Assembly: GCA_016208105.1 (NCBI GenBank) | Contig: JACQYS010000022.1 | Location: 372,001-436,000, forward strand | Direction of reading: 5' to 3' | Length of the DNA: 64,000 nucleotides | Source: Desulfovibrio sp. | GTDB lineage: Bacteria > Desulfobacterota > Desulfovibrionia > Desulfovibrionales > Desulfovibrionaceae | Part shown: piece after piece, positions 1 to 64,000 of the stretch | How positions within the stretch are numbered: position 1 is the stretch's first letter | Layout of the letters: each line of letters opens with the position of its first letter | The notes under the pieces: generated by a model | Told to the model about the DNA's origin: nothing | What the model saw: only the letters and a program-made list of their open reading frames with translations | The model's database searches: none | Program-made: the position numbers and the translations under genes

Positions 1-776
1 TCTCCCAGGGAGTGCCCGTGGAGTACGTGGTCATGGACGGCGGCAGCTGCGACGAGACAGCCGACGTGGTCAAACCCTATGAAGGCCGCCTGCACTTCGT
101 GTCCGAGAGCGACAGGGGCCAGACCGACGCCCTGAACAAGGGCATCGCCGTGACCACCGGCGAAATCATCGGCTGGCTCAACTCAGATGACGTGTACTAT
201 CCCGGCGCCTTCAAGGCCGTTTTAGATTACTTCGAAGCCAACCCCGAGTGCGACGTGGTGTACGGCCAGGCCGACCACATCGACGTGAACGACCTGTTCA
301 TCGAGGACTATCCGGTCGAGCCGTTCGACCTGGACCGGCTGGAAGAGGTGTGCTTCATCTGCCAGCCAGCCCTTTTTTTCCGCCGTCGGGTGATCGGACG
401 CTGGGGGCTGCCGGATGTTACCCTGCGCTACTCCATGGACTATGAGTTCTGGCTGCGCCTGGGACTGGCCGGAGCCCGTTTCGACTATCTGCCCGTGAAA
501 CTGGCCGGATCGAGGTTCTACCCGGACACCAAAACCCTGGGCCAGCGCCTCCAGGTGCATTCGGAAATAAACAACATGATGGCCTCAACCCTGGGCTATG
601 TGCCGGACAAATGGTTGTGCAACTGGGCGCACACGCTCCTGCGCGACAAGCTGGGCTTTGACCCGGCCAAGAAGTACACCACGGTGCTTATCGCGGCGGC
701 GTCGCTCGGCGCGAGCCTATGGTGGAACCGGGGGATTTCCGGTGGGCTGTGGCGGACCGTGAAGGGCTGGATGTAA
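1..776 (+). CDS. Glycosyltransferase family 2 (5' end outside window)
   Basis: The reading frame is open to the left edge (frame starting at base 3), so the true start lies upstream; about 257 residues are visible. It reads as a GT-A fold family 2 glycosyltransferase that moves a sugar from a nucleotide-sugar to a growing polysaccharide or glycan, probably at the inner face of the membrane. Visible support is the opening VEYVVMDGGSCDET, the donor-site stretch DRGQTDALNKGI, and the metal-binding acidic cluster in WLNSDDVYYPGA. The C-terminal hydrophobic stretch (TVLIAAASLGASLWW) could associate with the membrane. The next gene on the same strand is a GT4 glycosyltransferase, so this is probably the end of a surface polysaccharide cluster. 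Acceptor and donor sugars cannot be read from sequence. Confidence 0.88.
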   Translation, partial: SQGVPVEYVVMDGGSCDETADVVKPYEGRLHFVSESDRGQTDALNKGIAVTTGEIIGWLNSDDVYYPGAFKAVLDYFEANPECDVVYGQADHIDVNDLFIEDYPVEPFDLDRLEEVCFICQPALFFRRRVIGRWGLPDVTLRYSMDYEFWLRLGLAGARFDYLPVKLAGSRFYPDTKTLGQRLQVHSEINNMMASTLGYVPDKWLCNWAHTLLRDKLGFDPAKKYTTVLIAAASLGASLWWNRGISGGLWRTVKGWM

Positions 777-793
777 GAATGTATTTCGGAGAA

Positions 794-985
794 GCCTCCG
801 GCGGCCAGAGAGGAAACTTTCCCAAAAAAGTTTCCTCTCTGGGCTCTCCTTCAAAAACTTTCAATGGGCTTCGCGTTCATCAGCGGGAAACCCGCGATGA
901 ACGCGAAGCGGTAACGGGTCCAGGGAACGAAGTTCCCTGGCCGGAGAGTCCAGAGAGGGCGGCGCCCTCTCTGGCCGCCGGAGGC
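794..985. repeat. 192-bp structured intergenic repeat, copy 1
   Basis: The element starts with a 20-base arm at 794-813 and ends with its exact reverse complement at 966-985. Inside are nested palindromes: 805-820 pairs with 827-842 (16 bp, 6-base loop); 868-881 pairs with 896-909 (14 bp) and is capped by 883-887/891-895; 921-926 pairs with 934-939; and 950-959 pairs with 965-974. The 9-mer CCAGAGAGG and its complement occur four times in alternating orientation, so the left arm has two possible partners. A second copy of identical length lies at 33039-33230. No open frame of its own is convincing. It resembles a non-coding mobile or REP/BIME-like element; the family name is unknown to me. 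Confidence 0.9.
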
Positions 986-993
986 CTCCCCCC

Positions 994-2133
994 ATGCTTA
1001 TAGGCTTCGACGTCAGCCAGACCGGCGCGGGCAAGGCCGGATGCGGCTATCTGGCCCATGGCTTGGTGAACGCCCTGGCCACGCGCGGCACCCGGTTCGT
1101 GTTCTATCCGCATTTCGGCGACCTCTACTGGGAGCCCAACCCCAAGGCGTGTTCATGCCCCGGCTCGGGCTGCACGCTAGGCCCCACGTTTCGCTGGTTC
1201 GAAAAGAGCAAGACCTTCTGGCGAAAGCCCCCGGCGGACTTCGAGGCCAGGCTCGGCAACCCGGACATCGTTCATTCCAATAATTTCTTTTGTCCAACGG
1301 GGCTTCATAAGGCCCGGCTGGTCTACACCCTCTACGACCTCTCCTTCATGGAGAACCCCCAGTGGACCACCGAGCAGAACCGGGTGGGCTGCCTGGAGGG
1401 CGTGTTCGGGGCCAGCCTGCGCGCCGATTTCATGCTGTCCATCTCCCAGGCGACGCTTGAACATTTCCTGCGGATCTATCCGCACTATCCGCGCGAGCGC
1501 ACGGCCGTGATGCATCTGGCCAGCCGCTTTGGCGAGCAGAGCCCCCGGCGCGCTCCCAAGCGCCTGCGCGGGGTGACGCCCGGGGAGTACTGGCTGTGCG
1601 TGGGCACCATAGAGCCCAGGAAGAACCAGAAAGCCCTGTTCGAGGCCCTGGCCGCTCTGCCCGGAAAGCGGCAGTTGGTGCTGGCCGGGGGGCGCGGCTG
1701 GTTGATGGACGACATGGCCAGGATGGTGAGCGAGCTGGGCGTGGCCTCCCGGGTGAAATTGACGGGCTACGTGGACGACGAGGAGCTGGCCTGGCTCTAT
1801 GCCAACTGCCTGGGCTTCGTGTATCCGTCGCTCTTTGAGGGGTTCGGGCTGCCGGTGCTTGAGGCCATGAGCCTGGGCGCACCGGTGATAACGTCCAATG
1901 TGTCCAGCCTGCCCGAGGTGGCCGGGGACGCGGCGATTCTGGTCGATCCGCTGGATACTGGAGCCATCGCGGCCGCCATGGCCAGGCTGGAAGGGGACGG
2001 TTCGCTTCGAGCTTCGCTTCGTGAGGCTGGCCTGGCACGGGCGGCGAGTTTCAGCTGGGAGAGCGCGGCCCAGGTCGCGGCTGAGGCCTATGACCGGGTG
2101 CTTGCTTTGCCCAAATACGCCTCGCAGTCCTAA
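994..2133 (+). CDS. Glycosyltransferase family 4 (GT1-type fold)
   Basis: A 379-residue GT-B fold transferase, normal length for family 4, expected to add a sugar to a cell-surface glycan in the cytoplasm. The C-terminal nucleotide-sugar domain is clear: GTIEPRKN at residues 204-211, the E-x7-E loop EGFGLPVLEAM at 282-292, then PVITSNVSSLPEVAGDAA. The N-terminal domain contains an unusual cysteine cluster around residues 53-60 (CSCPGSGC). The ATG at 994 is preceded nine bases upstream by GGAGG at 980-984, which belongs to the last bases of the 192-bp repeat, so the repeat appears to supply the ribosome binding site. It follows a family 2 transferase on the same strand. Donor and acceptor are unknown. 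Confidence 0.88.
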   Translation: MLIGFDVSQTGAGKAGCGYLAHGLVNALATRGTRFVFYPHFGDLYWEPNPKACSCPGSGCTLGPTFRWFEKSKTFWRKPPADFEARLGNPDIVHSNNFFCPTGLHKARLVYTLYDLSFMENPQWTTEQNRVGCLEGVFGASLRADFMLSISQATLEHFLRIYPHYPRERTAVMHLASRFGEQSPRRAPKRLRGVTPGEYWLCVGTIEPRKNQKALFEALAALPGKRQLVLAGGRGWLMDDMARMVSELGVASRVKLTGYVDDEELAWLYANCLGFVYPSLFEGFGLPVLEAMSLGAPVITSNVSSLPEVAGDAAILVDPLDTGAIAAAMARLEGDGSLRASLREAGLARAASFSWESAAQVAAEAYDRVLALPKYASQS

Positions 2134-2219
2134 CAGCCTTGACAGCGCAGGTAAGCGAACATAACTAACCCCGACTTAACCTGCCTTTACGCGAACCGAT
2201 CCTCCAAAGGAGTCCCCAT

Positions 2220-2567
2220 ATGCCTTACGACATCCGCCTGGTGAAGATTATAAACGGCGAGACCGTTCTCGGAAAGTTCGACGAAGCCACCCAGGGCTTG
2301 AAGGAAGTGGCCATCCTCCAGACCGTGCCCACCCAGCAGGGCGTGCAGATGGTTCTTCTGCCCTTCGGCTATCCCTTCGAGACCGAGATCGGCGGCGAGA
2401 TAAAGCCCGAGCACATCCTCTACACGTTCAAGACCTTCCCCGAGGAGCTCAAGAACAAGTATCTCGAGGCCACCTCGAACCTGACCATCTCCTCCGCCCG
2501 CGACTTGAGCGCGCTCAACCGGATGGCCCCCGCTGGCAAGGGCGGCTCCGGGCTCATCCTGAAATAA
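2220..2567 (+). CDS. Small Sm-like protein of unknown function
   Basis: A 115-residue soluble protein with a good ribosome binding site (AAAGGAG) before ATG 2220. The first ~75 residues follow a pattern seen in small Sm-like beta-barrel proteins: KIINGETVLGKFDE, then VPTQQGVQMVLLPFGYPF, then an acidic IKPEHILYTF strand. The fold assignment is an inference from pattern, not a proven match, and no RNA-binding residue can be asserted. The C-terminal ~30 residues are low-complexity and probably flexible. It stands between the glycosyltransferases and the radical SAM gene and ends in a strong terminator at 2585-2623, so it is probably a single-gene transcript. The function is unknown. Confidence 0.75.
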   Translation: MPYDIRLVKIINGETVLGKFDEATQGLKEVAILQTVPTQQGVQMVLLPFGYPFETEIGGEIKPEHILYTFKTFPEELKNKYLEATSNLTISSARDLSALNRMAPAGKGGSGLILK

Positions 2568-2584
2568 CGATACACGTAAACAAA

Positions 2585-2623
2585 GGACCGGCCGCGCTCA
2601 AGGTGCGGCCGGTCCATTTTTTT
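2585..2623 (+). terminator. Intrinsic terminator after the Sm-like gene
   Basis: A perfect 11-bp GC-rich stem (2585-2595 with 2605-2615) with a 9-base loop is followed by a run of seven T at 2617-2623. The T tract ends two bases before the ATG of the next gene at 2626. Confidence 0.93.
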
Positions 2624-2625
2624 CC

Positions 2626-5229
2626 ATGCGCAACATCCTGCGTCTTCTGCCAAAGCCCAGCCATTACGCCGGGGCCGAGTGGGGCGCGGTCCGCAAGAAC
2701 CCGGAGAGGGTCTCGGCCCGCGTGGCTCTCGCTTTTCCCGATCTCTACGAAGTGGGAATGAGCTACCTTGGGCAGAAGATTCTGGCCGAGGCCGTGAACC
2801 GCCGGGACGAATTCTGGGCCGAGCGGGTCTACGCCCCTACCAAGGAAGCCGCCGAGGTGATGCGCGAGCACGACGCCGCGCTGTGCACCCTGGAGTCCGA
2901 CACGCCGCTTGCAGAGATGGACGCCGTGGCTTTTCATCTTACCCACGAGCTCTGCTACACCAACGTTCTCTTCATGCTCGACCTGGCCGGCCTGCCGCTT
3001 CATGCGGCGGACAGGGACCAGTCCCACCCGTTGGTGCTGGCCGGTGGGGGCTGCTGCTTCAACGCTGAACCTCTGGCCCCGTTTCTGGACGCCATGGTCC
3101 TGGGCGACGGCGAGGAGGCCCTGCCCCGCGTGCTTGAAAGAGTGGCCCAGGCCAAGCGCGACAAGCTTTCGCGCCGGGAGCTGCTGCTTACGCTCAAAGA
3201 CGTTCCCGGCGTCTATGTCCCCTCGTTCTTTGAAGTGGAGAGTAAGGCTCCTGGTCGGCTCATTCCGCTGGTCCCGGGGTACGACCGGGTGGAAAAGGCC
3301 ATAGTGGCAGACCTTGACGACGCCCCGTTCCCGCTTCTGCCCGCTGTGAGCTGCGGCCAGGCCATCCACGACCGGCTGAGCCTTGAGATCGCTCGCGGCT
3401 GCACGCGCGGCTGCAGGTTCTGCCAGGCAGGCATGATCTACCGCCCGGTGCGTGAGAGGAGCCTTACCAAGCTTACCGAACTGGCCGACGCCGGGCTTTC
3501 GGCCTCGGGCTACGAGGAATTGTCGTTCCTCTCGCTTTCTTCCGGAGATTTTTCCGCCCTGGAGAGCCTTTTCGAGCAGTCCGCGGCCCGCTGCCTGTCC
3601 GACCAGGTGGCCATCAGCCTGCCGTCGCTTCGCGCCGGAACGCTCACCCCGCGCATGCTTTCGCTCATGTCCAGACTGCGCCGAACCGGGGCCACGGTGG
3701 CTCCGGAGGCAGGAAGCGCCAGGCTTCGCGCCGTCATCAACAAGGGCATCACCGAAGAGGACATACTGGACCACGCCACCCGGCTTTTCGCCTCGGGCTG
3801 GCAGTCCATCAAGCTCTATTTCATGATGGGCCTGCCCACGGAGACGGATGAAGACCTGGAGGCCATTGCCGACCTGGCAGTCAAGGTGCTCCGGTGCGCT
3901 CCCCAGGGGGCCAAGCGGCTCCAGGTGACGGTTTCCGTGTCCACCTTCGTGCCCAAGCCCCATACGCCGTTCCAGTGGGACGCCCAGATAGGCCGGGAAG
4001 AGACCGAGCGCCGCCTTGGCATCATCCGGTCCAAACTGGCGGCGTACAAGAAAATCACCGTGCGTTGGCACGAGCCGGGCATGAGCTGGCTTGAAGGCGT
4101 GTTTTCCCGGGGCGACAGGGCTCTTGCGCCCGTGGTCGAACGGGCCTACCGCCTGGGCGCCCTGTTCGCCAGTTGGGTGGACATGCTCGATCTTGCTCCC
4201 TGGATGCAGGCCTTCGAGGAGTGCGGGGTTGATCCGCACCCGTATCTCGAAGAACGCGACACGGCGGCGGCCTTGCCCTGGGACCATTTGAGCTGCGGCG
4301 TTTCCAAGGCGTATCTGCTCTTGGAGCGCGAACGCGCACTGAAAGAAAAAAACACCCCGGACTGCCGCTTCGGCGCGTGCATGCAGTGTGGAGCGTGTTC
4401 GGAGCTGTGCAAGGCGCCTGAGCTCCATACCCCCGGAATCCGGCCCAGGGTGAACCTCTCCGTGCCCGAGTGGAAGGCGGCCATGGCCGAGCCGGAAGGC
4501 CCGGACTCTGGCCTGGAAAATGGAAAGGCTTCGGCTTCTTCCGGTGGAACCCCACTCAACGCACCGCCCAAATCCCGCGAGGAACTGACCCATAAGGCCG
4601 GCCATTACCGGGTGTGGTTTTCGAAAACCGGTCCCGCCGCCTACTTAAGCCAGCTGGAGCTGAACAATGTGCTGGAACGGGCCCTGCGCCGCTCCGGGCT
4701 CAAGCCGTCCTTTTCCGCCGGATACCATCCCATGCCCTTGATCACCTTCGGCTGGGCCTTGCCCGTGGGAGTGGAGAGCCGCGAAGAGTGGTTCGCGCTC
4801 TTTTTGCGCAAGTTCGCTAGTACTGGAGATATTGCGTCCAGGCTGGACGCGGCGCTGCCGGACGGGCTTGGCGTGCTCAAGGTGGACGAGTTGGGAATGG
4901 GCAAGAAGGTGTCCCAGCCGGTAGCCGAGGAATTTCTCTTAAGCTATCTGCTTCCTGCGGACGAAACGGCGCGGCGCATGGCCCAGTGGCGGGAACTCAT
5001 GGCCAAGGACCATTTCCCCTGGTTCTCGGTGACCAAAAGGGGAGCCAGGACAGTGGACATCAGGCCGCTTCTGGTCTCCATTTCCGAGCGTTCCCCGTCG
5101 GAGCTGGCCCTGACTTTCTCCTGGAGCGACAACCGCTACACGAGCCCCCTGAAACTGGTAGGGGCGGTGAACGACGGGATGTCCCTGAAAGACTTCACAT
5201 TGACCAAGCTCAGGCAGATCTTCGCCTGA
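2626..5229 (+). CDS. Radical SAM protein fused to DUF2344 domain (TIGR03960/TIGR03936-like)
   Basis: An 867-residue fusion. The N-terminal ~620 residues match the TIGR03960 radical SAM family: the conserved opening LLPKPSHYAGAEW, then the cluster motif CTRGCRFC (CxxxCxxC) that holds the 4Fe-4S cluster cleaving S-adenosylmethionine. A second cysteine group CRFGACMQCGAC lies near residue 585. From about residue 655 a DUF2344 domain begins (YRVWFSKTGPAAYLSQLELN, then FSAGYHPMPLITFGWALPVG). In many bacteria the two parts are separate neighbouring genes; here they are one chain. The substrate is not established. ATG 2626 keeps the conserved N-terminus, but there is no Shine-Dalgarno and the upstream terminator ends two bases earlier, so translation must be leaderless or depend on readthrough. 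Confidence 0.88.
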   Translation: MRNILRLLPKPSHYAGAEWGAVRKNPERVSARVALAFPDLYEVGMSYLGQKILAEAVNRRDEFWAERVYAPTKEAAEVMREHDAALCTLESDTPLAEMDAVAFHLTHELCYTNVLFMLDLAGLPLHAADRDQSHPLVLAGGGCCFNAEPLAPFLDAMVLGDGEEALPRVLERVAQAKRDKLSRRELLLTLKDVPGVYVPSFFEVESKAPGRLIPLVPGYDRVEKAIVADLDDAPFPLLPAVSCGQAIHDRLSLEIARGCTRGCRFCQAGMIYRPVRERSLTKLTELADAGLSASGYEELSFLSLSSGDFSALESLFEQSAARCLSDQVAISLPSLRAGTLTPRMLSLMSRLRRTGATVAPEAGSARLRAVINKGITEEDILDHATRLFASGWQSIKLYFMMGLPTETDEDLEAIADLAVKVLRCAPQGAKRLQVTVSVSTFVPKPHTPFQWDAQIGREETERRLGIIRSKLAAYKKITVRWHEPGMSWLEGVFSRGDRALAPVVERAYRLGALFASWVDMLDLAPWMQAFEECGVDPHPYLEERDTAAALPWDHLSCGVSKAYLLLERERALKEKNTPDCRFGACMQCGACSELCKAPELHTPGIRPRVNLSVPEWKAAMAEPEGPDSGLENGKASASSGGTPLNAPPKSREELTHKAGHYRVWFSKTGPAAYLSQLELNNVLERALRRSGLKPSFSAGYHPMPLITFGWALPVGVESREEWFALFLRKFASTGDIASRLDAALPDGLGVLKVDELGMGKKVSQPVAEEFLLSYLLPADETARRMAQWRELMAKDHFPWFSVTKRGARTVDIRPLLVSISERSPSELALTFSWSDNRYTSPLKLVGAVNDGMSLKDFTLTKLRQIFA

Positions 5230-5286
5230 GACACTAGTCTTCTCTCCCCGAACGCCACGGATGCCCGCAGGGCGTTTAGAGGCTTT

Positions 5287-6051
5287 CTACTTCAGATACT
5301 CGTCTATTATCCGCTGAACTTCGCCAGTCTTTTTCAGTGTATCAAGTGACTCCTGAAGCTTCGAGACCAGTTCGTCCGGCGTGTCCTTGTTGATGGCATA
5401 ATAGAACTGCACATCATACAGGGGGTACACCGCTTCGAAATCATCTTTATCCAGGCCCAATTCCGTTATCATCCACTCGAATGCCATGTCGTTGTAGGCG
5501 AAAAGATCGATTCGTCCGGTTTGCAGTTTCATAAGGTTCGCCTTGGCATCCGGGGCGGTCTCGATCTTTTCGGCGGGGTAGCCGGCTGCGAGCAGGAATT
5601 GCGTAGTTGGATATTTGCGGATTACCCCGAGTGAATACTTCTGGGCATCATCAAGGGTCTGCAGGCTTATTCTTCGGTCCTTTCGGGCGATAAGGGAGCT
5701 GCGGACCGAAATTATCGGGCCGACCCATTTGAACAGGTCCTCCCTCTCCTTCGTGCGGGCAACGGAATAGAGCAGCGTGCCCGGTTTGTTGCGAACGGTA
5801 TCGTACGCCCTGGCCCAGGGCTGTATCTGGATGTCCCCCATGTGGCCCTTGAGGCCGGCAAAGGCTACCATGCGCAGGAGTATATCGGTGGATATTCCTC
5901 GGACCCCGTCCTGGGTCTTGAAGTTGAACGGCGGGAGTTCCTCGGTCAGGATGACGAACTTGTCGGGTGCGGCCTTGGCCCGCCCGGGGAAAAGGGCCAG
6001 GAGCGCAGGCAGGAGAAGAACGGCAAGGGCAAGCAGCGTGGCCTTTCTCAT
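5287..6051 (-). CDS. Periplasmic solute-binding protein, family 3 type (paralogue A)
   Basis: A 254-residue secreted protein with a signal peptide (MRKATLLALAVLLLPALLAL, cleavage near AKA-AP). The body is an SBP_bac_3 fold, as in amino-acid ABC transporters: EELPPFNFKTQDG binding-loop region, GISTDILLRM, IQPWARAYDTVRNKP, and a second-lobe GRIDLFAYND. It has the same length as the protein encoded at 6255-7019 and shares all these motifs, so the two are tandem duplicates. No permease or ATPase gene is nearby; the gene upstream on the same strand is a membrane histidine kinase. A ligand-presenting role for that kinase is an inference. An amino-acid or other small polar ligand is plausible but unproven. 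Confidence 0.85.
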   Translation of the reverse strand: MRKATLLALAVLLLPALLALFPGRAKAAPDKFVILTEELPPFNFKTQDGVRGISTDILLRMVAFAGLKGHMGDIQIQPWARAYDTVRNKPGTLLYSVARTKEREDLFKWVGPIISVRSSLIARKDRRISLQTLDDAQKYSLGVIRKYPTTQFLLAAGYPAEKIETAPDAKANLMKLQTGRIDLFAYNDMAFEWMITELGLDKDDFEAVYPLYDVQFYYAINKDTPDELVSKLQESLDTLKKTGEVQRIIDEYLK

Positions 6052-6101
6052 CAGGAACGTATTCTCCCTGGGCGTTGCGGCAAAGATTTTGCGGGCCGCG
6101 T

Positions 6102-6119
6102 GATTTGAAAGCTCAAATC
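6102..6119. promoter_or_regulatory. Inverted repeat upstream of binding-protein paralogue A
   Basis: GATTTGA (6102-6108) and TCAAATC (6113-6119) form a perfect 7-bp palindrome with a 4-base spacer, about 50 bases before the gene starting at 6051. No T tract follows on either strand, so an operator is more likely than a terminator. The cognate protein is unknown. Confidence 0.35.
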
Positions 6120-6254
6120 CGGTTGTTCATGTGCGATGAAGGAAATGATACCCTAAATAATCTCACAGGGACATATGTAAGAAAATTTCCGGCTTGGCCG
6201 TGCTGGCTCTGGGTCTTAAAGGCCGTGAAGGCTGGAATGTGTCTGCTGTGCTGG

Positions 6255-7019
6255 CTACTTGAGATAAGCGTCGATAACGCGTTGTACATCTCCGGATTTC
6301 TTCAACGAGTCCAGGGCGCTTTGCAGTTTTGCTATGATGCTGTCAGGGGTGTCTTTGTTGAAAGCGTAGTAGAGTTGTCCCTCATGGAGAACGAAGACCG
6401 TTTCGAAGTCGTTCTTGTTCAATCCATGCTTTGCCACCATCCATTGGAACGCGACCTCATTGTAGACGAAGAGGTCGATCCGCCCTTTCTCCAGTTTGAT
6501 AAGATTTGATTTCGCATCCGGAGTGGTTTCGATCTTGTCCGCGGGGTAGCCTCCTGAGAGGAGAAGCTGGGTTGGCGCGTAATCGCGAATGGCGCCCAGT
6601 GTGTGTTTCTGTGCGTCTTCCACGGAATGGAGGCGGATGTGTTTGTCCTTGCGGGCAATGAGCGAGTTGCGGTTGGAAATGATGGGGCCGACCCATTTAA
6701 AGAGCGGATCTCTTTCCGGGGTGCGGGTTACGGAAAAAAGCATGGTGCAGGGTTTGTTGCGAACTGTGTTGTACGCCCTGGCCCAGGGTTGCACCTGTAT
6801 CTCTTCGGTCTGGTCCTCAAGGCCGGAATGCTCGATCATGAGCCGGAGAATGTCGGTGGATATACCCCGGGCGCCGTCCTGGGTCATGAAGTTGAACGGC
6901 GGGAGCTCCTCGGTCAGGGGCATGAGCTTTACGGAAGTGGCCATGGCCAAGCCTTGGAAAACAAAGAGGGGCAAGGCAAGGAAGCAAACGCTTAGAATAA
7001 TCTGTGTGGGATTTCTCAT
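6255..7019 (-). CDS. Periplasmic solute-binding protein, family 3 type (paralogue B)
   Basis: A 254-residue paralogue of the protein at 5287-6051, with a signal peptide ending near GLAMA. It has the same motif order: EELPPFNFMTQDG, GISTDILRLM, VQPWARAYNTVRNKP, GRIDLFVYNE. The start lies 50 bases after the kinase stop at 7070 with no clear Shine-Dalgarno, so it probably belongs to the kinase transcript. The 203 bases to paralogue A hold an inverted repeat, which could allow separate control of A. Substitutions between the copies are spread over the whole length, so both look functional. Family membership is certain; ligand and partner are not. Confidence 0.85.
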   Translation of the reverse strand: MRNPTQIILSVCFLALPLFVFQGLAMATSVKLMPLTEELPPFNFMTQDGARGISTDILRLMIEHSGLEDQTEEIQVQPWARAYNTVRNKPCTMLFSVTRTPERDPLFKWVGPIISNRNSLIARKDKHIRLHSVEDAQKHTLGAIRDYAPTQLLLSGGYPADKIETTPDAKSNLIKLEKGRIDLFVYNEVAFQWMVAKHGLNKNDFETVFVLHEGQLYYAFNKDTPDSIIAKLQSALDSLKKSGDVQRVIDAYLK

Positions 7020-7069
7020 CGAACAGTGTTTTCAGATGGCTCTTGAAAATGATCAGGAAGCGCGAATGA

Positions 7070-9367
7070 TCAGGCCGGTTGCGAGGTGTCGGCACCGTCT
7101 GGTTTCGTTCCGGAAAGCATGGGCAGCGTAATGATGAACTTGGCGCCCTTTCCTGGTTCGGACTCGACCCGGATGGTCCCGCCGTGGTTTCGGGTGATGA
7201 TGAAATAGGAAACGGAAAGTCCAAGCCCGGTGCCTTCGCCCGGCTTCTTGGTGGTGTAGAAGGGCTCGAAAACTTTTCGCCTGTCTTTTTCCGCAATGCC
7301 GGGCCCATTGTCGTCAACCTCGATGACCGCCATTTTCCCCTCTGGGCGAAGCCTTAAGACTATGCGCGGGTCCGAGGGCGGATTCGGGTGCGAGGCCATG
7401 GCTTGGGCGGCGTTACGCAGGAGGTTGATGACCACCTGTTCGATCTCCATGGGAACGCAGGGGACCGTGAGGACCTCTGAAGGGTAATCCTTCTCTATGC
7501 GTATCCGCTTGAAATCGTATTTCTTCTTGATGTCGTAGTCGGTTGAGGCCAGCTCGACACTTTTATCCAGGAGTTCGTCGAGCCGGGTGGGGGTGGACTG
7601 GAGCGATGCGCTGCGCGTGAAGCTCAGCATGTTGTTGACGATCTTGGCGGCCCGCTCTCCGGCGTCTTTGATGCCGGACAGGAAATCGAAAATTTCTCGC
7701 TTTTCCATGTAGCTGCGTATCGAGTCCAAGGGGCAGCCTGACTCCTCCGCGGCCTGTACATTGGCCTTGAAGCCGGGAGAAACCCTGCGGGTGATGTTCT
7801 GGACGCTTTGAAGGATGCCCGCCAGAGGATTGTTGATCTCGTGGGCCATGCCCGCTGCCAGGCCACCGAGCGACATCATCTTCTCGGTCTGCAGGATCAG
7901 TTCTTCCATGCGTGCCTGGTCCGTCACGTCGTCAAGGCGGATGACCGCGCCGCGCACGCCCTCCCGGACAATGGGAAATATCAGTATGTTCTCCTGGCGG
8001 ATCTGTTCGTCCAGGATGTAGGGCTGGTTCGGCAAGGATACCGGAACGCCCTCTTGAAGGGCCGATCGTATGGCCTCGGCCTGGGAAGACAGCCGGGGGA
8101 GCACTTCGGTCAGCGTCATGCCGAGCAGGTGGCCATGTCCCACGCCGGTGGAGGTCTCCGTGGTCCTGTTGAAATGGGTGATGCGCATGGCGTCGTCGAT
8201 GCCGATGACCATGGAGGGCATGGAGTCCAGGATGTTCTGGATGAACTCGTGCGCATCGAGCAGTAACGCCTCGGCACGGGTGCGTTCAGTTATGTCCTCG
8301 AGCATGCCGTCTATGTGCAGGGGGACGCCCTTATCGTCGGTGACGGTCCTGGCGTGGAGGGTTCCGATCCTGACGTCTCCGTCCGAACGCCTGAAGTGCA
8401 CCAGGAATTTGGAGACTTCGCCGTAAATATCCAGGAGATAGATGAACTCTTTTCTCTCGGGATCGTCGATGAGGACCTTGCCGAAAAAATCAGTGGCGCT
8501 GTCGATTACAGTAAGGGGCGGCTCCACGCCAAGAATGCTGGCCATGGCGGAGTTCGCTGACAAAAAACGTCCGTCAGGAGTGCATCTGAATATGCCTGCC
8601 AGGGCATTTTCGTAGAGATTGCGGTATCTTGCTTCGGCTTCGGCCAGTCCGATTTGGGATTGCTTCAGTTCCTCATACCTATGCCGGAGCTTTTCCACCA
8701 TGATGACGATGGAATCGCGCAGATTCCCGATTTCCTGGAGAAATTTTCCATGCGGCACGCTGGCATCGGCGTATTCTTCGGAACTCACGGTAAGCGCATA
8801 TGTTTCCACCGCTTTCAATGGGAGCATGACATTGCGGCTGAGAATGAAATAAAGCAGTAAGACCATTATCGCGTTGACCAGCGCAATGCTTAACACCAGA
8901 CGAAACAATGTCTCTTTAAGGGCAAGACGGACGTATTGTGGGGTGACATAGACATCGACAAGGCCGATATCGCGAGAATTAAAAGTGATGTTTCCCTGTC
9001 TGTGTATCAAGTCATCTGTGGCAAAGGGTAATTCAGCATGTTCCAGAGTGCCGTCAGCCGTTCGCATTCTTGCGACAACAACACGTTGCGTAATGGTATC
9101 TCTGGCGACTATCGCCGCGACATACTTGTCCCGCATGGCGTTCTCGACGATCTTTATGGCTTGATCGTCTTGAAAGTTCCAGAATGGCAGCGCAAGGCTT
9201 GAACCAAGCTGCTCCGTTATGGTCGCGAGGTCTGTTTGAAGGTCTTGGAACCTTTTGTCGCGCTGTTGTGTGAAATCGACAAATCCAAAAGTTACAAGAA
9301 CTGCTGTCGTCACAGCAATGAGGCTGAGATTTATTATGAGGGGGACGGAAGGCCTTCTGTTCTTCAT
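7070..9367 (-). CDS. Membrane PAS histidine kinase
   Basis: A 765-residue sensor kinase that should autophosphorylate on His509 and pass phosphate to an unlinked response regulator. Order: TM1 near residues 8-30, a periplasmic sensor domain ~31-155, TM2 ~156-178, a HAMP-like linker, PAS at ~245-360 and ~372-490, then the H box AAGMAHEINNPLAGI. An extended helical stretch follows with KREIFDFLSGIKDAGERAAK, then the ATPase motifs VINLLRNAAQAM (N), DDNGPGI (G1), FEPFYTTK (F) and GTGLGLS (G2). It heads a minus-strand set with two family-3 binding proteins. Its catalytic core closely resembles the kinase at 48078-50192, which also follows binding proteins. No receiver domain or regulator gene is adjacent. 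Confidence 0.93.
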   Translation of the reverse strand: MKNRRPSVPLIINLSLIAVTTAVLVTFGFVDFTQQRDKRFQDLQTDLATITEQLGSSLALPFWNFQDDQAIKIVENAMRDKYVAAIVARDTITQRVVVARMRTADGTLEHAELPFATDDLIHRQGNITFNSRDIGLVDVYVTPQYVRLALKETLFRLVLSIALVNAIMVLLLYFILSRNVMLPLKAVETYALTVSSEEYADASVPHGKFLQEIGNLRDSIVIMVEKLRHRYEELKQSQIGLAEAEARYRNLYENALAGIFRCTPDGRFLSANSAMASILGVEPPLTVIDSATDFFGKVLIDDPERKEFIYLLDIYGEVSKFLVHFRRSDGDVRIGTLHARTVTDDKGVPLHIDGMLEDITERTRAEALLLDAHEFIQNILDSMPSMVIGIDDAMRITHFNRTTETSTGVGHGHLLGMTLTEVLPRLSSQAEAIRSALQEGVPVSLPNQPYILDEQIRQENILIFPIVREGVRGAVIRLDDVTDQARMEELILQTEKMMSLGGLAAGMAHEINNPLAGILQSVQNITRRVSPGFKANVQAAEESGCPLDSIRSYMEKREIFDFLSGIKDAGERAAKIVNNMLSFTRSASLQSTPTRLDELLDKSVELASTDYDIKKKYDFKRIRIEKDYPSEVLTVPCVPMEIEQVVINLLRNAAQAMASHPNPPSDPRIVLRLRPEGKMAVIEVDDNGPGIAEKDRRKVFEPFYTTKKPGEGTGLGLSVSYFIITRNHGGTIRVESEPGKGAKFIITLPMLSGTKPDGADTSQPA

Positions 9368-9716
9368 GGTACGATAAATGTGGCGAAGTAAAAGTGTACT
9401 GTATAAACTGATTCTCTATCGAATGGGTAGATGATGCAATGGGAAAAATCAAGATACGAAGATAAGAAAGTTTTTTAGAGGCCGCGCAGCGAAAGGGGGG
9501 GCTGAAAGTTGTGTGCGGCGAGCACCTGCCGAACGTATGATGCGGGAGTCTTTCGCTTGCATTCCCGTTTTGCTGTGTTAGATTGCCAGCTGGAAGAGAA
9601 ACCCAGCTGGTACGGCTGGCCGGTATTTCTCGCCGGTCCGTATGCGCCACTGCGGTCACTAGGGTTTATCGGGGTACTGGCAAGGGTGGTACATGTCTTA
9701 TGAATGTGAGGTGGCG
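9368..9716. other. Divergent intergenic region
   Basis: About 350 bases between the divergent kinase and family-1 binding protein genes. The first ~110 bases are clearly AT-richer than the surroundings and should carry the kinase promoter. The right half holds the self-complementary octamer CCAGCTGG twice, about 15 bases apart near 9589 and 9605, a possible operator. I could not place a confident -35/-10 pair and see no RNA gene. Confidence 0.5.
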
Positions 9717-11015
9717 ATGAGGAGTGCCGGGATCGGGCGGTTTTTTGCACGCGGCGTGGCGGTTCTCCCCTTCTTGTTCGCCGTGTTTTTTGTTCTCGGG
9801 CCCGGTCGCGGTGAGGCCGTGGAACCAGCAGCCCCGGTGAGCCTGGTTCACTATTGGACCGGTGCCATGAGTGGCGGCATAGATGCCTTGGTAGCCGCCT
9901 ACAACCAGCAGAATCCCGCTGACAAAGTATCGGCTTCAGGGATGGAGCACGAGTCCTTCAAGGTGGGCATCAAAGGGATGCTGCACAGCGGCAAGGCTCC
10001 TGACGTCTTTTCGTATTGGGCGGGTGCCCGGGTTCAGTCCCTGGTGGATTCCGGCTATTTGGAAAACTTAGACGACGTCTGGTCCGCCTCCGGACTCGAC
10101 TCGCGGTTTTCACCTTCGGTCGCCGAAGCCTGCACGTATAACGGGCACAAATACGCCGTGCCCGTGACGCAACACGTGGTGGGATTTTTCTATAACAAAA
10201 GCATCTTCGAAGCCTTGGGGTTGAAAGTCCCGGCAAACTGGAAGGACTTTCTCGAGGTTTGCGCCCGCATAAAACTGGCAGGAATCACCCCTGTGGCTAT
10301 CGGCTCTCGCGAATTGTGGCCCGCGCAATTCTGGTTTGACTATCTCTTGCTGCGCACCGCGGGCCCCGCCTACCGCCAAGCGCTGGTGAACGGGCAGGCC
10401 TCGTTCACAGATCCGCAGGTTCAAAGGGCTTTCACGTTGTGGCGTGATCTCCTGCAACATGGATATTTCAATGCGGCACCGGAGAAGACCGATTGGGCCG
10501 GAGCCGCCGCCCAGGTCCGCGACGGGAAGGCGGCCATGACGCTCATGGGCACCTGGATCATCGGGCTCTACACCGGGCAGCTCAAATGGGACGAGGAGAC
10601 CGGTTTTGATTTCTTCCCGTTTCCGGAGATTGAGAAGGGAGTGCCGCCAACCGCGCTTGGGCCGATTGACGTGTTTGTCGCATCCAGAGCGGACGGCGCC
10701 GTGGCCAGCAAAAAGGCCTTGTCCTTCTTTTCGGGAGCACAACCGCAGATGGAGATGAGCAGGGGCTCGGGAGCGCTTGCTCCCAATGTGCAGGTCCCCC
10801 GGACGTTCTACAGCGGTCTCAGACAGAGGATATTGCTCTGTGTCCAGGAAACACCGAACTGGGCGTTCAATTACGATCTGGCCACCCCGCCCCAGGCGGC
10901 CGACATAGGGCTGGGTTCTTTCGCGGCCTTCATGCGCCAGCCCGACCAGATGGAACAGATTCTCGCGTCCACCCAGAAGAAGATGGAGAGCCTGTTTATC
11001 CGGACATCCCAGTGA
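9717..11015 (+). CDS. Periplasmic solute-binding protein, family 1 (sugar type), orphan
   Basis: A 432-residue secreted protein of the SBP_bac_1 family, which normally delivers sugars to ABC transporters. Visible: a signal peptide (hydrophobic VAVLPFLFAVFFVLG), VSLVHYWTGAMSGGIDALV, GKAPDVFSYWAG, YAVPVTQHVVGFFYNKSIF and GKAAMTLMGTWIIG, all typical of the family. ATG 9717 was chosen because GAGG ends five bases upstream and the peptide then has a basic n-region; an in-frame ATG at 9693 would add eight residues including two glutamates. No permease or ATPase gene follows; the next gene is an M16 peptidase. It is divergent from the kinase at 7070-9367, which suggests a sensing role, an inference. 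Confidence 0.87.
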   Translation: MRSAGIGRFFARGVAVLPFLFAVFFVLGPGRGEAVEPAAPVSLVHYWTGAMSGGIDALVAAYNQQNPADKVSASGMEHESFKVGIKGMLHSGKAPDVFSYWAGARVQSLVDSGYLENLDDVWSASGLDSRFSPSVAEACTYNGHKYAVPVTQHVVGFFYNKSIFEALGLKVPANWKDFLEVCARIKLAGITPVAIGSRELWPAQFWFDYLLLRTAGPAYRQALVNGQASFTDPQVQRAFTLWRDLLQHGYFNAAPEKTDWAGAAAQVRDGKAAMTLMGTWIIGLYTGQLKWDEETGFDFFPFPEIEKGVPPTALGPIDVFVASRADGAVASKKALSFFSGAQPQMEMSRGSGALAPNVQVPRTFYSGLRQRILLCVQETPNWAFNYDLATPPQAADIGLGSFAAFMRQPDQMEQILASTQKKMESLFIRTSQ

Positions 11016-11149
11016 GGCGTATGACCGCTCGCATGGTTTTTCCTCCCACGCCCTAGCCTGATCGAAAAGGATGACTAATTAGACAGGACGCCCGGCCCGC
11101 CATTTCGCGCGGGAATCGTGTGGTATGTCCAAAACATAAGGTTGGAATC

Positions 11150-13876
11150 ATGACGCGTAAGTTGTTTGGATACATCCTCTTGGCCGCCGCTCTCGTTGCG
11201 GGCTACCTCTACCATGTCCGGGTTCAGCAAGGGCCGCCGCGCACGGAAACGGCCGCCAACGCCCCTGCCGGTGTCCAGCAAAGCCAGGCGAAGCAGGATG
11301 GGATTCCGGTAAAGGACGGGCGTCTTCTGGCCAAGCTTCCCAACGGCCTTACGGTGCTGGTGCTGGAAGACAAACGTTTCCCATTGGTGGCCGAACGCCT
11401 CTACGTCAGGGCGGGGTCCGCGTACGAAGCCAAGGGGCAGGAGGGCATAAGCCACCTTCTGGAGCACATGGTGTTCAACAGCACGGCCAAGCGCCCCAAG
11501 GGCGGAGTGGCCAGCGCCATCGAAAGCGCCGGCGGCGACACCAACGCCGCCACCAGTTTCGACTACACGCAGTATATGGCCGATCTGCCCAGCGCCAGCT
11601 GGAAGCTCGGCCTGGACGTGCTCCAGGATATGATCTTCGGGGCGAAGTTCGACCCGGCCGAACTCGAGCAGGAGAAGAAAGTCGTCATCTCCGAACTGGA
11701 GCGGGGCCAGGACGAGCCGGGGCAACGCCTGTTCCAGATGAGCCAGGGGCAGGTGTGGCATTCTATACCTTACAAACACCCGATCATCGGTTTCCGGGAA
11801 ACCGTGAACGCTGTCACACCTGAAGACATGCGGGCGTACATCAAGCGCCTCTATCAGCCCCAGTCCATGCTTCTGGTGGTTGTGGGCGACGTGAACGCGC
11901 AGGACGTCTACAAGGAAGCGGTGGCCGTTTTCGGGGGGCTGAGTAACGACCGCCCGGTGATTCCCCCGGACATCCAGGACCTGCCGGCGAACACGGCCGG
12001 TCCTTCGGCCAAGGCGGCAGGAGGCAACTGGAACAAGTGCTACCTGCGTTTGGACTTCGCTGTCCCGGGCATGCACTCGGCCAAGGACGTCCCCCTGGAA
12101 GTCCTCTCCGACCTCTTGGGCGGCGGCAAAACGTCCACGCTCTATCGCAAGTTCGTGTACGAAGAGCAGCTGGCCGACAGCCTGGACGTCTCCGCCATCA
12201 CGCTTGAACGCGGCGGCATGTTCAGCATCGAGGCCACGCTCGACCAGGACAAGGTCCAGGCCTTCTGGGGGGCGCTGGTCAAGGAACTGGCCGGGCTTAC
12301 TGCCAAGACCTTCGGCCCCGAGGAGTTGGAGCGGTCCAAGTTGAACATCGAGGACCAGCTTTTCCGGGCCAAGGAAACGCTGCGTGGCCTGGCCACCAAA
12401 CTGGCCTACTATCAGTTCTTCGGCTTCGGCCTGGAAGGCGAAGCCAATGCTCTCTACAACGTTCGCCACACGGACGCCGCGGAGCTCCAGGGGCTTCTGG
12501 ATGCGTATCTGAAGCCCGGCAACGCGAGCCTGTCCCTGCTCATGCCGGGAGTCGACCAGGCCGGCGCGGACGCCGCCGCGGAAACGATGCTGGCCGAACT
12601 CAAGGGCGGCTGGCCACAGCCGGCCGTGGCCCAGGCCGCCAAGCAAGCCGGGGGAGCGTCCCAGACCCCCGAAGTGGTGGACCTGGGAGGCGGGCGCACC
12701 GTGGTGCTCCTGGCGGACCCGACCATGCCGTACGCTTCGGTGAACCTTACCTACAGGGGGGGCGATGGGCTCCTCACTCCCGAACAGCAAGGGCTGGGCG
12801 AACTGACGGCCAAGGCCCTCACCCGGTCCACACAAAAGCGGAGCGCACCGGCACTGAACGCCTATCTGGAGGACCGGGCTTCCTCTATAGCGGCATCTTC
12901 CAGCCGGGACACGTTCTCCATAAGCGCCAGGTACCCTGAGCGCTTCTCCAAGGACATCCTGAATCTTCTGGCGGAAGTTGTCGGCGAACCCGCCTTTGCC
13001 CAGGCCGAGGTGGACCGCGCCAAGAAGATGCAGCTGGCCCAGATAGCCGAAGCCAGCGACCGCCCCACCAGTCTGGCTTTCAGGCATCTGTTTCCCTTCC
13101 TGTATCCCGGGAGCACCTACGGGTATTTCCGGGCCGGGCTGCCCGAGGAAGTGGCCGCCTTCACGCCGGGCAACGCGCGCGCCTTCTGGGAAAAGCAGCG
13201 AGCCATGCCCTGGGTACTGGCCGTGTGCGGCGTGTTCGATCGCAAGGCCGTGCTCGATCTGGCCTCCAAGCTTGCCGCCGGGCCGGCCGCCATCGCTCCG
13301 GGGTTTCCCGCTCCGGCCTGGTCTGCAAAGCACGACATGAGCCTGACCCTTGCCGAACGGAACCAGACCCATCTGTTCTGGATTTTCCCCTTGCCGGGCA
13401 AGCTCAGTTCCGACACCCCGGCGCTGGAGGTCTTGAAAACAGCGCTGGCCGGCCAGGGCGGCCTTCTGTTCCAGGACCTTCGCGACAAGCAGGGCCTGGG
13501 CTATTCCGTCACCGCGTTTCTCTGGCAGTCCCCGAACACCGGGTTTCTGGCCTTCTACATAGGCACCACCCCGGACAAGGAGGCCCAGGCAATGGACGGA
13601 TTCAAGCGGGTGGCCGCCGAACTGGCCTCGAAGGGTCTGGAAGACGCCTTGATCAACAGAGCCAAGAGCTCCCTGGAAGGCGACTACTACCAGGAGCGCC
13701 AGAGCCTTGGCAGCAGAAGCCAGGAAGCGTCCCAGAACCTGGCCATGGGCTATCCTCTGGACTTCGAGCGAGAGATATTGTCGCGCGTCCGTATCCTTAC
13801 GGGAGCGCAGATCACCGAAGTGGCCGGGAAATACCTGGATCCGTCCAAGGCGTATCTCTTGAAGATCGCGCCGTAA
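11150..13876 (+). CDS. M16 family zinc metallopeptidase, membrane-anchored or secreted
   Basis: A 908-residue pitrilysin-family peptidase with the inverted zinc motif in GISHLLEHMVF (HxxEH) and a downstream metal-ligand region VVISELERGQDEP. The N-terminal half carries the active site; the C-terminal half repeats the fold without HxxEH, as expected for the two-lobed clamshell. A hydrophobic N-terminal segment (LFGYILLAAALVAGYLYHV) acts as signal anchor, so it should work in the periplasm on peptides or short proteins. ATG 11150 has AAGG eight bases upstream; an in-frame GTG at 11120 is less likely. Transcription probably ends at the terminator at 13900. Confidence 0.92.
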   Translation: MTRKLFGYILLAAALVAGYLYHVRVQQGPPRTETAANAPAGVQQSQAKQDGIPVKDGRLLAKLPNGLTVLVLEDKRFPLVAERLYVRAGSAYEAKGQEGISHLLEHMVFNSTAKRPKGGVASAIESAGGDTNAATSFDYTQYMADLPSASWKLGLDVLQDMIFGAKFDPAELEQEKKVVISELERGQDEPGQRLFQMSQGQVWHSIPYKHPIIGFRETVNAVTPEDMRAYIKRLYQPQSMLLVVVGDVNAQDVYKEAVAVFGGLSNDRPVIPPDIQDLPANTAGPSAKAAGGNWNKCYLRLDFAVPGMHSAKDVPLEVLSDLLGGGKTSTLYRKFVYEEQLADSLDVSAITLERGGMFSIEATLDQDKVQAFWGALVKELAGLTAKTFGPEELERSKLNIEDQLFRAKETLRGLATKLAYYQFFGFGLEGEANALYNVRHTDAAELQGLLDAYLKPGNASLSLLMPGVDQAGADAAAETMLAELKGGWPQPAVAQAAKQAGGASQTPEVVDLGGGRTVVLLADPTMPYASVNLTYRGGDGLLTPEQQGLGELTAKALTRSTQKRSAPALNAYLEDRASSIAASSSRDTFSISARYPERFSKDILNLLAEVVGEPAFAQAEVDRAKKMQLAQIAEASDRPTSLAFRHLFPFLYPGSTYGYFRAGLPEEVAAFTPGNARAFWEKQRAMPWVLAVCGVFDRKAVLDLASKLAAGPAAIAPGFPAPAWSAKHDMSLTLAERNQTHLFWIFPLPGKLSSDTPALEVLKTALAGQGGLLFQDLRDKQGLGYSVTAFLWQSPNTGFLAFYIGTTPDKEAQAMDGFKRVAAELASKGLEDALINRAKSSLEGDYYQERQSLGSRSQEASQNLAMGYPLDFEREILSRVRILTGAQITEVAGKYLDPSKAYLLKIAP

Positions 13877-13899
13877 GCGACCAGCGGGATGAAAGAATT

Positions 13900-13936
13900 G
13901 AAAGCCGGGGGAACATCCCTCCGGCTTTCTTTTTTT
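13900..13936 (+). terminator. Intrinsic terminator after the M16 peptidase
   Basis: GAAAGCCGG (13900-13908) pairs perfectly with CCGGCTTTC (13921-13929), followed by a T run to 13936. Confidence 0.9.
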
Positions 13937-13960
13937 GCGTTGTACTTATGAGGCGCCGCT

Positions 13961-14974
13961 TCAGAAGTAGTTCCTGAGCTTTAATTCCAGGGGATGGGGC
14001 TTCAAGTAGGCCTGGCCGGCCAGATAGTCCACAGCGTGTTTTCTGACATGGTGGCCTATGAGCGTGATGGGCACGATGAGCGGCGTGAGGCCCGTCCGGT
14101 AAGCCTCGATGACTTCCGCCAGCTCATGGCGTTCGTCCTGGCTGACAAGTTTGCGGAAGTAGCCGGCCATGTGCTGCAACACGTTCACGTTGCGGGCCAC
14201 GGTGGCCGGTTTCGCCAAAGCCTCAAGGAGCAGGGATTCATACCTGGCCGTAAGCTCGCCCACAGGGGCGGACTTGGAATGGGCGACCAGCTGCCCCAGA
14301 AGCTTCGTGTGGCCCGGACTGTGCGCCATGATGAGCAGCTTGTGGCGGGCGTGGAACTCCATGACGGCTTTTGCCGGGCGCGATCCGTTGGAACAGGCCG
14401 GAGTGTCGTCCTTGGCTTGTGGGGCGGAGGCGTTCTCCCGGCAGTTCTCCAGCACCTTTCTCCAGGATCGCAGAACGAAGATGCGTTCGATGAAATTCTC
14501 GCGCAGCTTGGCGTCGCACAGCCTGCCGTCTTCCTCGACAGGCAGCGACGGGAAGCGGCGCATGAAGGCCTTGGCGAAAAGCCCGACGCCCTTGTGCGCG
14601 GGCATGCCCCCTTTTTCGGAGTAGACCTTCACCCGGGTCATGCCCGACGAGGGCGACTTGCTCTTGAAGATGAACCCGCACAGGTTTTCCCTGGCCAGTT
14701 CCTCGGCCCGCCTGGCGGCCCAGCTCTCCATCGGGGCGGTCATGTCCCGCCCGGAACGGACGGTGACAAGCCTGGGTGCGTCCGGATCTCCGACAAGACG
14801 CATGGCCTCGCGCGGAACCCCGAACCCGGCTTCCACTTCCGGGCACACCGGCACGAACTCCACATGCTTGCCGAGTTCGCCGGTGATCCATCGGTCGTGC
14901 TTGTGGCCTCCGTCGAACCGGACGGGCTGGCCGAGCAGGCAGGCGCTCACGCCAATGCGTAAGGGGCTGTCCAT
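13961..14974 (-). CDS. DUF523 and DUF1722 (YbgA) domain protein
   Basis: A 337-residue cytoplasmic protein. Residues ~5-150 are a DUF523 domain (IGVSACLLGQPVRFDGGHK, PVCPEVEAGFGVPRE, SKSPSSG). Residues ~205-330 are a DUF1722/YbgA domain (FHARHKLLIMAHSPGHTKLL, then HMAGYFRKLVSQDE). The linker has two extra cysteines (ENCRENA, TPACSNG). Fusions of these domains are common in bacteria, and the biochemical role is not settled; DUF523 carries conserved cysteines and DUF1722 has been linked by others to uridine thiolation or photolyase neighbourhoods, which this sequence does not test. The start is four bases after the stop of the globin-coupled kinase gene at 14979, so the two share a transcript. 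Confidence 0.9.
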   Translation of the reverse strand: MDSPLRIGVSACLLGQPVRFDGGHKHDRWITGELGKHVEFVPVCPEVEAGFGVPREAMRLVGDPDAPRLVTVRSGRDMTAPMESWAARRAEELARENLCGFIFKSKSPSSGMTRVKVYSEKGGMPAHKGVGLFAKAFMRRFPSLPVEEDGRLCDAKLRENFIERIFVLRSWRKVLENCRENASAPQAKDDTPACSNGSRPAKAVMEFHARHKLLIMAHSPGHTKLLGQLVAHSKSAPVGELTARYESLLLEALAKPATVARNVNVLQHMAGYFRKLVSQDERHELAEVIEAYRTGLTPLIVPITLIGHHVRKHAVDYLAGQAYLKPHPLELKLRNYF

Positions 14975-14978
14975 GGTT

Positions 14979-16145
14979 TTATTCCTGATGCTTGAGGTCG
15001 TGGTACAGAGGCAGGGTCACCACGCAGCGGGTGCCGTGTCCTTCCAGCGGAGCCAGGGTGATGTTCCCGAAGTACTTGCTGGCGATAACCCTGGCCATGG
15101 GAAGGCCGAAGCCGGTGGCCGTGGCCTGAGAGGAATGGAAAGGGCTGAATGCCTGGCCCATCTTGTCCTGGTCGAAGCTCACCCCGTTGTTGATGATGGT
15201 GATAACTGCGAAGCCGGCCTGGGTGGGGCTTGGCATGGAGGTGACGTTCACGTTGGGTTCGCTCGGGTCGGCGTACTGGAAGGCGTTTTCCAGAAGGCAG
15301 GCGAAGAGGATGCACAGCTCTGTCGGGTCGCCTGATAACACCTTGGCCTCGGGCGAGAGAAACACCTGGAAGGCGGAAGCGGGCACCGGACTTGCGGGCT
15401 GAACCTTGGCGGCCGCGCGTTCGATGAGCGCGGCGAGCTCCGCGCGCTGGAAGGCCGCCTGATGCTGGGTGATGTCCACATAGGCGTTCACGTTCTTGGC
15501 CATGTGCTCCAGCCGGATAGCCTCGGAAAGGATGACCTCGGCGGTTTCCCGGCTGGCGTCGTCCTCGGGGTGCAGGCGCATCAGCCTGCGGGCGCTGCCG
15601 CCGATGATGGAAACGGGATTGCGGACCTGGTGCGAAATCCCCTGGATGACTTCCAGTTCGCATTGGGTGGCGTAGGTCACGAAGGCGTCGGTCTCCACCA
15701 GCAGGGAGAAGTCCACGGCCCGGTCGATGGAGGTGATGGCCAGGGGCTGTTCTTCCAGAGCCAAACTGTCCATGGCCGTCTGGTGCAGGAAGGCCCTGGC
15801 GATGTTGTAGGCCAGGTTCACGTAGCGGTGGTCCACGTTGTGGATCACGTGCGCCTGGCCGCTTATCCAGACGTGGTTCATGAAGTCCTCGCCCACGCCC
15901 GCGGTGAATATGAGGGTGTGCCAGCTGCGCCAGTTCTTGTTGAGCTTGCCGGCCGGCTGGTTCTCCAGGATGATGCGCAGCTGGGGCCTGGAGCGCACGA
16001 AGTCCTCGACGCGGCCCGCCAGTTCGGCCGCCTTGGGCAAGAAAACAGGAGCCCATTTCGCCAGCGGATTATCTTGAGAGGTGGAGAGGCCGAGCAGTTC
16101 CTTGAACTGCTGCAGGCGGTCCTGGGGCACCGGGAGAAATGCCAT
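14979..16145 (-). CDS. Globin-coupled histidine kinase
   Basis: A 388-residue soluble kinase. Residues ~15-160 look like a protoglobin sensor: WHTLIFTAGVGEDFMNHVW, then SGQAHVIHNVDHRYVNLAYN, where His99 is the probable proximal heme ligand by position. Then comes a kinase domain with H box GISHQVRNPVSIIGG (His172) and an ATPase domain with INNGVSF and TGFGLPMARVIASKYFG. By family knowledge it would sense O2, CO or NO through heme and phosphorylate an unlinked regulator. The start at 16145 was chosen because AAGGAG lies five bases upstream; an upstream in-frame ATG at 16160 would place that site inside the coding region. Heme binding is inferred. Confidence 0.8.
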   Translation of the reverse strand: MAFLPVPQDRLQQFKELLGLSTSQDNPLAKWAPVFLPKAAELAGRVEDFVRSRPQLRIILENQPAGKLNKNWRSWHTLIFTAGVGEDFMNHVWISGQAHVIHNVDHRYVNLAYNIARAFLHQTAMDSLALEEQPLAITSIDRAVDFSLLVETDAFVTYATQCELEVIQGISHQVRNPVSIIGGSARRLMRLHPEDDASRETAEVILSEAIRLEHMAKNVNAYVDITQHQAAFQRAELAALIERAAAKVQPASPVPASAFQVFLSPEAKVLSGDPTELCILFACLLENAFQYADPSEPNVNVTSMPSPTQAGFAVITIINNGVSFDQDKMGQAFSPFHSSQATATGFGLPMARVIASKYFGNITLAPLEGHGTRCVVTLPLYHDLKHQE

Positions 16146-16224
16146 GTGGTCTCCTTGCAAAGGCTAGTGGAAAGCGGTACTGGCCCAATCTTTACTTCAT
16201 TTCCGAGGAATGTGAAACAGCGTG

Positions 16225-16854
16225 ATGCGCAATTGTCAGTTCGATGCGGCGCTTCTGGATTTCGGCGGAGTAGTTGCCGAGGAAGGGTTCGCCGCTGGCG
16301 TGAAGGCCATCGCCAGCGCCGCCGGCCGGGACCCGGGCGAGATCTGGCGGGTGGGGCTTGAGGCCGTGTGGGACAGCGGTTACGTATACGGCCGCTGCCT
16401 TGAGGGCGACTTCTGGAAGCTCTTCAAGGCACGCACCGGCATAGAGGGCGATGAAAACCGCTGGCGCGAGGACATTCTGTCGCTCTTCGTGGTGCGGCCC
16501 TTCATGCGCCGGTTCGCCGACAGGCTCCGCGAGTTCGGCGTGGTGACCGCCATCCTTTCGGACCAGACCGACTGGCTCAGGCTTCTCGATGAAAGGCACG
16601 CTTTTTCAAGGCATTTCGACAAAGTGTTCAACAGCTTCGACCACGCCATGACCAAGCAGGAGCCGGCTTTTTTTTCACTGGCCCTGCAAGAACTGAAGCT
16701 TTCACCGGAGCGGACTCTGTTCGTGGACGACAACCCAGGCAATGTGGAGCGCGCCCGCGACCTTGGCATGCACGCCGTGCTCTACACGAACCGGGAAGGC
16801 TTCGAGGCGGACATGGCGCGGCTGTGCCCGATAGCTCTCACCAACAAGGATTAA
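16225..16854 (+). CDS. HAD-superfamily hydrolase
   Basis: A 209-residue HAD phosphatase-like protein. Motif I is ALLDFGGVVAEEG: the nucleophile Asp is present but the usual second Asp of DxD is Gly, as in the YihX-like branch. Motif II is AILSDQTDW, motif III has the lysine in MTKQEPAFF, and motif IV is LFVDDNPGNVERARDLGM. Spacing matches small class I HAD enzymes acting on phosphorylated sugars or nucleotides; the substrate is unknown. It ends one base before the psd start, so the two are translated together, although no link to phospholipid synthesis is evident from the protein itself. A GTG at 16222 directly before ATG 16225 could also serve as start. Confidence 0.85.
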   Translation: MRNCQFDAALLDFGGVVAEEGFAAGVKAIASAAGRDPGEIWRVGLEAVWDSGYVYGRCLEGDFWKLFKARTGIEGDENRWREDILSLFVVRPFMRRFADRLREFGVVTAILSDQTDWLRLLDERHAFSRHFDKVFNSFDHAMTKQEPAFFSLALQELKLSPERTLFVDDNPGNVERARDLGMHAVLYTNREGFEADMARLCPIALTNKD

Positions 16855-16855
16855 G

Positions 16856-17497
16856 ATGCGTAGACCATACATTTCGCTGACGCCCGAAGGCTGGCCTTCC
16901 ATCATTCTTGCCGGGGCCGCCACCCTCGTCTTCGCGCTGCTCGGCTGGCCGGTTCCGGCAGTGCTTGGCCTTGTGGTCCTGGCTTTGCTCGTGAATTTTT
17001 TCCGCGATCCTGAACGGTTCACCCCCTGCGAACCGGGCCTGGCCGTGGCCCCGGCGGACGGCAAGGTCATCAAGGTCTGCCCGGCCGTGGACCCCCTAAG
17101 CGGCGAAACCCGGACCGTGGTGTGCATCTTCATGAACGTGTTCAACGTCCATGTGAACCGGGCCTGCGTGGAGGGCACGGTGAGCGCCATGCGCTACTGG
17201 GAAGGCAAGTTCATAAACGCCAGCTTCGACAAGGCCTCCGAGGACAACGAGCGCCTTGGCGTGCAGCTGACCGACGAGGGCGGTTCCACCTGGACCATGG
17301 TGCAGATCGCCGGGCTCATCGCGCGGCGCATCATCCCCTGGGCCGAAGCGGGCGACAAGCTGGCCCGCGGCCAGCGCTACGGCATGATCAAGTTCGGCTC
17401 GCGCGTGGACGTGTACCTGCCTGCCGGGTATGAGCCCGCCGTTGCCGTGGGCGACAGGACCGCCGCCGGGCAGACGGTGATCGCCAGACGCGTGTGA
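16856..17497 (+). CDS. psd: Phosphatidylserine decarboxylase
   Basis: A 213-residue membrane-associated enzyme that decarboxylates phosphatidylserine to phosphatidylethanolamine. Two hydrophobic segments (about residues 15-45) precede the catalytic domain with PGLAVAPADGKVIKV and FMNVFNVHVNRACVEG. The self-cleavage site is KFGSRVDVYLP, where serine becomes the pyruvoyl group. The length fits the short archaeal/B-type family rather than the ~320-residue E. coli form. The substrate is made by pssA, 84 bases downstream on the same strand. The start is one base after the HAD stop, indicating coupling. Confidence 0.95.
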   Translation: MRRPYISLTPEGWPSIILAGAATLVFALLGWPVPAVLGLVVLALLVNFFRDPERFTPCEPGLAVAPADGKVIKVCPAVDPLSGETRTVVCIFMNVFNVHVNRACVEGTVSAMRYWEGKFINASFDKASEDNERLGVQLTDEGGSTWTMVQIAGLIARRIIPWAEAGDKLARGQRYGMIKFGSRVDVYLPAGYEPAVAVGDRTAAGQTVIARRV

Positions 17498-17518
17498 CGA
17501 TCCCGACGCTTTTGTCAC

Positions 17519-17546
17519 TTGACCTTCACATGAAATAGACTAGCAT
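17519..17546 (+). promoter_or_regulatory. Possible promoter before pssA
   Basis: TTGACC (17519-17524) and TAGCAT (17541-17546) are 16 bases apart in the psd-pssA gap. The gap is AT-richer than the genes. This is a moderate match to a housekeeping promoter, and pssA could equally be read from the psd transcript. Confidence 0.35.
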
Positions 17547-17581
17547 TTGCCCAGCCGGATCATTCCGGTTGCACACACTAT

Positions 17582-18343
17582 ATGGATAAGCCTGAACGCA
17601 AACCGCCAGCGCGGGGAGTGTACATCCTCCCCAACCTGATCACCACCGGCAGCCTTTTTTCAGGCTTCCTGGGTATTCTCTGGGCCATCTCCGGGCAGTT
17701 CGAGAACTGCGCCGTGGCCATCCTGGTCAGCTGCGTCCTGGATGGGCTCGACGGCCAGGTGGCCCGCATGACCAACACCAGCTCCGATTTCGGCGTGCAG
17801 TTCGACTCCCTGTGCGACCTGGTGGCCTTCGGCGTTTCGCCAGCCATCATGGTCTACCAGTGGGAGTTGGCCCAGTTCGGCCACCTGGGGCTCATGGCTT
17901 CGTTTCTGCTGGTGGCCTGCGGAGCGCTCAGGCTGGCGCGCTTCAACGTGATCACCAAATCCAGCAACAAGAAATTTTTCCTGGGGCTGCCCATTCCAGC
18001 CCAGGCGTGCACCGTGGCCACTTTCTACCTCTTCGCCCAGTACCTGCCCGTGCAGTGGCAGGCCTACATGCCCAAGGTCTGCCTTGGGATGGTGTACGTC
18101 TTGTCCTTCTTGATGGTGAGCCGGGTGCGCTACGCGTCCTTCAAGGAGTATGGGCTCATTAAGGCCCATCCCTTCTCCATGATGGTCACGGCCATACTGT
18201 TCTTCGTCCTGGTGGCTTCCCAGCCCAAGCTGCTTGGATTCGTGATCTTTGCCGGATACATCCTCTCCGGCATCGTCTACACGTATGTGATTCTGCCCCG
18301 CCGCGCCGCGCTACGAGAGCCCTCCGAAGAGCTCTCATCATAA
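17582..18343 (+). CDS. pssA: CDP-diacylglycerol-serine O-phosphatidyltransferase
   Basis: A 253-residue integral membrane enzyme joining serine to CDP-diacylglycerol, giving phosphatidylserine for psd. The CDP-alcohol phosphotransferase signature is complete: Asp57-Gly-x2-Ala-Arg62-x8-Gly71-x3-Asp75-x3-Asp79. About six hydrophobic segments follow (for example LMASFLLVACGAL and MMVTAILFFVLVA). Together psd and pssA form a two-step phosphatidylethanolamine pathway. The C-terminus is short and charged, as usual for this family. Confidence 0.95.
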   Translation: MDKPERKPPARGVYILPNLITTGSLFSGFLGILWAISGQFENCAVAILVSCVLDGLDGQVARMTNTSSDFGVQFDSLCDLVAFGVSPAIMVYQWELAQFGHLGLMASFLLVACGALRLARFNVITKSSNKKFFLGLPIPAQACTVATFYLFAQYLPVQWQAYMPKVCLGMVYVLSFLMVSRVRYASFKEYGLIKAHPFSMMVTAILFFVLVASQPKLLGFVIFAGYILSGIVYTYVILPRRAALREPSEELSS

Positions 18344-18373
18344 CTGCACCCCTCTTTTTTGCGATTTAGGCAA

Positions 18374-18402
18374 TTGTCAACCGGAAGCGTCTCGGCTAAC
18401 TA
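18374..18402 (+). promoter_or_regulatory. Probable leuA promoter
   Basis: TTGTCA (18374-18379) and TAACTA (18397-18402) are separated by 17 bases, 54 bases before the leuA ATG. No leucine-rich leader peptide or attenuator hairpin is visible in the gap, so control is not by the classical leader mechanism. Confidence 0.6.
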
Positions 18403-18455
18403 GGCGTGTCCGGTCATTGACCCCCACTTTGTTCCATTCCAAGCGGAGGAAGACC

Positions 18456-19991
18456 ATGTCAGAGCGTGTCGTCATTTTCGACACCACCCTGCGCGACGGC
18501 GAGCAGTCCCCCGGCGCTACCATGAACCAGGAGGAGAAAATCCGCCTGGCGCAGCAGCTGGAAAAGCTCGGGGTGGACGTGATCGAGGCGGGGTTCCCCG
18601 CAGCCAGCGAGGGTGATTTCCAGTCGGTCAGGGCCATCGCCCGCACCGTCAAGGACGTCCAGGTGGCCGGCCTGTGCCGCGCCCTGGAGTCCGACATCAC
18701 CAGGGCCTTCGAGGCCATCAAGGAGGCGCGCAATCCGCGCATCCACACTTTCCTGGCCACCTCGCCCCTGCACATGCAGCACAAGCTGAACAAGACCCCC
18801 GAGCAGGTCCTGGACATGATAGAGAAGGCCGTGAGCTTCGCGGTGAAGCTTACGCCCAATGTAGAGTTCTCCTGCGAGGACGCCTCCCGGTCCGAACGGC
18901 CGTTTCTGGCCGTGGCCGTGGAAAAGGCCATCGCCTGCGGGGCCACCACCATAAACATCCCGGACACGGTGGGCTATGCCCAGCCGCAGGAGTTCTACGA
19001 GCTCATCTCGTTTCTTATAAAAACCGTGCCCAACGCGGGGAAGGCCATCTTCAGCGTGCACTGCCACAACGACCTGGGCCTGGCCGCCGCCAACACTTTG
19101 GCCGCCCTGTCCGCAGGAGCCCGCCAGGCCGAGGTGACCTTGTGCGGCATCGGCGAGCGCGCCGGCAACGCCTCCATCGAGGAAGTGGTCATGGCCCTTA
19201 AAACCAGGGCCTGCTACTACAACCTGGAGACCGGCATCAAGGGCGAGCAGATCTATCCCTCCTCGCGCCTGCTCTCCATGATCATCGGCCAGCCCATCCC
19301 GCCCTACAAGCCCATCATCGGCGGCAACGCCTTTGCCCACGAGTCCGGCATACACCAGGCCGGTGTGCTCAAGTGCGCCGAGACCTACGAGATCATGACC
19401 CCGCAGTCCGTGGGCCGGGCAGGCAACGAGATGGTGCTCGGCAAGCATTCCGGGCGCAACGCCGTGAAGGCGCGCCTGGAGGAACTGGGGTTTGCCCTCA
19501 CCGAGGAGCAGGTCACCCAGATGACCGAGGCCGTGAAGAACCTGGCCGACAAGAAGAAGCACATCTTCTCCGAGGACGTGGAGGCCCTGGTTCTGGAAGA
19601 GATCTACCGCCTGCCGGACAAGTACAAATTCAAGTTCCTCACCGTGCTCTCGGGCAACCTGGCCATGCAGCCCATGGCCGCATTGGTCATGGAGATCGAC
19701 GGCGAGGAGAAGAAGCTTTCGAGTTTCGGCGTCGGACCAATCGACGCCGTGTTCAACACCATAAGCCAACTCACGGGCCGCAGCCCCGTGCTCAAGCAGT
19801 ACGCGGTCAACGCAGTCACCGGCGGCACCGACGCCCAGGCCGAGGTGACCGTGCGTCTGGAGGAGGGCGGACACAAGTCCGTGGGCCGTGGTTCTGACGC
19901 TGACGTCATCGTCGCCAGCGCCAAGGCCTTCGTCAACGCCCTCAACCGGTTGGCCAAAAAGGAGGAAGAGAGGGAATGCGCCAGACTTTAG
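18456..19991 (+). CDS. leuA: 2-isopropylmalate synthase
   Basis: A 511-residue enzyme condensing acetyl-CoA with 2-oxoisovalerate, the first committed step of leucine synthesis. The TIM barrel shows FDTTLRDGEQSPGA at the N-terminus (metal and catalytic residues), HCHNDLGLAAAN and CGIGERAGNAS. The C-terminal ~120 residues form the leucine-sensing regulatory domain, so feedback inhibition by leucine is expected. ATG 18456 has GGAGGA six bases upstream; an upstream in-frame TTG at 18417 lacks one. The 3' end overlaps leuC by 16 bases, so the two are translationally coupled. Confidence 0.97.
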   Translation: MSERVVIFDTTLRDGEQSPGATMNQEEKIRLAQQLEKLGVDVIEAGFPAASEGDFQSVRAIARTVKDVQVAGLCRALESDITRAFEAIKEARNPRIHTFLATSPLHMQHKLNKTPEQVLDMIEKAVSFAVKLTPNVEFSCEDASRSERPFLAVAVEKAIACGATTINIPDTVGYAQPQEFYELISFLIKTVPNAGKAIFSVHCHNDLGLAAANTLAALSAGARQAEVTLCGIGERAGNASIEEVVMALKTRACYYNLETGIKGEQIYPSSRLLSMIIGQPIPPYKPIIGGNAFAHESGIHQAGVLKCAETYEIMTPQSVGRAGNEMVLGKHSGRNAVKARLEELGFALTEEQVTQMTEAVKNLADKKKHIFSEDVEALVLEEIYRLPDKYKFKFLTVLSGNLAMQPMAALVMEIDGEEKKLSSFGVGPIDAVFNTISQLTGRSPVLKQYAVNAVTGGTDAQAEVTVRLEEGGHKSVGRGSDADVIVASAKAFVNALNRLAKKEEERECARL

Positions 19992-21235
19992 CTCAGAAAA
20001 TCCTGCAGAGCCACACGGACGAGACCATCACCCAGGACGGACAGATCGTCCGCTGCCGGGTGGACCTCGTCCTGGCCAATGATATCACCGCCCCCTTGGC
20101 CATCAAGAGCTTCACCAAGATGGGCGCCACCAAGGTCTTCGACAAGGACAAGATCGCCCTGGTCTGCGACCACTTCACCCCCAACAAGGACATCGACTCC
20201 GCCGAACAGGTGAAGGTGGTCCGCGAGTTCGCCAAGCTCATGAACGTCACCCACTATTACGAAGGCGGCGACTGCGGCGTGGAGCACGCCCTGCTGCCCG
20301 AGATCGGCCTGGTGGGCCCTGGCGACGTGGTGGTCGGAGCGGATTCGCACACCTGCACCTACGGCGGCCTGGGCGCTTTCGCCACGGGCATGGGCTCCAC
20401 GGACATCGCCGGAGCCATGGTGCTTGGCGAAACCTGGTTCAAGGTGCCCCCCACCATCCGCGTGGTGCTGGACGGCAAGCTGCCCGAGTGGGTGGTGGGC
20501 AAGGACCTGATCCTTGAGCTCATCGGCATGATCGGCGTGTCCGGGGCTCTGTACAAGGCCCTGGAGTTCACCGGCCCCGTGGTGGACCAGCTCTCCATCG
20601 AGCAGCGCCTGTCCATGTCCAACATGGCCATCGAGGCGGGCGGAAAGGTGGGCATCTTCCCGGCCGACGCCAAGGCCCTGGCCTATGCCAAGGCCGCTGG
20701 CCGCACCGGGGACAAGGAAGTCCACGCCGACGAGGGCGCCCACTACGAGCGCGAGGTGGTCATCGACTGCTCCAAACTCACCCCCCGCGTGGCCTGCCCG
20801 CACCTGCCCGACAACGTGAAACCCGTGGACGAGTGCAAGGGCATCCGCATCGACCAGTCCATCATCGGCTCCTGCACCAACGGCAGGATCGAGGACATGC
20901 GCGAGGCCGCCAAGGTGCTCAAGGGCAAAAAGGTGGCCAAGCACGTGCGCTGCATCGTGCTGCCCGCCACGCCCACCATATGGAAGCAGGCGCTCAAGGA
21001 AGGCCTGCTGGAAATCTTCATGGAGTCCGGGTGCATCGTGGGCCCGCCCACCTGCGGCCCCTGCCTGGGAGGCCACATGGGCATCCTGGCCGCCGGAGAG
21101 CGTTCCATCGCCACCACCAACCGCAACTTCAAGGGCCGCATGGGCTCCCTGGAGAGCGAGGTGTACCTGTCCAACCCGGCCGTGGCCGCCGCTTCGGCTG
21201 TCGCGGGCGAAATCCGCCATCCGGGCAAGCTGTAA
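19976..21235 (+). CDS. leuC: 3-isopropylmalate dehydratase large subunit
   Basis: A 419-residue aconitase-family subunit that binds the 4Fe-4S cluster and, with LeuD, isomerises 2- to 3-isopropylmalate. Visible: [20 protein letters not shown], cluster ligands in [12 protein letters not shown] and [12 protein letters not shown]. The ~420-residue length is that of the HacA-like/archaeal-type branch rather than the ~465-residue enterobacterial LeuC. The start codon lies inside the last codons of leuA. leuD follows 13 bases later. Confidence 0.96.
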
Positions 21236-21248
21236 GAGGATAACGATC

Positions 21249-21737
21249 ATGTACAAGGGACGCGCGCATAAAGTCGGCGCTCATATCGATACGGACGCCA
21301 TCATCCCGGCCCGCTTCCTGGTGACCACGGACACCGAGGAACTGGGCAAGAACTGCATGGAAGGCCTGGAAGCCGGTTGGGTGGGACGGGTCAAGAAGGG
21401 CGACATCATCGTGGCCGGAGAGAACTTCGGCTGCGGCAGCTCGCGCGAGCACGCGCCGCTGGCCATTCTGGGCGCCGGAATCCCGGTGGTGGTGGCCCAC
21501 AGCTTCGCCCGCATCTTCTACCGCAACAGTTTCAACATGGGGCTCATCCTCCTGGAAGTGGGCGACGACGCGGCCAAGATAAACGACGGCGACGAGCTCG
21601 AGATCGACGCCGACAAGGGCCTCATCAAGAACCTGACCAGCAAGGAGACCATCAAGACCGCTCCGGTGCCTGCCTTCATGCAGGAGATTCTGGATAAGGG
21701 CGGCTTGGTCAATTACGTGAAGGATCGCCAGAAGTAA
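21249..21737 (+). CDS. leuD: 3-isopropylmalate dehydratase small subunit
   Basis: A 162-residue swivel-domain partner of LeuC. Motifs are [13 protein letters not shown] near the N-terminus and the substrate-gripping loop [15 protein letters not shown]. Its short length matches the 419-residue LeuC. The ribosome binding site AAGAGGA is upstream of ATG 21249. A terminator at 21754 follows, which separates leuACD from the unknown gene and leuB. Confidence 0.96.
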
Positions 21738-21753
21738 GCGACAGTGGACAGCC

Positions 21754-21783
21754 AAAGGCCGCCCGCGAGGGTGGCCTTTTTTC
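21754..21783 (+). terminator. Intrinsic terminator after leuD
   Basis: An 11-bp stem (21754-21764 with 21769-21779, one G-T pair) with a 4-base loop runs into a T tract to about 21782. Confidence 0.9.
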
Positions 21784-21821
21784 TGACAAGCATGTGAAAC
21801 GCAGGTTCAGGAGAAACTTCC

Positions 21822-22076
21822 ATGAAAACGATCCGCGTTGGCTGGAAATACAAGCCGGAAACAGACAAGATCATGCAGGATCGTATTTCGGAGCATCTTG
21901 GACTGTTCATTGAAGATGACGATCTGCTGGAGATTACCCTGATTCACGAGATTGACTATGTCTGTGATGACGATGACATCATCATAGACGTCATGGTCAA
22001 TGGAATCTCTCTGGCCGGTGTGTTCATTCCGTATTCGAACATTGCCTGCATCATGGTTGTCGATAACGAGGCATAG
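21822..22076 (+). CDS. Small acidic protein of unknown function, between leuD and leuB
   Basis: An 84-residue, strongly acidic protein (clusters EDDDLLE and DDDDIIID). It looks soluble, with no signal or membrane segment and no cysteine motif except one Cys in YVCDDDD and one in IACIMVV. The Shine-Dalgarno AGGAGA precedes ATG 21822. The position inside the leucine cluster suggests co-inheritance, and I recall a similarly sized unknown gene at this spot in other Desulfovibrio genomes, but I cannot verify that. Its codon use is AT-richer than its neighbours. I do not recognise a family and give no function. Confidence 0.75.
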
Positions 22077-22125
22077 TTTTTTTGAGAATGTTTGCGTAGA
22101 TTTTTATAAGCGACGTGAAGGAGCG

Positions 22126-23208
22126 ATGAAGAAGATGATCAAGAATATCGTCATCCTGCCTGGCGACGGCATCGGGCCGGAGATAATGGTCCAGGCCGAG
22201 AAGACCCTGGCCAAGATCGGGGAGAAGTTCGGCCACGAATTTAAGACCAGCTATCATTTGATCGGCGGCGCGGCCATTGACGCCGAAAACAACCCTCTGC
22301 CCAAAGCCACGGTGGACGCCTGCAAGAAAGCGGACGCCGTGCTCCTGGGCGCGGTGGGCGGCCCCAAGTGGGACACCATTGAGAAGTCCATCCGCCCCGA
22401 GCGCGGCCTTCTGGGCATCCGCAAGGAACTGGGGCTTTTCGCCAACCTGCGCCCGGCCAAGCTTTTCGCCGAGCTCAAGGCCGCCTGCTGCCTGCGTCCG
22501 GACATCATCGGCCAGGGTCTTGACGTGATGGTCATCCGGGAACTCACCGGCGGCGCCTACTTCGGCACGCCCAGGGGCCAGGAAGTACGCGGCGGCGAAC
22601 GCGTGGCCTACAACAACATGATCTATTCCGAGACCGAAATCCGCCGCATCGCCAAGGTAGGCTTCGAGACCGCCCGCAAGCGCGGCAAGAAGCTCTGCTC
22701 CGTGGACAAGGCCAACGTGCTGGACGTGTCCCAGCTGTGGCGCGAGGTGGTCATCGAAGTGTCCAAGGAGTATCCGGACGTCGAGCTCTCCCACATGTAC
22801 GTGGACAACGCGGCCATGCAGCTGGTGCGCAACCCCGGCCAGTTCGACACCATCGTCACCGAGAACCTTTTCGGCGACATCCTCTCGGACGAGGCCGCGG
22901 TCATCACCGGGTCCATCGGCATGCTGCCCTCGGCTTCACTGGGCGCTTCCGGGCCGGGACTCTACGAGCCGATCCACGGCTCCGCTCCGGACATCGCCGG
23001 CCAGGACAAGGCCAACCCCTTGGCCACCATTTTGTCCGTGGCCATGATGATCCGCTACCAGTTCTCCATGGCCGCCGAGGCGGACGCCATCGAGAACGCC
23101 GTGTCCATGATCCTCAAGGAAGGCTACCGCACCGGCGACATCATGGAGCCCGGCAAAACTTTGGTTGGTTGCGTCAAGATGGGCGATCTGGTGGCCGAAC
23201 GCCTGTAA
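22126..23208 (+). CDS. leuB: 3-isopropylmalate dehydrogenase
   Basis: A 360-residue NAD-dependent enzyme that oxidatively decarboxylates 3-isopropylmalate to 2-oxoisocaproate. Support: [54 protein letters not shown] and the nucleotide-site [17 protein letters not shown] 22126 has GAAGGAG only two bases away; ATG 22135 (11 bases away) is an alternative that removes three residues. A longer frame from 22000 overlaps the preceding gene and is not credible. It completes the leucine pathway in this window and ends at a terminator. Confidence 0.96.
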
Positions 23209-23232
23209 GAACAGCCGATTGCATGCGATTTG

Positions 23233-23257
23233 AAGGGGGCCCCGCGGCCCCCTTTTT
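23233..23257 (+). terminator. Intrinsic terminator after leuB
   Basis: A 9-bp stem (23233-23241 with 23246-23254) with a CCGC loop is followed by T residues. Confidence 0.88.
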
Positions 23258-23514
23258 CTTTGTCCGGTGGTATGGCCAGGATATTTTTACGCAGTTTGAA
23301 CGGAAACATTTTACTTTAGAATTGGTTATGGATTATCAAGCTGTTAACCCCAGGCGTTGAAGCACCCTGAGGGCAAGCCGGAAGGCGCATCCGGGAGGCT
23401 AAACGTCAATTCCCCCCGGTTGGACATCTGGAACCAGAAGCATGCTGTGACCGTTTCGGGCCGCGTGTGAAGCGGACCGGTACAACACTGGCTTAATCCC
23501 AAGGAGAGCCACGA
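23258..23514 (+). other. Leader region before the GAF gene
   Basis: The first ~80 bases are AT-rich and probably hold the promoter. The following ~130 bases can form a hairpin with arms near 23378 and 23395 and a second one near 23418-23435. It does not match a riboswitch I know. AAGGAG at about 23500 is the ribosome binding site of the GAF gene. Confidence 0.4.
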
Positions 23515-24081
23515 ATGAGCGACTGCGAACGCAACTACTACCGTAGCCTTTACGAAGCCGTACGGGTAATCAACTCCAGTCTGGAACCCATGGATCTGCT
23601 TAACAAGATCGCGGAACAAACGGCAAAGGCCCTCGAGGTCAAGGCCTGTTCGCTGCGCCTGTTGGACAAGGCCAAGCACAACCTTCTTCCCGGAGCATCC
23701 TTCGGGCTTTCAAAGGGGTATCTGCGCAAGGGCAAGGTGGAGGTGGCCAAAAGCAAGCTGGATAAGGAGGCCCTGCAGGGCAAGACCGTGTACGTGAAGG
23801 ACGCGGCCACCGATCCCCGCTTTCAATACCAGGAAGCGGCCAAGACCGAGGGCATCATCTCCATCCTGGTGGTGCCCTTAAAGATCGAGGACAACAAGAT
23901 AATAGGCGTTATGCGCGTGTACTCAGGCACGGAACGCACCTTCTGCGACTCCGAGGTGGAGTTTCTGATCATCATGGCCAACCTCTCGGCCATCGCCATT
24001 GAGAATGCCAGGCTTCATCAGGCTCTCAAGTCCGACTACGAACTGCTGACCGCTTTCCAGTACCAAACCTTCGAGGATTGA
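23515..24081 (+). CDS. GAF domain protein
   Basis: A 188-residue protein that is essentially one GAF domain (about residues 10-170), a fold that binds small ligands such as cyclic nucleotides or senses redox state. Typical segments: [52 protein letters not shown] and [17 protein letters not shown]. No output domain is attached, so it must act on a partner or bind a metabolite itself. Two cysteines (Cys4, Cys43) and one at [10 protein letters not shown] are present. The stop is 10 bases before gap, implying co-transcription; a role in sensing carbon or redox status for glycolytic control is speculative. Confidence 0.85.
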
Positions 24082-24091
24082 GGGAGCTGAC

Positions 24092-25108
24092 ATGAACAAA
24101 GTTAAAGTCGGTATCAACGGGTTCGGCCGCATAGGCCGACAGGTCCTCAAGGCTCTGTACGAACGCCACCACGACATCGCGGAGGTGGTCGCGGTCAACG
24201 ATCTCTTCGACACCGCCACCAATGCCCATCTTCTGGCCTACGACACCAACTACGGCCATTGGTCCGTGGGGGTGAGCACGGATGGCGAAGACATGGTGGT
24301 CGGCGACTGGCGGGTGGCCAACTCCAAGGAGCGTGATCCGCGCAACATCCCCTGGGCTGCGGCCGGGGTGGACGTGGTGGTGGAATCCACGGGTATTTTC
24401 CGCGCCGGGCCCCAGGCCAACATGCACCGCGAAGCCGGAGCCAAGAAGGTCATCATCAGTGCGCCCGCCAAGGACGAGGACATCACCGTGGTGCTGGGCG
24501 TGAACGGCGATGCCTACGACCCAGCCGCGCACAACATCATTTCCAACGCCTCCTGCACCACCAACTGTCTGGCGCCCGTGGCCCTGGTGATGCACAACGC
24601 TTTCGGAATCAAAAGCGGCACCATGTGCACCATCCACTCCTACACCAACGACCAGCGCATTCTGGATTTGCCGCACAAGGACCTGCGCCGGGCCAGGGCC
24701 GCCGCCTGCAACATCATTCCCACCTCCACGGGTGCGGCCAAGGCCGTGGCCCTGGTGATTCCGGAACTCAAGGGGCGCTTCAGCGGCTATTCCCTGCGCG
24801 TGCCCACCCCGGCGGTTTCCGTGGTGGACTTCTCGGCCATTCTGGAAAAGCCCACGGACACAGAAACCCTGCGCTCCACCCTGAAGGCTGCGGCTGATGG
24901 CCCGCTCAAGGGCATCATGGGCTACAGCGAGGACCCGCTGGTTTCTTCCGACTTCAAGGGCGATCCTCGCTCGGGCATCGTGGAGGCTGAATTCTGCATG
25001 GTCCAGGACGGGGTCCTGGCAAAGGTGGTGGCCTGGTACGACAACGAGTGGGGCTACTCCTGCCGCGTGGCGGACCTCATCAAGCTCATGGCGGACAAGG
25101 GGCTGTAA
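24092..25108 (+). CDS. gap: Glyceraldehyde-3-phosphate dehydrogenase
   Basis: A 338-residue NAD-dependent enzyme of glycolysis/gluconeogenesis, oxidising glyceraldehyde 3-phosphate. Rossmann start [14 protein letters not shown], the active-site cysteine in [14 protein letters not shown], and the conserved [15 protein letters not shown] near the C-terminus are all present. AGGGAGCTG precedes ATG 24092. It is transcribed with a GAF-domain gene and followed by a GC-rich hairpin. Confidence 0.97.
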
Positions 25109-25150
25109 GCCAAACCTGCAACAAATGAGTATTGCATTCTCGTCTGTTCG

Positions 25151-25184
25151 TACGGGCGCCTTCGGTTGGCCGGGGGCGCCCGTA
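25151..25184 (+). terminator. GC-rich hairpin after gap
   Basis: TACGGGCGCC (25151-25160) pairs perfectly with GGCGCCCGTA (25175-25184). There is no T run, so it may be an inefficient terminator or an RNA 3'-end stabiliser rather than a full stop. Confidence 0.5.
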
Positions 25185-25269
25185 TGAGCGAGATGCCGCG
25201 CAAGGGCGGCTTGAATGAAAGCCCCTTGTCTCTGGTTCTCCACGATCAGTCCGAATGGGGAAAGGCCGT

Positions 25270-26280
25270 ATGAAGTACAAGACGTTGGGAAGAACGGGCG
25301 TGCTTGTTTCCGAGCTCTGCTTTGGAACCATGACCTTCGGCAAGGAAGCAGACGAGGCGGAGTCGGCCCGGATGTTTCGCCGGTGCCTGGACGTGGGCAT
25401 CAATTTTTTCGATTGCGCCAACGTCTACAGCGACGGCCTGGCGGAAAAGATACTGGGAAAGCTCATGTCAGGCTGCCGGGACGACCTGGTGATAACCACC
25501 AAGGTCGCCCAGCTCGCGGGCAAGGACGTCAACGCCCTGGGAGCGTCCAGGCGCCACATCATGCTCGAAGTGGACAAAAGCCTGGCCAGGCTAAATACCG
25601 ACCGCATCGACCTCTACTTCATCCATCATTTCGATCCCCTGACCCCCATGGACGAATCGCTGCGGGCCCTGGACGACCTGGTGCGCCAGGGGAAGGTGCT
25701 CTCGCTCGGAGCCAGCAACTGGGCCGCCTGGCAGATAGCCAAGGCGCTCGGGATATCGGGCATGCTGGGGCTTGCCAGGTTCGAGTGTATCGAGCCCATG
25801 TACAACCTGGTGAAGCGCCAGGCCGAGGTGGAGATACTCCCCATGGCCGCTTAGGAACAGCTGGGCGTGATACCGTACAATCCCCTGGCGGCAGGGCTTT
25901 TGACCGGAAAGTATTTGAAGGATGCCTTGCCGAATGAGGGGCGGATCGTCGAAAACAAGATGTACAACACCCGCTACAGCGACCCGGTCTATTACGAAGT
26001 CTCCGAGCGGTTCGTGGAGTATGCCAACAAACAGGGCATGCACCCGGTGACCCTGGCCGTAAGCTGGGTCAAGTCCCATCCGGCGGTCACCGCGCCGATC
26101 ATCGGGGCCAGGAACCTCGCCCAGTTGGAGGATTCCCTGGCCGCCGCCGAGTTCGAAATGAGCCCTGAAATGTACGACGAGATCACCCGGCTTTCCATTG
26201 CGCCCCCTACGGCCACGGACAGGCTGGAAGAGGTGATCGACCCCAAATACAAGACCAGGAACCGGCAGGCTGCCCGCTGA
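25270..26280 (+). pseudogene. Aldo/keto reductase interrupted by an in-frame TAG
   Basis: The frame from ATG 25270 encodes an aldo/keto reductase (about 336 residues if read through): LGRTGVLVSELCFGTMTFG, FFDCANVYSDG (Asp and Tyr of the tetrad), ITTKVA (Lys), LYFIHHFD (His), then after the stop IPYNPLAAGLLTGKY and VTAPIIGARNLAQLEDSLAA. The only lesion is TAG at 25852-25854, exactly where relatives usually have Glu or Gln (context MAA-stop-EQLGVIPYNP). No frameshift or other stop is present, so the change is recent, a sequencing error, or recoded. The N-terminal fragment alone (194 residues) lacks the NADPH-binding C-terminal part. Confidence 0.88.
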
Positions 26281-26366
26281 GCGGGGAGGCGGCCAGTCGG
26301 CGAATACCGGCGCGGGCGAATCTGGCCACACCGGTCAAGCGGATTTTCAGCGGAACGCAAAATGAC

Positions 26367-26388
26367 AAAGGGCCAGACGGCCCTTTTT
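26367..26388. terminator. Bidirectional terminator between the reductase and PAP2 genes
   Basis: AAAGGGCC (26367-26374) pairs with GGCCCTTT (26379-26386) and runs into T on the plus strand; the A run on the left gives a T run for the convergent minus-strand gene. Confidence 0.82.
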
Positions 26389-26442
26389 CATTTAAAAGTC
26401 CATCCCGGGATGGCTTTTGGATGATCGCATGTGCGATGCTTC

Positions 26443-27138
26443 CTACTTGAGTCCCAGAACGCCTCGCAATTCGGCCTTGGCAACGGCGAACTCCTCCAGG
26501 AAGGCAGGGCTCTGGAGCATGAAGGCCGCGATGACCGTGCCGCAGATGCGCCCGGCCTCGACATCGCTCGGGTAGTGCGCCCCGCCGATCTCCCTGTTCT
26601 TCCGGTACAGCTCGGCGCGGGCAAAGAGCTGGGCGTTCTTTTCCGGCACCATGTTGGCCAGAACGATGGCCGTGAGGGTTCCGAAGGTGGAATGTCCGCT
26701 GGGATAGGAGGTGTTCTCCGGTTTTCTCACGCAGGGGTGGATGTCGGGGTTGGTAGTGTACGGCCTGGGGCGGTCCCAATGCTTCTTGGCCGGGTCCAGG
26801 AGGTAGTCCCCGTCCTTCTTCACCTTGTCAAAGAAGGCCTTGGTTTTTGGCAGCTTTTCAGCCGTGAACGCCTCTCCCAGGACGTCCGCGAAACGAAACA
26901 CCGACCGCTCCATGTCGGCCTGGGCAAAGGCCTCCTGCGCCTGGGTCCGGTTTTTCTGCAACTCCAGAAGGTAAGCCATTTCCTGTTGCTGGTGCGCTGA
27001 GCCGACAGCGGGCGGGGGAGCCAGCAGCCTGGAGAAGTCTATCTGCTCACGGGTGACGAAAAACGTTTCCCCGGCTAAGCCTTGCTGGGGCAGCAGAAGC
27101 AGGAGAAAGAGCAGAAGCGGGCGGTTTACGAAGCGCAT
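26443..27138 (-). CDS. PAP2-family acid phosphatase (PhoN-like), periplasmic
   Basis: A 231-residue secreted class A type acid phosphatase. It has a signal peptide (LLLFLLLLLPQQGLAG) and the full tripartite PAP2 active site: Lys118-x6-Arg125-Pro126 in AKKHWDRPRPY, PSGH at 146-149, and Arg182-x5-His188-x3-Asp192 in NREIGGAHYPSD. It should hydrolyse phosphomonoesters through a phosphohistidine at His188. A paralogue at 28758-29435 has lost these residues. Both are minus strand and flank the DUF2325 gene, so the three may be co-transcribed. Substrate range is unknown. Confidence 0.92.
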   Translation of the reverse strand: MRFVNRPLLLFLLLLLPQQGLAGETFFVTREQIDFSRLLAPPPAVGSAHQQQEMAYLLELQKNRTQAQEAFAQADMERSVFRFADVLGEAFTAEKLPKTKAFFDKVKKDGDYLLDPAKKHWDRPRPYTTNPDIHPCVRKPENTSYPSGHSTFGTLTAIVLANMVPEKNAQLFARAELYRKNREIGGAHYPSDVEAGRICGTVIAAFMLQSPAFLEEFAVAKAELRGVLGLK

Positions 27139-27261
27139 GGCGACCCTCCAGGGTTTTTCAAGCCACTACAGCATGTGCGCGCACCTTGTAAAACCAATCG
27201 ATCGCTCTCGGTGTCTTTGCCCTCTAAGTTCATGAGAAATCCTGGGCAGTTCCAGGCCGGT

Positions 27262-28479
27262 TCACTGCACGCCTGTCTCCAGCTGATCCAGCGAGCGGGC
27301 CAAGGCGGAAAGCCCGGAACTGCGCAACATGAGAAACGGCTTCATGCAGTGCTTGCACGCTTTTTTCACGGAAAGGCACGCTTCATGGCTCACGCAGTCC
27401 ACCGGGCAGATCACCACGTCCGCCGAGGACAGTTTGCCGTAGAGTTCCGAGGGAGAATTTTCCACGCCCCCGTCATGGTGGTGGAATCTGCATCCCTTGC
27501 GTTCGACCATCTCCCGGTAATGACGCACAAGATTGCAGCGCCCGCCCACGTAGAGCACGTTTTTTCCCGAAAGGGCCGGGCAGGAGTACGAGTCGCCGTT
27601 GCCGGAAGACTGGGCATGCTGGCAGGTTCCGCCCTCGCGGCATTCACCGGACTCCGTGCAACCCCCGCCCTGGGCGCAGGGCATCACCCGCACGAGTTCC
27701 TTTTCAGCGCGCTCCAGGTCGGCGGTCGTCTCGTCCAGACGCTCGCGCAGCCGGGTGTTCTCCGTGTACAATTCCTCGATGATGGCCGCCTGTCTCCGCA
27801 ATTCGTTCTGCATGGTCTCAAGCTGCTCCCGGTGGGCATCCGGAGCCACGCTGGGGCTGGTTTTTGGCAGAGCGGCCTCGCGAACCTGCCTGAGCAGTTT
27901 CAGACGCTCGGTGCGTTCGTTCTCCAGTTTGTCCTCCATCTCTTTCATGCGCACCGTCCACTCCAGTTTTTGGGTGCTCCGTGCGGCCTGAACCCTGAAC
28001 AGGGCCTGGCTCAATTCATTCACCCGGTTCTCAAGCTTGCCGAGACGCTTTATGTCCGCGCGGTTGGCCGCGCCCATGAGGTGCGAAAGCATGTGGATTT
28101 CCCCGAATGCCCGGTGCCGGAGCGCCATTTCAGCCGCCGGGTGCGACATCAGTGCCCAGAAGGGGCCGGGGATGTCTCCGATGCTCACCGAGTGTTTCCA
28201 CATCGCTTCCAGCGAAGTCTCATCCGTGGCTTTGGCGAAGTTGCGGATGTCCTTGCGGTATTTCTTGTCCAGATACTTGTTGATGAAAGTGGATACTGAG
28301 TTTTCCTGTCTGCACTCGCGCACGAAAAAGCCGTGCAGTTCGTAGTCGCTTGCCGCCGGCGTCACGATGACGCTCAGTTTCCTGGCCAGTTTTTTAAGCT
28401 CCGTCATGCTCAGGCATGTACCCAGAATAGGGCATTGGTAGTCTTCATGTTCCCAGAGCTTACGCCGTGTTGGTGTCAT
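27262..28479 (-). CDS. DUF2325 protein with coiled coil and cysteine-rich linker
   Basis: A 405-residue cytoplasmic protein. Residues ~1-170 are helical with conserved-looking CPILGTCLSMTEL. Residues ~165-290 form a long coiled coil. A linker near 300-330 holds seven cysteines (MPCAQGGGCTESGECREGGT and later ones). The last ~90 residues are a DUF2325 domain: NVLYVGGRCNLVRHYREMVE, FHHHDGG, DVVICPVDCVSHEACLSVKK. The biochemical role of DUF2325 is not settled. The start at 28479 has AAAGGAG five bases upstream; an in-frame start 15 bases earlier would bury that site. A Fur-box-like palindrome 34 bases upstream suggests iron control. The clustered cysteines and histidines suggest metal or Fe-S binding, an inference. 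Confidence 0.85.
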   Translation of the reverse strand: MTPTRRKLWEHEDYQCPILGTCLSMTELKKLARKLSVIVTPAASDYELHGFFVRECRQENSVSTFINKYLDKKYRKDIRNFAKATDETSLEAMWKHSVSIGDIPGPFWALMSHPAAEMALRHRAFGEIHMLSHLMGAANRADIKRLGKLENRVNELSQALFRVQAARSTQKLEWTVRMKEMEDKLENERTERLKLLRQVREAALPKTSPSVAPDAHREQLETMQNELRRQAAIIEELYTENTRLRERLDETTADLERAEKELVRVMPCAQGGGCTESGECREGGTCQHAQSSGNGDSYSCPALSGKNVLYVGGRCNLVRHYREMVERKGCRFHHHDGGVENSPSELYGKLSSADVVICPVDCVSHEACLSVKKACKHCMKPFLMLRSSGLSALARSLDQLETGVQ

Positions 28480-28512
28480 GGTGTCTCCTTTCACAGGTCT
28501 GTTTTTGACTAT

Positions 28513-28527
28513 TGAAAATGACTTTCA
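28513..28527. promoter_or_regulatory. Candidate Fur box upstream of the DUF2325 gene
   Basis: TGAAAAT-G-ACTTTCA is a 7-1-7 palindrome with a single mismatch, close to the consensus for ferric uptake regulator sites. It lies 34 bases before the DUF2325 start in the AT-rich part of the gap, where a promoter is expected (TTGACT at 28532-28537 read on the minus strand is nearby). Confidence 0.6.
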
Positions 28528-28757
28528 AAGTCAATTGACTTTCGCACGTTTTCCGGCCCGGCAAGGGGCACGGGAAGGCAAACGTGGTGACCTGCGTGAC
28601 AGTGGCTGTCACATCCGGAACTCTTGGCAGAGGCGGGCCTTGGCGGTTGGCTTTATGGCGCAAGGAGCGAAGCAAGGGGAGTGGCGGGCCAGGGGAATGA
28701 CAAAAGCCAGGAGGACCGCACGTAAAAAACGTGAGCGGAAGTGGGATGAAGAAAGAA

Positions 28758-29435
28758 CTAGAGATAGCCGAGAGCCAGGCGTGTTTCCTGCTTGGATTTC
28801 TCGAAATCGTTCAAGAAATCGTTCTCCTGAAACAGAAACGACGCGATGAGCGATGCGGCAATCCTGCCCGCTCTTTCGGGTTCCCCCTGGAGAGGGATAT
28901 CCAAGGCTGGACCGGAAGCCAGGGCTTTTGCCTTTATGTGGAGTTCATCGGCCTTTTCCGGCACTTCGTTGGCCAGGATGATGGCCACCAAATGTCCCCA
29001 GGTTCCATGCTTGTCGGCAACGGCCACGACGGGTTGGCCCTTCTGCGGCTGGTTCGCGCTATTCGAAGGCCAGGTGTCCTGCTGGCGAGGTGGCATTGTT
29101 GGCTGGTGCATGAAGTTACGCAGCACCACGCGGACTCTCTCGAACAAAGCCTGTGTGCGCGGCAGGTCGTTCTTGTTGAAATTCGGGCCGAGAACCTCGG
29201 CGAACTGGAAGGGGGACATCTCCTGGGGATCGCCTGGGGGCGCCTCCACAGGGGAGAACTGGCGATCGCGCTGAGAAGGCGGGCCGTTCTTGGTTATCTT
29301 CGAGCCGGTGGATGAAGGGGCGAGCAGAAGTGACAGGCTGCTAAACCCTTTTGACATAAAGTGCGTCTTGTCTTCGACGGCCCAGACGGCCAGAAGAAGG
29401 ACAGCGCTAACAAGGATTATGATGTGGCGGGGCAT
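28758..29435 (-). CDS. PAP2-fold paralogue lacking catalytic residues
   Basis: A 225-residue protein with an N-terminal hydrophobic signal or anchor (IIILVSAVLLLAVWAV). It aligns along the whole length with the intact PAP2 protein at 26443-27138: FQFAEVLG vs FRFADVLG, LPRTQALFERV vs LPKTKAFFDKV, AIILANEVPEKA vs AIVLANMVPEKN, and the C-terminal FLNDFEKSKQETRLALGYL vs FLEEFAVAKAELRGVLGLK. The catalytic motifs are gone: KxxxxxxRP is absent, PSGH has become ADKH, and the RxxxxxHxxxD segment has become ASGPALDIPLQG. The frame is open and the hydrophobic core kept, so it looks like a maintained non-enzymatic protein rather than a pseudogene. Function unknown. Confidence 0.8.
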   Translation of the reverse strand: MPRHIIILVSAVLLLAVWAVEDKTHFMSKGFSSLSLLLAPSSTGSKITKNGPPSQRDRQFSPVEAPPGDPQEMSPFQFAEVLGPNFNKNDLPRTQALFERVRVVLRNFMHQPTMPPRQQDTWPSNSANQPQKGQPVVAVADKHGTWGHLVAIILANEVPEKADELHIKAKALASGPALDIPLQGEPERAGRIAASLIASFLFQENDFLNDFEKSKQETRLALGYL

Positions 29436-29628
29436 GCTTGCGTCATACTTCTTTTTCAGCAGCGGTGCCGGTTCAAGGTCAGTTTACATATGTAGCCGAA
29501 GTCGATTTACCCGTAGCAGAGGGGGAGGGTTTCACGCAATGCCAATGTTACAAATTTGAAGCTGTCGGGCGCTCGAACGGCACCGAACCACCTGAATTCC
29601 AGACGAATAATTTTTGAAGCTTCGGAGT

Positions 29629-29657
29629 TTGACAAGGGCTCTGGGTGGGCGCATATT
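29629..29657 (+). promoter_or_regulatory. Promoter of the ABC-F gene
   Basis: A perfect -35 TTGACA (29629-29634), 17-base spacer, and -10 CATATT (29652-29657). Transcription should begin near 29664, only about 12 bases before ATG 29677, which rules out the upstream in-frame start at 29614 and leaves almost no 5' leader. Confidence 0.75.
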
Positions 29658-29676
29658 CCGCCCGCAATTTGCCGCT

Positions 29677-31641
<1,965 letters not shown>

Positions 31642-31714
31642 TGATCCACCCGCGCCCGGACTCCTTTCCCCGGCTGCTCGCGCCGCAGGCCGTCCGTTCA
31701 AGCAGGGAGGGCGC

Positions 31715-32095
31715 ATGATCCACGTTGTGGCGGGCATCATCTGGCAGGACGGCCGGTACCTGGGCGTTCGTCGTCCCGAGGGCAAGGCCCATGCCGGGCT
31801 CTGGGAATTCCCTGGCGGCAAGGTGGAGCCCGGGGAGGACGCGGCCTGCGCCATGGTTCGCGAGCTTCGCGAGGAGCTGGACGTGGAGGCCGTGCGGGTG
31901 GAGTACTGGCGGGAAAAAATTCACGAGTATCCCGATTTCACCGTGCGCTTGTCTTTTTTTCATATCCGTGATTTCAAAGGGCTTCCCCGTCCTCTGGAAG
32001 GCCAGGGGCTTCGTTGGCTCACCCCTGCCGAGGCCCTGCACCTGCCGTTTCTGGAAGCGGACCGGGACATCGTTAAGGAGCTGTCGGCGCTGTAA
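31715..32095 (+). CDS. MutT-like Nudix hydrolase
   Basis: A 126-residue Nudix enzyme of the size and layout of MutT (8-oxo-dGTP diphosphatase). The Nudix box is complete: GGKVEPGEDAACAMVRELRE followed by ELDV. Downstream FFHIRDFKGLP and WLTPAEALHLPFLEADRDIV fit the MutT nucleotide pocket. AGGGAGG precedes ATG 31715. It follows the ABC-F gene by 73 bases. Cleansing of oxidised nucleotides is the likely role; the family also includes other pyrophosphatases. A second intact Nudix box occurs in mutY at 50236-51330. Confidence 0.87.
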   Translation: MIHVVAGIIWQDGRYLGVRRPEGKAHAGLWEFPGGKVEPGEDAACAMVRELREELDVEAVRVEYWREKIHEYPDFTVRLSFFHIRDFKGLPRPLEGQGLRWLTPAEALHLPFLEADRDIVKELSAL

Positions 32096-32137
32096 AGCGC
32101 CCTTTACCGTAGACTCCCATCTCCCACGGAGCCTTTC

Positions 32138-33013
32138 TTGCGCATCAATGATCTCCTGGCCCAGGGCAAGCGTTTCATCTCCCTGGAGTTCTTCCCCCCC
32201 AAGGACAAGGAAGCCTGGCCCGCCTTCTTCTACGAGGTAGGCAAGCTCTCCAGCCTCGATCCGCTTTTCGTGTCCGTCACCTACGGCGCTGGCGGTTCCA
32301 CACAGTCCAACACCCTTGAGCTGGTGACGCGCTTCTCCCGCGACTTCGGCTTGAACCCCATGGCGCACCTGACCTGCGTGGGGGCTTCCGAAGACTACCT
32401 GCGCTCCTTCCTGGACGCCCTGGTGGCCGCCGGTGTGGACAACGTTCTGGCCCTTCGCGGCGACCCTCCCCAGGGTCAGCCCGATTTCAAGCCCGAGAAC
32501 GCGGCCTTCCAGTACGCCTCGGACCTGGCCGGATTCATCCACAAGGCCTATCCGGACATGTGCATCGGCGTGGCCGGGTATCCGGAAAAGCATCCCCAGG
32601 CCGATAGCCTGGACAAGGACATCGACTACCTGAAGCTCAAGGTCGAGAAGGGCGGAAGCTTCGCCATCACCCAGCTCTTCTTCGACAACGACCACTATTT
32701 CCGTTTCGTGGAGAGGTGCAGGGCCAGGGGAATCGGCGTGCCCATACTGCCGGGCGTTTTGCCGATCATGAACCTGGCCTCCATCAAACGCATCCTCTCC
32801 TTGTGCGGGGCCACCATCCCGGCGGACTACCTTTCCCGCCTGGAAGCCGCCAACGACAAGGGCGGGGCCGACGCCGTGAAGGAAGTGGGCGTAGAGTATG
32901 CCCGAAAGCAGTGCCGGGACCTTATAGAGCGTGGCGCGCCCGGAGTGCACCTGTACACGCTCAACAAGGCCCAGGCCTGCCTTGATATCGTGAAAGGTTT
33001 GAAGCTCGATTAA
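32138..33013 (+). CDS. metF: 5,10-methylenetetrahydrofolate reductase
   Basis: A 291-residue flavoenzyme reducing methylenetetrahydrofolate to 5-methyltetrahydrofolate, supplying methionine synthesis and C1 metabolism. TIM-barrel motifs: SLEFFPPKD (catalytic Glu), VSVTYGAGGSTQSNT, NVLALRGDPP, GVAGYPEKHP and FAITQLFFDNDHYFRF. The start is TTG 32138, with GGAG six bases upstream; no ATG candidate keeps the conserved LEFFPPK region with a site. The length is that of the short bacterial enzyme. It is followed by repeat copy 2 and asd, so methionine/aspartate-family genes are neighbours. Confidence 0.95.
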   Translation: MRINDLLAQGKRFISLEFFPPKDKEAWPAFFYEVGKLSSLDPLFVSVTYGAGGSTQSNTLELVTRFSRDFGLNPMAHLTCVGASEDYLRSFLDALVAAGVDNVLALRGDPPQGQPDFKPENAAFQYASDLAGFIHKAYPDMCIGVAGYPEKHPQADSLDKDIDYLKLKVEKGGSFAITQLFFDNDHYFRFVERCRARGIGVPILPGVLPIMNLASIKRILSLCGATIPADYLSRLEAANDKGGADAVKEVGVEYARKQCRDLIERGAPGVHLYTLNKAQACLDIVKGLKLD

Positions 33014-33038
33014 GAGAAGATTAATGCAGCCGGAAGAG

Positions 33039-33230
33039 GCCTCCGGCGGCCAGAGAGGAAACTTTTTGAAAAAAGTTTCCTCTCTGGACTCTCCTTCAAA
33101 AACTTTTGAGTAGCTTCGCGCCCCAGAGCGTTGTTTCGCCCTGGAGTGCGAAGCTATAACGGGTCCAGGGAACGAAGTTCCCTGGCGGGAGAGTCCAGAG
33201 AGGGCAGCGCCCTCTCTGGCCGCCGCAGGC
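33039..33230. repeat. 192-bp structured intergenic repeat, copy 2
   Basis: Same length and organisation as the copy at 794-985. Left arm 33039-33058 and right arm 33211-33230 are inverted repeats with one mismatch. 33050-33065 pairs with 33072-33087 (16 bp). The central arm 33111-33126 pairs with 33141-33156 (one G-T pair and one mismatch), although most of its outer sequence differs from copy 1. The palindrome CAGGGAACGAAGTTCCCTG is shared between copies. It lies between metF and asd, leaving a separate AAAGGAG site for asd. Confidence 0.9.
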
Positions 33231-33260
33231 GTCTCCTCCCCTCAAAAAGGAGCCAATACA

Positions 33261-34280
33261 ATGTCCAAGCTCGTCGTTGCCGTTGCCGGAGCCACCGGGG
33301 CCGTTGGCCGCGAAATGCTCAAGACCCTGGAAGACCGCAATTTTCCCGCCGACGAGGTGATCGCCCTGGCGTCCTCGCGCTCGGCCGGTACCACCGTGCC
33401 CTTCAAGGGCGGCGAGCTCACCGTTCGCGAAATGAAGGAAGACAGCTTCAAGGGCGTGAACCTGGCCCTGTTTTCGGCCGGCGGCTCCACGTCGAAGACT
33501 TTCGCCCCGTATGCCGTGAAGTCCGGCTGCGTGGTGGTGGACAATTCCAGCGCCTGGCGCATGGACCCCAAGTGCCCGCTGGTGGTGCCCGAGGTGAACC
33601 CGGACGACGTGGACTGGCATAATGGCATCATCGCCAATCCCAACTGCTCCACCATCCAGATGGTGGTGGCTTTGAAGCCCCTGCACGACGCCTTCACCAT
33701 CAAGCGCGTGGTGGTCTCCACCTATCAGGCCGTGTCCGGCACGGGCCAGAAGGCCATCACCGAACTGGAAACCCAGGTGCGCCAGATGTTCAACGGCATC
33801 GACCCCGAGGTGAAGGTCTACCCGCACCAGATCGCCTTCAACTGCCTGCCGCAGATCGACGTGTTCTCCCTGGGTGACTACACCTTCGAGGAAATCAAGA
33901 TGATCAAGGAGACGGCCAAGATCATGGGCGACGACTCCATCAAGGTCACGGCCACCACGGTGCGCGTGCCCGTGTTCTACGGCCACTCCGAATCCGTGAA
34001 CCTGGAGTTCGAGAAGCCCTGCACTGCCAAGGAGGCTCGGGCCATACTCTCCCAGGCTCCGGGCGTGCAGGTGTATGATAATCCGAATGAAAAGATGTAC
34101 CCCATGCCCATCATGGCCGCTGGCGAGGACGACGTGTTCGTGGGGCGCATCCGCCAGGACGACACCGTGGATTCCGGCCTGAACATGTGGATCGTGGCGG
34201 ACAACATCCGCAAGGGCGCGGCCCTGAACGCCGTGCAGATCGCCGAGCTGCTCATGAAGAAGGGCAAACTGAAGATCTAG
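33261..34280 (+). CDS. asd: Aspartate-semialdehyde dehydrogenase
   Basis: A 339-residue NADPH-dependent enzyme making aspartate semialdehyde for lysine, methionine, threonine and diaminopimelate. Support: AVAGATGAVGREML (nucleotide site), FSAGGSTSKTFAP, the active-site cysteine in NPNCSTIQMV, and TYQAVSGTGQKAI. AAAGGAG lies eight bases before ATG 33261. It sits alone, bounded by the 192-bp repeat and a perfect terminator. Confidence 0.97.
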   Translation: MSKLVVAVAGATGAVGREMLKTLEDRNFPADEVIALASSRSAGTTVPFKGGELTVREMKEDSFKGVNLALFSAGGSTSKTFAPYAVKSGCVVVDNSSAWRMDPKCPLVVPEVNPDDVDWHNGIIANPNCSTIQMVVALKPLHDAFTIKRVVVSTYQAVSGTGQKAITELETQVRQMFNGIDPEVKVYPHQIAFNCLPQIDVFSLGDYTFEEIKMIKETAKIMGDDSIKVTATTVRVPVFYGHSESVNLEFEKPCTAKEARAILSQAPGVQVYDNPNEKMYPMPIMAAGEDDVFVGRIRQDDTVDSGLNMWIVADNIRKGAALNAVQIAELLMKKGKLKI

Positions 34281-34326
34281 CGCCCGGCATGGGGCAGAGT
34301 GTGATGCCCCCGCTTTACAAGAGTGT

Positions 34327-34365
34327 CCCCGCGCGTATGATGCATACGCGCGGGGCTTGATTTTT
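34327..34365 (+). terminator. Intrinsic terminator after asd
   Basis: A perfect 13-bp stem (34327-34339 with 34343-34355), 3-base loop, and T tract to 34365. Confidence 0.93.
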
Positions 34366-34421
34366 CCCCCTCGCCTTTGTTTTTTGCTCCCCAATCGAAA
34401 CCGCTCAAACCGGAAGTCAAC

Positions 34422-35360
34422 GTGGAAATACTTAGCAGCTCTCAATATCTGGAAAAAATGCTCGCCGCCCCGCGCCCAGGCGCCGGGCAGGTGCTGGCCT
34501 TTTACGAGCACCGAATCGGGGCCATCTGCAAGGACCCGGCGCTCATGCTCATGCCCTGGGACGACCATCTGGTGCACCGGGGAGACGGCGTTTTCGAAAC
34601 AGTGAAGTGGGTGGATGGCCGCGTCTACCAGCTGGACGAGCACCTTGCCCGCATGGGCCGCTCCGGCGACGCCATCGGGCTCAAGCCGCCGTGTCCTTGG
34701 AAAGACGTTCGCAAGATAATGCTCGAGCTCGGGCGCGCCGCGGGCACCAAGTTCGGGCTGTTCCGCATGCTCCTGGGGCGCGGCCCCGGCGGCTTCAGCA
34801 TCGACCCTAGCGAATGCCCGGAACCGAGCCTGTACATCGCCGCCTACCAGTATACGCCCAAACCGGCGGTTTTCTACGAGAAGGGCGTCACGGCGTTTCG
34901 CACCTCGATTCCAGCCAAGCAGAGCTACCTGGCCACAATAAAGAGCATCGACTATCTGCCCAACGTGCTCATGAAGCAGGAGGCCACGGCCAAAGGCAAG
35001 GACTTCCCGGTGTGCTTCGATTCACGGGGCTTCCTGGCCGAGGGGGCCACGGAGAACATCGCCCTGGTGGACCAGAGCGGGTGCATCACCGTGCCCAAGC
35101 TGGACAACGCCCTGTCCGGCACCACGCTCCTGAGGGTCCTGGAGCTGGCCAAGGGCGAGATCGAACACTGCTACAAGACGATTGACGAGGACGACATCTC
35201 TCAGGCCAAGGAAATGTTGATACTGGGCACCACCTCCCAGTGCCTCTCCATAGTGGAGTATAACGGCAGGCCGATTGGCGATGGAAAACCCGGTCCGGTG
35301 AGCAGGCGTTTGCTTGAGCTTCTGAAGAAGGATGTGGCCGAGAATGGAGTGCCGTTGTAA
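34422..35360 (+). CDS. Class IV aminotransferase (branched-chain aminotransferase/ADC lyase-like)
   Basis: A 312-residue PLP enzyme of fold type IV. Motifs: HLVHRGDGVFETVKWVDGRV at the N-terminal domain, the PLP lysine in TIKSIDYLPNVLMKQEA, EGATENIALVD, and LSGTTLLRVLELA. It could be a branched-chain aminotransferase or aminodeoxychorismate lyase; sequence alone does not separate them. GTG 34422 was chosen because GGAAG lies five bases upstream and the conserved region begins at EILSSSQYLEKML; a longer TTG start at 34377 overlaps the terminator zone. A hairpin terminator follows. Confidence 0.85.
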   Translation: MEILSSSQYLEKMLAAPRPGAGQVLAFYEHRIGAICKDPALMLMPWDDHLVHRGDGVFETVKWVDGRVYQLDEHLARMGRSGDAIGLKPPCPWKDVRKIMLELGRAAGTKFGLFRMLLGRGPGGFSIDPSECPEPSLYIAAYQYTPKPAVFYEKGVTAFRTSIPAKQSYLATIKSIDYLPNVLMKQEATAKGKDFPVCFDSRGFLAEGATENIALVDQSGCITVPKLDNALSGTTLLRVLELAKGEIEHCYKTIDEDDISQAKEMLILGTTSQCLSIVEYNGRPIGDGKPGPVSRRLLELLKKDVAENGVPL

Positions 35361-35384
35361 GGCGTGAAAGATATCGGAATTAAG

Positions 35385-35409
35385 AAGGGGCCTTCGTGGC
35401 CCCTTTGTT
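35385..35409 (+). terminator. Intrinsic terminator after the aminotransferase
   Basis: AAGGGGCC (35385-35392) pairs with GGCCCCTT (35398-35405) with a 5-base loop, followed by a T-rich tail overlapping the end of the convergent Tim44-like gene. Confidence 0.8.
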
Positions 35410-36127
35410 TATTGCGTCTTCTCCATGCTCTCCAAGAGCCACGTCCCATCCTTGACCGTCTCGTCCCGCACGAAGCGCCAGACTTCGCTGACCTTCCTGG
35501 ACTCCTTGGTCTTGGGATCGTCGCTCACGGTGGCGTCGTAGGCCACCTCCACCTGGGTCTGCTTTTCAGTTTTCTTCACGTCCAGCACCCTGGCATCCAC
35601 CAAGAGCACGGCCACCTCTTCCCTTTCCGGGCGCTCGGAATTCATCTGCTCGAATTGGCGCATCATGTCCGGCGAGGTGAACTGCCGTAAATCCGCCATG
35701 TCCCGCGCCGCAAAGGACTGCTTCACCCGGCCGTAGATCATCTTGGCCCCGCGCAAGAATTCGCGTTCGTTGAACGCTCCCGGAAGGTCTTTTTCCGCTT
35801 CGAGTTCAGGATGAAGCTCCTTGGCCTGCTCCCCGGTCAAATATTCCCAGGCTGCCTGGGCGGCCCGGCTGCGGCGCTCGCGCGGGTCCTGGGTGTCGCC
35901 ATCGTCCTCGGGAGGCACGTCGTACGTGTTGCCGTTGTCGTTGTCGTCCTTCTTGCGGTTGGCGATGTTCGAGATCACCCGCCAGAGCACATATCCGGCA
36001 ATGCCGATGAAGATGATGTCCAAGGCCCCAAGTGCCGCTTTGCTGGCCGTGCCCACGGCGTCCGCCGCCAGGGCCGCGCGTTCAGGCAATGCCCCCAAAA
36101 GGGCTGCGAGGGCCAGGATCAGGCGCA

Positions 36128-36128
<1 letters not shown>
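35409..36128 (-). CDS. Tim44-like domain protein, membrane anchored
   Basis: A 239-residue protein with a signal peptide or first membrane segment (LILALAALLGALPERAALAA), a second hydrophobic segment (ALDIIFIGIAGYVLWRVIS), an acidic linker (KKDDNDNGNTYDVPPEDDGD), then a Tim44-like C-terminal domain (~105-239) with FLRGAKMIYGRVKQSFAARD and VWRFVRDETVKDGTWLLESM. Bacterial Tim44-like proteins are thought to bind membrane or transport partners, but no role is established. Its start overlaps the stop of the response regulator gene by one base (TAATG), so the two are translationally coupled, an unusual pairing. Confidence 0.87.
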
Positions 36129-36526
<398 letters not shown>

Positions 36527-36661
36527 CAATTGCCTCCAAGAGCGGGGATACGTGCCAAATAATGTACAAGAGAATGCCCGGGAGAGACAAGGGTTTGTTC
36601 TTGAAAAACCTCTTGCGATGGTGCAGTGAACCCGGGCGTTCCAATCTCCCGAGAGGCCGCA

Positions 36662-37423
36662 ATGATCGAAAAGCATATCAGTTGGTTTGAAGAGTATGTC
36701 CAGGGTTTTCTCACCGGAAACCCCGAGGACGACGGTCATTTGCTGCTCAAGCGGGAGCACTCCCTGAAAGTACTGGCCGAAGCCCGGGCAATCACCTCGT
36801 CGCTTGGCCTCTCCGGGCAATTGACCTCCATCGCCCATCTTGCCGCGCTCTACCACGATGCCGGGCGTTTTCCCCAATACCGAACCTATAAGACGTTCAA
36901 GGATTCACTCTCGGCCAACCACGCCCACCTCGGGGCAAAGGCCTTGCGTTCGAACCCGTTTCTTAATGATCTTGGGCATGATATGCGCGTGCTGGTCCTT
37001 GGTTCTGTGGCCATGCACAATCGGCGAGACCTGCCAGGAGGCATATCCCCCGAGCTGGATACTGTAACCCGCATCGTGCGCGACAGCGACAAATTAGACA
37101 TCACCCGGATCATGCTCGACTACCTGCGCCCGGGCGGAAAGCGCTCCGATGTGGTCACCCTGCACGTCATCGACGATCCGGAGCGCTACTCCGAGGCCAT
37201 TGTCGACCAGATCCGCGCAGGGAACATGGGCGACTACGCCCTCATGCGCTATGAAAACGACTTCAAGCTGCTGCTCATAAGCTGGGTTTTCGACTTGAAC
37301 TTCAAGGCCTCCCGCCGTGCTTTTCTGGAAAGGGGTCATGCCGACGAGCTGTTCGATCTGCTGCCGCGAACCGAGGAGTTGACGCAACTAAGAAACAGCA
37401 TTTATGCAGTGCTTAATCGGTAA
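36662..37423 (+). CDS. HD-domain phosphohydrolase
   Basis: A 253-residue protein with an HD metal-dependent phosphohydrolase domain. Visible ligands: His in REHSLKVLAEA, HD in LYHDAGRFPQ, a histidine in NHAHLGAKAL and Asp in VRDSDKLDI. It is shorter than HD-GYP proteins and lacks the GYP motif, so it is not a canonical c-di-GMP phosphodiesterase; a nucleotide phosphohydrolase role is likely. ATG 36662 has GAGAGG five bases upstream. It is divergent from the CheY-like gene and 38 bases before the receiver-TPR gene. Confidence 0.85.
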   Translation: MIEKHISWFEEYVQGFLTGNPEDDGHLLLKREHSLKVLAEARAITSSLGLSGQLTSIAHLAALYHDAGRFPQYRTYKTFKDSLSANHAHLGAKALRSNPFLNDLGHDMRVLVLGSVAMHNRRDLPGGISPELDTVTRIVRDSDKLDITRIMLDYLRPGGKRSDVVTLHVIDDPERYSEAIVDQIRAGNMGDYALMRYENDFKLLLISWVFDLNFKASRRAFLERGHADELFDLLPRTEELTQLRNSIYAVLNR

Positions 37424-37461
37424 GTCTTTTTTCACCGCAACATATCTCCCCGGAGCCGCTT

Positions 37462-38562
37462 GTGCCGGATAACGCTTCGTACCCCGTCAAGCTGGATGTC
37501 GTGGCCGTTGTTTCCGGCCTCGAAGAGCATTCCCGTCGCGACCGCCAGTGCGTGAAACAGCTCAAGGCCTCCATGATCCAGCAGTTCTCTTCAGGGTCGG
37601 AAGCCATCGATTTCCTTGGCGAGCGGGCGGTCGATCTCATCGTCCTTGATTCGCAGCTTTCGGACATGGACGGGCTCAAATTCTTAAGACTCCTGCGCCT
37701 GAACATGAACCTGAAGGAAACCCCCGTGGTCTTCGTGACCAACGAGGGGCAGAAGGACCGGGTGCTGGAGGCCATCGCCGCGGGAGTGGACGGCTACGTG
37801 CTGAGGCCCTACTCGGTGGAGACCTTCCACCGGCACATGCTGCGGGCGCTCAAGGTCGACAAGCTGGTGGAGATCGAGCACGCCCAGTTGAACGAAGGCA
37901 AGCGCCTGCTGGCGGCCGGAAAGTACGACGAAGCCATCGAAACCTTCGAGGAGCTGGTCAGCGAGGACAACCAGGCCCAGAAGTACTACGACATGGGCTG
38001 CAAGTACCTGGTGAAGCAGAAGTACGGCCAGGCCATTCTGGCCTTCAAGAAGGCCGTGAAGATAAACGAGCTCTACGCCGAGGCCTACAAGGGCCTGGCC
38101 GAGGCCTACAAGGGCAAGGGCGATCTGGAAGGCTACAAGACCTACCTGCAGAAGGCCGCCGAGACCTTCGCCCATTTCAACAGGCTGGAGGAAACCAAGG
38201 AGCTCTTCATCGAGGTGCTCAAGTACGACTCCAACAGCCCCAACCCCTTCAATACCCTGGGGGTCAGGCTGCGCAAGGAGGGGGATCTGCCCGGGGCGCT
38301 GCACGCCTACCGGCAGGCGCTGGAACTCACTCCGGACGACGAGAACATCCACTTCAACATGGCCAAGGCCCAGTTCTTCATGGGGGATAATCGGGGCTCG
38401 CAGGACGCGCTCTTGAAGGCACTGTGGATAAACCCCAATTTCACCGAGGCCTTAAAGCTCCACCTGAAGCTCTTCGGGCGCGAGTTCAAGCCGCCCAAGG
38501 GGGCGGGGATGCCCGGCGGGCCGCCGTCCAAGGGCACCATCGACAGCGCCCAGGATATATAG
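37462..38562 (+). CDS. Degenerate receiver domain fused to TPR repeats
   Basis: A 366-residue cytoplasmic protein. Residues ~10-130 have a receiver fold with Asp63 (LIVLDSQLSDMDG) and Thr93 (VFVTNE). The acidic pair normally at the start is replaced (VVAVVSGLEEH) and the conserved Lys is Arg115 (VLRPYS), so Mg-dependent phosphorylation is doubtful. Residues ~140-340 are TPR repeats (for example AQKYYDMGCKYLVKQKYGQA, AEAYKGLAEAYKGKGDLEGY and NIHFNMAKAQFFMGDNRGSQ). The start is GTG 37462 with CGGAG six bases upstream. It probably acts as a scaffold; partners are unknown. Confidence 0.9.
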   Translation: MPDNASYPVKLDVVAVVSGLEEHSRRDRQCVKQLKASMIQQFSSGSEAIDFLGERAVDLIVLDSQLSDMDGLKFLRLLRLNMNLKETPVVFVTNEGQKDRVLEAIAAGVDGYVLRPYSVETFHRHMLRALKVDKLVEIEHAQLNEGKRLLAAGKYDEAIETFEELVSEDNQAQKYYDMGCKYLVKQKYGQAILAFKKAVKINELYAEAYKGLAEAYKGKGDLEGYKTYLQKAAETFAHFNRLEETKELFIEVLKYDSNSPNPFNTLGVRLRKEGDLPGALHAYRQALELTPDDENIHFNMAKAQFFMGDNRGSQDALLKALWINPNFTEALKLHLKLFGREFKPPKGAGMPGGPPSKGTIDSAQDI

Positions 38563-38568
38563 CGCCAC

Positions 38569-39195
38569 TCAAAACGTTTTCGCCATCTCCCGTGCCTGCG
38601 CGAACGCGGTCTCTCTTCTCTGCGTGACGGTCTCCTCCCCGGCCAGGGTGGCCTCCACCCGCACGGACCGGATATCCGTAAGCCCAATATAATTGAGGAT
38701 CATCTCCAGGTACGGCCTTTGGTGGTCCATCGTCTGGGCCTGTGATCCCGGCGGGTACTGGCCGCCGCTGGCATAGGCCACGAAAACCGGTTTGTTCTCG
38801 ATTTTCCCGAAGGCTCCGTTCTCGTTCACCCCGAAAGAGAGCCCCGGCTGGACCACAAGGTCCAGATAGTGCTTGAGCGGGTAGGGGATGCTGAAGTTCC
38901 ACATGGGCACGGCCATCACCAGCTTGGAGCAGCTCTTGAGTTCCTTCACGTACCGCTCCACCCCCTGCCAGGCCCGCAGTTGTTCCGGGTCGTGGGTCAG
39001 GCCGTGGATGACGTTGTACTTGGCCGTAAGCGCCGGTCCGTCGAAGGCGGGCAATTGCTCTTCGAACAGGTTCCTGGTTCTCACCAGGCTGTCCGGGTGC
39101 AACTCCTGGTAGGCCTCCAGGAAAGCGTCGGCCACGGCGATGGAGTGGGACCTGGGCCCCCGGGGCGAGGCCTTTACGTAGAGGATAGTTTGCAT
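38569..39195 (-). CDS. azoR: FMN-dependent NADH-azoreductase/quinone reductase
   Basis: A 208-residue flavodoxin-like enzyme using FMN and NADH for two-electron reduction of quinones or azo compounds. The family signature is strong: LYVKASPRGPRSHS (FMN phosphate loop), AVPMWNFSIPYPLKHYLDLV, and ASGGQYP before the dimer interface. The length is typical. It is convergent with the receiver-TPR gene with only six bases between stops, and GGAGA lies before ATG 39195. A role in quinone detoxification or electrophile stress is plausible. Confidence 0.92.
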   Translation of the reverse strand: MQTILYVKASPRGPRSHSIAVADAFLEAYQELHPDSLVRTRNLFEEQLPAFDGPALTAKYNVIHGLTHDPEQLRAWQGVERYVKELKSCSKLVMAVPMWNFSIPYPLKHYLDLVVQPGLSFGVNENGAFGKIENKPVFVAYASGGQYPPGSQAQTMDHQRPYLEMILNYIGLTDIRSVRVEATLAGEETVTQRRETAFAQAREMAKTF

Positions 39196-39236
39196 GCGAC
39201 TCTCCTTGTCGGAGGAAGAAACCGGGTCAGGCTTGG

Positions 39237-40052
39237 CTAGCCCTCGTCCACCAGCGACCCCAGCTCGCTGCGCTTAAGCGCCTCACGGTCGAAATGGGCC
39301 TTCAGGTGGGCGTCTTTGGGGAAGATGCGGTGCTTGCGAAGATAGGCCAGGAAGGCCAGGGCCTCCTTGAAGCCGGGCTCGATCTCCAGGCAGCCCTTCA
39401 GGCCTTCGTAGGCCTTTTCCGCATCGCCTTTCTCGTACCAGGCCCGGGCTATGTTCAAAAGCAGGTTTTCGTCGTCCGGGCAGAGGGTCTTGGCCCGGTT
39501 GTAGAACGCAATGGCCTCTTCGAAGAGGCCCTTCTTGCGCAGGGCGATGCCGAAGTCGTTGAAGAGATGCTTGTGCTCGGGCAGGAAGCTCTCGTCGAGC
39601 TGCACGAGCTTTTCAAAGGCGTAGCGCCCTTTCTCAAGCTGATTGAGGGCCAGGTAGGCGATGCCCATGCCGAAATTGCCCCGGATGTTCTCCTCGTCGA
39701 TACGCAGCACCTGCTGGTATTCTATCTTGGCCTCCACGTTGAGGCCCTGCTGGCGGTAGTAGTCGCCCTTGAGCACCCGCTGGGTGAGCAAACGGTAGCC
39801 GAGATCCGGCTCCAGGGTGGACCCTTCCAGGAAAGTGTCCTTCTTCACCACATGCTGTTTCGGGGTCGGCAGGAAGTGTTCGTCCAAAAGCTGGACGGAG
39901 AGCATGCCGTCGCCGACCTCTTTGGCGAACCAGTAGCGTTTGGGAAACAGCGGGTCGGGCGCCTCGCCCGGAAGGGAAGGGGTCGAGAATATCCCCTTGA
40001 GCTTATGGGAGGCCTGGTCGTGCCCCCGGTCCAGTGTGTGCTTGCTAGTCAA
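39237..40052 (-). CDS. TPR-repeat protein of the mot cluster
   Basis: A 271-residue cytoplasmic protein. The first ~90 residues are a distinct domain (FPKRYWFAKEVGDGMLSVQL, DEHFLPTPKQHVVKKDTFL) followed by at least four TPR units (YRQQGLNVEAKIEYQQVLRI, FGMGIAYLALNQLEKGRYAF, FGIALRKKGLFEEAIAFYNR, LLNIARAWYEKGDAEKAYEG). Its start overlaps motB by four bases (ATGA), so it is translated with the stator genes. It probably binds another protein, perhaps a stator or assembly factor, but nothing in the sequence identifies the partner. Confidence 0.85.
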   Translation of the reverse strand: MTSKHTLDRGHDQASHKLKGIFSTPSLPGEAPDPLFPKRYWFAKEVGDGMLSVQLLDEHFLPTPKQHVVKKDTFLEGSTLEPDLGYRLLTQRVLKGDYYRQQGLNVEAKIEYQQVLRIDEENIRGNFGMGIAYLALNQLEKGRYAFEKLVQLDESFLPEHKHLFNDFGIALRKKGLFEEAIAFYNRAKTLCPDDENLLLNIARAWYEKGDAEKAYEGLKGCLEIEPGFKEALAFLAYLRKHRIFPKDAHLKAHFDREALKRSELGSLVDEG

Positions 40053-40873
40053 GGGTTGATCAACACGACCACGCGGCGGTTGCGGGCCTGGTTTTCGGGC
40101 AAGCCGTGGCCCTGGGGGCTCTCGTTGGGAGCTACGGGCCTGGTTTCGGCAAATCCGGCCACCTGGACACGGTCCCTGGCCACGCCGTGGTCGATGAGAT
40201 AGCGGGCCACGCGCGAGGCCCTGGCCGCCGAGAGTTCCCAGTTGGACGGATAGAGGAAGGACTGGATCGGAACGTTGTCGGTATGTCCCTCCACGATCAC
40301 CTTGTAGGGAGTGCCGCGCAGGGAGGCGGCAATGGAATCGAGATAGGTAACGGAGGGCGAGCTCAATTCGGCGCTGGCCCGGTCGAAGAGCACGGCGCCC
40401 TTGAGGGTGATGGCGTATCCGCCCTCGCGTTTTTCGATCTGCACTCCGGCCGGGTCCTGGGCGAAGCGCATGCCCAGTTCCGCGCCCAGCTCGTCCATGG
40501 TCTTTTGCTGCTGCCTGGGCCCGGTCTCGGCCGGTGGCTGCGTGGCCTGGCCGGGAGGCGTCTGGTACACCTGGGGGGGCAGGGCCGGCTGCACCACTGG
40601 GTAGAGCTGCCCGGTGGCGGCGGCGTCCTCTTTCAGGGAGAATCCGAGGGGCTTGGGCTGGGTCTGGGCGGATTCGCGTTTGGCCTTTTCAACCTTGAGC
40701 GCCTCCTCCATGGACTGGGCGACCTTCTTGTAGCGCTCCTGGTCCAGCTGCGAAACGGACACCATGAGAACGAAGAAGCACAACAGAAGGGTGAGCAGGT
40801 CCGCCAGGGAAATGAACCACGTCCCCTCGTCCTCTTCCTTGAGCCGTCCCCTCAGTGTGGAAAGCTTGAGCAT
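40049..40873 (-). CDS. motB: Flagellar stator protein MotB
   Basis: A 274-residue membrane protein that, with MotA, forms the ion-driven flagellar stator. A single TM at about residues 19-40 contains the ion-carrying Asp25 (FISLADLLTLLLCFFVLM). A Pro/Gln-rich linker (~85-125) follows, then an OmpA-like peptidoglycan-binding domain with VEGHTDNVPIQ and NWELSAARASRVARYL. It lies 66 bases after motA and overlaps the TPR gene by four bases. Proton versus sodium use cannot be decided here. Confidence 0.94.
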   Translation of the reverse strand: MLKLSTLRGRLKEEDEGTWFISLADLLTLLLCFFVLMVSVSQLDQERYKKVAQSMEEALKVEKAKRESAQTQPKPLGFSLKEDAAATGQLYPVVQPALPPQVYQTPPGQATQPPAETGPRQQQKTMDELGAELGMRFAQDPAGVQIEKREGGYAITLKGAVLFDRASAELSSPSVTYLDSIAASLRGTPYKVIVEGHTDNVPIQSFLYPSNWELSAARASRVARYLIDHGVARDRVQVAGFAETRPVAPNESPQGHGLPENQARNRRVVVLINP

Positions 40874-40939
40874 TTTCGCCTTGAGTCGCGTTTGGGTAAA
40901 CGACCCCGTTATTCCAGACGCCCCTTCGCCGTTGCCGGA

Positions 40940-41719
40940 TCAGGGGCGCGTGCCGATGGAGGCCCAGCGCCTGGGTGGCAGGTAGGCCTTGAGCTTGTCG
41001 TAGACGATTGCGGCCGGAGTCTTGTCCTTGATGAAAAGCACGCCGTCGCGGATCACGCACATGAGCAGCACCCGCTCTTCGATGCGTTTTTCCACCTTCA
41101 CCGCGATAGGCAGAAATATCAGGTTGGAAAGCAGGATTCCGTACAGGGTGGTGGTCAAGGCCACGGCCATGTGCTGGCCCAGGCTGGCGATGCCTCCGCC
41201 TCCCATGGCCTGCATGAGGCCGATGAAACCGATGAGCGTGCCGATGAGCCCGTAGGCCGGGGAGAGCTTGGCCATGGTGCGGTAGATGCCGGCCGAGGAA
41301 ATTTCCTGCTGGTAGGTCTGCTCGATGCGCGTTTCGAGGATCTCTTTCATCTCGTCGCGCGAGTAGCCGTCCACCAGCATCTGGAGGGCGTTCTGGAGAA
41401 ATTCGTTCTCAATGCCGGGCAGCGTTCTTTCCAGGTGGACCTTGCCGCGAGACGAGGCGTCCCGTGCGATCTGCACGATGGATTCGATGTAGTTGCCTAT
41501 GGGCAGTTCCTCGCGCTTCAAGGCGGTGAGGAAGATGTTGAACACCCGGGTGACTTCCTTCAGGGGGAAGCAGATGAAGGTGGAGGCCAGGGTGCCGCCG
41601 AGCACGATGGCCAGCCCGGGAAGGTTGATGAACACCCGGGCAGAGTCTGTGGCGAAGAACGTGGCCGTTCCAAGGACGATGATGCCGGCGACGAACCCTA
41701 TGACGGTTGCTATGTTCAC
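40940..41719 (-). CDS. motA: Flagellar stator protein MotA
   Basis: A 259-residue protein with four membrane segments: IGFVAGIIVLGTATFFA, LPGLAIVLGGTLASTFICF, LSPAYGLIGTLIGFIGLMQA and TTLYGILLSNLIFLPIAV. The conserved prolines near the ion channel (LSPAYG) and the charged cytoplasmic loop between TM2 and TM3 that contacts FliG are present. It starts with GTG 41719, overlapping the upstream cNMP/FliG-like gene by four bases (GTGA), so the stator is translated directly behind that regulator. Confidence 0.95.
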   Translation of the reverse strand: MNIATVIGFVAGIIVLGTATFFATDSARVFINLPGLAIVLGGTLASTFICFPLKEVTRVFNIFLTALKREELPIGNYIESIVQIARDASSRGKVHLERTLPGIENEFLQNALQMLVDGYSRDEMKEILETRIEQTYQQEISSAGIYRTMAKLSPAYGLIGTLIGFIGLMQAMGGGGIASLGQHMAVALTTTLYGILLSNLIFLPIAVKVEKRIEERVLLMCVIRDGVLFIKDKTPAAIVYDKLKAYLPPRRWASIGTRP

Positions 41720-42909
41720 CCGTTAAGCCCCTTCATGGACTTTATGAGATCCAAAAGCTCGTCTTCCACGTCCGAGGCTTCGCCAGTGTCCAGCTCCTTC
41801 ATGCCTTCCACCTCGCCCTTGACCACCGAGGCGATGTTCTTGGACAGGTTGTGGTAGATCTTCTTGCGGGCTTCGTCTCCGGCCATGGAGACCAGGACGG
41901 AGATCTTGTAAAAGCCGAGCTTGGTCAGGGCCTCTTCCAGGGTGGCGTTGTCCACGGCGATGATGTCGTCCACGGACTGGAGGTCTTCGATTTTCAGGCG
42001 GGGGCGTTTGGCCCGCTGGAAATAGTCCGGCCCTTTCTGCGCAGCGAAGGACATGGCCGTTGCCTTGTGGAAGAAGAAGACGTTCGGGGGGATGTCCCCG
42101 TAGGCGACCTTCTTCAAGATGGTGTCCGGCTGGGCTCCCACTTCGGCACAGAAATCGTCCAAATCGATGAACTCCATGTCCGTCGCGCAGGAGTCGTGGT
42201 GGTCCTTGGCCAGGTTCTTGGCCACCCGGGCGAAACGGTCCGTGTCCGGGATGGTCAGCAGGCGCTCCTTCACGTAGTCGCTGGACTTCTTCATGGTGCC
42301 CAGGAGAGGGTCCTTGCGGTAGTAGGTGCCCTTGATGTCCACGATGTCTATGATGTGCACCTTGGCCAGCCTGTCGAAGATGTCGTCGATCTCCACCTGG
42401 GAGATGAGCAGGATCTCCTTTATTGTCTTGGAAAGCTCGACCGTGGAAACCTGGGGGGCTTCATTCTTCGGGGTGGTCTTGGTGGCGGCGCGCCAGGCGA
42501 GCAGAATCACGCTGCAGACCGAGGCGAAGGTGTTGGCGCAGGGACGGTCCGGCATCCGGGCGTTCAACGCGCGGACGCGCTCCACCAGATAGGATGTGAT
42601 GATCTGGATAGGGCGCGGGCTCTTGAGCAGCAGCGTGTGCAAAAGCGTCTGGTCGAGGACGATGACCTCCGTGTAGTCCAAAGCTTCAGCCGAAGCCGTA
42701 CGCTTTTCCTCGGAGATGACGCCCATCTCGCCGAAAATCTGCCCCGGGCGGAGAATACCCAGATTGACCCGCTTGTTTCCCGTGATGCGGAAGAGTCCGA
42801 CGGCCCCCTGCTTGATGATGTAGGCCTCGTTGCTGGACTGGCCTTCCTTGTAGATGACCTGCCCTTTGTGGAAGATCTTGGTTTTGTCTCCCACTTCCTG
42901 TGTCTTCAT
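41716..42909 (-). CDS. Cyclic-nucleotide-binding protein with FliG-C-like domain
   Basis: A 397-residue cytoplasmic protein. Residues ~12-95 are a cNMP-binding domain (KGQVIYKEGQSSNEAYIIKQ, FGEMGVISEEKRTASAEA, the phosphate-binding region). Residues ~153-200 look like a winged helix (VELSKTIKEILLISQVEIDD). Residues ~312-393 resemble the FliG C-terminal domain: VDNATLEEALTKLG, AGDEARKKIYHNLSKNIASV, then DVEDELLDLI. Its position before and overlap with motA support a motor role. Key FliG torque charges do not appear kept. The start at 42909 has GGAGAG five bases upstream; a GTG at 42927 would bury it. The FliG match is by eye and the function is inferred. Confidence 0.82.
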   Translation of the reverse strand: MKTQEVGDKTKIFHKGQVIYKEGQSSNEAYIIKQGAVGLFRITGNKRVNLGILRPGQIFGEMGVISEEKRTASAEALDYTEVIVLDQTLLHTLLLKSPRPIQIITSYLVERVRALNARMPDRPCANTFASVCSVILLAWRAATKTTPKNEAPQVSTVELSKTIKEILLISQVEIDDIFDRLAKVHIIDIVDIKGTYYRKDPLLGTMKKSSDYVKERLLTIPDTDRFARVAKNLAKDHHDSCATDMEFIDLDDFCAEVGAQPDTILKKVAYGDIPPNVFFFHKATAMSFAAQKGPDYFQRAKRPRLKIEDLQSVDDIIAVDNATLEEALTKLGFYKISVLVSMAGDEARKKIYHNLSKNIASVVKGEVEGMKELDTGEASDVEDELLDLIKSMKGLNG

Positions 42910-43153
42910 CACCGCTCTCCGATCCACTTAGCGCCCCCGTACGTCTTTGGACGATTTTTGCCGACAATACTGTATGTGCGGCGGGAGGCAGGGTGTGTCA
43001 ATAGGGAAGGCCCCCAAAACGCGAGATATTTCGCTATTGAGCCAGTTATATATCCTACCCGGAAAGTACCGGAAAAACAAGAAGGGCAGGGTCTGGAGGC
43101 GAAACATTTACTAATCGCCGCCATATGGGTAGCTAGTTGTTCAGGAGCAATAC

Positions 43154-43933
43154 ATGTCCACGAACAGATGCTATGACGTGAAGGTCTTGGGCCTAAGGCC
43201 CCACGGCCCGGAAGGCCAGGAGTACGGGCTTTGGCTGCTGGAACTTGAGAATCCCGGCTTCGGCGAGGTCAGGCCCGGACAGTTCGCCATGCTGAGGCCT
43301 CCGGCCTGGGGGTTCGATCCGCTTTGGGCCAGGCCTTTTTCAATCTGCCGCGCACTTGAGAACAGGCTCGTGTTCCATTTTCAGGTCGCCGGGAGAGGCA
43401 CAAAAGCATTGACTGGATTGGCTCCCGGCGACACCGTTACCATCTGGGGGCCTCTGGGAAACGGCTTTGCCGTCGAGCCCGGAGTCCCGACGCTCCTTCT
43501 GGCCGGAGGCATCGGCCTGGCTCCCTTCGTGGAGTATGCGGCCACCCATCCCACTCCCGCCCAGCTCTCCCTCCTTTTCGGGCACAGGCCGCCCTTGTCC
43601 TGCTACCCCTACGAGGACTTGGCCCGCGTGACCAACGCCGAATCCTTCCAGGACAGGACGGCCGAGGATATCCCGAAGTTCGTGGCCCTCTTGGAGAAGA
43701 GGATGGCCGCGCATGCGGGCAACCTGGCCCTGGCCTGCGGGCCGACGCCGTTTTTAAAGGCCGTTCAGGCCGCGGCCGCGAAGCACGGCGTCCGCTGCCA
43801 GGTGTCGCTGGAGAACCGCATGGCCTGCGGGGTCGGAGCCTGCCTTGGCTGCGTGGCCAAAGACCACTCCGGGCACAACGTGCAGACGTGTACCAAGGGG
43901 CCCGTGTTCTGGTCCCATGAAATCACCCTCTAG
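43154..43933 (+). CDS. pyrK: Dihydroorotate dehydrogenase electron-transfer subunit
   Basis: A 259-residue FAD and 2Fe-2S protein that passes electrons from PyrD to NAD. The ferredoxin-reductase FAD site is RPFSICRALEN (60-70), the NAD site LLLAGGIGLAPFVEYA, and the cluster ligands Cys225, Cys230, Cys233, Cys246 (CGVGACLGC then QTCTKGP). GGAG precedes ATG 43154. pyrD follows nine bases later, so this is a class 1B enzyme pair. The divergent 244-base gap to the cNMP gene must hold both promoters. Confidence 0.95.
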   Translation: MSTNRCYDVKVLGLRPHGPEGQEYGLWLLELENPGFGEVRPGQFAMLRPPAWGFDPLWARPFSICRALENRLVFHFQVAGRGTKALTGLAPGDTVTIWGPLGNGFAVEPGVPTLLLAGGIGLAPFVEYAATHPTPAQLSLLFGHRPPLSCYPYEDLARVTNAESFQDRTAEDIPKFVALLEKRMAAHAGNLALACGPTPFLKAVQAAAAKHGVRCQVSLENRMACGVGACLGCVAKDHSGHNVQTCTKGPVFWSHEITL

Positions 43934-43942
43934 GAGCATCAG

Positions 43943-44857
43943 ATGGACTGCCGCGTCACCCTTGCCGGACTGAATTTGAAAAATCCGGTCATGACCGCCT
44001 CGGGCACCTTCGGATACGGCCTGGAGTTCGCTCCGTACGGGGACTTGCGCACCCTTGGCGCCATGGTGGTCAAAGGCCTGTCCTTGAAACCCCGCGAAGG
44101 CAATCCCATGCCCAGGGTGGCCGAGACGCCTTCAGGCATGTTGAACGCCATAGGCCTTCAGAACTGCGGGGTGGAGCGCTTCCTCAAGGAGAAGCTGCCC
44201 CTGCTCCCGTGGCGCGACACCCCGGTGGTGGCCAATCTCTACGCCTGCGACCCGGACGAGTTCGCCGAACTGGCCGGGGTTCTGGCAGCCGAGGAAGGCA
44301 TTGCCGCACTGGAAGTGAACATCTCCTGCCCCAACGTGAAGGCCGGCGGAGTTCTCTTCGGACAGGACCCCGTTCAGGCCGCCAGGGTGACCGAGGCCGT
44401 AAAGAAGCGGGCCGGCAATAAGCCCGTGATGGTGAAGCTCTCCCCCAACGTGGCGGATATCGCGGCCATGGCCAGGGCCGTGGAGGCCGCCGGCGCGGAC
44501 ATCCTCTCGCTCATAAACACCCTTACCGGCATGGCCGTGGACGTCCGCACCCGCCGGCCCAGGCTGGCCAACATAGTGGGCGGTCTTTCCGGCCCGGCCA
44601 TCAAGCCTGTAGCCTTGCGCTGCGTGTGGCAGGTGTGCCGGGCGGTCGGCATACCCGTGGTGGGCATGGGGGGCATCTCCTCGGTCCAGGACGTGCTGGA
44701 ATTCATCCTGGTCGGGGCGCATGCAGTGCAGGTCGGCACGGCCAACTTCATCCGGCCGGATTTCAGTTTCCGCCTGGCCGAAGAGTTGCCCCGGGCCGCG
44801 GGGGAGCTGGGCATTACGGCCTGGGACGACCTGCGGGGAAGGCTTGATGTGGCTTAG
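43943..44857 (+). CDS. pyrD: Dihydroorotate dehydrogenase, class 1B catalytic subunit
   Basis: A 304-residue FMN TIM-barrel enzyme oxidising dihydroorotate to orotate in pyrimidine synthesis. FMN and substrate motifs: KNPVMTASGTFGYG, NAIGLQNCGVERF, the catalytic Cys129 in VNISCPNVKAGG (cysteine base marks class 1), and GMGGISSVQDVLEFILVGA. The partner is PyrK. The last 11 bases overlap the start of a periplasmic binding-protein gene, which puts the following sensory cassette on the pyrimidine transcript. Confidence 0.96.
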   Translation: MDCRVTLAGLNLKNPVMTASGTFGYGLEFAPYGDLRTLGAMVVKGLSLKPREGNPMPRVAETPSGMLNAIGLQNCGVERFLKEKLPLLPWRDTPVVANLYACDPDEFAELAGVLAAEEGIAALEVNISCPNVKAGGVLFGQDPVQAARVTEAVKKRAGNKPVMVKLSPNVADIAAMARAVEAAGADILSLINTLTGMAVDVRTRRPRLANIVGGLSGPAIKPVALRCVWQVCRAVGIPVVGMGGISSVQDVLEFILVGAHAVQVGTANFIRPDFSFRLAEELPRAAGELGITAWDDLRGRLDVA

Positions 44858-45848
44858 AATACTTTTCGGCCTTGCGGTTCTGGCCTGGCTGTTGCCTGGA
44901 ACCGTTCACGCCACGGAACACAGGGTCCTGGTGGTGCACAGCTACCATCCGGAGTATTCCTGGGTAGCCCGGATGAATGCCGGTATCGCTGCCGTATTCG
45001 ACGGTACGGCTATAAAAACTGAAACCGTCTACCTGGACGCCAAGCGAAGCCCCTCTCCTGCCCAGCTCACCAAGGCCGCCCGCAAAGCCTGGGAACGCGT
45101 CAAGGAGTTCAACCCCGATGTGGTGCTGGCCTGCGACGATGCGGCCCAATACCATTTCGTCGTACCCTATCTTCGCGGCAAGTCCGCCCCTCAGGTGATC
45201 TTCTGCGGCGTGAACGACGACCCGGTGAAATACGGCTACCCAGCCGCCAACGTGTCGGGCGTTCTGGAGCGTATGCACTTCCGCCAGAGTTTCGCCCTGC
45301 TCAAATCCATTTCCCCCTCGGTTCAAAAAGTGGCGTACATTTCAGATGAATCCGATACCGGCCGGGCCATAGCTTCGCAGATGATGAAGGACATGTACAA
45401 GGCACCGTATTGCGTGGAAGTGGGGCCGGTGGAGCTGGTCCGCACTTTCGCGCAGTGGAAGCGGGCGGTTCTCGAAAACAAGGATTTTGTCGACGCGTTC
45501 GCGCTGCCTGTCTATCAGGTTTTGTTAAACGAAGAGACCGGCAAGGTGGCCACCCCGGGCGAAGTGATGGACTGGACGCTCGAGGCGTGCGGCAAGCCCA
45601 CGGTGGGATTCGCGAACTTCGCGGAAGAGGACGGGATCATGTGCGGTGTCCTGGAATCAGGCTATGAACAGGGATTTGAAGGCGCGAAAATGGTTCGCGT
45701 GGTCCTGGACCAGGGGGGCCCCGCGGGGAAACTGCCGGTTTTGTCAACAATGCAGGGGTTCGTGATGGTCAATTTGAAAAGTGCGGAACGATTGGGAGTT
45801 CTCGTTCCATACGAGATCATCGAATCTGCATCGAGCGTGGTGCATTGA
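44847..45848 (+). CDS. Periplasmic ABC_sub_bind-type protein, tandem copy 1
   Basis: A 333-residue secreted protein with a signal peptide (ILFGLAVLAWLLPGTVHATE) and a two-lobed fold like the ABC_sub_bind family (PF04392 type). Characteristic segments: VLVVHSYHPEYSWVARMNAG, VYLDAKRSPSP, DVVLACDDAAQYHFVVPYL, PQVIFCGVNDDPVKYGY, and near the end VMVNLKSAERLGVLVPYEII. ATG 44847 lies within the last codons of pyrD and has GGGGAAGG before it. Two further copies and a kinase follow. No permease is near, so it probably senses rather than transports. The ligand is unknown. Confidence 0.85.
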   Translation: MWLRILFGLAVLAWLLPGTVHATEHRVLVVHSYHPEYSWVARMNAGIAAVFDGTAIKTETVYLDAKRSPSPAQLTKAARKAWERVKEFNPDVVLACDDAAQYHFVVPYLRGKSAPQVIFCGVNDDPVKYGYPAANVSGVLERMHFRQSFALLKSISPSVQKVAYISDESDTGRAIASQMMKDMYKAPYCVEVGPVELVRTFAQWKRAVLENKDFVDAFALPVYQVLLNEETGKVATPGEVMDWTLEACGKPTVGFANFAEEDGIMCGVLESGYEQGFEGAKMVRVVLDQGGPAGKLPVLSTMQGFVMVNLKSAERLGVLVPYEIIESASSVVH

Positions 45849-46887
45849 TGCGTCCGTTCAGGACGCTTCTTGCCGCGGCTTTTGTTCTTGGCGCGCTCGT
45901 CCTGGAGGCATTCGTGGCTGACGGGGCCTACTCGGCCGGTTCCGAGGAGTACCGCCGCGTTCTCGTGGTGCACAGCTACAATCCTGAGTATGTCTGGACG
46001 CAGAACATCAATGCCGGGATATTGGAAGCTCTTAAAGAGCAAAAAGTTGTTTTCGATTACGCATATATGGACGCCAAACGCCATCCGGACACGCCGTGGC
46101 TCACGCAAGCAGGGCAGAAGGCCCTGGAACGCTTGCGGGATTTTGGTCCGGACGTGGTGATCGCGGCCGACGATGTCGCCCAGACGTATTTTGTAGTGCC
46201 CTACCTGAAGGGCAAAACGAGCCCCCAGGTAATATTCTGCGGTGTGAACGCACCCCCCGCCGCCTATGGTTACCTGCGCGCAATGTCTCCGGAGTCCGGG
46301 AACGGTTCCACTTCCGCGAGGGGTTCCAACTGCTCAAAAGGCTCGATGCCAAGGCGAAGAGCACAGCGTTTTTGGTGGATGCCTCGGATTCCGGCAGATT
46401 CCTTGTGGATGATATAAAAAACGACATTGACCGCAACGGCCCGTATGATCTCGACATGGTTGCCGTGGAATCCATTGCGACATTTCAGCAGTGGCAGAAG
46501 TCCGTGCTGAGGCTTCAAGGCCAGGCTGACACCCTCGCCCTGGGGCTTTACCATTCACTGCGCGACGAAACGACCGGCAAAATCGTTTCCTCCGAGGAAG
46601 TCATGGCCTGGACCAACTCCGTGAACACGAAACCCACACTGGGTTTTGCGGATTTTTCCTTGGACCACGGAATCCTCTGTGGTGTATTGGAATCAGGTGA
46701 GGAGCAGGGCTTCTTGGCCGGAAGCATGGTTCGGCATGTGCTGCTCACAGGTGTTTCAGCAGGGAGTTTGCCTGTTCGCACAAACGACAAGGGAGTCATC
46801 CTTGTGAACCTGAAGGCGGCGGAGAGGTTCCATATGGAAATCCCTTACGAGATGATTGAAGCGGCGGGTTCGGTCATTCTTCATTGA
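45848..46887 (+). pseudogene. ABC_sub_bind-type protein, tandem copy 2, frameshifted
   Basis: The gene starts at ATG 45848, overlapping the previous stop by one base (TGATG). It encodes a signal peptide, then VLVVHSYNPEYVWTQNINAG, AYMDAKRHPDT, DVVIAADDVAQTYFVVPYL and VIFCGVNAPPAAYGY in one frame. At about 46270-46275 homology jumps to another frame, which continues NVSGVRERFHFREGFQLLK to the end VILVNLKAAERFHMEIPYEM. Comparison with the third copy (YGFPTSNVSG) indicates that one C is missing in the CC run at 46272-46273 (expected codon for Pro). Restored, it would be about 346 residues. It is either a true pseudogene or a base-calling error. Confidence 0.85.
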
Positions 46888-47017
46888 AGTGTTCTGTTAT
46901 TGTGGTTGGAGCGCAATGACGTGTCATGGCCCGGCTGTTCTTCCGGACGGTTAGGGAAAATGGTCCCTCGGAATTGTGCGGTGTGTCCGGGGAGTGCCCC
47001 AGTCCATAGGAGACCCT

Positions 47018-48061
47018 ATGCGAAGCGGCATTGGCTCGGCGCACTTTTTGTCCTCCGTCTTCGTGTGCGTTCTCTTCTCTCTCCTGTTTTCTGATCCCGC
47101 GGTGGTTTACGGCGACTCCGCCGAGCCGAAGCGGGTCCTCATCGTCCAAAGCTACAATCCGGAATACGTCTGGTGCCAGAATATCAATCAGGGTATTCGC
47201 GACGGCTTGCAGGGGCTAAACATCGCATATGAAACGTATTACCTAGACGCAAAACGAGTTCCCGACCCCAAGAAGCTGACCGAAAAAGGCGATGAGATCG
47301 GCCGCAAGATCGAACGCTTCGCCCCGGACGTGGTCATTGCAGCTGACGATGCAGCCCAAGAGTATGTCGTTGTTCCTTTCCTGAAGAACAAGCAACGGCC
47401 GCAAGTGGTTTTTTGCGGTGTAAACGCGCCTCCAGCCAAATACGGTTTTCCAACATCGAACGTGTCCGGAATTCGGGAGAGGTGGCATTATAGGGAAGCG
47501 TTCGCTCTTCTCAAAAAACTCATGCCGGAAGTGAAGAGCGTTGCGTTTTTTGTGGACGCATCCGAATCAGGCGGCTACGTAGTGAATGACCTGAAGGAGG
47601 ATCTGGCTGCGAACGGCCCGTATTCCCTTGAAGTTGTCGCTGCCGATACAGTGAGAACCTTCCAGCAGTGGCAGCAGATGGTTCTCAAGTATCAGACCGC
47701 TGCTGATTCGCTGGCCATGGGGCTCTATCAGACCCTCATAGACGAGAGGACCGGGAAGGTGGCATCGCCGGACGAGGTGATGGCCTGGGTTGACTCGGTC
47801 AATAAGCTGCCCACCATAGGCTTCTCGGACATAGCCATTGAACATGGCCTTATGTGCGGGGTGTTGGAGGCAGGCCACGAGCAGGGATATCTGGCGGGCG
47901 CCATGGCGCGCGAAGTCCTCGGCAATGGGCTGAAGGCCGGTGAACTGCCCATGAGGATAAACGACAAGGGAGTTATCCTGGTGAATCTGAAGATGGCTGA
48001 GCGCCTGCACGTGAATATACCGTACGAGATCATCGAAGCGGCCGGAGCCGTTATCAAATAG
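47018..48061 (+). CDS. Periplasmic ABC_sub_bind-type protein, tandem copy 3
   Basis: A 347-residue intact member of the tandem set, most like copy 2. Signal peptide SSVFVCVLFSLLFSDPAVVY; then VLIVQSYNPEYVWCQNINQG, YYLDAKRVPDP, DVVIAADDAAQEYVVVPFL, PQVVFCGVNAPPAKYGFPTS, NVSGIRERWHYREAFALLKK and VILVNLKMAERLHVNIPYEI. ATG 47018 has AGGAG five bases upstream; an earlier in-frame start at 46976 lacks one. It ends 17 bases before the histidine kinase gene, so it is the most likely kinase partner. The ligand is unknown. Confidence 0.86.
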   Translation: MRSGIGSAHFLSSVFVCVLFSLLFSDPAVVYGDSAEPKRVLIVQSYNPEYVWCQNINQGIRDGLQGLNIAYETYYLDAKRVPDPKKLTEKGDEIGRKIERFAPDVVIAADDAAQEYVVVPFLKNKQRPQVVFCGVNAPPAKYGFPTSNVSGIRERWHYREAFALLKKLMPEVKSVAFFVDASESGGYVVNDLKEDLAANGPYSLEVVAADTVRTFQQWQQMVLKYQTAADSLAMGLYQTLIDERTGKVASPDEVMAWVDSVNKLPTIGFSDIAIEHGLMCGVLEAGHEQGYLAGAMAREVLGNGLKAGELPMRINDKGVILVNLKMAERLHVNIPYEIIEAAGAVIK

Positions 48062-48077
48062 ACCAAATGGTACAGTG

Positions 48078-50192
48078 ATGGATTCCACTCTGAACAAGCC
48101 CTACCTCGTGCCGATCCTTTTCGTGGTCATGCTCGGGGTCGGACTGACCACCACCATCTCCTACTTCTATACGAAGCGCTCCGTGGAGGAGCTGTCCCTG
48201 GCTCAGATGAGCCAGGCGTTGATGCTCTTGAACAAGGAGGTCACGGACAAGATCAGGGGAATCGAATCCGACGCCATCCTCTGGAGCCAGGAGGAGGTTT
48301 TCAGGCTGGCGCTTTCCGAGGGGTATCTGGGGCGTTCGGCCAGGGTTGCCGCGGAGAAGCGTCTGGCGGAGCGGGCATTGTACAATGAATACGACAGGGT
48401 GTTTCTTGCCCTGCCGGATGGCGAAGTGGTGGCTGCCTCGGCTACCGGCATGGTGGGCGCCATCAATGTGGCGGACCGGGAGTATTTCAAGCGTACCATG
48501 CACGGGAATCTGGCCATGGAGACCCTTTCCGCCGGAAAGTATTCCGGCCAGCCCGTGCTGGTGGTGTCCGCGCCGATTCTGAGCCAAAGCACGGTACTGG
48601 GTGTCATGGTGCTGGTGATGGACATCCCGAGGGTGTCCAGGGAGCTTCTGGATGGAGTCCGGGTCGGTCAAACCGGTGGGGCGTTTCTCCTGGACATGAA
48701 TGATTCCGTTCTGGCCACGCCCTCCTGGAAGAGCGAAGGGCAATTCAGCCCGGCTCCCAGCGAAGCAAAATCGCTAAGGGCCTCTTTGTCTGGACAGGCG
48801 GTTCACTATTTCGGAGGGCAGACCGAGCGCATGGCCTTGTCCGTCAATAATGCCAAGGCGGGTTGGCTTCTGGTGCTGGAAGCGGATTCGGCCGAACTGC
48901 TCCGCCCGGCGGCAAAGCTGGCCGCGCTCAACGGGGCGATCTCCCTGGCCGTTCTCGGCCTGGTGGGCGTGGCGCTCTGGGTGCTTCGAAACGCGATCTC
49001 CAACTTGCGCGATTCCGAAGCCCGCTACCGCATTCTGACGGAGACCATCCCGGTGGGCATAGCCACCTTCGACAGGCGCGGTAACCCGGAGTACATAAAC
49101 CAGCGCGCCCTGGACCTGCTTGGCCTAGACACCGACGATCCCGGAACCGGCCAGCCCTGGACCGGGCGTTTCGAAACGCGGGAAGGCCACCCCCTGCCCT
49201 TTGAAGACCTGCCCATGGCCAAGGCCCTTGCCGGCATCAAACCCGTTCAGCCGAGAACCGCCTGGTACCGCAGGCCGCAAGGAGGACGCTCGATTCTCTT
49301 CTTGGGAGCGGCTCCGTTGCGATCTGAAGGCGGAACGGGGTCAAAGGCGGTGGCGGTGATCGAGGATATCACCGAGCGCACGCGCATCCAGGAGATGATG
49401 GTACAGACCGAGAAAATGCTTTCCGTGGGCGGCCTGGCGGCCGGCATGGCCCATGAGATCAACAATCCCCTGGCGTCCATTCTTCAGGCGGTGCAGGTCT
49501 TAAACCGCAGGATGGACCCGGCCCTTCCGGCAAACGCGGCCGCGGCCAAATCCGTGGGCATCGATCTTGACGCCATGCGCGCCTATATGCGCGAGCGCGA
49601 ACTGGACGGCTTTCTTGAAGGAATCCGGGATGCTGGGCAGCGGGCCGCGAAGATAGTCAAGAACATGCTCGGGTTCGCCAGGAAGTCGGGCGGAGACTAC
49701 CTGGAATGCGATATTGCCGAGCTTCTCGACAGGACGGTCGAGCTTGCCGCGGGCGATTACGACCTGAAGAAGCATTTCGACTTCAAAAAAATCGAGATAG
49801 TCCGCGATTACGAGCCTGATCTTGGGATGGTCGAGTGCCAGTCCATGGAAATAGAGCAGGTCTTTTTCAACATCATTAAAAACGCGGCCCAGGCGCTCAA
49901 GGAGACGTCCCAGGAACACTCTCTGCCTCGGATAACCCTGCGGACACGGGCCGAAGGCAACCTGGCGGTGGTTGAAATCGAGGACAACGGTCCGGGCATG
50001 ACCGAAGACGTCCGCAAGCGGGTTTTCGAGCCGTTCTTCACCACGAAAAGCATCGGCGTGGGCACTGGGCTTGGGCTTTCCGTGGCCTATTTCATCGTTT
50101 CCGAGAACCACAAGGGCAGCATTGTCCTGGATTCGTCCCCGGGCAAGGGCGCCCGTTTCAGGATCAAGCTGCCGTTCAAACATCTCACCTGA
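48078..50192 (+). CDS. Membrane histidine kinase with periplasmic Cache-like and PAS domains
   Basis: A 704-residue kinase. TM1 at ~9-31, a ~250-residue periplasmic domain of Cache type (ADREYFKRTMHG, PVLVVSAPI), TM2 at ~284-304, PAS at ~313-435, then H box AAGMAHEINNPLASI with His459. The following helix contains RERELDGFLEGIRDAGQRAA, then the ATPase motifs FFNIIKNAAQAL, EDNGPGMT, FEPFFTTK and GTGLGLS. The catalytic half closely resembles the kinase at 7070-9367, while the periplasmic half differs. It follows the tandem binding proteins by 16 bases with no strong Shine-Dalgarno. No response regulator is adjacent. Confidence 0.92.
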   Translation: MDSTLNKPYLVPILFVVMLGVGLTTTISYFYTKRSVEELSLAQMSQALMLLNKEVTDKIRGIESDAILWSQEEVFRLALSEGYLGRSARVAAEKRLAERALYNEYDRVFLALPDGEVVAASATGMVGAINVADREYFKRTMHGNLAMETLSAGKYSGQPVLVVSAPILSQSTVLGVMVLVMDIPRVSRELLDGVRVGQTGGAFLLDMNDSVLATPSWKSEGQFSPAPSEAKSLRASLSGQAVHYFGGQTERMALSVNNAKAGWLLVLEADSAELLRPAAKLAALNGAISLAVLGLVGVALWVLRNAISNLRDSEARYRILTETIPVGIATFDRRGNPEYINQRALDLLGLDTDDPGTGQPWTGRFETREGHPLPFEDLPMAKALAGIKPVQPRTAWYRRPQGGRSILFLGAAPLRSEGGTGSKAVAVIEDITERTRIQEMMVQTEKMLSVGGLAAGMAHEINNPLASILQAVQVLNRRMDPALPANAAAAKSVGIDLDAMRAYMRERELDGFLEGIRDAGQRAAKIVKNMLGFARKSGGDYLECDIAELLDRTVELAAGDYDLKKHFDFKKIEIVRDYEPDLGMVECQSMEIEQVFFNIIKNAAQALKETSQEHSLPRITLRTRAEGNLAVVEIEDNGPGMTEDVRKRVFEPFFTTKSIGVGTGLGLSVAYFIVSENHKGSIVLDSSPGKGARFRIKLPFKHLT

Positions 50193-50235
50193 TGGCCGTT
50201 GCCCGGCAAAAGGCAAGCCTTGTTCGAAAATCCGA

Positions 50236-51330
50236 TTAAACGGCAAGCCTCGGATCGCGTTCGATGGCCCGCATCAGTTTCCGCATGGCGGTCGGGAAGG
50301 CCAGGCCGGCGAGCGCCTCGAAGGGGAGCCACCGGCTGGAAGTGGCCGCTGTAAGCACCGGCTCAGGCGGTTTCGTTCCGTCCGGGAACCCGGCGAGATA
50401 GGCGTGCATGGTCACCCGGTAGCGGGTGTAGGAATGTTTAATTACCGCCAACTTTCCGAGCGATCGGACCGTGAAACCGGTCTCCTCGGCAACCTCGCGC
50501 AGGGCGGTCCGCTCCGGTTCTTCTCCCGGCTCCATCTGCCCGCCAGGGAACTCCCACAACCCTGCCCACACCCCGCCCGGATTTCTCTTCTGCACGAAGA
50601 AGAGCCCCTGATGCATGATCACGGCGGTTCCCATGCCGATGTGTATGGCCGGCTTGGATTGCGGCAGGGACGGGCGCTCCTCCACTGTGCCGCTTGCAAG
50701 CGCCCCGCAGATTCCGCTCAGGGGACAGGCCGCGCAATCTGGGTTGCGGGGAGTGCATACCAGTGCGCCAAGTTCCATCAGGGCCTGGTTGAAGTCCCTG
50801 GCTTGCCCCGAAGGGATGAGCTTGGCTGCGAGGTTAGCGAAGAGTTTTTTCCCCGCCGGGTCCCGTGGCGAATCGGCCAGATCGAAGCATCGGGACAACA
50901 CCCTTTCCACATTGGCGTCCACGGCAGGCACGTCCCGGTTGTGCGCGATGGAGAGCACCGCTCCGGCGGTGTAGGCGCCAACTCCTGGCAAGGCGTTCAA
51001 TGCCGCCGGATCGGACGGTATGAGGCCGCCATGTTGCGCCACCACCACCCGCGCCGCCTTGAGCAGATTCCTTCCCCTGCTGTAGTAGCCAAGCCCTTCC
51101 CAGAGGCTTAAGACCTCGTCCTCGCTGGCCCGGGCCAATGTCTGCACGTCCGGAAAGCGGGCCAGAAACCGGTTAAAGTAGCTGACTGCCCGGTCCATCT
51201 GGGTCTGCTGGAGCATGATCTCGGAAAGCCAGACCTGGTAGGGATCGTAGCTTTCGCGCCAGGGAAGGGGGCGTTTGGCCTTGGCGAACCAGGCCAAAAG
51301 CAGGGAGGAAAAATCGGAGGATTCAGGCAT
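50236..51330 (-). CDS. mutY: A/G-specific adenine DNA glycosylase with intact Nudix box
   Basis: A 364-residue DNA repair enzyme that removes adenine opposite 8-oxoguanine. Visible: LPWRESYDPYQVWLSEIMLQ with the catalytic Glu, helix-hairpin-helix LNALPGVGAYTAGAVLS, catalytic Asp in VPAVDANVERVL, and the 4Fe-4S cysteines CTPRNPDCAACPLSGIC. The C-terminal domain (~230-364) recognises the oxidised base; unusually it has a complete Nudix consensus (GGQMEPGEEPERTALREVAE then ETGF). It is convergent with the kinase at 48078-50192. Confidence 0.94.
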   Translation of the reverse strand: MPESSDFSSLLLAWFAKAKRPLPWRESYDPYQVWLSEIMLQQTQMDRAVSYFNRFLARFPDVQTLARASEDEVLSLWEGLGYYSRGRNLLKAARVVVAQHGGLIPSDPAALNALPGVGAYTAGAVLSIAHNRDVPAVDANVERVLSRCFDLADSPRDPAGKKLFANLAAKLIPSGQARDFNQALMELGALVCTPRNPDCAACPLSGICGALASGTVEERPSLPQSKPAIHIGMGTAVIMHQGLFFVQKRNPGGVWAGLWEFPGGQMEPGEEPERTALREVAEETGFTVRSLGKLAVIKHSYTRYRVTMHAYLAGFPDGTKPPEPVLTAATSSRWLPFEALAGLAFPTAMRKLMRAIERDPRLAV

Positions 51331-51403
51331 TTGAATTTCTTTCCAAAATCAAGGCGAATGGGCTATAGCATAAGCACTTTCAGCCGTCGATCAAGGAACC
51401 TCC

Positions 51404-54400
51404 ATGCGATATTTCGCTTCGTTGCTCCTGTTGTTTTTTTTAAGCGCGCAGGCTTCAGCACAGGACCGGCCCTGGGTTCCCCAGGATTTAAAACCGTGGG
51501 AAGGCTGGGTGCTTTACGGACAGGAACACTCCCTGTGCCCGCCCCTGGCTGGCGACCCGGCCCAAAGACAGTGCCTGTTTCCAACCCGGCTGAGTTTCAT
51601 TGCGGACGGCTCGGGCGGCACATTCACCACAACGTGGAGGGTGTTCGCCGCTCAGAACGTTCCCTTGCCCGTGGCTCCGGGGCTTTGGCCAGCCACAGTG
51701 AAGCTGAACGGCCACCCGGCCGCTGTGATCGACCAGGGCGGAACGCCCACGGTCAGGCTTGAACCCGGCGAACACCAGATCACAGGCCAGCTTCCTTGGA
51801 AGCGCAGGCCCAAGGCTGTGCGCATCGCCCCGCAGACCGGAGTGCTGGAGCTTTTGGTCGACGGCGTGCCCGTCACTGCGCCGAAACTTGGTCCGGACGG
51901 CAATCTGGACATCTCAGGGCAATCCGCAAGCAAGGCGCCCGAGGACTCCGTTTCGGTGAAGGTTTTCAGGCTTCTGCGCGACGGCGTCCCCATGACCGTG
52001 ACCACCCTGGCCAGGCTGGAGGTTTCGGGCAGGGCCAGGACCATCGTCCTGGACGGCCTGCTTCCCGAGGGCACGCTGCCCATGGCCGTCAACTCCCCTG
52101 TCCAGGTGGGCTTTGGCCCCGCCGGGCAGGTGATGGCCCAGGCCGGGGCAGGGCGCTACGATCTGGAGATAACCAGCCGCTTTGCGCAGCCGGGCCTTGC
52201 TTTCGGCCCAGCGATTACGCCCTTCGGACGCGAGGTGTGGGCCTTCGCGGCCGACCCGGCCTTGCGTGAGCTGCAGCTGCGCGGGCTATCCTCCATCGAT
52301 CCCCAAACCACGGATTTGCCCGACGCCTGGAAGAAATATCCGGCCTATCTTGCTGATACCGGAGCCACGCTGGCCATGGAGGTCATCCGCCGGGGCGAGT
52401 CCGGGCCTCGCGGGGATGACCTGCACATCAAAAGGACGTTCTGGCTGGATTTCGACGGCTCCGGGGCAACCGCCCAGGACCATGTGACAGGCACCATGCG
52501 CAGCGGCTGGTCGCTTACCATGCTACCTCCTGGAGAACTAGGTCGCGCCGCTCTGCCAGGCAAGGAGCTGCCTCTGGTGCTTCTTGGAAAGGAAAAACTC
52601 TCCGGCGTGGAGCTTCGCGAGGCATCGGTGAACCTCACCGCCGAATCGCGCTACCGGGACGTGTTCTCCCCGCTCCCGGCACTGGGCTGGAGCAAGGACG
52701 CCTCGTCCTTGTCGGCTGAAATCAACCTGCCGCCCGGGTGGCGCCTTCTGCACGCGGCCGGGCCCGATACGGTGAGCCATTCCTGGGTGAGCGGTTGGAA
52801 TTTGATGAACATATTCCTCACACTGTTCATGGCCCTGGTGGCCTGGAAACTCTGCGGACTTCGCGCGGGGCTCGTTCTGACCGGCTATCTCGTTTTGGCC
52901 CAGCACGAGCCCATGGCTCCGATCACGCCCTGGCTTGCCCTGCTGGCCGTGCTCGGGCTGGCCAAGGCTCTGGACCGCCCGGACGGCGGGGAAGGGTGGA
53001 AGCGGGCCGCGTCCGGCGTGCGCGTGCTCCACGGGGTGGTGTTTTTGGGGCTGGTGGCCATGTCCATCCCCTTCGCCTTGGGCCAGGTACGCTCGGGAGT
53101 GTACCCGCAGCTTGAACAGCTGGGACCTGGACTCATCGACCAGATCTCCAGTCCCGGAGTTGCTGCACGCAAGACGCTGGCCCCGGCTGGCGAAGGTGTG
53201 GCGCCCCAGGCCGTTCCCGCCCCCATGGCCGCCCGCGAGGCCAAGAAGGATGCCAGGCAGGCCCTGAATGAACCTTCCGCCCAGACCACACTTGAGCAGG
53301 ACCCCAACAGCGTCATCCAGACCGGGCCAGGGGTACCCACCTGGAGATGGCGCACCGTTTCGCTTCGCTGGAACGGACCGGTGGAGGTGTCCCAGACCAT
53401 GCACCTCTATCTTGTGCCTCCGCTGGTCGCGTCGGCCGTCTGCTTTGCCCGGGTGCTCCTTCTTTTGGCCTCCCTGTGGCTTCTGGCTAATGTCAAACGG
53501 CTTAGGGGCGTGGGGCGCGGGACACTGGCCGCTGTTGCAGCGTTCCTGGTGTTCTTCCCGGCGGCACAATCCTTTGCCGGGCAGGTTCCTCCCAAGGAGA
53601 TTCTGGACGAGCTGCGCACCCGGCTGACCAAACCGTCCGATTGCTTCCCGAACTGCGCGGGCGTCTCGAGCATGGCCGTTTTCCTGGACGCGCAGACCCT
53701 GCGCCTGACCATGGAGACCGGCGCTGCCACCCGGCTGGTGCTGCCGCTTCCCGCAGTGAGCGACGGCTGGCGGCCCCAGTCGGTCGTTGTGGACGGCAAG
53801 CCCGCCCCGCTTTTCGCCAAGGACGGCGGCCTGTGGGTGCTTTTGGAGGTAGGTGCGCACAGGGTGGTGATGTCCGGCGCGGCCCCTGCTGGCGTGTCGT
53901 TTAGTATTTCATCCGCTTTTGCTCCCCGCATGGGTGCCGTGGACGCCCCGGGCTGGAGCGTGCTTGGCCTTGGCCCGGACGGAGCCGTCGAGGGCGGGCT
54001 CAAGTTCTCGCGTTTGGACGATGCCGGGAAGGCGGGAAAGCCAGGCATTACCGCTGTGGTCCAGCCGTTTCTTGAGGTGTCGCGCGTTTTGGAGCTTGGC
54101 CTCACCTGGGAAAGCGTAACCACGGTCCGCAGACTCACCCAGACCGGAGAGCCGGTGGTGGCGGAAGTGCCGTTGCTTCAGGGCGAAAACGTCGTCGGCC
54201 AGGAGGTTCGCGTGGTGGACGGCAAGGCCGTTGCCTCCCTGGCCGCCGGGCAGCGCCAGGTGAGCTGGCGCTCCAGGCTGGACACGGTACCTCTTCTAGA
54301 GCTTACCGCCTCGCAGGGGACTCTCTGGACCGAAACCTGGCGCGTTACCTCGTCTCCGGTGTGGGACATCACCTTGTCGGGCATACCGGTGTCCGCGAGC

Positions 54401-55495
54401 CTGGATGAAAAAGGGCGCTGGTCGCCCATGTGGCGGCCCTGGCCCGGGGAAAAGGCGGCCATAGCCGTCACCCGTCCGGGACCGGCCCCTGGCGAAAGCC
54501 TGACCATCGATTCGGCCCGCCTGCAATATACTCCCGGGGCGCGCCTGGATTCGGCCGTGCTTACCCTGTCGCTGCGTTCGGCCCTGGGCGGCCGCCATGT
54601 CCTGCGCCTGCCGGAGCATTCGGAGGTGACCGGGGTGAGCGTTGCGGGCAGGGCGGTGCCCTGGTCCGGGGACAAGCCTCACGAGATTGGGCTGGCCCTT
54701 GCCCCGGGCAAGCAGGATATCCATGTGGCCTGGAGGCAGCCCAGGCAGTCGCTCGATACCGTGGCTACTCCCGCCGTGTTCCTTGGCCAACAGGCCGTGA
54801 ACGCCACGGTGACCGTGGACATGCCCAAGGACCGCTGGATCCTCCTGGCCAAGGGAAACACGCCCATGGCCCCGGCCGTGCTCATCTGGAGCGCGGTTGC
54901 CGCCGCTGCCCTCATCGCCTTCGTTCTCGGCTTCGTGCCCTGGGCTCCGCTGAACCGTTGGCAATGGTTTCTCCTGGGGCTTGGGCTCACCCAGGTGGAT
55001 TTAAGCGTTGCCCTGGCAGCCGTTCTGTGGCTTCTGGCCCTGGGGGCCCGCCGGAGATACGCTGCAAATGCGGACTGGTTCTGGTTCAACGCCATTCAGA
55101 TCGGCCTGGTGCTTTTGACCATCTCCGGGCTGTCGAGCCTCTTTGAGGCCATCCGCACCGGCCTGCTCGGCCTGCCCTCCATGTACATCACCGGCAACGG
55201 TTCCTCGGCCTACAAATTGATCTGGTATTTCGACCGGATTGGCGACACCCTGCCGGTCTCCGAGGTGTTTTCGAAATCGTTGTGGTGGTACCGGGGCGCC
55301 ATGCTGGCCTGGTCCTTGTGGATGGCGATTTCGCTTATCAAGTGGCTGCGCTGGGGCTGGGAGTCGTTCACCACTGGCGGGGCCTGGCGCAAGCGGGTGA
55401 AGAAGGCCAAGAGCGAAGGCCAGGCCACGACAGAGAAAGCACAGCTGCGGGAAGGGCTGCAGCCGGACGGGAAACCTGGGGAAGGGAAGCCTTAG
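51404..55495 (+). CDS. Giant two-fold repeated membrane protein of unknown function
   Basis: A 1363-residue protein I cannot assign. It has a signal peptide (FASLLLLFFLSAQASA), a periplasmic beta-rich region ~20-465, a membrane group ~467-560, a disordered Ala/Pro linker ~580-650, more membrane helices ~673-725, a second periplasmic region ~727-1155, and a final membrane group ~1157-1314 with a charged cytoplasmic tail. The two periplasmic regions look like repeats: VRLEPGEHQITGQLP vs VLLEVGAHRVVMSGAAP; LGPDGNLDISG vs LGPDGAVEGG. The helix at 706-725 reads like an internal signal peptide (VFFPAAQSFAG). ATG 51404 follows AAGGA. It stands alone between mutY (divergent) and gpmA (convergent). 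Some scaffold or surface role is possible. Confidence 0.85.
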   Translation: MRYFASLLLLFFLSAQASAQDRPWVPQDLKPWEGWVLYGQEHSLCPPLAGDPAQRQCLFPTRLSFIADGSGGTFTTTWRVFAAQNVPLPVAPGLWPATVKLNGHPAAVIDQGGTPTVRLEPGEHQITGQLPWKRRPKAVRIAPQTGVLELLVDGVPVTAPKLGPDGNLDISGQSASKAPEDSVSVKVFRLLRDGVPMTVTTLARLEVSGRARTIVLDGLLPEGTLPMAVNSPVQVGFGPAGQVMAQAGAGRYDLEITSRFAQPGLAFGPAITPFGREVWAFAADPALRELQLRGLSSIDPQTTDLPDAWKKYPAYLADTGATLAMEVIRRGESGPRGDDLHIKRTFWLDFDGSGATAQDHVTGTMRSGWSLTMLPPGELGRAALPGKELPLVLLGKEKLSGVELREASVNLTAESRYRDVFSPLPALGWSKDASSLSAEINLPPGWRLLHAAGPDTVSHSWVSGWNLMNIFLTLFMALVAWKLCGLRAGLVLTGYLVLAQHEPMAPITPWLALLAVLGLAKALDRPDGGEGWKRAASGVRVLHGVVFLGLVAMSIPFALGQVRSGVYPQLEQLGPGLIDQISSPGVAARKTLAPAGEGVAPQAVPAPMAAREAKKDARQALNEPSAQTTLEQDPNSVIQTGPGVPTWRWRTVSLRWNGPVEVSQTMHLYLVPPLVASAVCFARVLLLLASLWLLANVKRLRGVGRGTLAAVAAFLVFFPAAQSFAGQVPPKEILDELRTRLTKPSDCFPNCAGVSSMAVFLDAQTLRLTMETGAATRLVLPLPAVSDGWRPQSVVVDGKPAPLFAKDGGLWVLLEVGAHRVVMSGAAPAGVSFSISSAFAPRMGAVDAPGWSVLGLGPDGAVEGGLKFSRLDDAGKAGKPGITAVVQPFLEVSRVLELGLTWESVTTVRRLTQTGEPVVAEVPLLQGENVVGQEVRVVDGKAVASLAAGQRQVSWRSRLDTVPLLELTASQGTLWTETWRVTSSPVWDITLSGIPVSASLDEKGRWSPMWRPWPGEKAAIAVTRPGPAPGESLTIDSARLQYTPGARLDSAVLTLSLRSALGGRHVLRLPEHSEVTGVSVAGRAVPWSGDKPHEIGLALAPGKQDIHVAWRQPRQSLDTVATPAVFLGQQAVNATVTVDMPKDRWILLAKGNTPMAPAVLIWSAVAAAALIAFVLGFVPWAPLNRWQWFLLGLGLTQVDLSVALAAVLWLLALGARRRYAANADWFWFNAIQIGLVLLTISGLSSLFEAIRTGLLGLPSMYITGNGSSAYKLIWYFDRIGDTLPVSEVFSKSLWWYRGAMLAWSLWMAISLIKWLRWGWESFTTGGAWRKRVKKAKSEGQATTEKAQLREGLQPDGKPGEGKP

Positions 55496-55624
55496 TGTCG
55501 CGGTGTTGAGAAACAGGTATTTGTTCGTAACAAGTTAATGTTGTTTGATTTTTCGTGTCCTGCGGTTGCCTTGAGGAAGGATTGCGCGGACGCGGCACTG
55601 GGATTGTAGCGCCTGAAGAATGTG

Positions 55625-55650
55625 AAAGGCCGCCCATCCGGGCGGCCTTT
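55625..55650. terminator. Bidirectional terminator between the giant gene and gpmA
   Basis: An 11-bp perfect stem (55625-55635 with 55640-55650) with an ATCC loop; A and T runs at the ends serve both convergent genes. It lies directly next to the gpmA stop codon at 55652. Confidence 0.88.
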
Positions 55651-55651
55651 G

Positions 55652-56398
55652 TCATTTGGTTTTCGCCTGGTTGGCCACGGCCTCTATCTGCCTGGCGATC
55701 TCGTCCGGGTCGCCCAGGTAATAATGCTTGATGGGTTTGAGTCCGGCATCCAGCTCGTAGACCAGCGGGATGCCGGTGGGGATGTTCAATTGGGCGATGG
55801 CCTCGTCGCTTATGTTGTCCAGGTATTTCACCATGGCCCGAAGAGAATTTCCGTGGGCCGCCACCAGCACCCGCTTTCCGGATTTCACCGCGGGAGCCAA
55901 CACGTCGTGCCAGTAGGGCATCACCCTGGCCACGGTGTCCTGCAGGCACTCCACGCTAGGGAGTTCAGCGGGAGTGAGCCCGGCGTAGCGCGGGTCGAAA
56001 CGCGGATGGCGCGGGTCGTCCGCTTCCAGCGCGGGCGGGCGCGTGTCGTAGCTTCTGCGCCAGATGAACACCTGCTCGTCGCCGTACTTCTGGGCCGTCT
56101 CCTGCTTGTTGAGCCCTTGCAGGGCGCCGTAGTGGCGTTCGTTCAGCCGCCAGGACTTGGTCACGGGCAGCCACATGAGGTCCATGGCCTCCAGCACGAT
56201 GTCCAGGGTCTTCACGGCCCGCTTGAGCAGGGAGGTAAAGCACAGGTCGAAGCCGTACCCAGCATCCATGAGGGCCTTGGCTCCGGCTAGGGCTTCCTTT
56301 TCGCCCAGCGGGGAAAGGGGAACGTCGGTCCAGCCGGTGAAGCGGTTTTCCAGGTTCCACTGGCTCTGGCCGTGGCGCACGAGCACGAGCTTGTACAT
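55652..56398 (-). CDS. gpmA: 2,3-bisphosphoglycerate-dependent phosphoglycerate mutase
   Basis: A 248-residue glycolytic enzyme interconverting 3- and 2-phosphoglycerate through a phosphohistidine. Signature [20 protein letters not shown] with His9, then [20 protein letters not shown], and the second catalytic histidine in [15 protein letters not shown]. The length matches the dPGM family. GGAGAG lies before ATG 56398; a longer in-frame start at 56461 is unlikely. It is transcribed alone toward a terminator. Confidence 0.96.
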
Positions 56399-56472
56399 GG
56401 AGTCTCTCCGTTGTTGGCTTTCCAGGCCACTACGAGCCTGATTCAGGTGAGATTCTAGCACGGCCGGCGCGC

Positions 56473-56512
56473 AAAAGAAAAGGCCCGGAAAACGTCTCGC
56501 GTTCTCCGGGCC
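56473..56512 (-). terminator. Intrinsic terminator after thiC
   Basis: On the minus strand an 8-bp GC stem (56505-56512 with 56482-56489), extended inside by CGTT/AACG, is followed by a T-rich tract (complement of 56473-56481). Confidence 0.82.
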
Positions 56513-56558
56513 GGAGGGATTTATGCATTTGCCGACTTTGGACGGCAGGTGCCTGTAA

Positions 56559-57863
56559 CTACTTCTTTTCGCAGGGCACGGGCGAGTGGTCCACGTTCTC
56601 CAGCATGCGGATGGCGCAGAAGGAGCCGCACATGGCGCATTCCTTCTCCTTGTGGAAGTCCTTGCGGCGCTTGCGCAGGGTGTGCGGGTCCAGGGCGTTG
56701 TCGGCCATGGCCTCCCAGTCCAGGGCCGCGCGAGCCTTGGAGATGTTCAGGTCGCGCTCCACCGCCCAGGGCCGCCCCAGGGCCGTTTCAGCGCTCTGGG
56801 CCGCGATGAGGCTTGCTTTCACTCCGTCCCACACGTCCTCGGGGCCGGGCAGGGTGACGTGTTCGGCCGGGGTGAGGTAGCACAGGAAGTCCGCGCCGAA
56901 GTAGGCTGCCTGGGCCCCGCCGATGGCCCCGGCGATGTGGTCGTATCCGGCGGCCGCGTCCGTGGTCAGGGGGCCGAGAACGTAGAGGGGGGCGTTGTTG
57001 GTGAGGCGCTTGATGCCCTGGATCTGGCTCTGCACCAGGTGCAGGGGCACATGGCCAGGGCCTTCGATCATGATCTGAACGCCGTAGGCGATGGCGCGCT
57101 TGGCCAGATCGCCCAGCACCGAGACCTCCTCCCACTGGGCGGCGTCGCCGGCATCGGCCCCGGCGCCTGGGCGCAGGCCGTCGCCAAGGCTAATGGTCAC
57201 GTTGTGCTTGAGGCAGATCTTGAGCAGGTCGTCGTAGCCTTCGAGCAGGGGGTTCTCGGCGTTTCTGCGCTTCATCCAGCGGGCGAGAAGCGAACCGCCT
57301 CGGGAGACTATGCCCAGGATGCGCCGTCCGTCCGAGGCCAGGGAGGCCCCGCGCGCGGTGACGCCGCAGTGCAGGGTCATGAAATCCACGCCCTGTTCGG
57401 CTTCCTTCTCGATCTCCTCGAAGAGCTCCCCCACCGAGAAGTCGCTGGGGTCCTGTCCCTTGGCCACGTAGGGCTGGGCCACGGAGTAGAGGGGCACCGT
57501 GCCAAGCGGCAGGGGGGAAGCCTCCAGGATGCGGACCCGGACTTCGTCCAGATCGCCCGCAGTGGAGAGGTCCATCACCGTGTGCGCTCCGGCCTTTTCG
57601 GCCAGGCGGAGTTTTTTCAGCTCCATCTCCACGTTGTTGATCATGGGGGACGTGCCGATGTTGGCGTTCACCTTCACACGGCCGGGTTGACCAATGAGAG
57701 TCGGCGACACATTCTTATGGGCGGGGTTGGCCAAGAGGGCCATGCGGCCCTCGTCCAACCCGGCACGGATGGCGTCCACGCTTACGTGTTCGAAGGAAGA
57801 AATGGCCTTGCCGTGGCTTAAAAGATATTTGGCAACGATGCTGTTTTTCCCGGTAAGAGACAT
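56559..57863 (-). CDS. thiC: Phosphomethylpyrimidine synthase
   Basis: A 434-residue radical SAM-type enzyme that rearranges aminoimidazole ribotide to the thiamine pyrimidine. Support: [59 protein letters not shown], and the C-terminal 4Fe-4S motif [12 protein letters not shown] (CxxCx4C). The length is that of the short bacterial form. GAGG lies six bases before ATG 57863; a longer start at 57893 lacks one. Many bacterial thiC genes carry a TPP riboswitch; none of its core motifs is visible in the 247-base gap upstream. Confidence 0.96.
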
Positions 57864-58110
57864 AGAAGACCTCGGTGGGGTTGGCTTGGGCAACGGGGCG
57901 GGACCCCGTGTCTGTTTGACTAAGGCGGCGAGCCGCTTTCAGGAGTAGGGATATACTCGTTTCTTGTTGTGCTGGGGTACTTAAGATCCTTGTCGACTGC
58001 GAGGGTTCCTAGCACGGCTCGTGGCCGCGGAAAAGGGCGGGTTTTTGCTTGCCACCCGGTAGAGGTGGGTGTATAGAGCCCCTCTTCGATTTGATCAATA
58101 GGAGCTTTTC

Positions 58111-58329
58111 ATGAAGAGCGATATCCATCCCAAGACGTTTAAGGCGAAAATCGTCTGCCACTGCGGGTACCAGAGCGAGGCCGAGTCCACCAAGGGTGAG
58201 AACGTGAACGTTGAAATCTGTTCCAACTGCCACCCCTTCTTCACCGGCAAGCAGCGTTTTGTGGACACCGCCGGTCGCATCGACCGCTTCCGCAAGAAGT
58301 ACGCGAAGTTCGAAGACAAGAAAGACTAG
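58111..58329 (+). CDS. rpmE: Ribosomal protein L31, zinc-binding type
   Basis: A 72-residue large-subunit protein. Cysteines 16, 18, 37 and 40 (IVCHCGY and [14 protein letters not shown]) form the zinc ribbon, so this is the C+ form used under zinc-replete conditions. AGGAG lies nine bases before ATG 58111. In relatives rpmE often precedes DUF1385 and prfA, as here. A terminator and a structured ~200-base gap separate it from DUF1385. The region before it holds AGAGG/CCTCT arms that might form an autoregulatory leader hairpin, only weakly supported. Confidence 0.95.
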
Positions 58330-58535
58330 TTCGCGTCTTTGTTGGGAGGGTCGTCACGATCCTTCCTACGGTGCCTCCCGGTGCAAGCATTTCCGGGATG
58401 TGTGCGACAGGCTGGCCTAAGTGGCAATTGAAAAAACGCCCGTGTTTTTTCATCCCGTAAGAATAATGGTTCCAAGCTGGCGTCGTCCCTGAGGTTTTAA
58501 GCCTACCGGGACGTGATGCAAGGCCCATAAGCGTG
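58330..58535. other. Structured non-coding region after rpmE
   Basis: No credible gene. It contains a GGGTCG/CGATCC hairpin near 58356-58370, an AT-rich hairpin TGAAAAAA/TTTTTTCA near 58428-58451, and a hairpin with GTCCC/GGGAC arms near 58485-58512. It may be a processed rpmE 3' region, an attenuator for DUF1385, or an unrecognised small RNA. It did not match 6S, SRP or tmRNA on inspection. Confidence 0.4.
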
Positions 58536-58569
58536 AAGCGGCGCCCCGGGCGCCGCTTTCTTTCTTTTA
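58536..58569 (+). terminator. Intrinsic terminator before DUF1385
   Basis: A perfect 10-bp stem (58536-58545 with 58549-58558) with a 3-base loop, then a T-rich tract (58557-58568) ending four bases before ATG 58573. Confidence 0.85.
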
Positions 58570-58572
58570 AGT

Positions 58573-59502
58573 ATGCCCAACAACGAAGCGCCAGGCGCGA
58601 ACGAAACCGTCGGCGGGCAGGCTGTCATGGAGGGGGTTATGATCCGCTCCAAGGACTGCCTGGCCATCGCCGTACGAAAGCCTAACGGCGAGATCTTTGT
58701 GGAGACTCGCCCCTGGTTTACGTTGACGCGCGCCACATGGCTCAAGAAGCCCTTCGTGCGCGGATTTCCCGTGCTCCTGGAGACGCTGGTCAACGGGATA
58801 AAGGCGCTCAATTTTTCCGCCCAGCAGTCCCTGGACGAGGAGGAGGGCGAGCTCTCCCCCTGGGCCATGGCCCTGACCATGGTCACCGCCATCGGCTTCG
58901 CCCTGCTTTTATTCGTTGTTGCCCCGCACGTTTTCTCTTTGGGCATGAACTGGATAGGCCTTTCCGGCGATGCCGAGGAGCTTTCCTTCCATATGTGGGA
59001 CGGGCTTTTCAAACTGCTGATGTTCGTGGGCTACATCGGGGCCATTTCCTTCATTCCCGATATCAGGCGGGTGTTCCAGTACCACGGGGCCGAGCACAAG
59101 GTCATCTGGGCCCACGAGAACAACATCAACCTCTCTCCAGAGGCGGTGCGCGATTTTTCGCGCCTGCACCCCCGCTGCGGCACCACCTTCCTTCTCTTCG
59201 TGCTGGGCGTGTCCATCGTGCTCTACACGTTTTTGGTGCCGCTTCTCTTGCAGGCCTGGGCTCCGCAGAACGCCGTGCTCAAGCAGGTGTACATCGTCAC
59301 GGTCAAGTTTTTGCTCATGGTGCCCATAAGCGCCATCTCCTACGAGATCATCAAATTTTCCGGGAAGTTCCATAAGAACATCCTGTGCAAGGCCCTGTCC
59401 TGCCCGGGCATGGCCATGCAGATGCTCACTACGCACGAACCCGACGACGCCCAGATCGAGGTGGCCATTGCCGCCTTGAAAGGCGCTCTCGGCCAGAAAT
59501 AA
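58573..59502 (+). CDS. DUF1385 integral membrane protein
   Basis: A 309-residue conserved membrane protein of the DUF1385 family, role not established. Family-typical opening [15 protein letters not shown] and the conserved [15 protein letters not shown] then [13 protein letters not shown] are present. Four or five membrane segments ([71 protein letters not shown]). It is often found next to prfA, as here (13-base gap). ATG 58573 keeps the conserved N-terminus but has no Shine-Dalgarno and sits right after a terminator T tract, an arrangement also seen at 2626. Confidence 0.92.
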
Positions 59503-59515
59503 CCGGAAACACACT

Positions 59516-60589
59516 ATGTTCGCCAAGCTTGAAAGCATCGAAGCCAGATACCTGGAACTGGAGAAGGAACTCTCCTCCCCCGAGATATTGTCCGACCAGG
59601 AACGTTACCGCAAACTCACCAAGGCCCACGCCGACCTGGGCGAGGTGGTCGGCGTGTACAGGCGCTTCAAAAAGCTCAAGGAAGACCTTGCGGAGAACAC
59701 GCTTCTTCTTGAAGACTCCGATCCTGAGATGCGCGAGATGGCCAAGGCGGAAATCGCCACCGGCCAGGTCGAGATGGTGAACCTCGAGGAGGAGTTGAAG
59801 GTTCTCCTCCTGCCCAAGGATCCCCTGGACGAGAAGAACATTCTCCTGGAAATCCGCGCCGGCACCGGCGGCGAGGAGGCGGCCCTGTTCGCCGCCGACC
59901 TGTTCCGCATGTACATGCGCTACGCCGAGCGCAACCGCTGGAAGATCGAGGTGATGAGCGAATCTCCCTCGGACACCGGCGGGTACAAGGAAATAATCGC
60001 CAGCATTTCCGGCGAAAAGGTATACAGCCGCCTGAAATACGAATCCGGCACGCACCGGGTGCAGCGCGTTCCGGCCACAGAATCCCAGGGGCGCATCCAT
60101 ACCTCGGCCGCCACCGTGGCCGTGCTGCCCGAAGCTGACGAGGTGGACGTCCAGCTGGACCCCAACGAGCTGCGCGTGGATGTGTACCGCTCCAGCGGCC
60201 CTGGCGGCCAGAGCGTGAACACCACGGACTCTGCCGTGCGGGTCACCCACATCCCCTCCGGACTTGTGGTCATCTGCCAGGACGAGAAGAGCCAGCACAA
60301 GAACAGGGCCAAGGCCATGAAGGTGCTTCTTTCGCGGCTTCTGCACCTGGAGCAGGAAAAGCAGCGCCTGGCCCAGGAGGCCAACCGCCGCCAGCAGGTG
60401 GGGTCCGGCGACCGTTCCGAGCGCATACGCACCTACAATTTTCCCCAGGGACGCATGACCGACCACCGCATCAACTTCACCCTCCACAACCTGGACAAGA
60501 TCATGGACGGCGACATCGAAGACATGATGGGCGCCCTCACCAATCATTTCCAGACGGAGGCTCTCAAGGCCCAGGCCGATTTAGCCTAA
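59516..60589 (+). CDS. prfA: Peptide chain release factor 1
   Basis: A 357-residue class I release factor recognising UAA and UAG. The GGQ loop [18 protein letters not shown] lies around residue 230; the surrounding [19 protein letters not shown] and [20 protein letters not shown] are strongly conserved. The length is typical of RF1 rather than RF2, and there is no internal frameshift. It ends at a strong terminator. prmC, which methylates the GGQ glutamine and often follows prfA, is not present here; the next sequence is a STAS remnant. Confidence 0.96.
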
Positions 60590-60621
60590 AGGCCTCTCTC
60601 ACAATCTTCTGCTACGGCTAT

Positions 60622-60652
60622 AAGGCCCGGGTTCGCCCGGGCCTTTGTTTTT
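60622..60652 (+). terminator. Intrinsic terminator after prfA
   Basis: A perfect 10-bp stem (60622-60631 with 60636-60645), TTCG tetraloop and T-rich tail. Confidence 0.93.
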
Positions 60653-60664
60653 CCCAAGGGTGAT

Positions 60665-60922
60665 TTCTCAGCGGCGACCCCAGATTCAACCGGCGTGAAC
60701 GCTCTTGAGGGCTTCATAAAAAAATGCAGGCCCAGGGGGATCGATCTCTATGTCGCCGGGCTCAGGTCGCATTTCAAGGCTAGACTGCAACGATTCGGTA
60801 CAGATTCGCTTGTTGGATGGGACCATATTGTCGATTCCGTTGCCGAGGCGATCTTGATCGCATCCTACAAGGGCCGCTACGGTCCGGAAAACCACGATTC
60901 TTCGACAACGAATTCACAGTAG
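60665..60922 (+). pseudogene. Fragment of a SulP-type transporter STAS domain
   Basis: The frame, open upstream of the first start codon (GTG 60695), reads PDSTGVNALEGFIKKCRPRG then DLYVAGLRSHFKARLQRF and VGWDHIVDSVAEAI. This is the order of a STAS domain at the C-terminus of SulP anion transporters (D-S-T-G phospho-loop, an LAGL strand, then an IG-HI-SVAEA end). The twelve-helix transporter domain and the first STAS strands are missing; the frame begins just after the prfA terminator. No ribosome binding site is evident. It is most likely a deletion remnant rather than a working gene. Confidence 0.65.
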
Positions 60923-61020
60923 CGTTTTTCGGTGCGCACACAGAGTGTCGGGGACAATATACGAAATCACCATGAAGTTTCGATCGATCAGCGGAGATAA
61001 AACAAACCTTTACTAAAAAA

Positions 61021-61036
61021 TGGCCATGCAATAGCT
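61021..61036 (+). promoter_or_regulatory. Possible sigma-54 type promoter element
   Basis: TGGCCATGCAATAGCT has the GG-N10-GC spacing of a -24/-12 promoter, with TGGC kept and TAGCT in place of TTGCT. It lies about 40 bases before the sensor gene start. It is a weak match; the 154-base gap is otherwise AT-rich with no other clear promoter. Confidence 0.25.
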
Positions 61037-61076
61037 TTTCTCCTCATCAAGCAACATTCCACCCCCGGGGAGTGCC

Positions 61077-64000
61077 TTGCCGTCTCTTCAACGTGCCGCA
61101 CGCTTTGCCCGCGTTCTTACTCGGCTGCCGGAAGGTTTTTTGTTCCTGTCGTTGTTTCTTGCCTTGGCCTGTCTTCCCGCCATGGCGGAGCAGAGCTCGC
61201 CCGAATCCCGCTTTATCCCCCGCTTCCAGCACTTTGACGTTGAGGACGGTCTGTCGCAGTCCTCGGCAGTCTGCCTGGCCCAGGATCATGAGGGGTTTCT
61301 CTGGATAGGGTCCTATGCCGGGCTCAACAGGTATGACGGGTACTCGTTCAAAACGTTCGGGTCGGATCAGGGGAAGTCTGGTTCCCTGGCGGACGCGAAT
61401 ATTCGTTCCCTGGCCGTGGACGACACGGGCACCCTGTGGGTGGGGACGCGAAACGGCGGCCTTTCCCGGTACGACAAGGCGCTCGATTCTTTCGTCAACT
61501 ATCTGCACGACAAGGCCAACCCGGCGAGCATCCCGGCCAACGAAGTGCACGCGATCCATCAGGACCGTTCAGGCGTGATCCGTGTGGGTACCGCGGGCGG
61601 TTTGGCTGAACTGGACAGGAATACCGGAACGTTCCGGCTGATCGCCCAGGAGGGGGCGCCCAAGGGCAGTGGGGAAATCGTGTCCATTGCCCAGGATAAC
61701 AGCGGGAGAATATGGGCAGCTTCGCGCAAGTCCCTGTTCATGCTGGACGGCTCCGCGGGAGCGCTCAAGCCCGCCATGAGCGATGCGCTTTCCAAAAGCC
61801 TGGCCACCGCCCAAATCAATCAGCTGTATTTTGAAAGCGGCACTGTCTTGTGGATCGTCAGCGACGTGGTCGGGCTTTTCAGGCTCGACGTGTCGACCGG
61901 GACCTTTGAAACCCACCTGGAATCGATAGGCGTATTCAAACTGGTACGCGACCACTTGGGCACGCTTTGGGCGGCCACCTTGAAAGGGGTCGGCCGCCTG
62001 GTGGAGGACGGGTCCCAAAGACGGTTCGAGCTTTTCGGGCACGACCCCTACGACCCTGACTCCATAAGCCAGGACGATGTGATGTCTCTTCTGGAGGACT
62101 CATCCGGCATCCTCTGGGCGGGCACCTATTCAGGAGGGCTGAACAAGCTTGTCCCGGGTTCGCGCTGGTTCGCCTCCTACCGCCGGATACCGGGCAATCC
62201 TTCCTCACTGCCTGGAAAGGAAGTGAGCTCGGTCTTTCTTGGAAAAGACGGCGACCTCTGGGTTGGGCTTCGCTACAACGGCCTGGCCAGGATGGACCGG
62301 ACCCGAAAGGTCGTGGAGCGTTTCCGGCATGACGGGGGCGACCCGGCCAGCCTGGCCGACGATCAGGTCAATTGCGTCATGGAGGATTCCAGGGGGCGCA
62401 TATGGGTTGGCACTGTGGAGCAGGGCATCAGCGTCCTGGAACGATCCACAGGGAAATTCACCCACTACCGGCACAGGCCTGATGACCCCCAAAGCATCAG
62501 CCAGGATAAAATCTGGTGGCTCTTTGAGGACCAGGCCGGAATCGTCTGGGCCGGAACCAGCAAGGGCGGGCTCAACCGGATCGACCCCCGGACCGGGCGC
62601 GCCACCCGCTATGTCAACGATCCCAAGGACCCGGCGAGCATAAGCCACGACAGGGTCCGCTTCATCACCCAGTCCCGGGACGGCTCCCTGTGGATGGGTA
62701 CCAATGCCGGGTTGAACCGTTTTCTCCCATGGAACGGCACGTTCACCAGCTGGAAAAACGACCCGAAAAATCCTGACAGTCTCTCGAATGATCGGGTCAC
62801 GCCCATCGTGGAAGACGCTACCGGCGTGCTCTGGGTTGGGACGGACCAGGGACTGAACCGTTTCGATCCGTCCACGGGCAGGTTCAAGCGTTACATGGAG
62901 CGGGACGGCCTGGCTGACGACGGCATCCAGGGCATGGCCATGGACGGACAGGGCAGGCTGTGGATGAGCACCTTCAAGGGCATATCGCGGCTTAACCCGG
63001 CAACCGGGGAAGTGAGGAACTATTCTCGGCGCGACGGGCTGGTCGGGGTGGAGTTCTACATGAACGCCTTCCACAAGGGGCACAACGGCGAACTCTTCTT
63101 TGGGGGCTTCTCGGGACTGAACGCGTTCTTTCCGGCGGATGTGCGGGACAACCTCCACGCCCCGTCCCTGGCGGTCACGGAGTTTCGCGTAAACAACCAT
63201 GTTAGGCCTCTGTCTTCCGCGGGCAGCGGCGGCAAGGTGGTGCTGAGTCCCAGCGACCAGAGCATGACCATCGAATTCGCGGCCATGGATTTCACCAATC
63301 CGGCAAGGAACCAATATGCGTACAAGCTGGAAGGGTTTGACGCCGAGTGGGTGGAGATAGGTTCTTCACGCAGGGCGACCTACACGAACCTCGATCCGGG
63401 CAATTACCGCTTCCTGGCCAAAGGCAGCAACAACGAGGGCCACTGGTGCAAAACGCCGCTGGCGATTTCCATGGAGGTCGTCCCGCCCTACTGGAAGACC
63501 TTGTGGTTCAAGACGGCGCTGGTGCTTGCCTGCGCGGGCGCCGCGTACGCGTTCTATTCCTTCCGTCTGAGCGCCCTGAAGACCCGGCGCAGGCAGTTGG
63601 AAGAGACCGTGGCCAGCCAGACGGCCTCGCTTCGCATCGAGATTGAGGAGCGCGTCAAGGCCGAGGCGGAACTCAGGCAGAGCCAGCAAAGCTTCAGGAC
63701 CATCTTTCTCTACAGCCCAGTTGCCGTGGGCATCATCTCGGTCCGTGACGAAGGCATCATCCAGGTGAACGAGGCCTTCTGCTCGCTGACTGGCTACACG
63801 GTGGAGCATGTCCTGGGCCGCACGTCGGCCGAGCTCGGGTTGTGGTACGACATGGAGAAGCGAAGGGAGCTGCTCGAAGAGGTTTTGGAGCGGCGGGTGG
63901 TGCTGAACCGGGAGATGGAGCTGGTGAACCGCTCCGGGGAACTGGTTCACGTGCTTTCCTCCGCCGCCCTCATCGAAGTGTTCAACGAGCCGTGCGTGCT
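61077..64000 (+). CDS. Large periplasmic beta-propeller sensor with PAS domain (3' end outside window)
   Basis: The frame runs to the right edge; about 974 residues are visible. Start TTG 61077 with GGGGAG four bases upstream gives a signal peptide (FLFLSLFLALACLPAMA); ATG 61182 would remove it. About a dozen Reg_prop-type blades follow (LWIGSYAGLNRYDG, LWVGTRNGGLSRYD, IWVGTVEQGISV, VWAGTSKGGLNRID, LWVGTDQGLNRFD), enough for two seven-bladed propellers. A Y_Y_Y-like domain is next (YKLEGFDAEW, YRFLAKGSNNEG), then one TM (ALVLACAGAAYAFYSF), a coiled coil and a PAS domain (IFLYSPVAVGIISV). This is the layout of hybrid two-component sensors of the HTCS kind; the kinase part must lie beyond the window. 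The ligand may be a carbohydrate. Confidence 0.9.
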   Translation, partial: MPSLQRAARFARVLTRLPEGFLFLSLFLALACLPAMAEQSSPESRFIPRFQHFDVEDGLSQSSAVCLAQDHEGFLWIGSYAGLNRYDGYSFKTFGSDQGKSGSLADANIRSLAVDDTGTLWVGTRNGGLSRYDKALDSFVNYLHDKANPASIPANEVHAIHQDRSGVIRVGTAGGLAELDRNTGTFRLIAQEGAPKGSGEIVSIAQDNSGRIWAASRKSLFMLDGSAGALKPAMSDALSKSLATAQINQLYFESGTVLWIVSDVVGLFRLDVSTGTFETHLESIGVFKLVRDHLGTLWAATLKGVGRLVEDGSQRRFELFGHDPYDPDSISQDDVMSLLEDSSGILWAGTYSGGLNKLVPGSRWFASYRRIPGNPSSLPGKEVSSVFLGKDGDLWVGLRYNGLARMDRTRKVVERFRHDGGDPASLADDQVNCVMEDSRGRIWVGTVEQGISVLERSTGKFTHYRHRPDDPQSISQDKIWWLFEDQAGIVWAGTSKGGLNRIDPRTGRATRYVNDPKDPASISHDRVRFITQSRDGSLWMGTNAGLNRFLPWNGTFTSWKNDPKNPDSLSNDRVTPIVEDATGVLWVGTDQGLNRFDPSTGRFKRYMERDGLADDGIQGMAMDGQGRLWMSTFKGISRLNPATGEVRNYSRRDGLVGVEFYMNAFHKGHNGELFFGGFSGLNAFFPADVRDNLHAPSLAVTEFRVNNHVRPLSSAGSGGKVVLSPSDQSMTIEFAAMDFTNPARNQYAYKLEGFDAEWVEIGSSRRATYTNLDPGNYRFLAKGSNNEGHWCKTPLAISMEVVPPYWKTLWFKTALVLACAGAAYAFYSFRLSALKTRRRQLEETVASQTASLRIEIEERVKAEAELRQSQQSFRTIFLYSPVAVGIISVRDEGIIQVNEAFCSLTGYTVEHVLGRTSAELGLWYDMEKRRELLEEVLERRVVLNREMELVNRSGELVHVLSSAALIEVFNEPCV

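Follow-up and report, generated by a model that had tools for sequence, protein, structure and literature searches.

A predicted cyclic-nucleotide-binding protein with a FliG C-terminal domain, encoded together with a dedicated MotAB stator in the Desulfovibrionaceae

Introduction

To our knowledge, the known direct regulators of the flagellar motor either sense c-di-GMP, as do the PilZ brake YcgR and MotI, or target the rotor, as EpsE does. According to the accessible part of PMC12713396, YcgR acts on the residues of MotA that contact the torque helix of FliG, and we propose the same working principle for the protein described here, designated cNF (cNBD-HTH1-HTH2-FliG_C). The principle of a second-messenger protein acting on MotA would also be shared with the MotI/DgrA clutch (MotI appears in that source only in a cited title). 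Unlike these regulators, cNF carries a cyclic-mononucleotide-type rather than a c-di-GMP-binding domain, would dock by means of a FliG homologue and is encoded with its own private stator. No PilZ domain was matched in cNF of the analysed DNA at E values up to 5, a search in which the HMMER filters drop most of the very weak matches.

Two proteins of Bdellovibrio are close to the sensory part of cNF: (i) Bd2879 (PDB 9SFA), which has the same domain order, cNBD-HTH1-HTH2, and (ii) Bd1971, whose cyclic-nucleotide-binding domain (cNBD) has the closest fold and matching ligand residues. At its end Bd2879 has a zinc-finger region, whereas an EAL domain is present in Bd1971; neither is described with a FliG C-terminal domain in the accessible part of PMC12750041. 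FliG itself has a C-terminal domain (PF01706) homologous to the tail of cNF, and its R281 and D289 charges are kept as Lys and Glu in most cNF proteins. In contrast to FliG, cNF has neither the N-terminal nor the middle domain, from which the C-ring is made, is fused to a cNBD and lacks K264 and R297.

Results

Domain structure of cNF

The analysed window is a 64,000-nt stretch of the genome of Desulfovibrio sp. (assembly GCA_016208105.1), which belongs to the genus Fundidesulfovibrio. The predicted features of the locus are summarized in Table 1. An in-frame GTG upstream of the ATG codon of the cNF gene would give a protein of 403 aa.

Table 1. Predicted genes and protein domains of the cNF-motA-motB locus (positions in the window).
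Feature	Position	Strand	Evidence and remarks
cNF gene (cNBD-HTH1-HTH2-FliG_C, 397 aa)	41716..42909	-	ATG at 42909; ORF, Pfam, orthologues
Cyclic-nucleotide-binding domain, residues about 8-118	42556..42888	-	Pfam PF00027, Bd1971 cNBD fold, residue counts
HTH1, first winged-helix-like domain, residues about 124-219	42253..42540	-	Model; as in CRP, Bd2879
HTH2, second helical domain, residues about 222-300	42010..42246	-	Models; Bd2879 domain order
FliG C-terminal-domain homologue, residues 309-396	41722..41985	-	Pfam, PDB sequence matches, profile-profile, model
motA, GTG start; lacks R90 equivalent, keeps E98	40940..41719	-	4-nt overlap with the cNF stop codon
motB, plug-type N-terminal domain, OmpA-like peptidoglycan-binding domain, ion-binding Asp kept	40049..40873	-	
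TPR gene, 4-nt overlap with motB if the TTG start is right	39237..40052	-	

The cNBD assigned to this protein by the first-pass annotation is supported by a strong match to cNMP_binding (PF00027; 71.4 bits, cut-off 27.5, E 6.4e-20, aa 12-95), and its model superimposes on the cNBD of Bd1971 with a Z score of 17.4 and 1.5 Å over 107 residues. The ligand contacts of Bd1971 are E58, R67, R108 and N116 (PMC12750041, accessible part). The first three correspond to E61, R70 and R111 of cNF, which are all present in the window protein and conserved in 65, 61 and 57 of 65 cNF copies, respectively; the fourth, N116, is not conserved among these copies. E61 and R70 are the Glu and Arg of the phosphate cassette. 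The ligand of cNF is most likely cAMP. A search for class III cyclases detected them in 45 of 46 genomes with cNF versus 43 of 103 others. Class III cyclases may also serve receptors other than cNF.

The winged helix reported earlier is present as HTH1, whose winged-helix fold was recovered in the model; the structural matches of the full-length model that reach into HTH1 are CRP (4ev0) and Bd2879 (9sfa). A second winged-helix-like region (residues about 222-300), absent from the earlier description, occupies the position of HTH2 of Bd2879, its own fold having no independent match. The full-length model has a pTM of 0.33, and the relative placement of the domains was therefore left unused; the VIA list for this model barely covers residues 121-308.

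The resemblance of the C-terminal segment to FliG, noticed in the first-pass annotation, proved to be genuine homology, as Pfam, PDB sequence, profile-profile and fold comparisons agree, which rules out a chance likeness. The FliG_C profile (PF01706, aa 312-392) scores 28.2 bits with the whole protein and 31.7 bits with the last 102 aa (cut-off 23.3). The same 102 aa find FliG chains as their best PDB sequence matches (E about 1e-6), and a profile-profile comparison (hhalign) recovers FliG with an E value of 1.3e-6 over 82 collinear columns. The predicted fold lies 1.5-1.9 Å rmsd from solved FliG structures, including FliG bound to MotAB (8ucs): 1.6 Å for 1qc7_B (TMt 0.86), 1.5 Å for 8ucs_H (TMt 0.81) and, for residues 309-396, 1.8 Å for 4fhr_B (Z 14.0). 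The Foldseek E values of the C-terminal model are weak (best 1.1e-3), although FliG or other flagellar C-ring/motor structures take up all of the top 17 rows. Within the family, 23 of 24 aligned members match FliG_C at E values up to 0.01, and in the 44 loci having both motA and motB none of the other three domains is conserved as well (mean pairwise identity 0.49, 0.39 and 0.42, compared with 0.53 for FliG-C). The Pfam search of the window protein gave no match to FliG_N or the FliG middle domain; three of 24 relatives match FliG_N weakly (best E 0.001). Thus, cNF consists of a Bd1971-like cNBD, two winged-helix-like domains and a true FliG C-terminal domain.

The three-gene unit and its distribution

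The genes were initially described as a stator operon. This view holds, including the 4-nt overlaps between cNF and motA and, provided that the TTG start of the TPR gene is correct, between motB and the TPR gene. The latter gene is found behind motB in some members of the family but not in others, and thus does not belong to the core of the unit. Among 149 genomes of the family Desulfovibrionaceae, full-length cNF is encoded in 46; it lies directly upstream of motA in 45 loci, followed by motB in 44, and overlaps motA by four (33 loci) or one (6 loci) nucleotides. The three-gene unit (cNF, motA, motB) is therefore found in many Desulfovibrio-like bacteria, and since cNF directly precedes motA in 44 genomes besides that of the window, at one locus in each, a one-off fusion or an annotation artefact is ruled out.

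The operon is also linked to one specific type of MotA. Of the 46 genomes with cNF, 45 encode this dedicated MotA, with scores of at least 321 bits, and none of the 103 without cNF does; like the other co-occurrence counts given here, these come from genomes which are not phylogenetically independent. The next match scores 151 bits, and the next-best MotA is 36% identical. The dedicated proteins form a single clade (SH-aLRT 100) on a stem of length 1.59. In five genera (g5, g13, g21, g36, g43) some genomes have both cNF and the dedicated MotA, and the rest have neither. The mirror-tree correlations over the 44 loci are high (cNF-MotA 0.88, cNF-MotB 0.91, MotA-MotB 0.80), and shared descent alone may explain them. 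Canonical FliG is encoded in all 46 genomes with cNF (in the window genome as a separate full-length protein, L001), and the 20 assemblies without FliG have no cNF.

A reading of 55 regions gave a total of 65 cNF copies, of which 20 are not linked to a stator; cNF without a stator also occurs on an orphan contig (L106) and in a genome of another family (L143).

The best-scoring model for the MotA of the window is PomA, although its 161 bits fall short of the curated cut-off (341), and the accompanying MotB shares the plug-type and OmpA domains of the PomAB/MotAB stators. In contrast to these stators, the dedicated MotA constitutes a separate clade, has lost R90 and, across the 149 genomes, is encoded nowhere but next to cNF. 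Features of a flagellar stator are present: besides the plug and OmpA domains, the MotB Asp is kept in 43 of the aligned rows, the 44th having a gap there, and two MotA prolines in 45 of 45. We take the Asp to be the ion-binding residue and the prolines to be part of the ion path.

Charged residues at the FliG-MotA interface

In the window protein, FliG R281, D288 and D289 correspond to N358, G365 and E366. The Lys of ALKGA and the Arg of SQRAAD are indeed replaced, by Ser341 and Asn358, as the first-pass annotation had stated. Its inference that the torque charges seem not to be kept does not hold for the family: among the 45 motA-linked proteins, the R281 equivalent is Lys in 43, the D289 equivalent is Glu in 43 and the D288 equivalent is acidic in 41. 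Position 358 is Lys in 62 of 65 members and Asn in two, so its loss is nearly unique to the window protein, an outlier (Asn and Gly in place of Lys and Asp/Glu) for which the claim is partly true. Since the family keeps these charges, charge loss gives no reason to suppose that the protein binds the stator but does not drive rotation.

The unlinked copies retain the R281 and D289 equivalents with the same frequency (19 of 20 each), but no more than 6 of these 20 have an acidic residue at the D288 position; thus, D288 alone tracks linkage to the stator. The equivalent of FliG K264 is found in one of the 65 proteins and that of R297 in none. The change lies on the stator side, in MotA: E98 is retained in 45 of 45 dedicated proteins and R90 in none (24 of 24 in control MotA), and position 92 is Arg or Lys in 41 of 45, versus Glu in 21 of 24 canonical controls. 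A charge swap between this position and FliG R297 (cNF D374) was considered and is not claimed, because D374 immediately precedes the last helix and is replaced by S, E, N, T or V in other members, which makes a helix cap equally likely.

Discussion

The explanation that we favour (probability roughly 0.55) is that cNF is a cAMP-responsive regulator which docks on a private flagellar stator by mimicking FliG, working like YcgR although unrelated to it. The homology and fold of the FliG-C domain, the kept nucleotide contacts, the tight operon, the exclusive pairing with one MotA clade and the retained charges are computational observations; physical docking, the identity of the ligand and the sign of the regulation are what we infer. 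The FliG-C domain would imitate the rotor face normally touched by MotA, so that cNF could seat on the cytoplasmic ring of its partner MotA. Binding of the nucleotide to the N-terminal domain would then rearrange cNF, and this would decide between a MotA face covered by the FliG-C head, with the stator idle or braked, and a free one, with the stator joining the motor, or the reverse. A brake, a clutch and a recruiter of the stator fit the present data alike. As MotA has lost R90, one partner of the canonical contact pair, and cNF the equivalents of FliG K264 and R297, such docking may differ in mode from that of the rotor. A more elaborate version, which we regard as rather unlikely, is that the torque-contact domain of FliG was detached from the rotor and became a signal-gated docking head for an insulated 5:2 motor, private to the unit. 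The charge code of this motor would have been retuned (loss of MotA R90, a basic residue at position 92), and the unit of cNF, MotA and MotB would come and go as a whole, remaining orthogonal to the four other MotA-type stators of the cell.

The changed MotA may also be read differently. The private MotAB could be an insulated motor that does not work on the C-ring, its MotA ring acting on cNF as a load and giving a nucleotide-controlled mechanical or signalling output in the cytoplasm. The absence of R90 and the basic position 92, as if retuned to another partner, the long stem of the clade and the intact ion path fit this idea; we nevertheless consider it unlikely, as flagellar FliG accompanies cNF in every genome, cNF is missing from all assemblies without FliG, and the plug-type and OmpA domains of MotB are tied to flagellar stators by a survey of MotAB proteins (PMC12505986, accessible part).

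The order cNBD-HTH1-HTH2, shared with Bd2879, a putative transcription factor (PMC12750041, accessible part), might indicate a DNA-binding regulator of the stator operon, of the CRP/Bd2879 type, whose FliG-C tail only senses stator engagement. Bd2879 and CRP proteins also lead the structural matches that extend past the cNBD. Several features make this function improbable, although they leave room for DNA binding of another kind. HTH2 is net negative (median -5), and no CRP-like site with up to two mismatches was found upstream of cNF, a result that bears on CRP-type sites only (the whole window contains nine such matches, versus a shuffle mean of 15.8). Moreover, at the HTH1 positions aligned with CRP R180, E181 and R185 (via the S-R-E-T-V-G-R motif), which we take to be the DNA contacts, the residues are, respectively, Gln in 48 of 65 proteins, mostly Leu, Ile or Val, and Arg in only 10 of 65. 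The least probable proposal sees in cNF a chaperone or adapter by which the private stator is stabilized or placed, with a nucleotide domain that is structural or binds another ligand: at 39 of the 45 loci the cNF gene overlaps with motA, and stator chaperones such as FlgX are known (PMC6686046, accessible part), but the nucleotide contacts are conserved beyond the needs of a structural role and the mimicry of FliG-C would point to the torque face over an assembly site.

If regulation by docking is correct, a cyclic-mononucleotide sensor that reaches MotA through a FliG homologue would constitute a new way of stator control. The unit would also provide a natural, isolated pair of FliG-C and MotA whose interface has diverged and would lend itself to charge-swap tests of the rotor-stator contact code (R90 with D288-D289, E98 with R281). 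In the sulfate reducers, the C-terminal domain of FliG is seen to be a portable domain.

Domain composition and predicted fold of cNF

The cNF protein consists of a cyclic-nucleotide domain (cNBD; PF00027, aa 12-95, E 6.4e-20), two winged-helix-like domains (HTH1 and HTH2) and a FliG_C domain (aa 312-392), which is the most conserved of the four. The FliG_C match scored 28.2 bits for the whole protein and 31.7 bits for the domain alone (cut-off 23.3). At E ≤ 0.01, cNMP_binding was detected in 24/24 and FliG_C in 23/24 aligned cNF members, including that of the window. When the last 102 aa were compared with PDB sequences using phmmer, FliG ranked on top (4fhr, 9.9e-7; 1lkv, 1.3e-6; 1qc7, 9.2e-6). 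Profile-profile comparison against 21 FliG sequences from the family gave a collinear alignment of 82 columns (E 1.3e-6, probability 90.6); the full-length cNF alignment also matched FliG (E 2.1e-5, probability 76.7).

AlphaFold models were obtained for full-length cNF (mean pLDDT 78.2, pTM 0.33) and for residues 200-397 (pLDDT 80.7, pTM 0.50). For the latter, entries for FliG or for the flagellar C-ring or motor filled the first 17 Foldseek rows (E no better than 1.1e-3), among them 1qc7_B (TMt 0.86, 1.6 Å) and 8ucs_H, from a FliG-bound MotAB stator (TMt 0.81, 1.5 Å). FliG 4fhr_B aligned with residues 309-396 of the full-length model (Z 14.0, 1.8 Å, 87 residues), and the best alignment of the cNBD was with Bd1971 of Bdellovibrio (Z 17.4, 1.5 Å, 107 residues). 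The top Foldseek match of the full-length model was Bd2879 (9SFA; E 3.7e-12), with a poor all-domain superposition (rmsd 19.4 Å). According to its description, Bd2879 shares the order cNBD-HTH1-HTH2 with cNF but ends in a zinc-finger region instead of FliG_C (PMC12750041).

Genes of the cNF operon and other loci
Feature	Locus	Position	Strand	Remarks
cNF	window	41716-42909	-	397 aa; first of four consecutive genes
motA	window	40940-41719	-	4-nt overlap with cNF (GTGA)
motB	window	40049-40873	-	4-nt overlap with TPR gene (TTGA)
TPR gene	window	39237-40052	-	last of four consecutive genes
Response regulator with TPR repeats	window	37462-38562	+	convergent with cNF operon
FliG_C-like protein	L202 (g8)	1526-3976		817 aa
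FliG_C-like protein	L203 (g8)	1565-4072		836 aa
Short FliG-like protein	L209	2948-3403		152 aa
Short FliG-like protein	L210	3138-3644		169 aa
cNBD + FliG_C protein	L143 (f6)	1501-2712		404 aa

Pairing of cNF with a dedicated stator

The synteny sample comprised the window and 54 regions of cNF genomes, with 65 cNF copies in total. A same-strand motA lies directly downstream of cNF in 45 of these regions, the window among them; the two genes overlap by 4 nt in 33 loci and by 1 nt in 6, and in the remaining 6 the nearest likely motA start is 32-58 nt downstream. A motB gene was found next in 44 of these 45 loci; that of L060 is split over two frames in a stretch containing unread bases (N), and L056 has only a 35-residue motB match overlapping the end of motA. 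Eighteen of the 20 copies without an adjoining motA form tandem pairs in nine genus-g8 genomes, each of which also has a linked copy; of the other two, one is an additional copy in G023 and one the sole copy of G014. In the tandem pair of L084 (one of the g8 loci L083-L091, which have cNF-like pairs without adjoining motAB) one copy has a FliG_C score of 34.8 bits, above the cut-off, and the other 17 bits, below it.

The divergent neighbours of the operon, which we take to be pyrK/pyrD-like genes, adjoin it in part of the relatives too, and the convergent response regulator gene likewise stays nearby in some of them.

Among 149 family genomes, the window MotA had 45 matches at 321-553 bits (58-100% identity), the next reaching at most 151 bits (36% identity). 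Dedicated MotA and cNF occur together in 45 genomes, cNF alone in one (G014), MotA alone in none and neither in 103, the genomes not being independent; genera g5, g13, g21, g36 and g43 contain some genomes with both and others with neither. An ML tree was built from the 45 linked MotA, ExbB and 24 further MotA-like proteins; a single branch (SH-aLRT 100, stem 1.59) sets the 45 apart from all the others (quick search; long branches flagged). Canonical FliG is present in 46/46 cNF genomes; it is absent or only weakly matched in 20/149 assemblies (several incomplete), and cNF occurs in 0/20 of these. The genome of the window encodes four other MotA-like proteins (L034, L036, L037 and L038), all with an R90 equivalent, three of which exceed the MotA_N cut-off.

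Rotor-stator contact residues

In E. coli, MotA R90 contacts FliG D288-D289, and MotA E98 contacts FliG R281, as stated in PMC12505986. We aligned 65 cNF with 21 FliG sequences. The R281 position is K in 62/65 cNF (43/45 linked, 19/20 unlinked) and that of D289 is E/D in 62/65 (E in 43/45 linked, E/D in 19/20 unlinked). The D288 position is E/D in 47/65, being acidic in 41/45 linked versus 6/20 unlinked copies (not corrected for descent). K264 and R297, presumably further FliG contact residues, are matched by K in 1/65 and by R/K in 0/65, respectively. The cNF of the window carries S341, N358, G365, E366 and D374 at the contact positions.

Linked MotA proteins retain E98 (45/45) and two prolines (45/45), R90 is found in 0/45 (mostly S/A, 2 gaps) and position 92 is R/K in 41/45. 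In a control set of 24 MotA (4 paralogues from the genome of the window and 20 from among the next-best MotA matches of other genomes), E98 is present in 23/24, R90 in 24/24, and position 92 is E in 21/24. The ion-binding Asp of MotB is D in 43/44 aligned rows, with one gap.

Nucleotide pocket and cyclases

The ligand contacts described in PMC12750041 for Bd1971 are E58/M59 (ribose), R67/S68 (phosphate), R108 (base cap) and N113. The structural alignment pairs model residues 8-114 with chain residues 5-111, a shift of 3, so that their cNF equivalents are E61/M62, R70/T71, R111 and N116. Over the 65 family sequences, E61 is kept in 65/65, R70 in 61/65 and R111 in 57/65; N116 is not conserved.

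Class III cyclases (E ≤ 1e-5, counted by eye in the 149 family genomes) were found in 45/46 cNF genomes (the exception being G090) versus 43/103 others, and in 44/45 versus 28/52 when only genomes of at least 3.0 Mb are considered. The single match in the genome of the window is a CHASE2-cyclase. This co-occurrence agrees with cAMP as the ligand, but could also be due to other receptors.

Distribution of cNF and other FliG_C proteins

Matches of at least 148 bits, spanning the cNBD into the FliG-C end, define 46/149 family genomes as containing cNF; a looser tally (E ≤ 0.001), which takes in cNBD-only matches, gives 102 of 149. Order-wide, 66/297 genomes match the cNF alignment (E ≤ 1e-30), and in the phylum sample 4/395 have a full-length match; in both cases all of them belong to the family of the window. 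Genera among the named matches include Fundidesulfovibrio, Solidesulfovibrio and Pseudodesulfovibrio. In 20/22 named Desulfovibrio-like loci (L094-L115; genomes partly overlapping the family set) motA adjoins cNF; of the other two, L110 reaches the end of its contig, and at L106 the cNF gene, which encodes FliG_C, is an orphan.

Three genomes of family f6 in the phylum sample match the first half of cNF. The one f6 locus examined, L143, encodes a FliG_C domain (46.3 bits), with no motAB within 1.5 kb on either side. Its protein, with ALK and IRDEM motifs nearer to true FliG, lies between histidine-kinase-like and GGDEF-like genes (named by eye). A Syntrophobacterales protein (L116) matches cNF residues 13-299, with no FliG_C match in the domain scan.

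The family contains other FliG_C-bearing proteins. Those of L202 and L203, from two g8 genomes, have a FliG_C-like domain near the C-terminus that keeps R281/D289-type residues (SERA...REDME). L204, L205, L206 and L208 encode proteins of 273-581 aa, apparently other than FliG itself. The short FliG-like proteins of L209 and L210 comprise little more than the FliG C-terminal part.

Proposed mode of action

PMC12713396 places the YcgR binding site on the MotA residues that touch the FliG torque helix, with suppressors at MotA 91, 93 and 96. A FliG-C homologue would be a ready-made ligand for the MotA face that YcgR binds. In the simplest and most likely model, cNF would dock on its partner MotA, and cAMP would decide whether it remains there. 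The loss of R90 from the partner MotA may mean that this stator is fitted more to cNF than to the rotor, a possibility that leaves room for a bolder "insulated motor" reading. The regulatory sign could be that of a brake, a clutch or a recruiter.

Direct motor inhibition is described, in the review PMC13432727, for YcgR with c-di-GMP and for EpsE binding FliG, and cAMP is said there to act on transcription through CRP. Among the matches listed in the open-access literature, we found no description of cNF or of its operon arrangement. It is probable that cNF represents second-messenger control of the flagellar stator, undescribed as far as searched, by a route that would be unrelated to the known ones.
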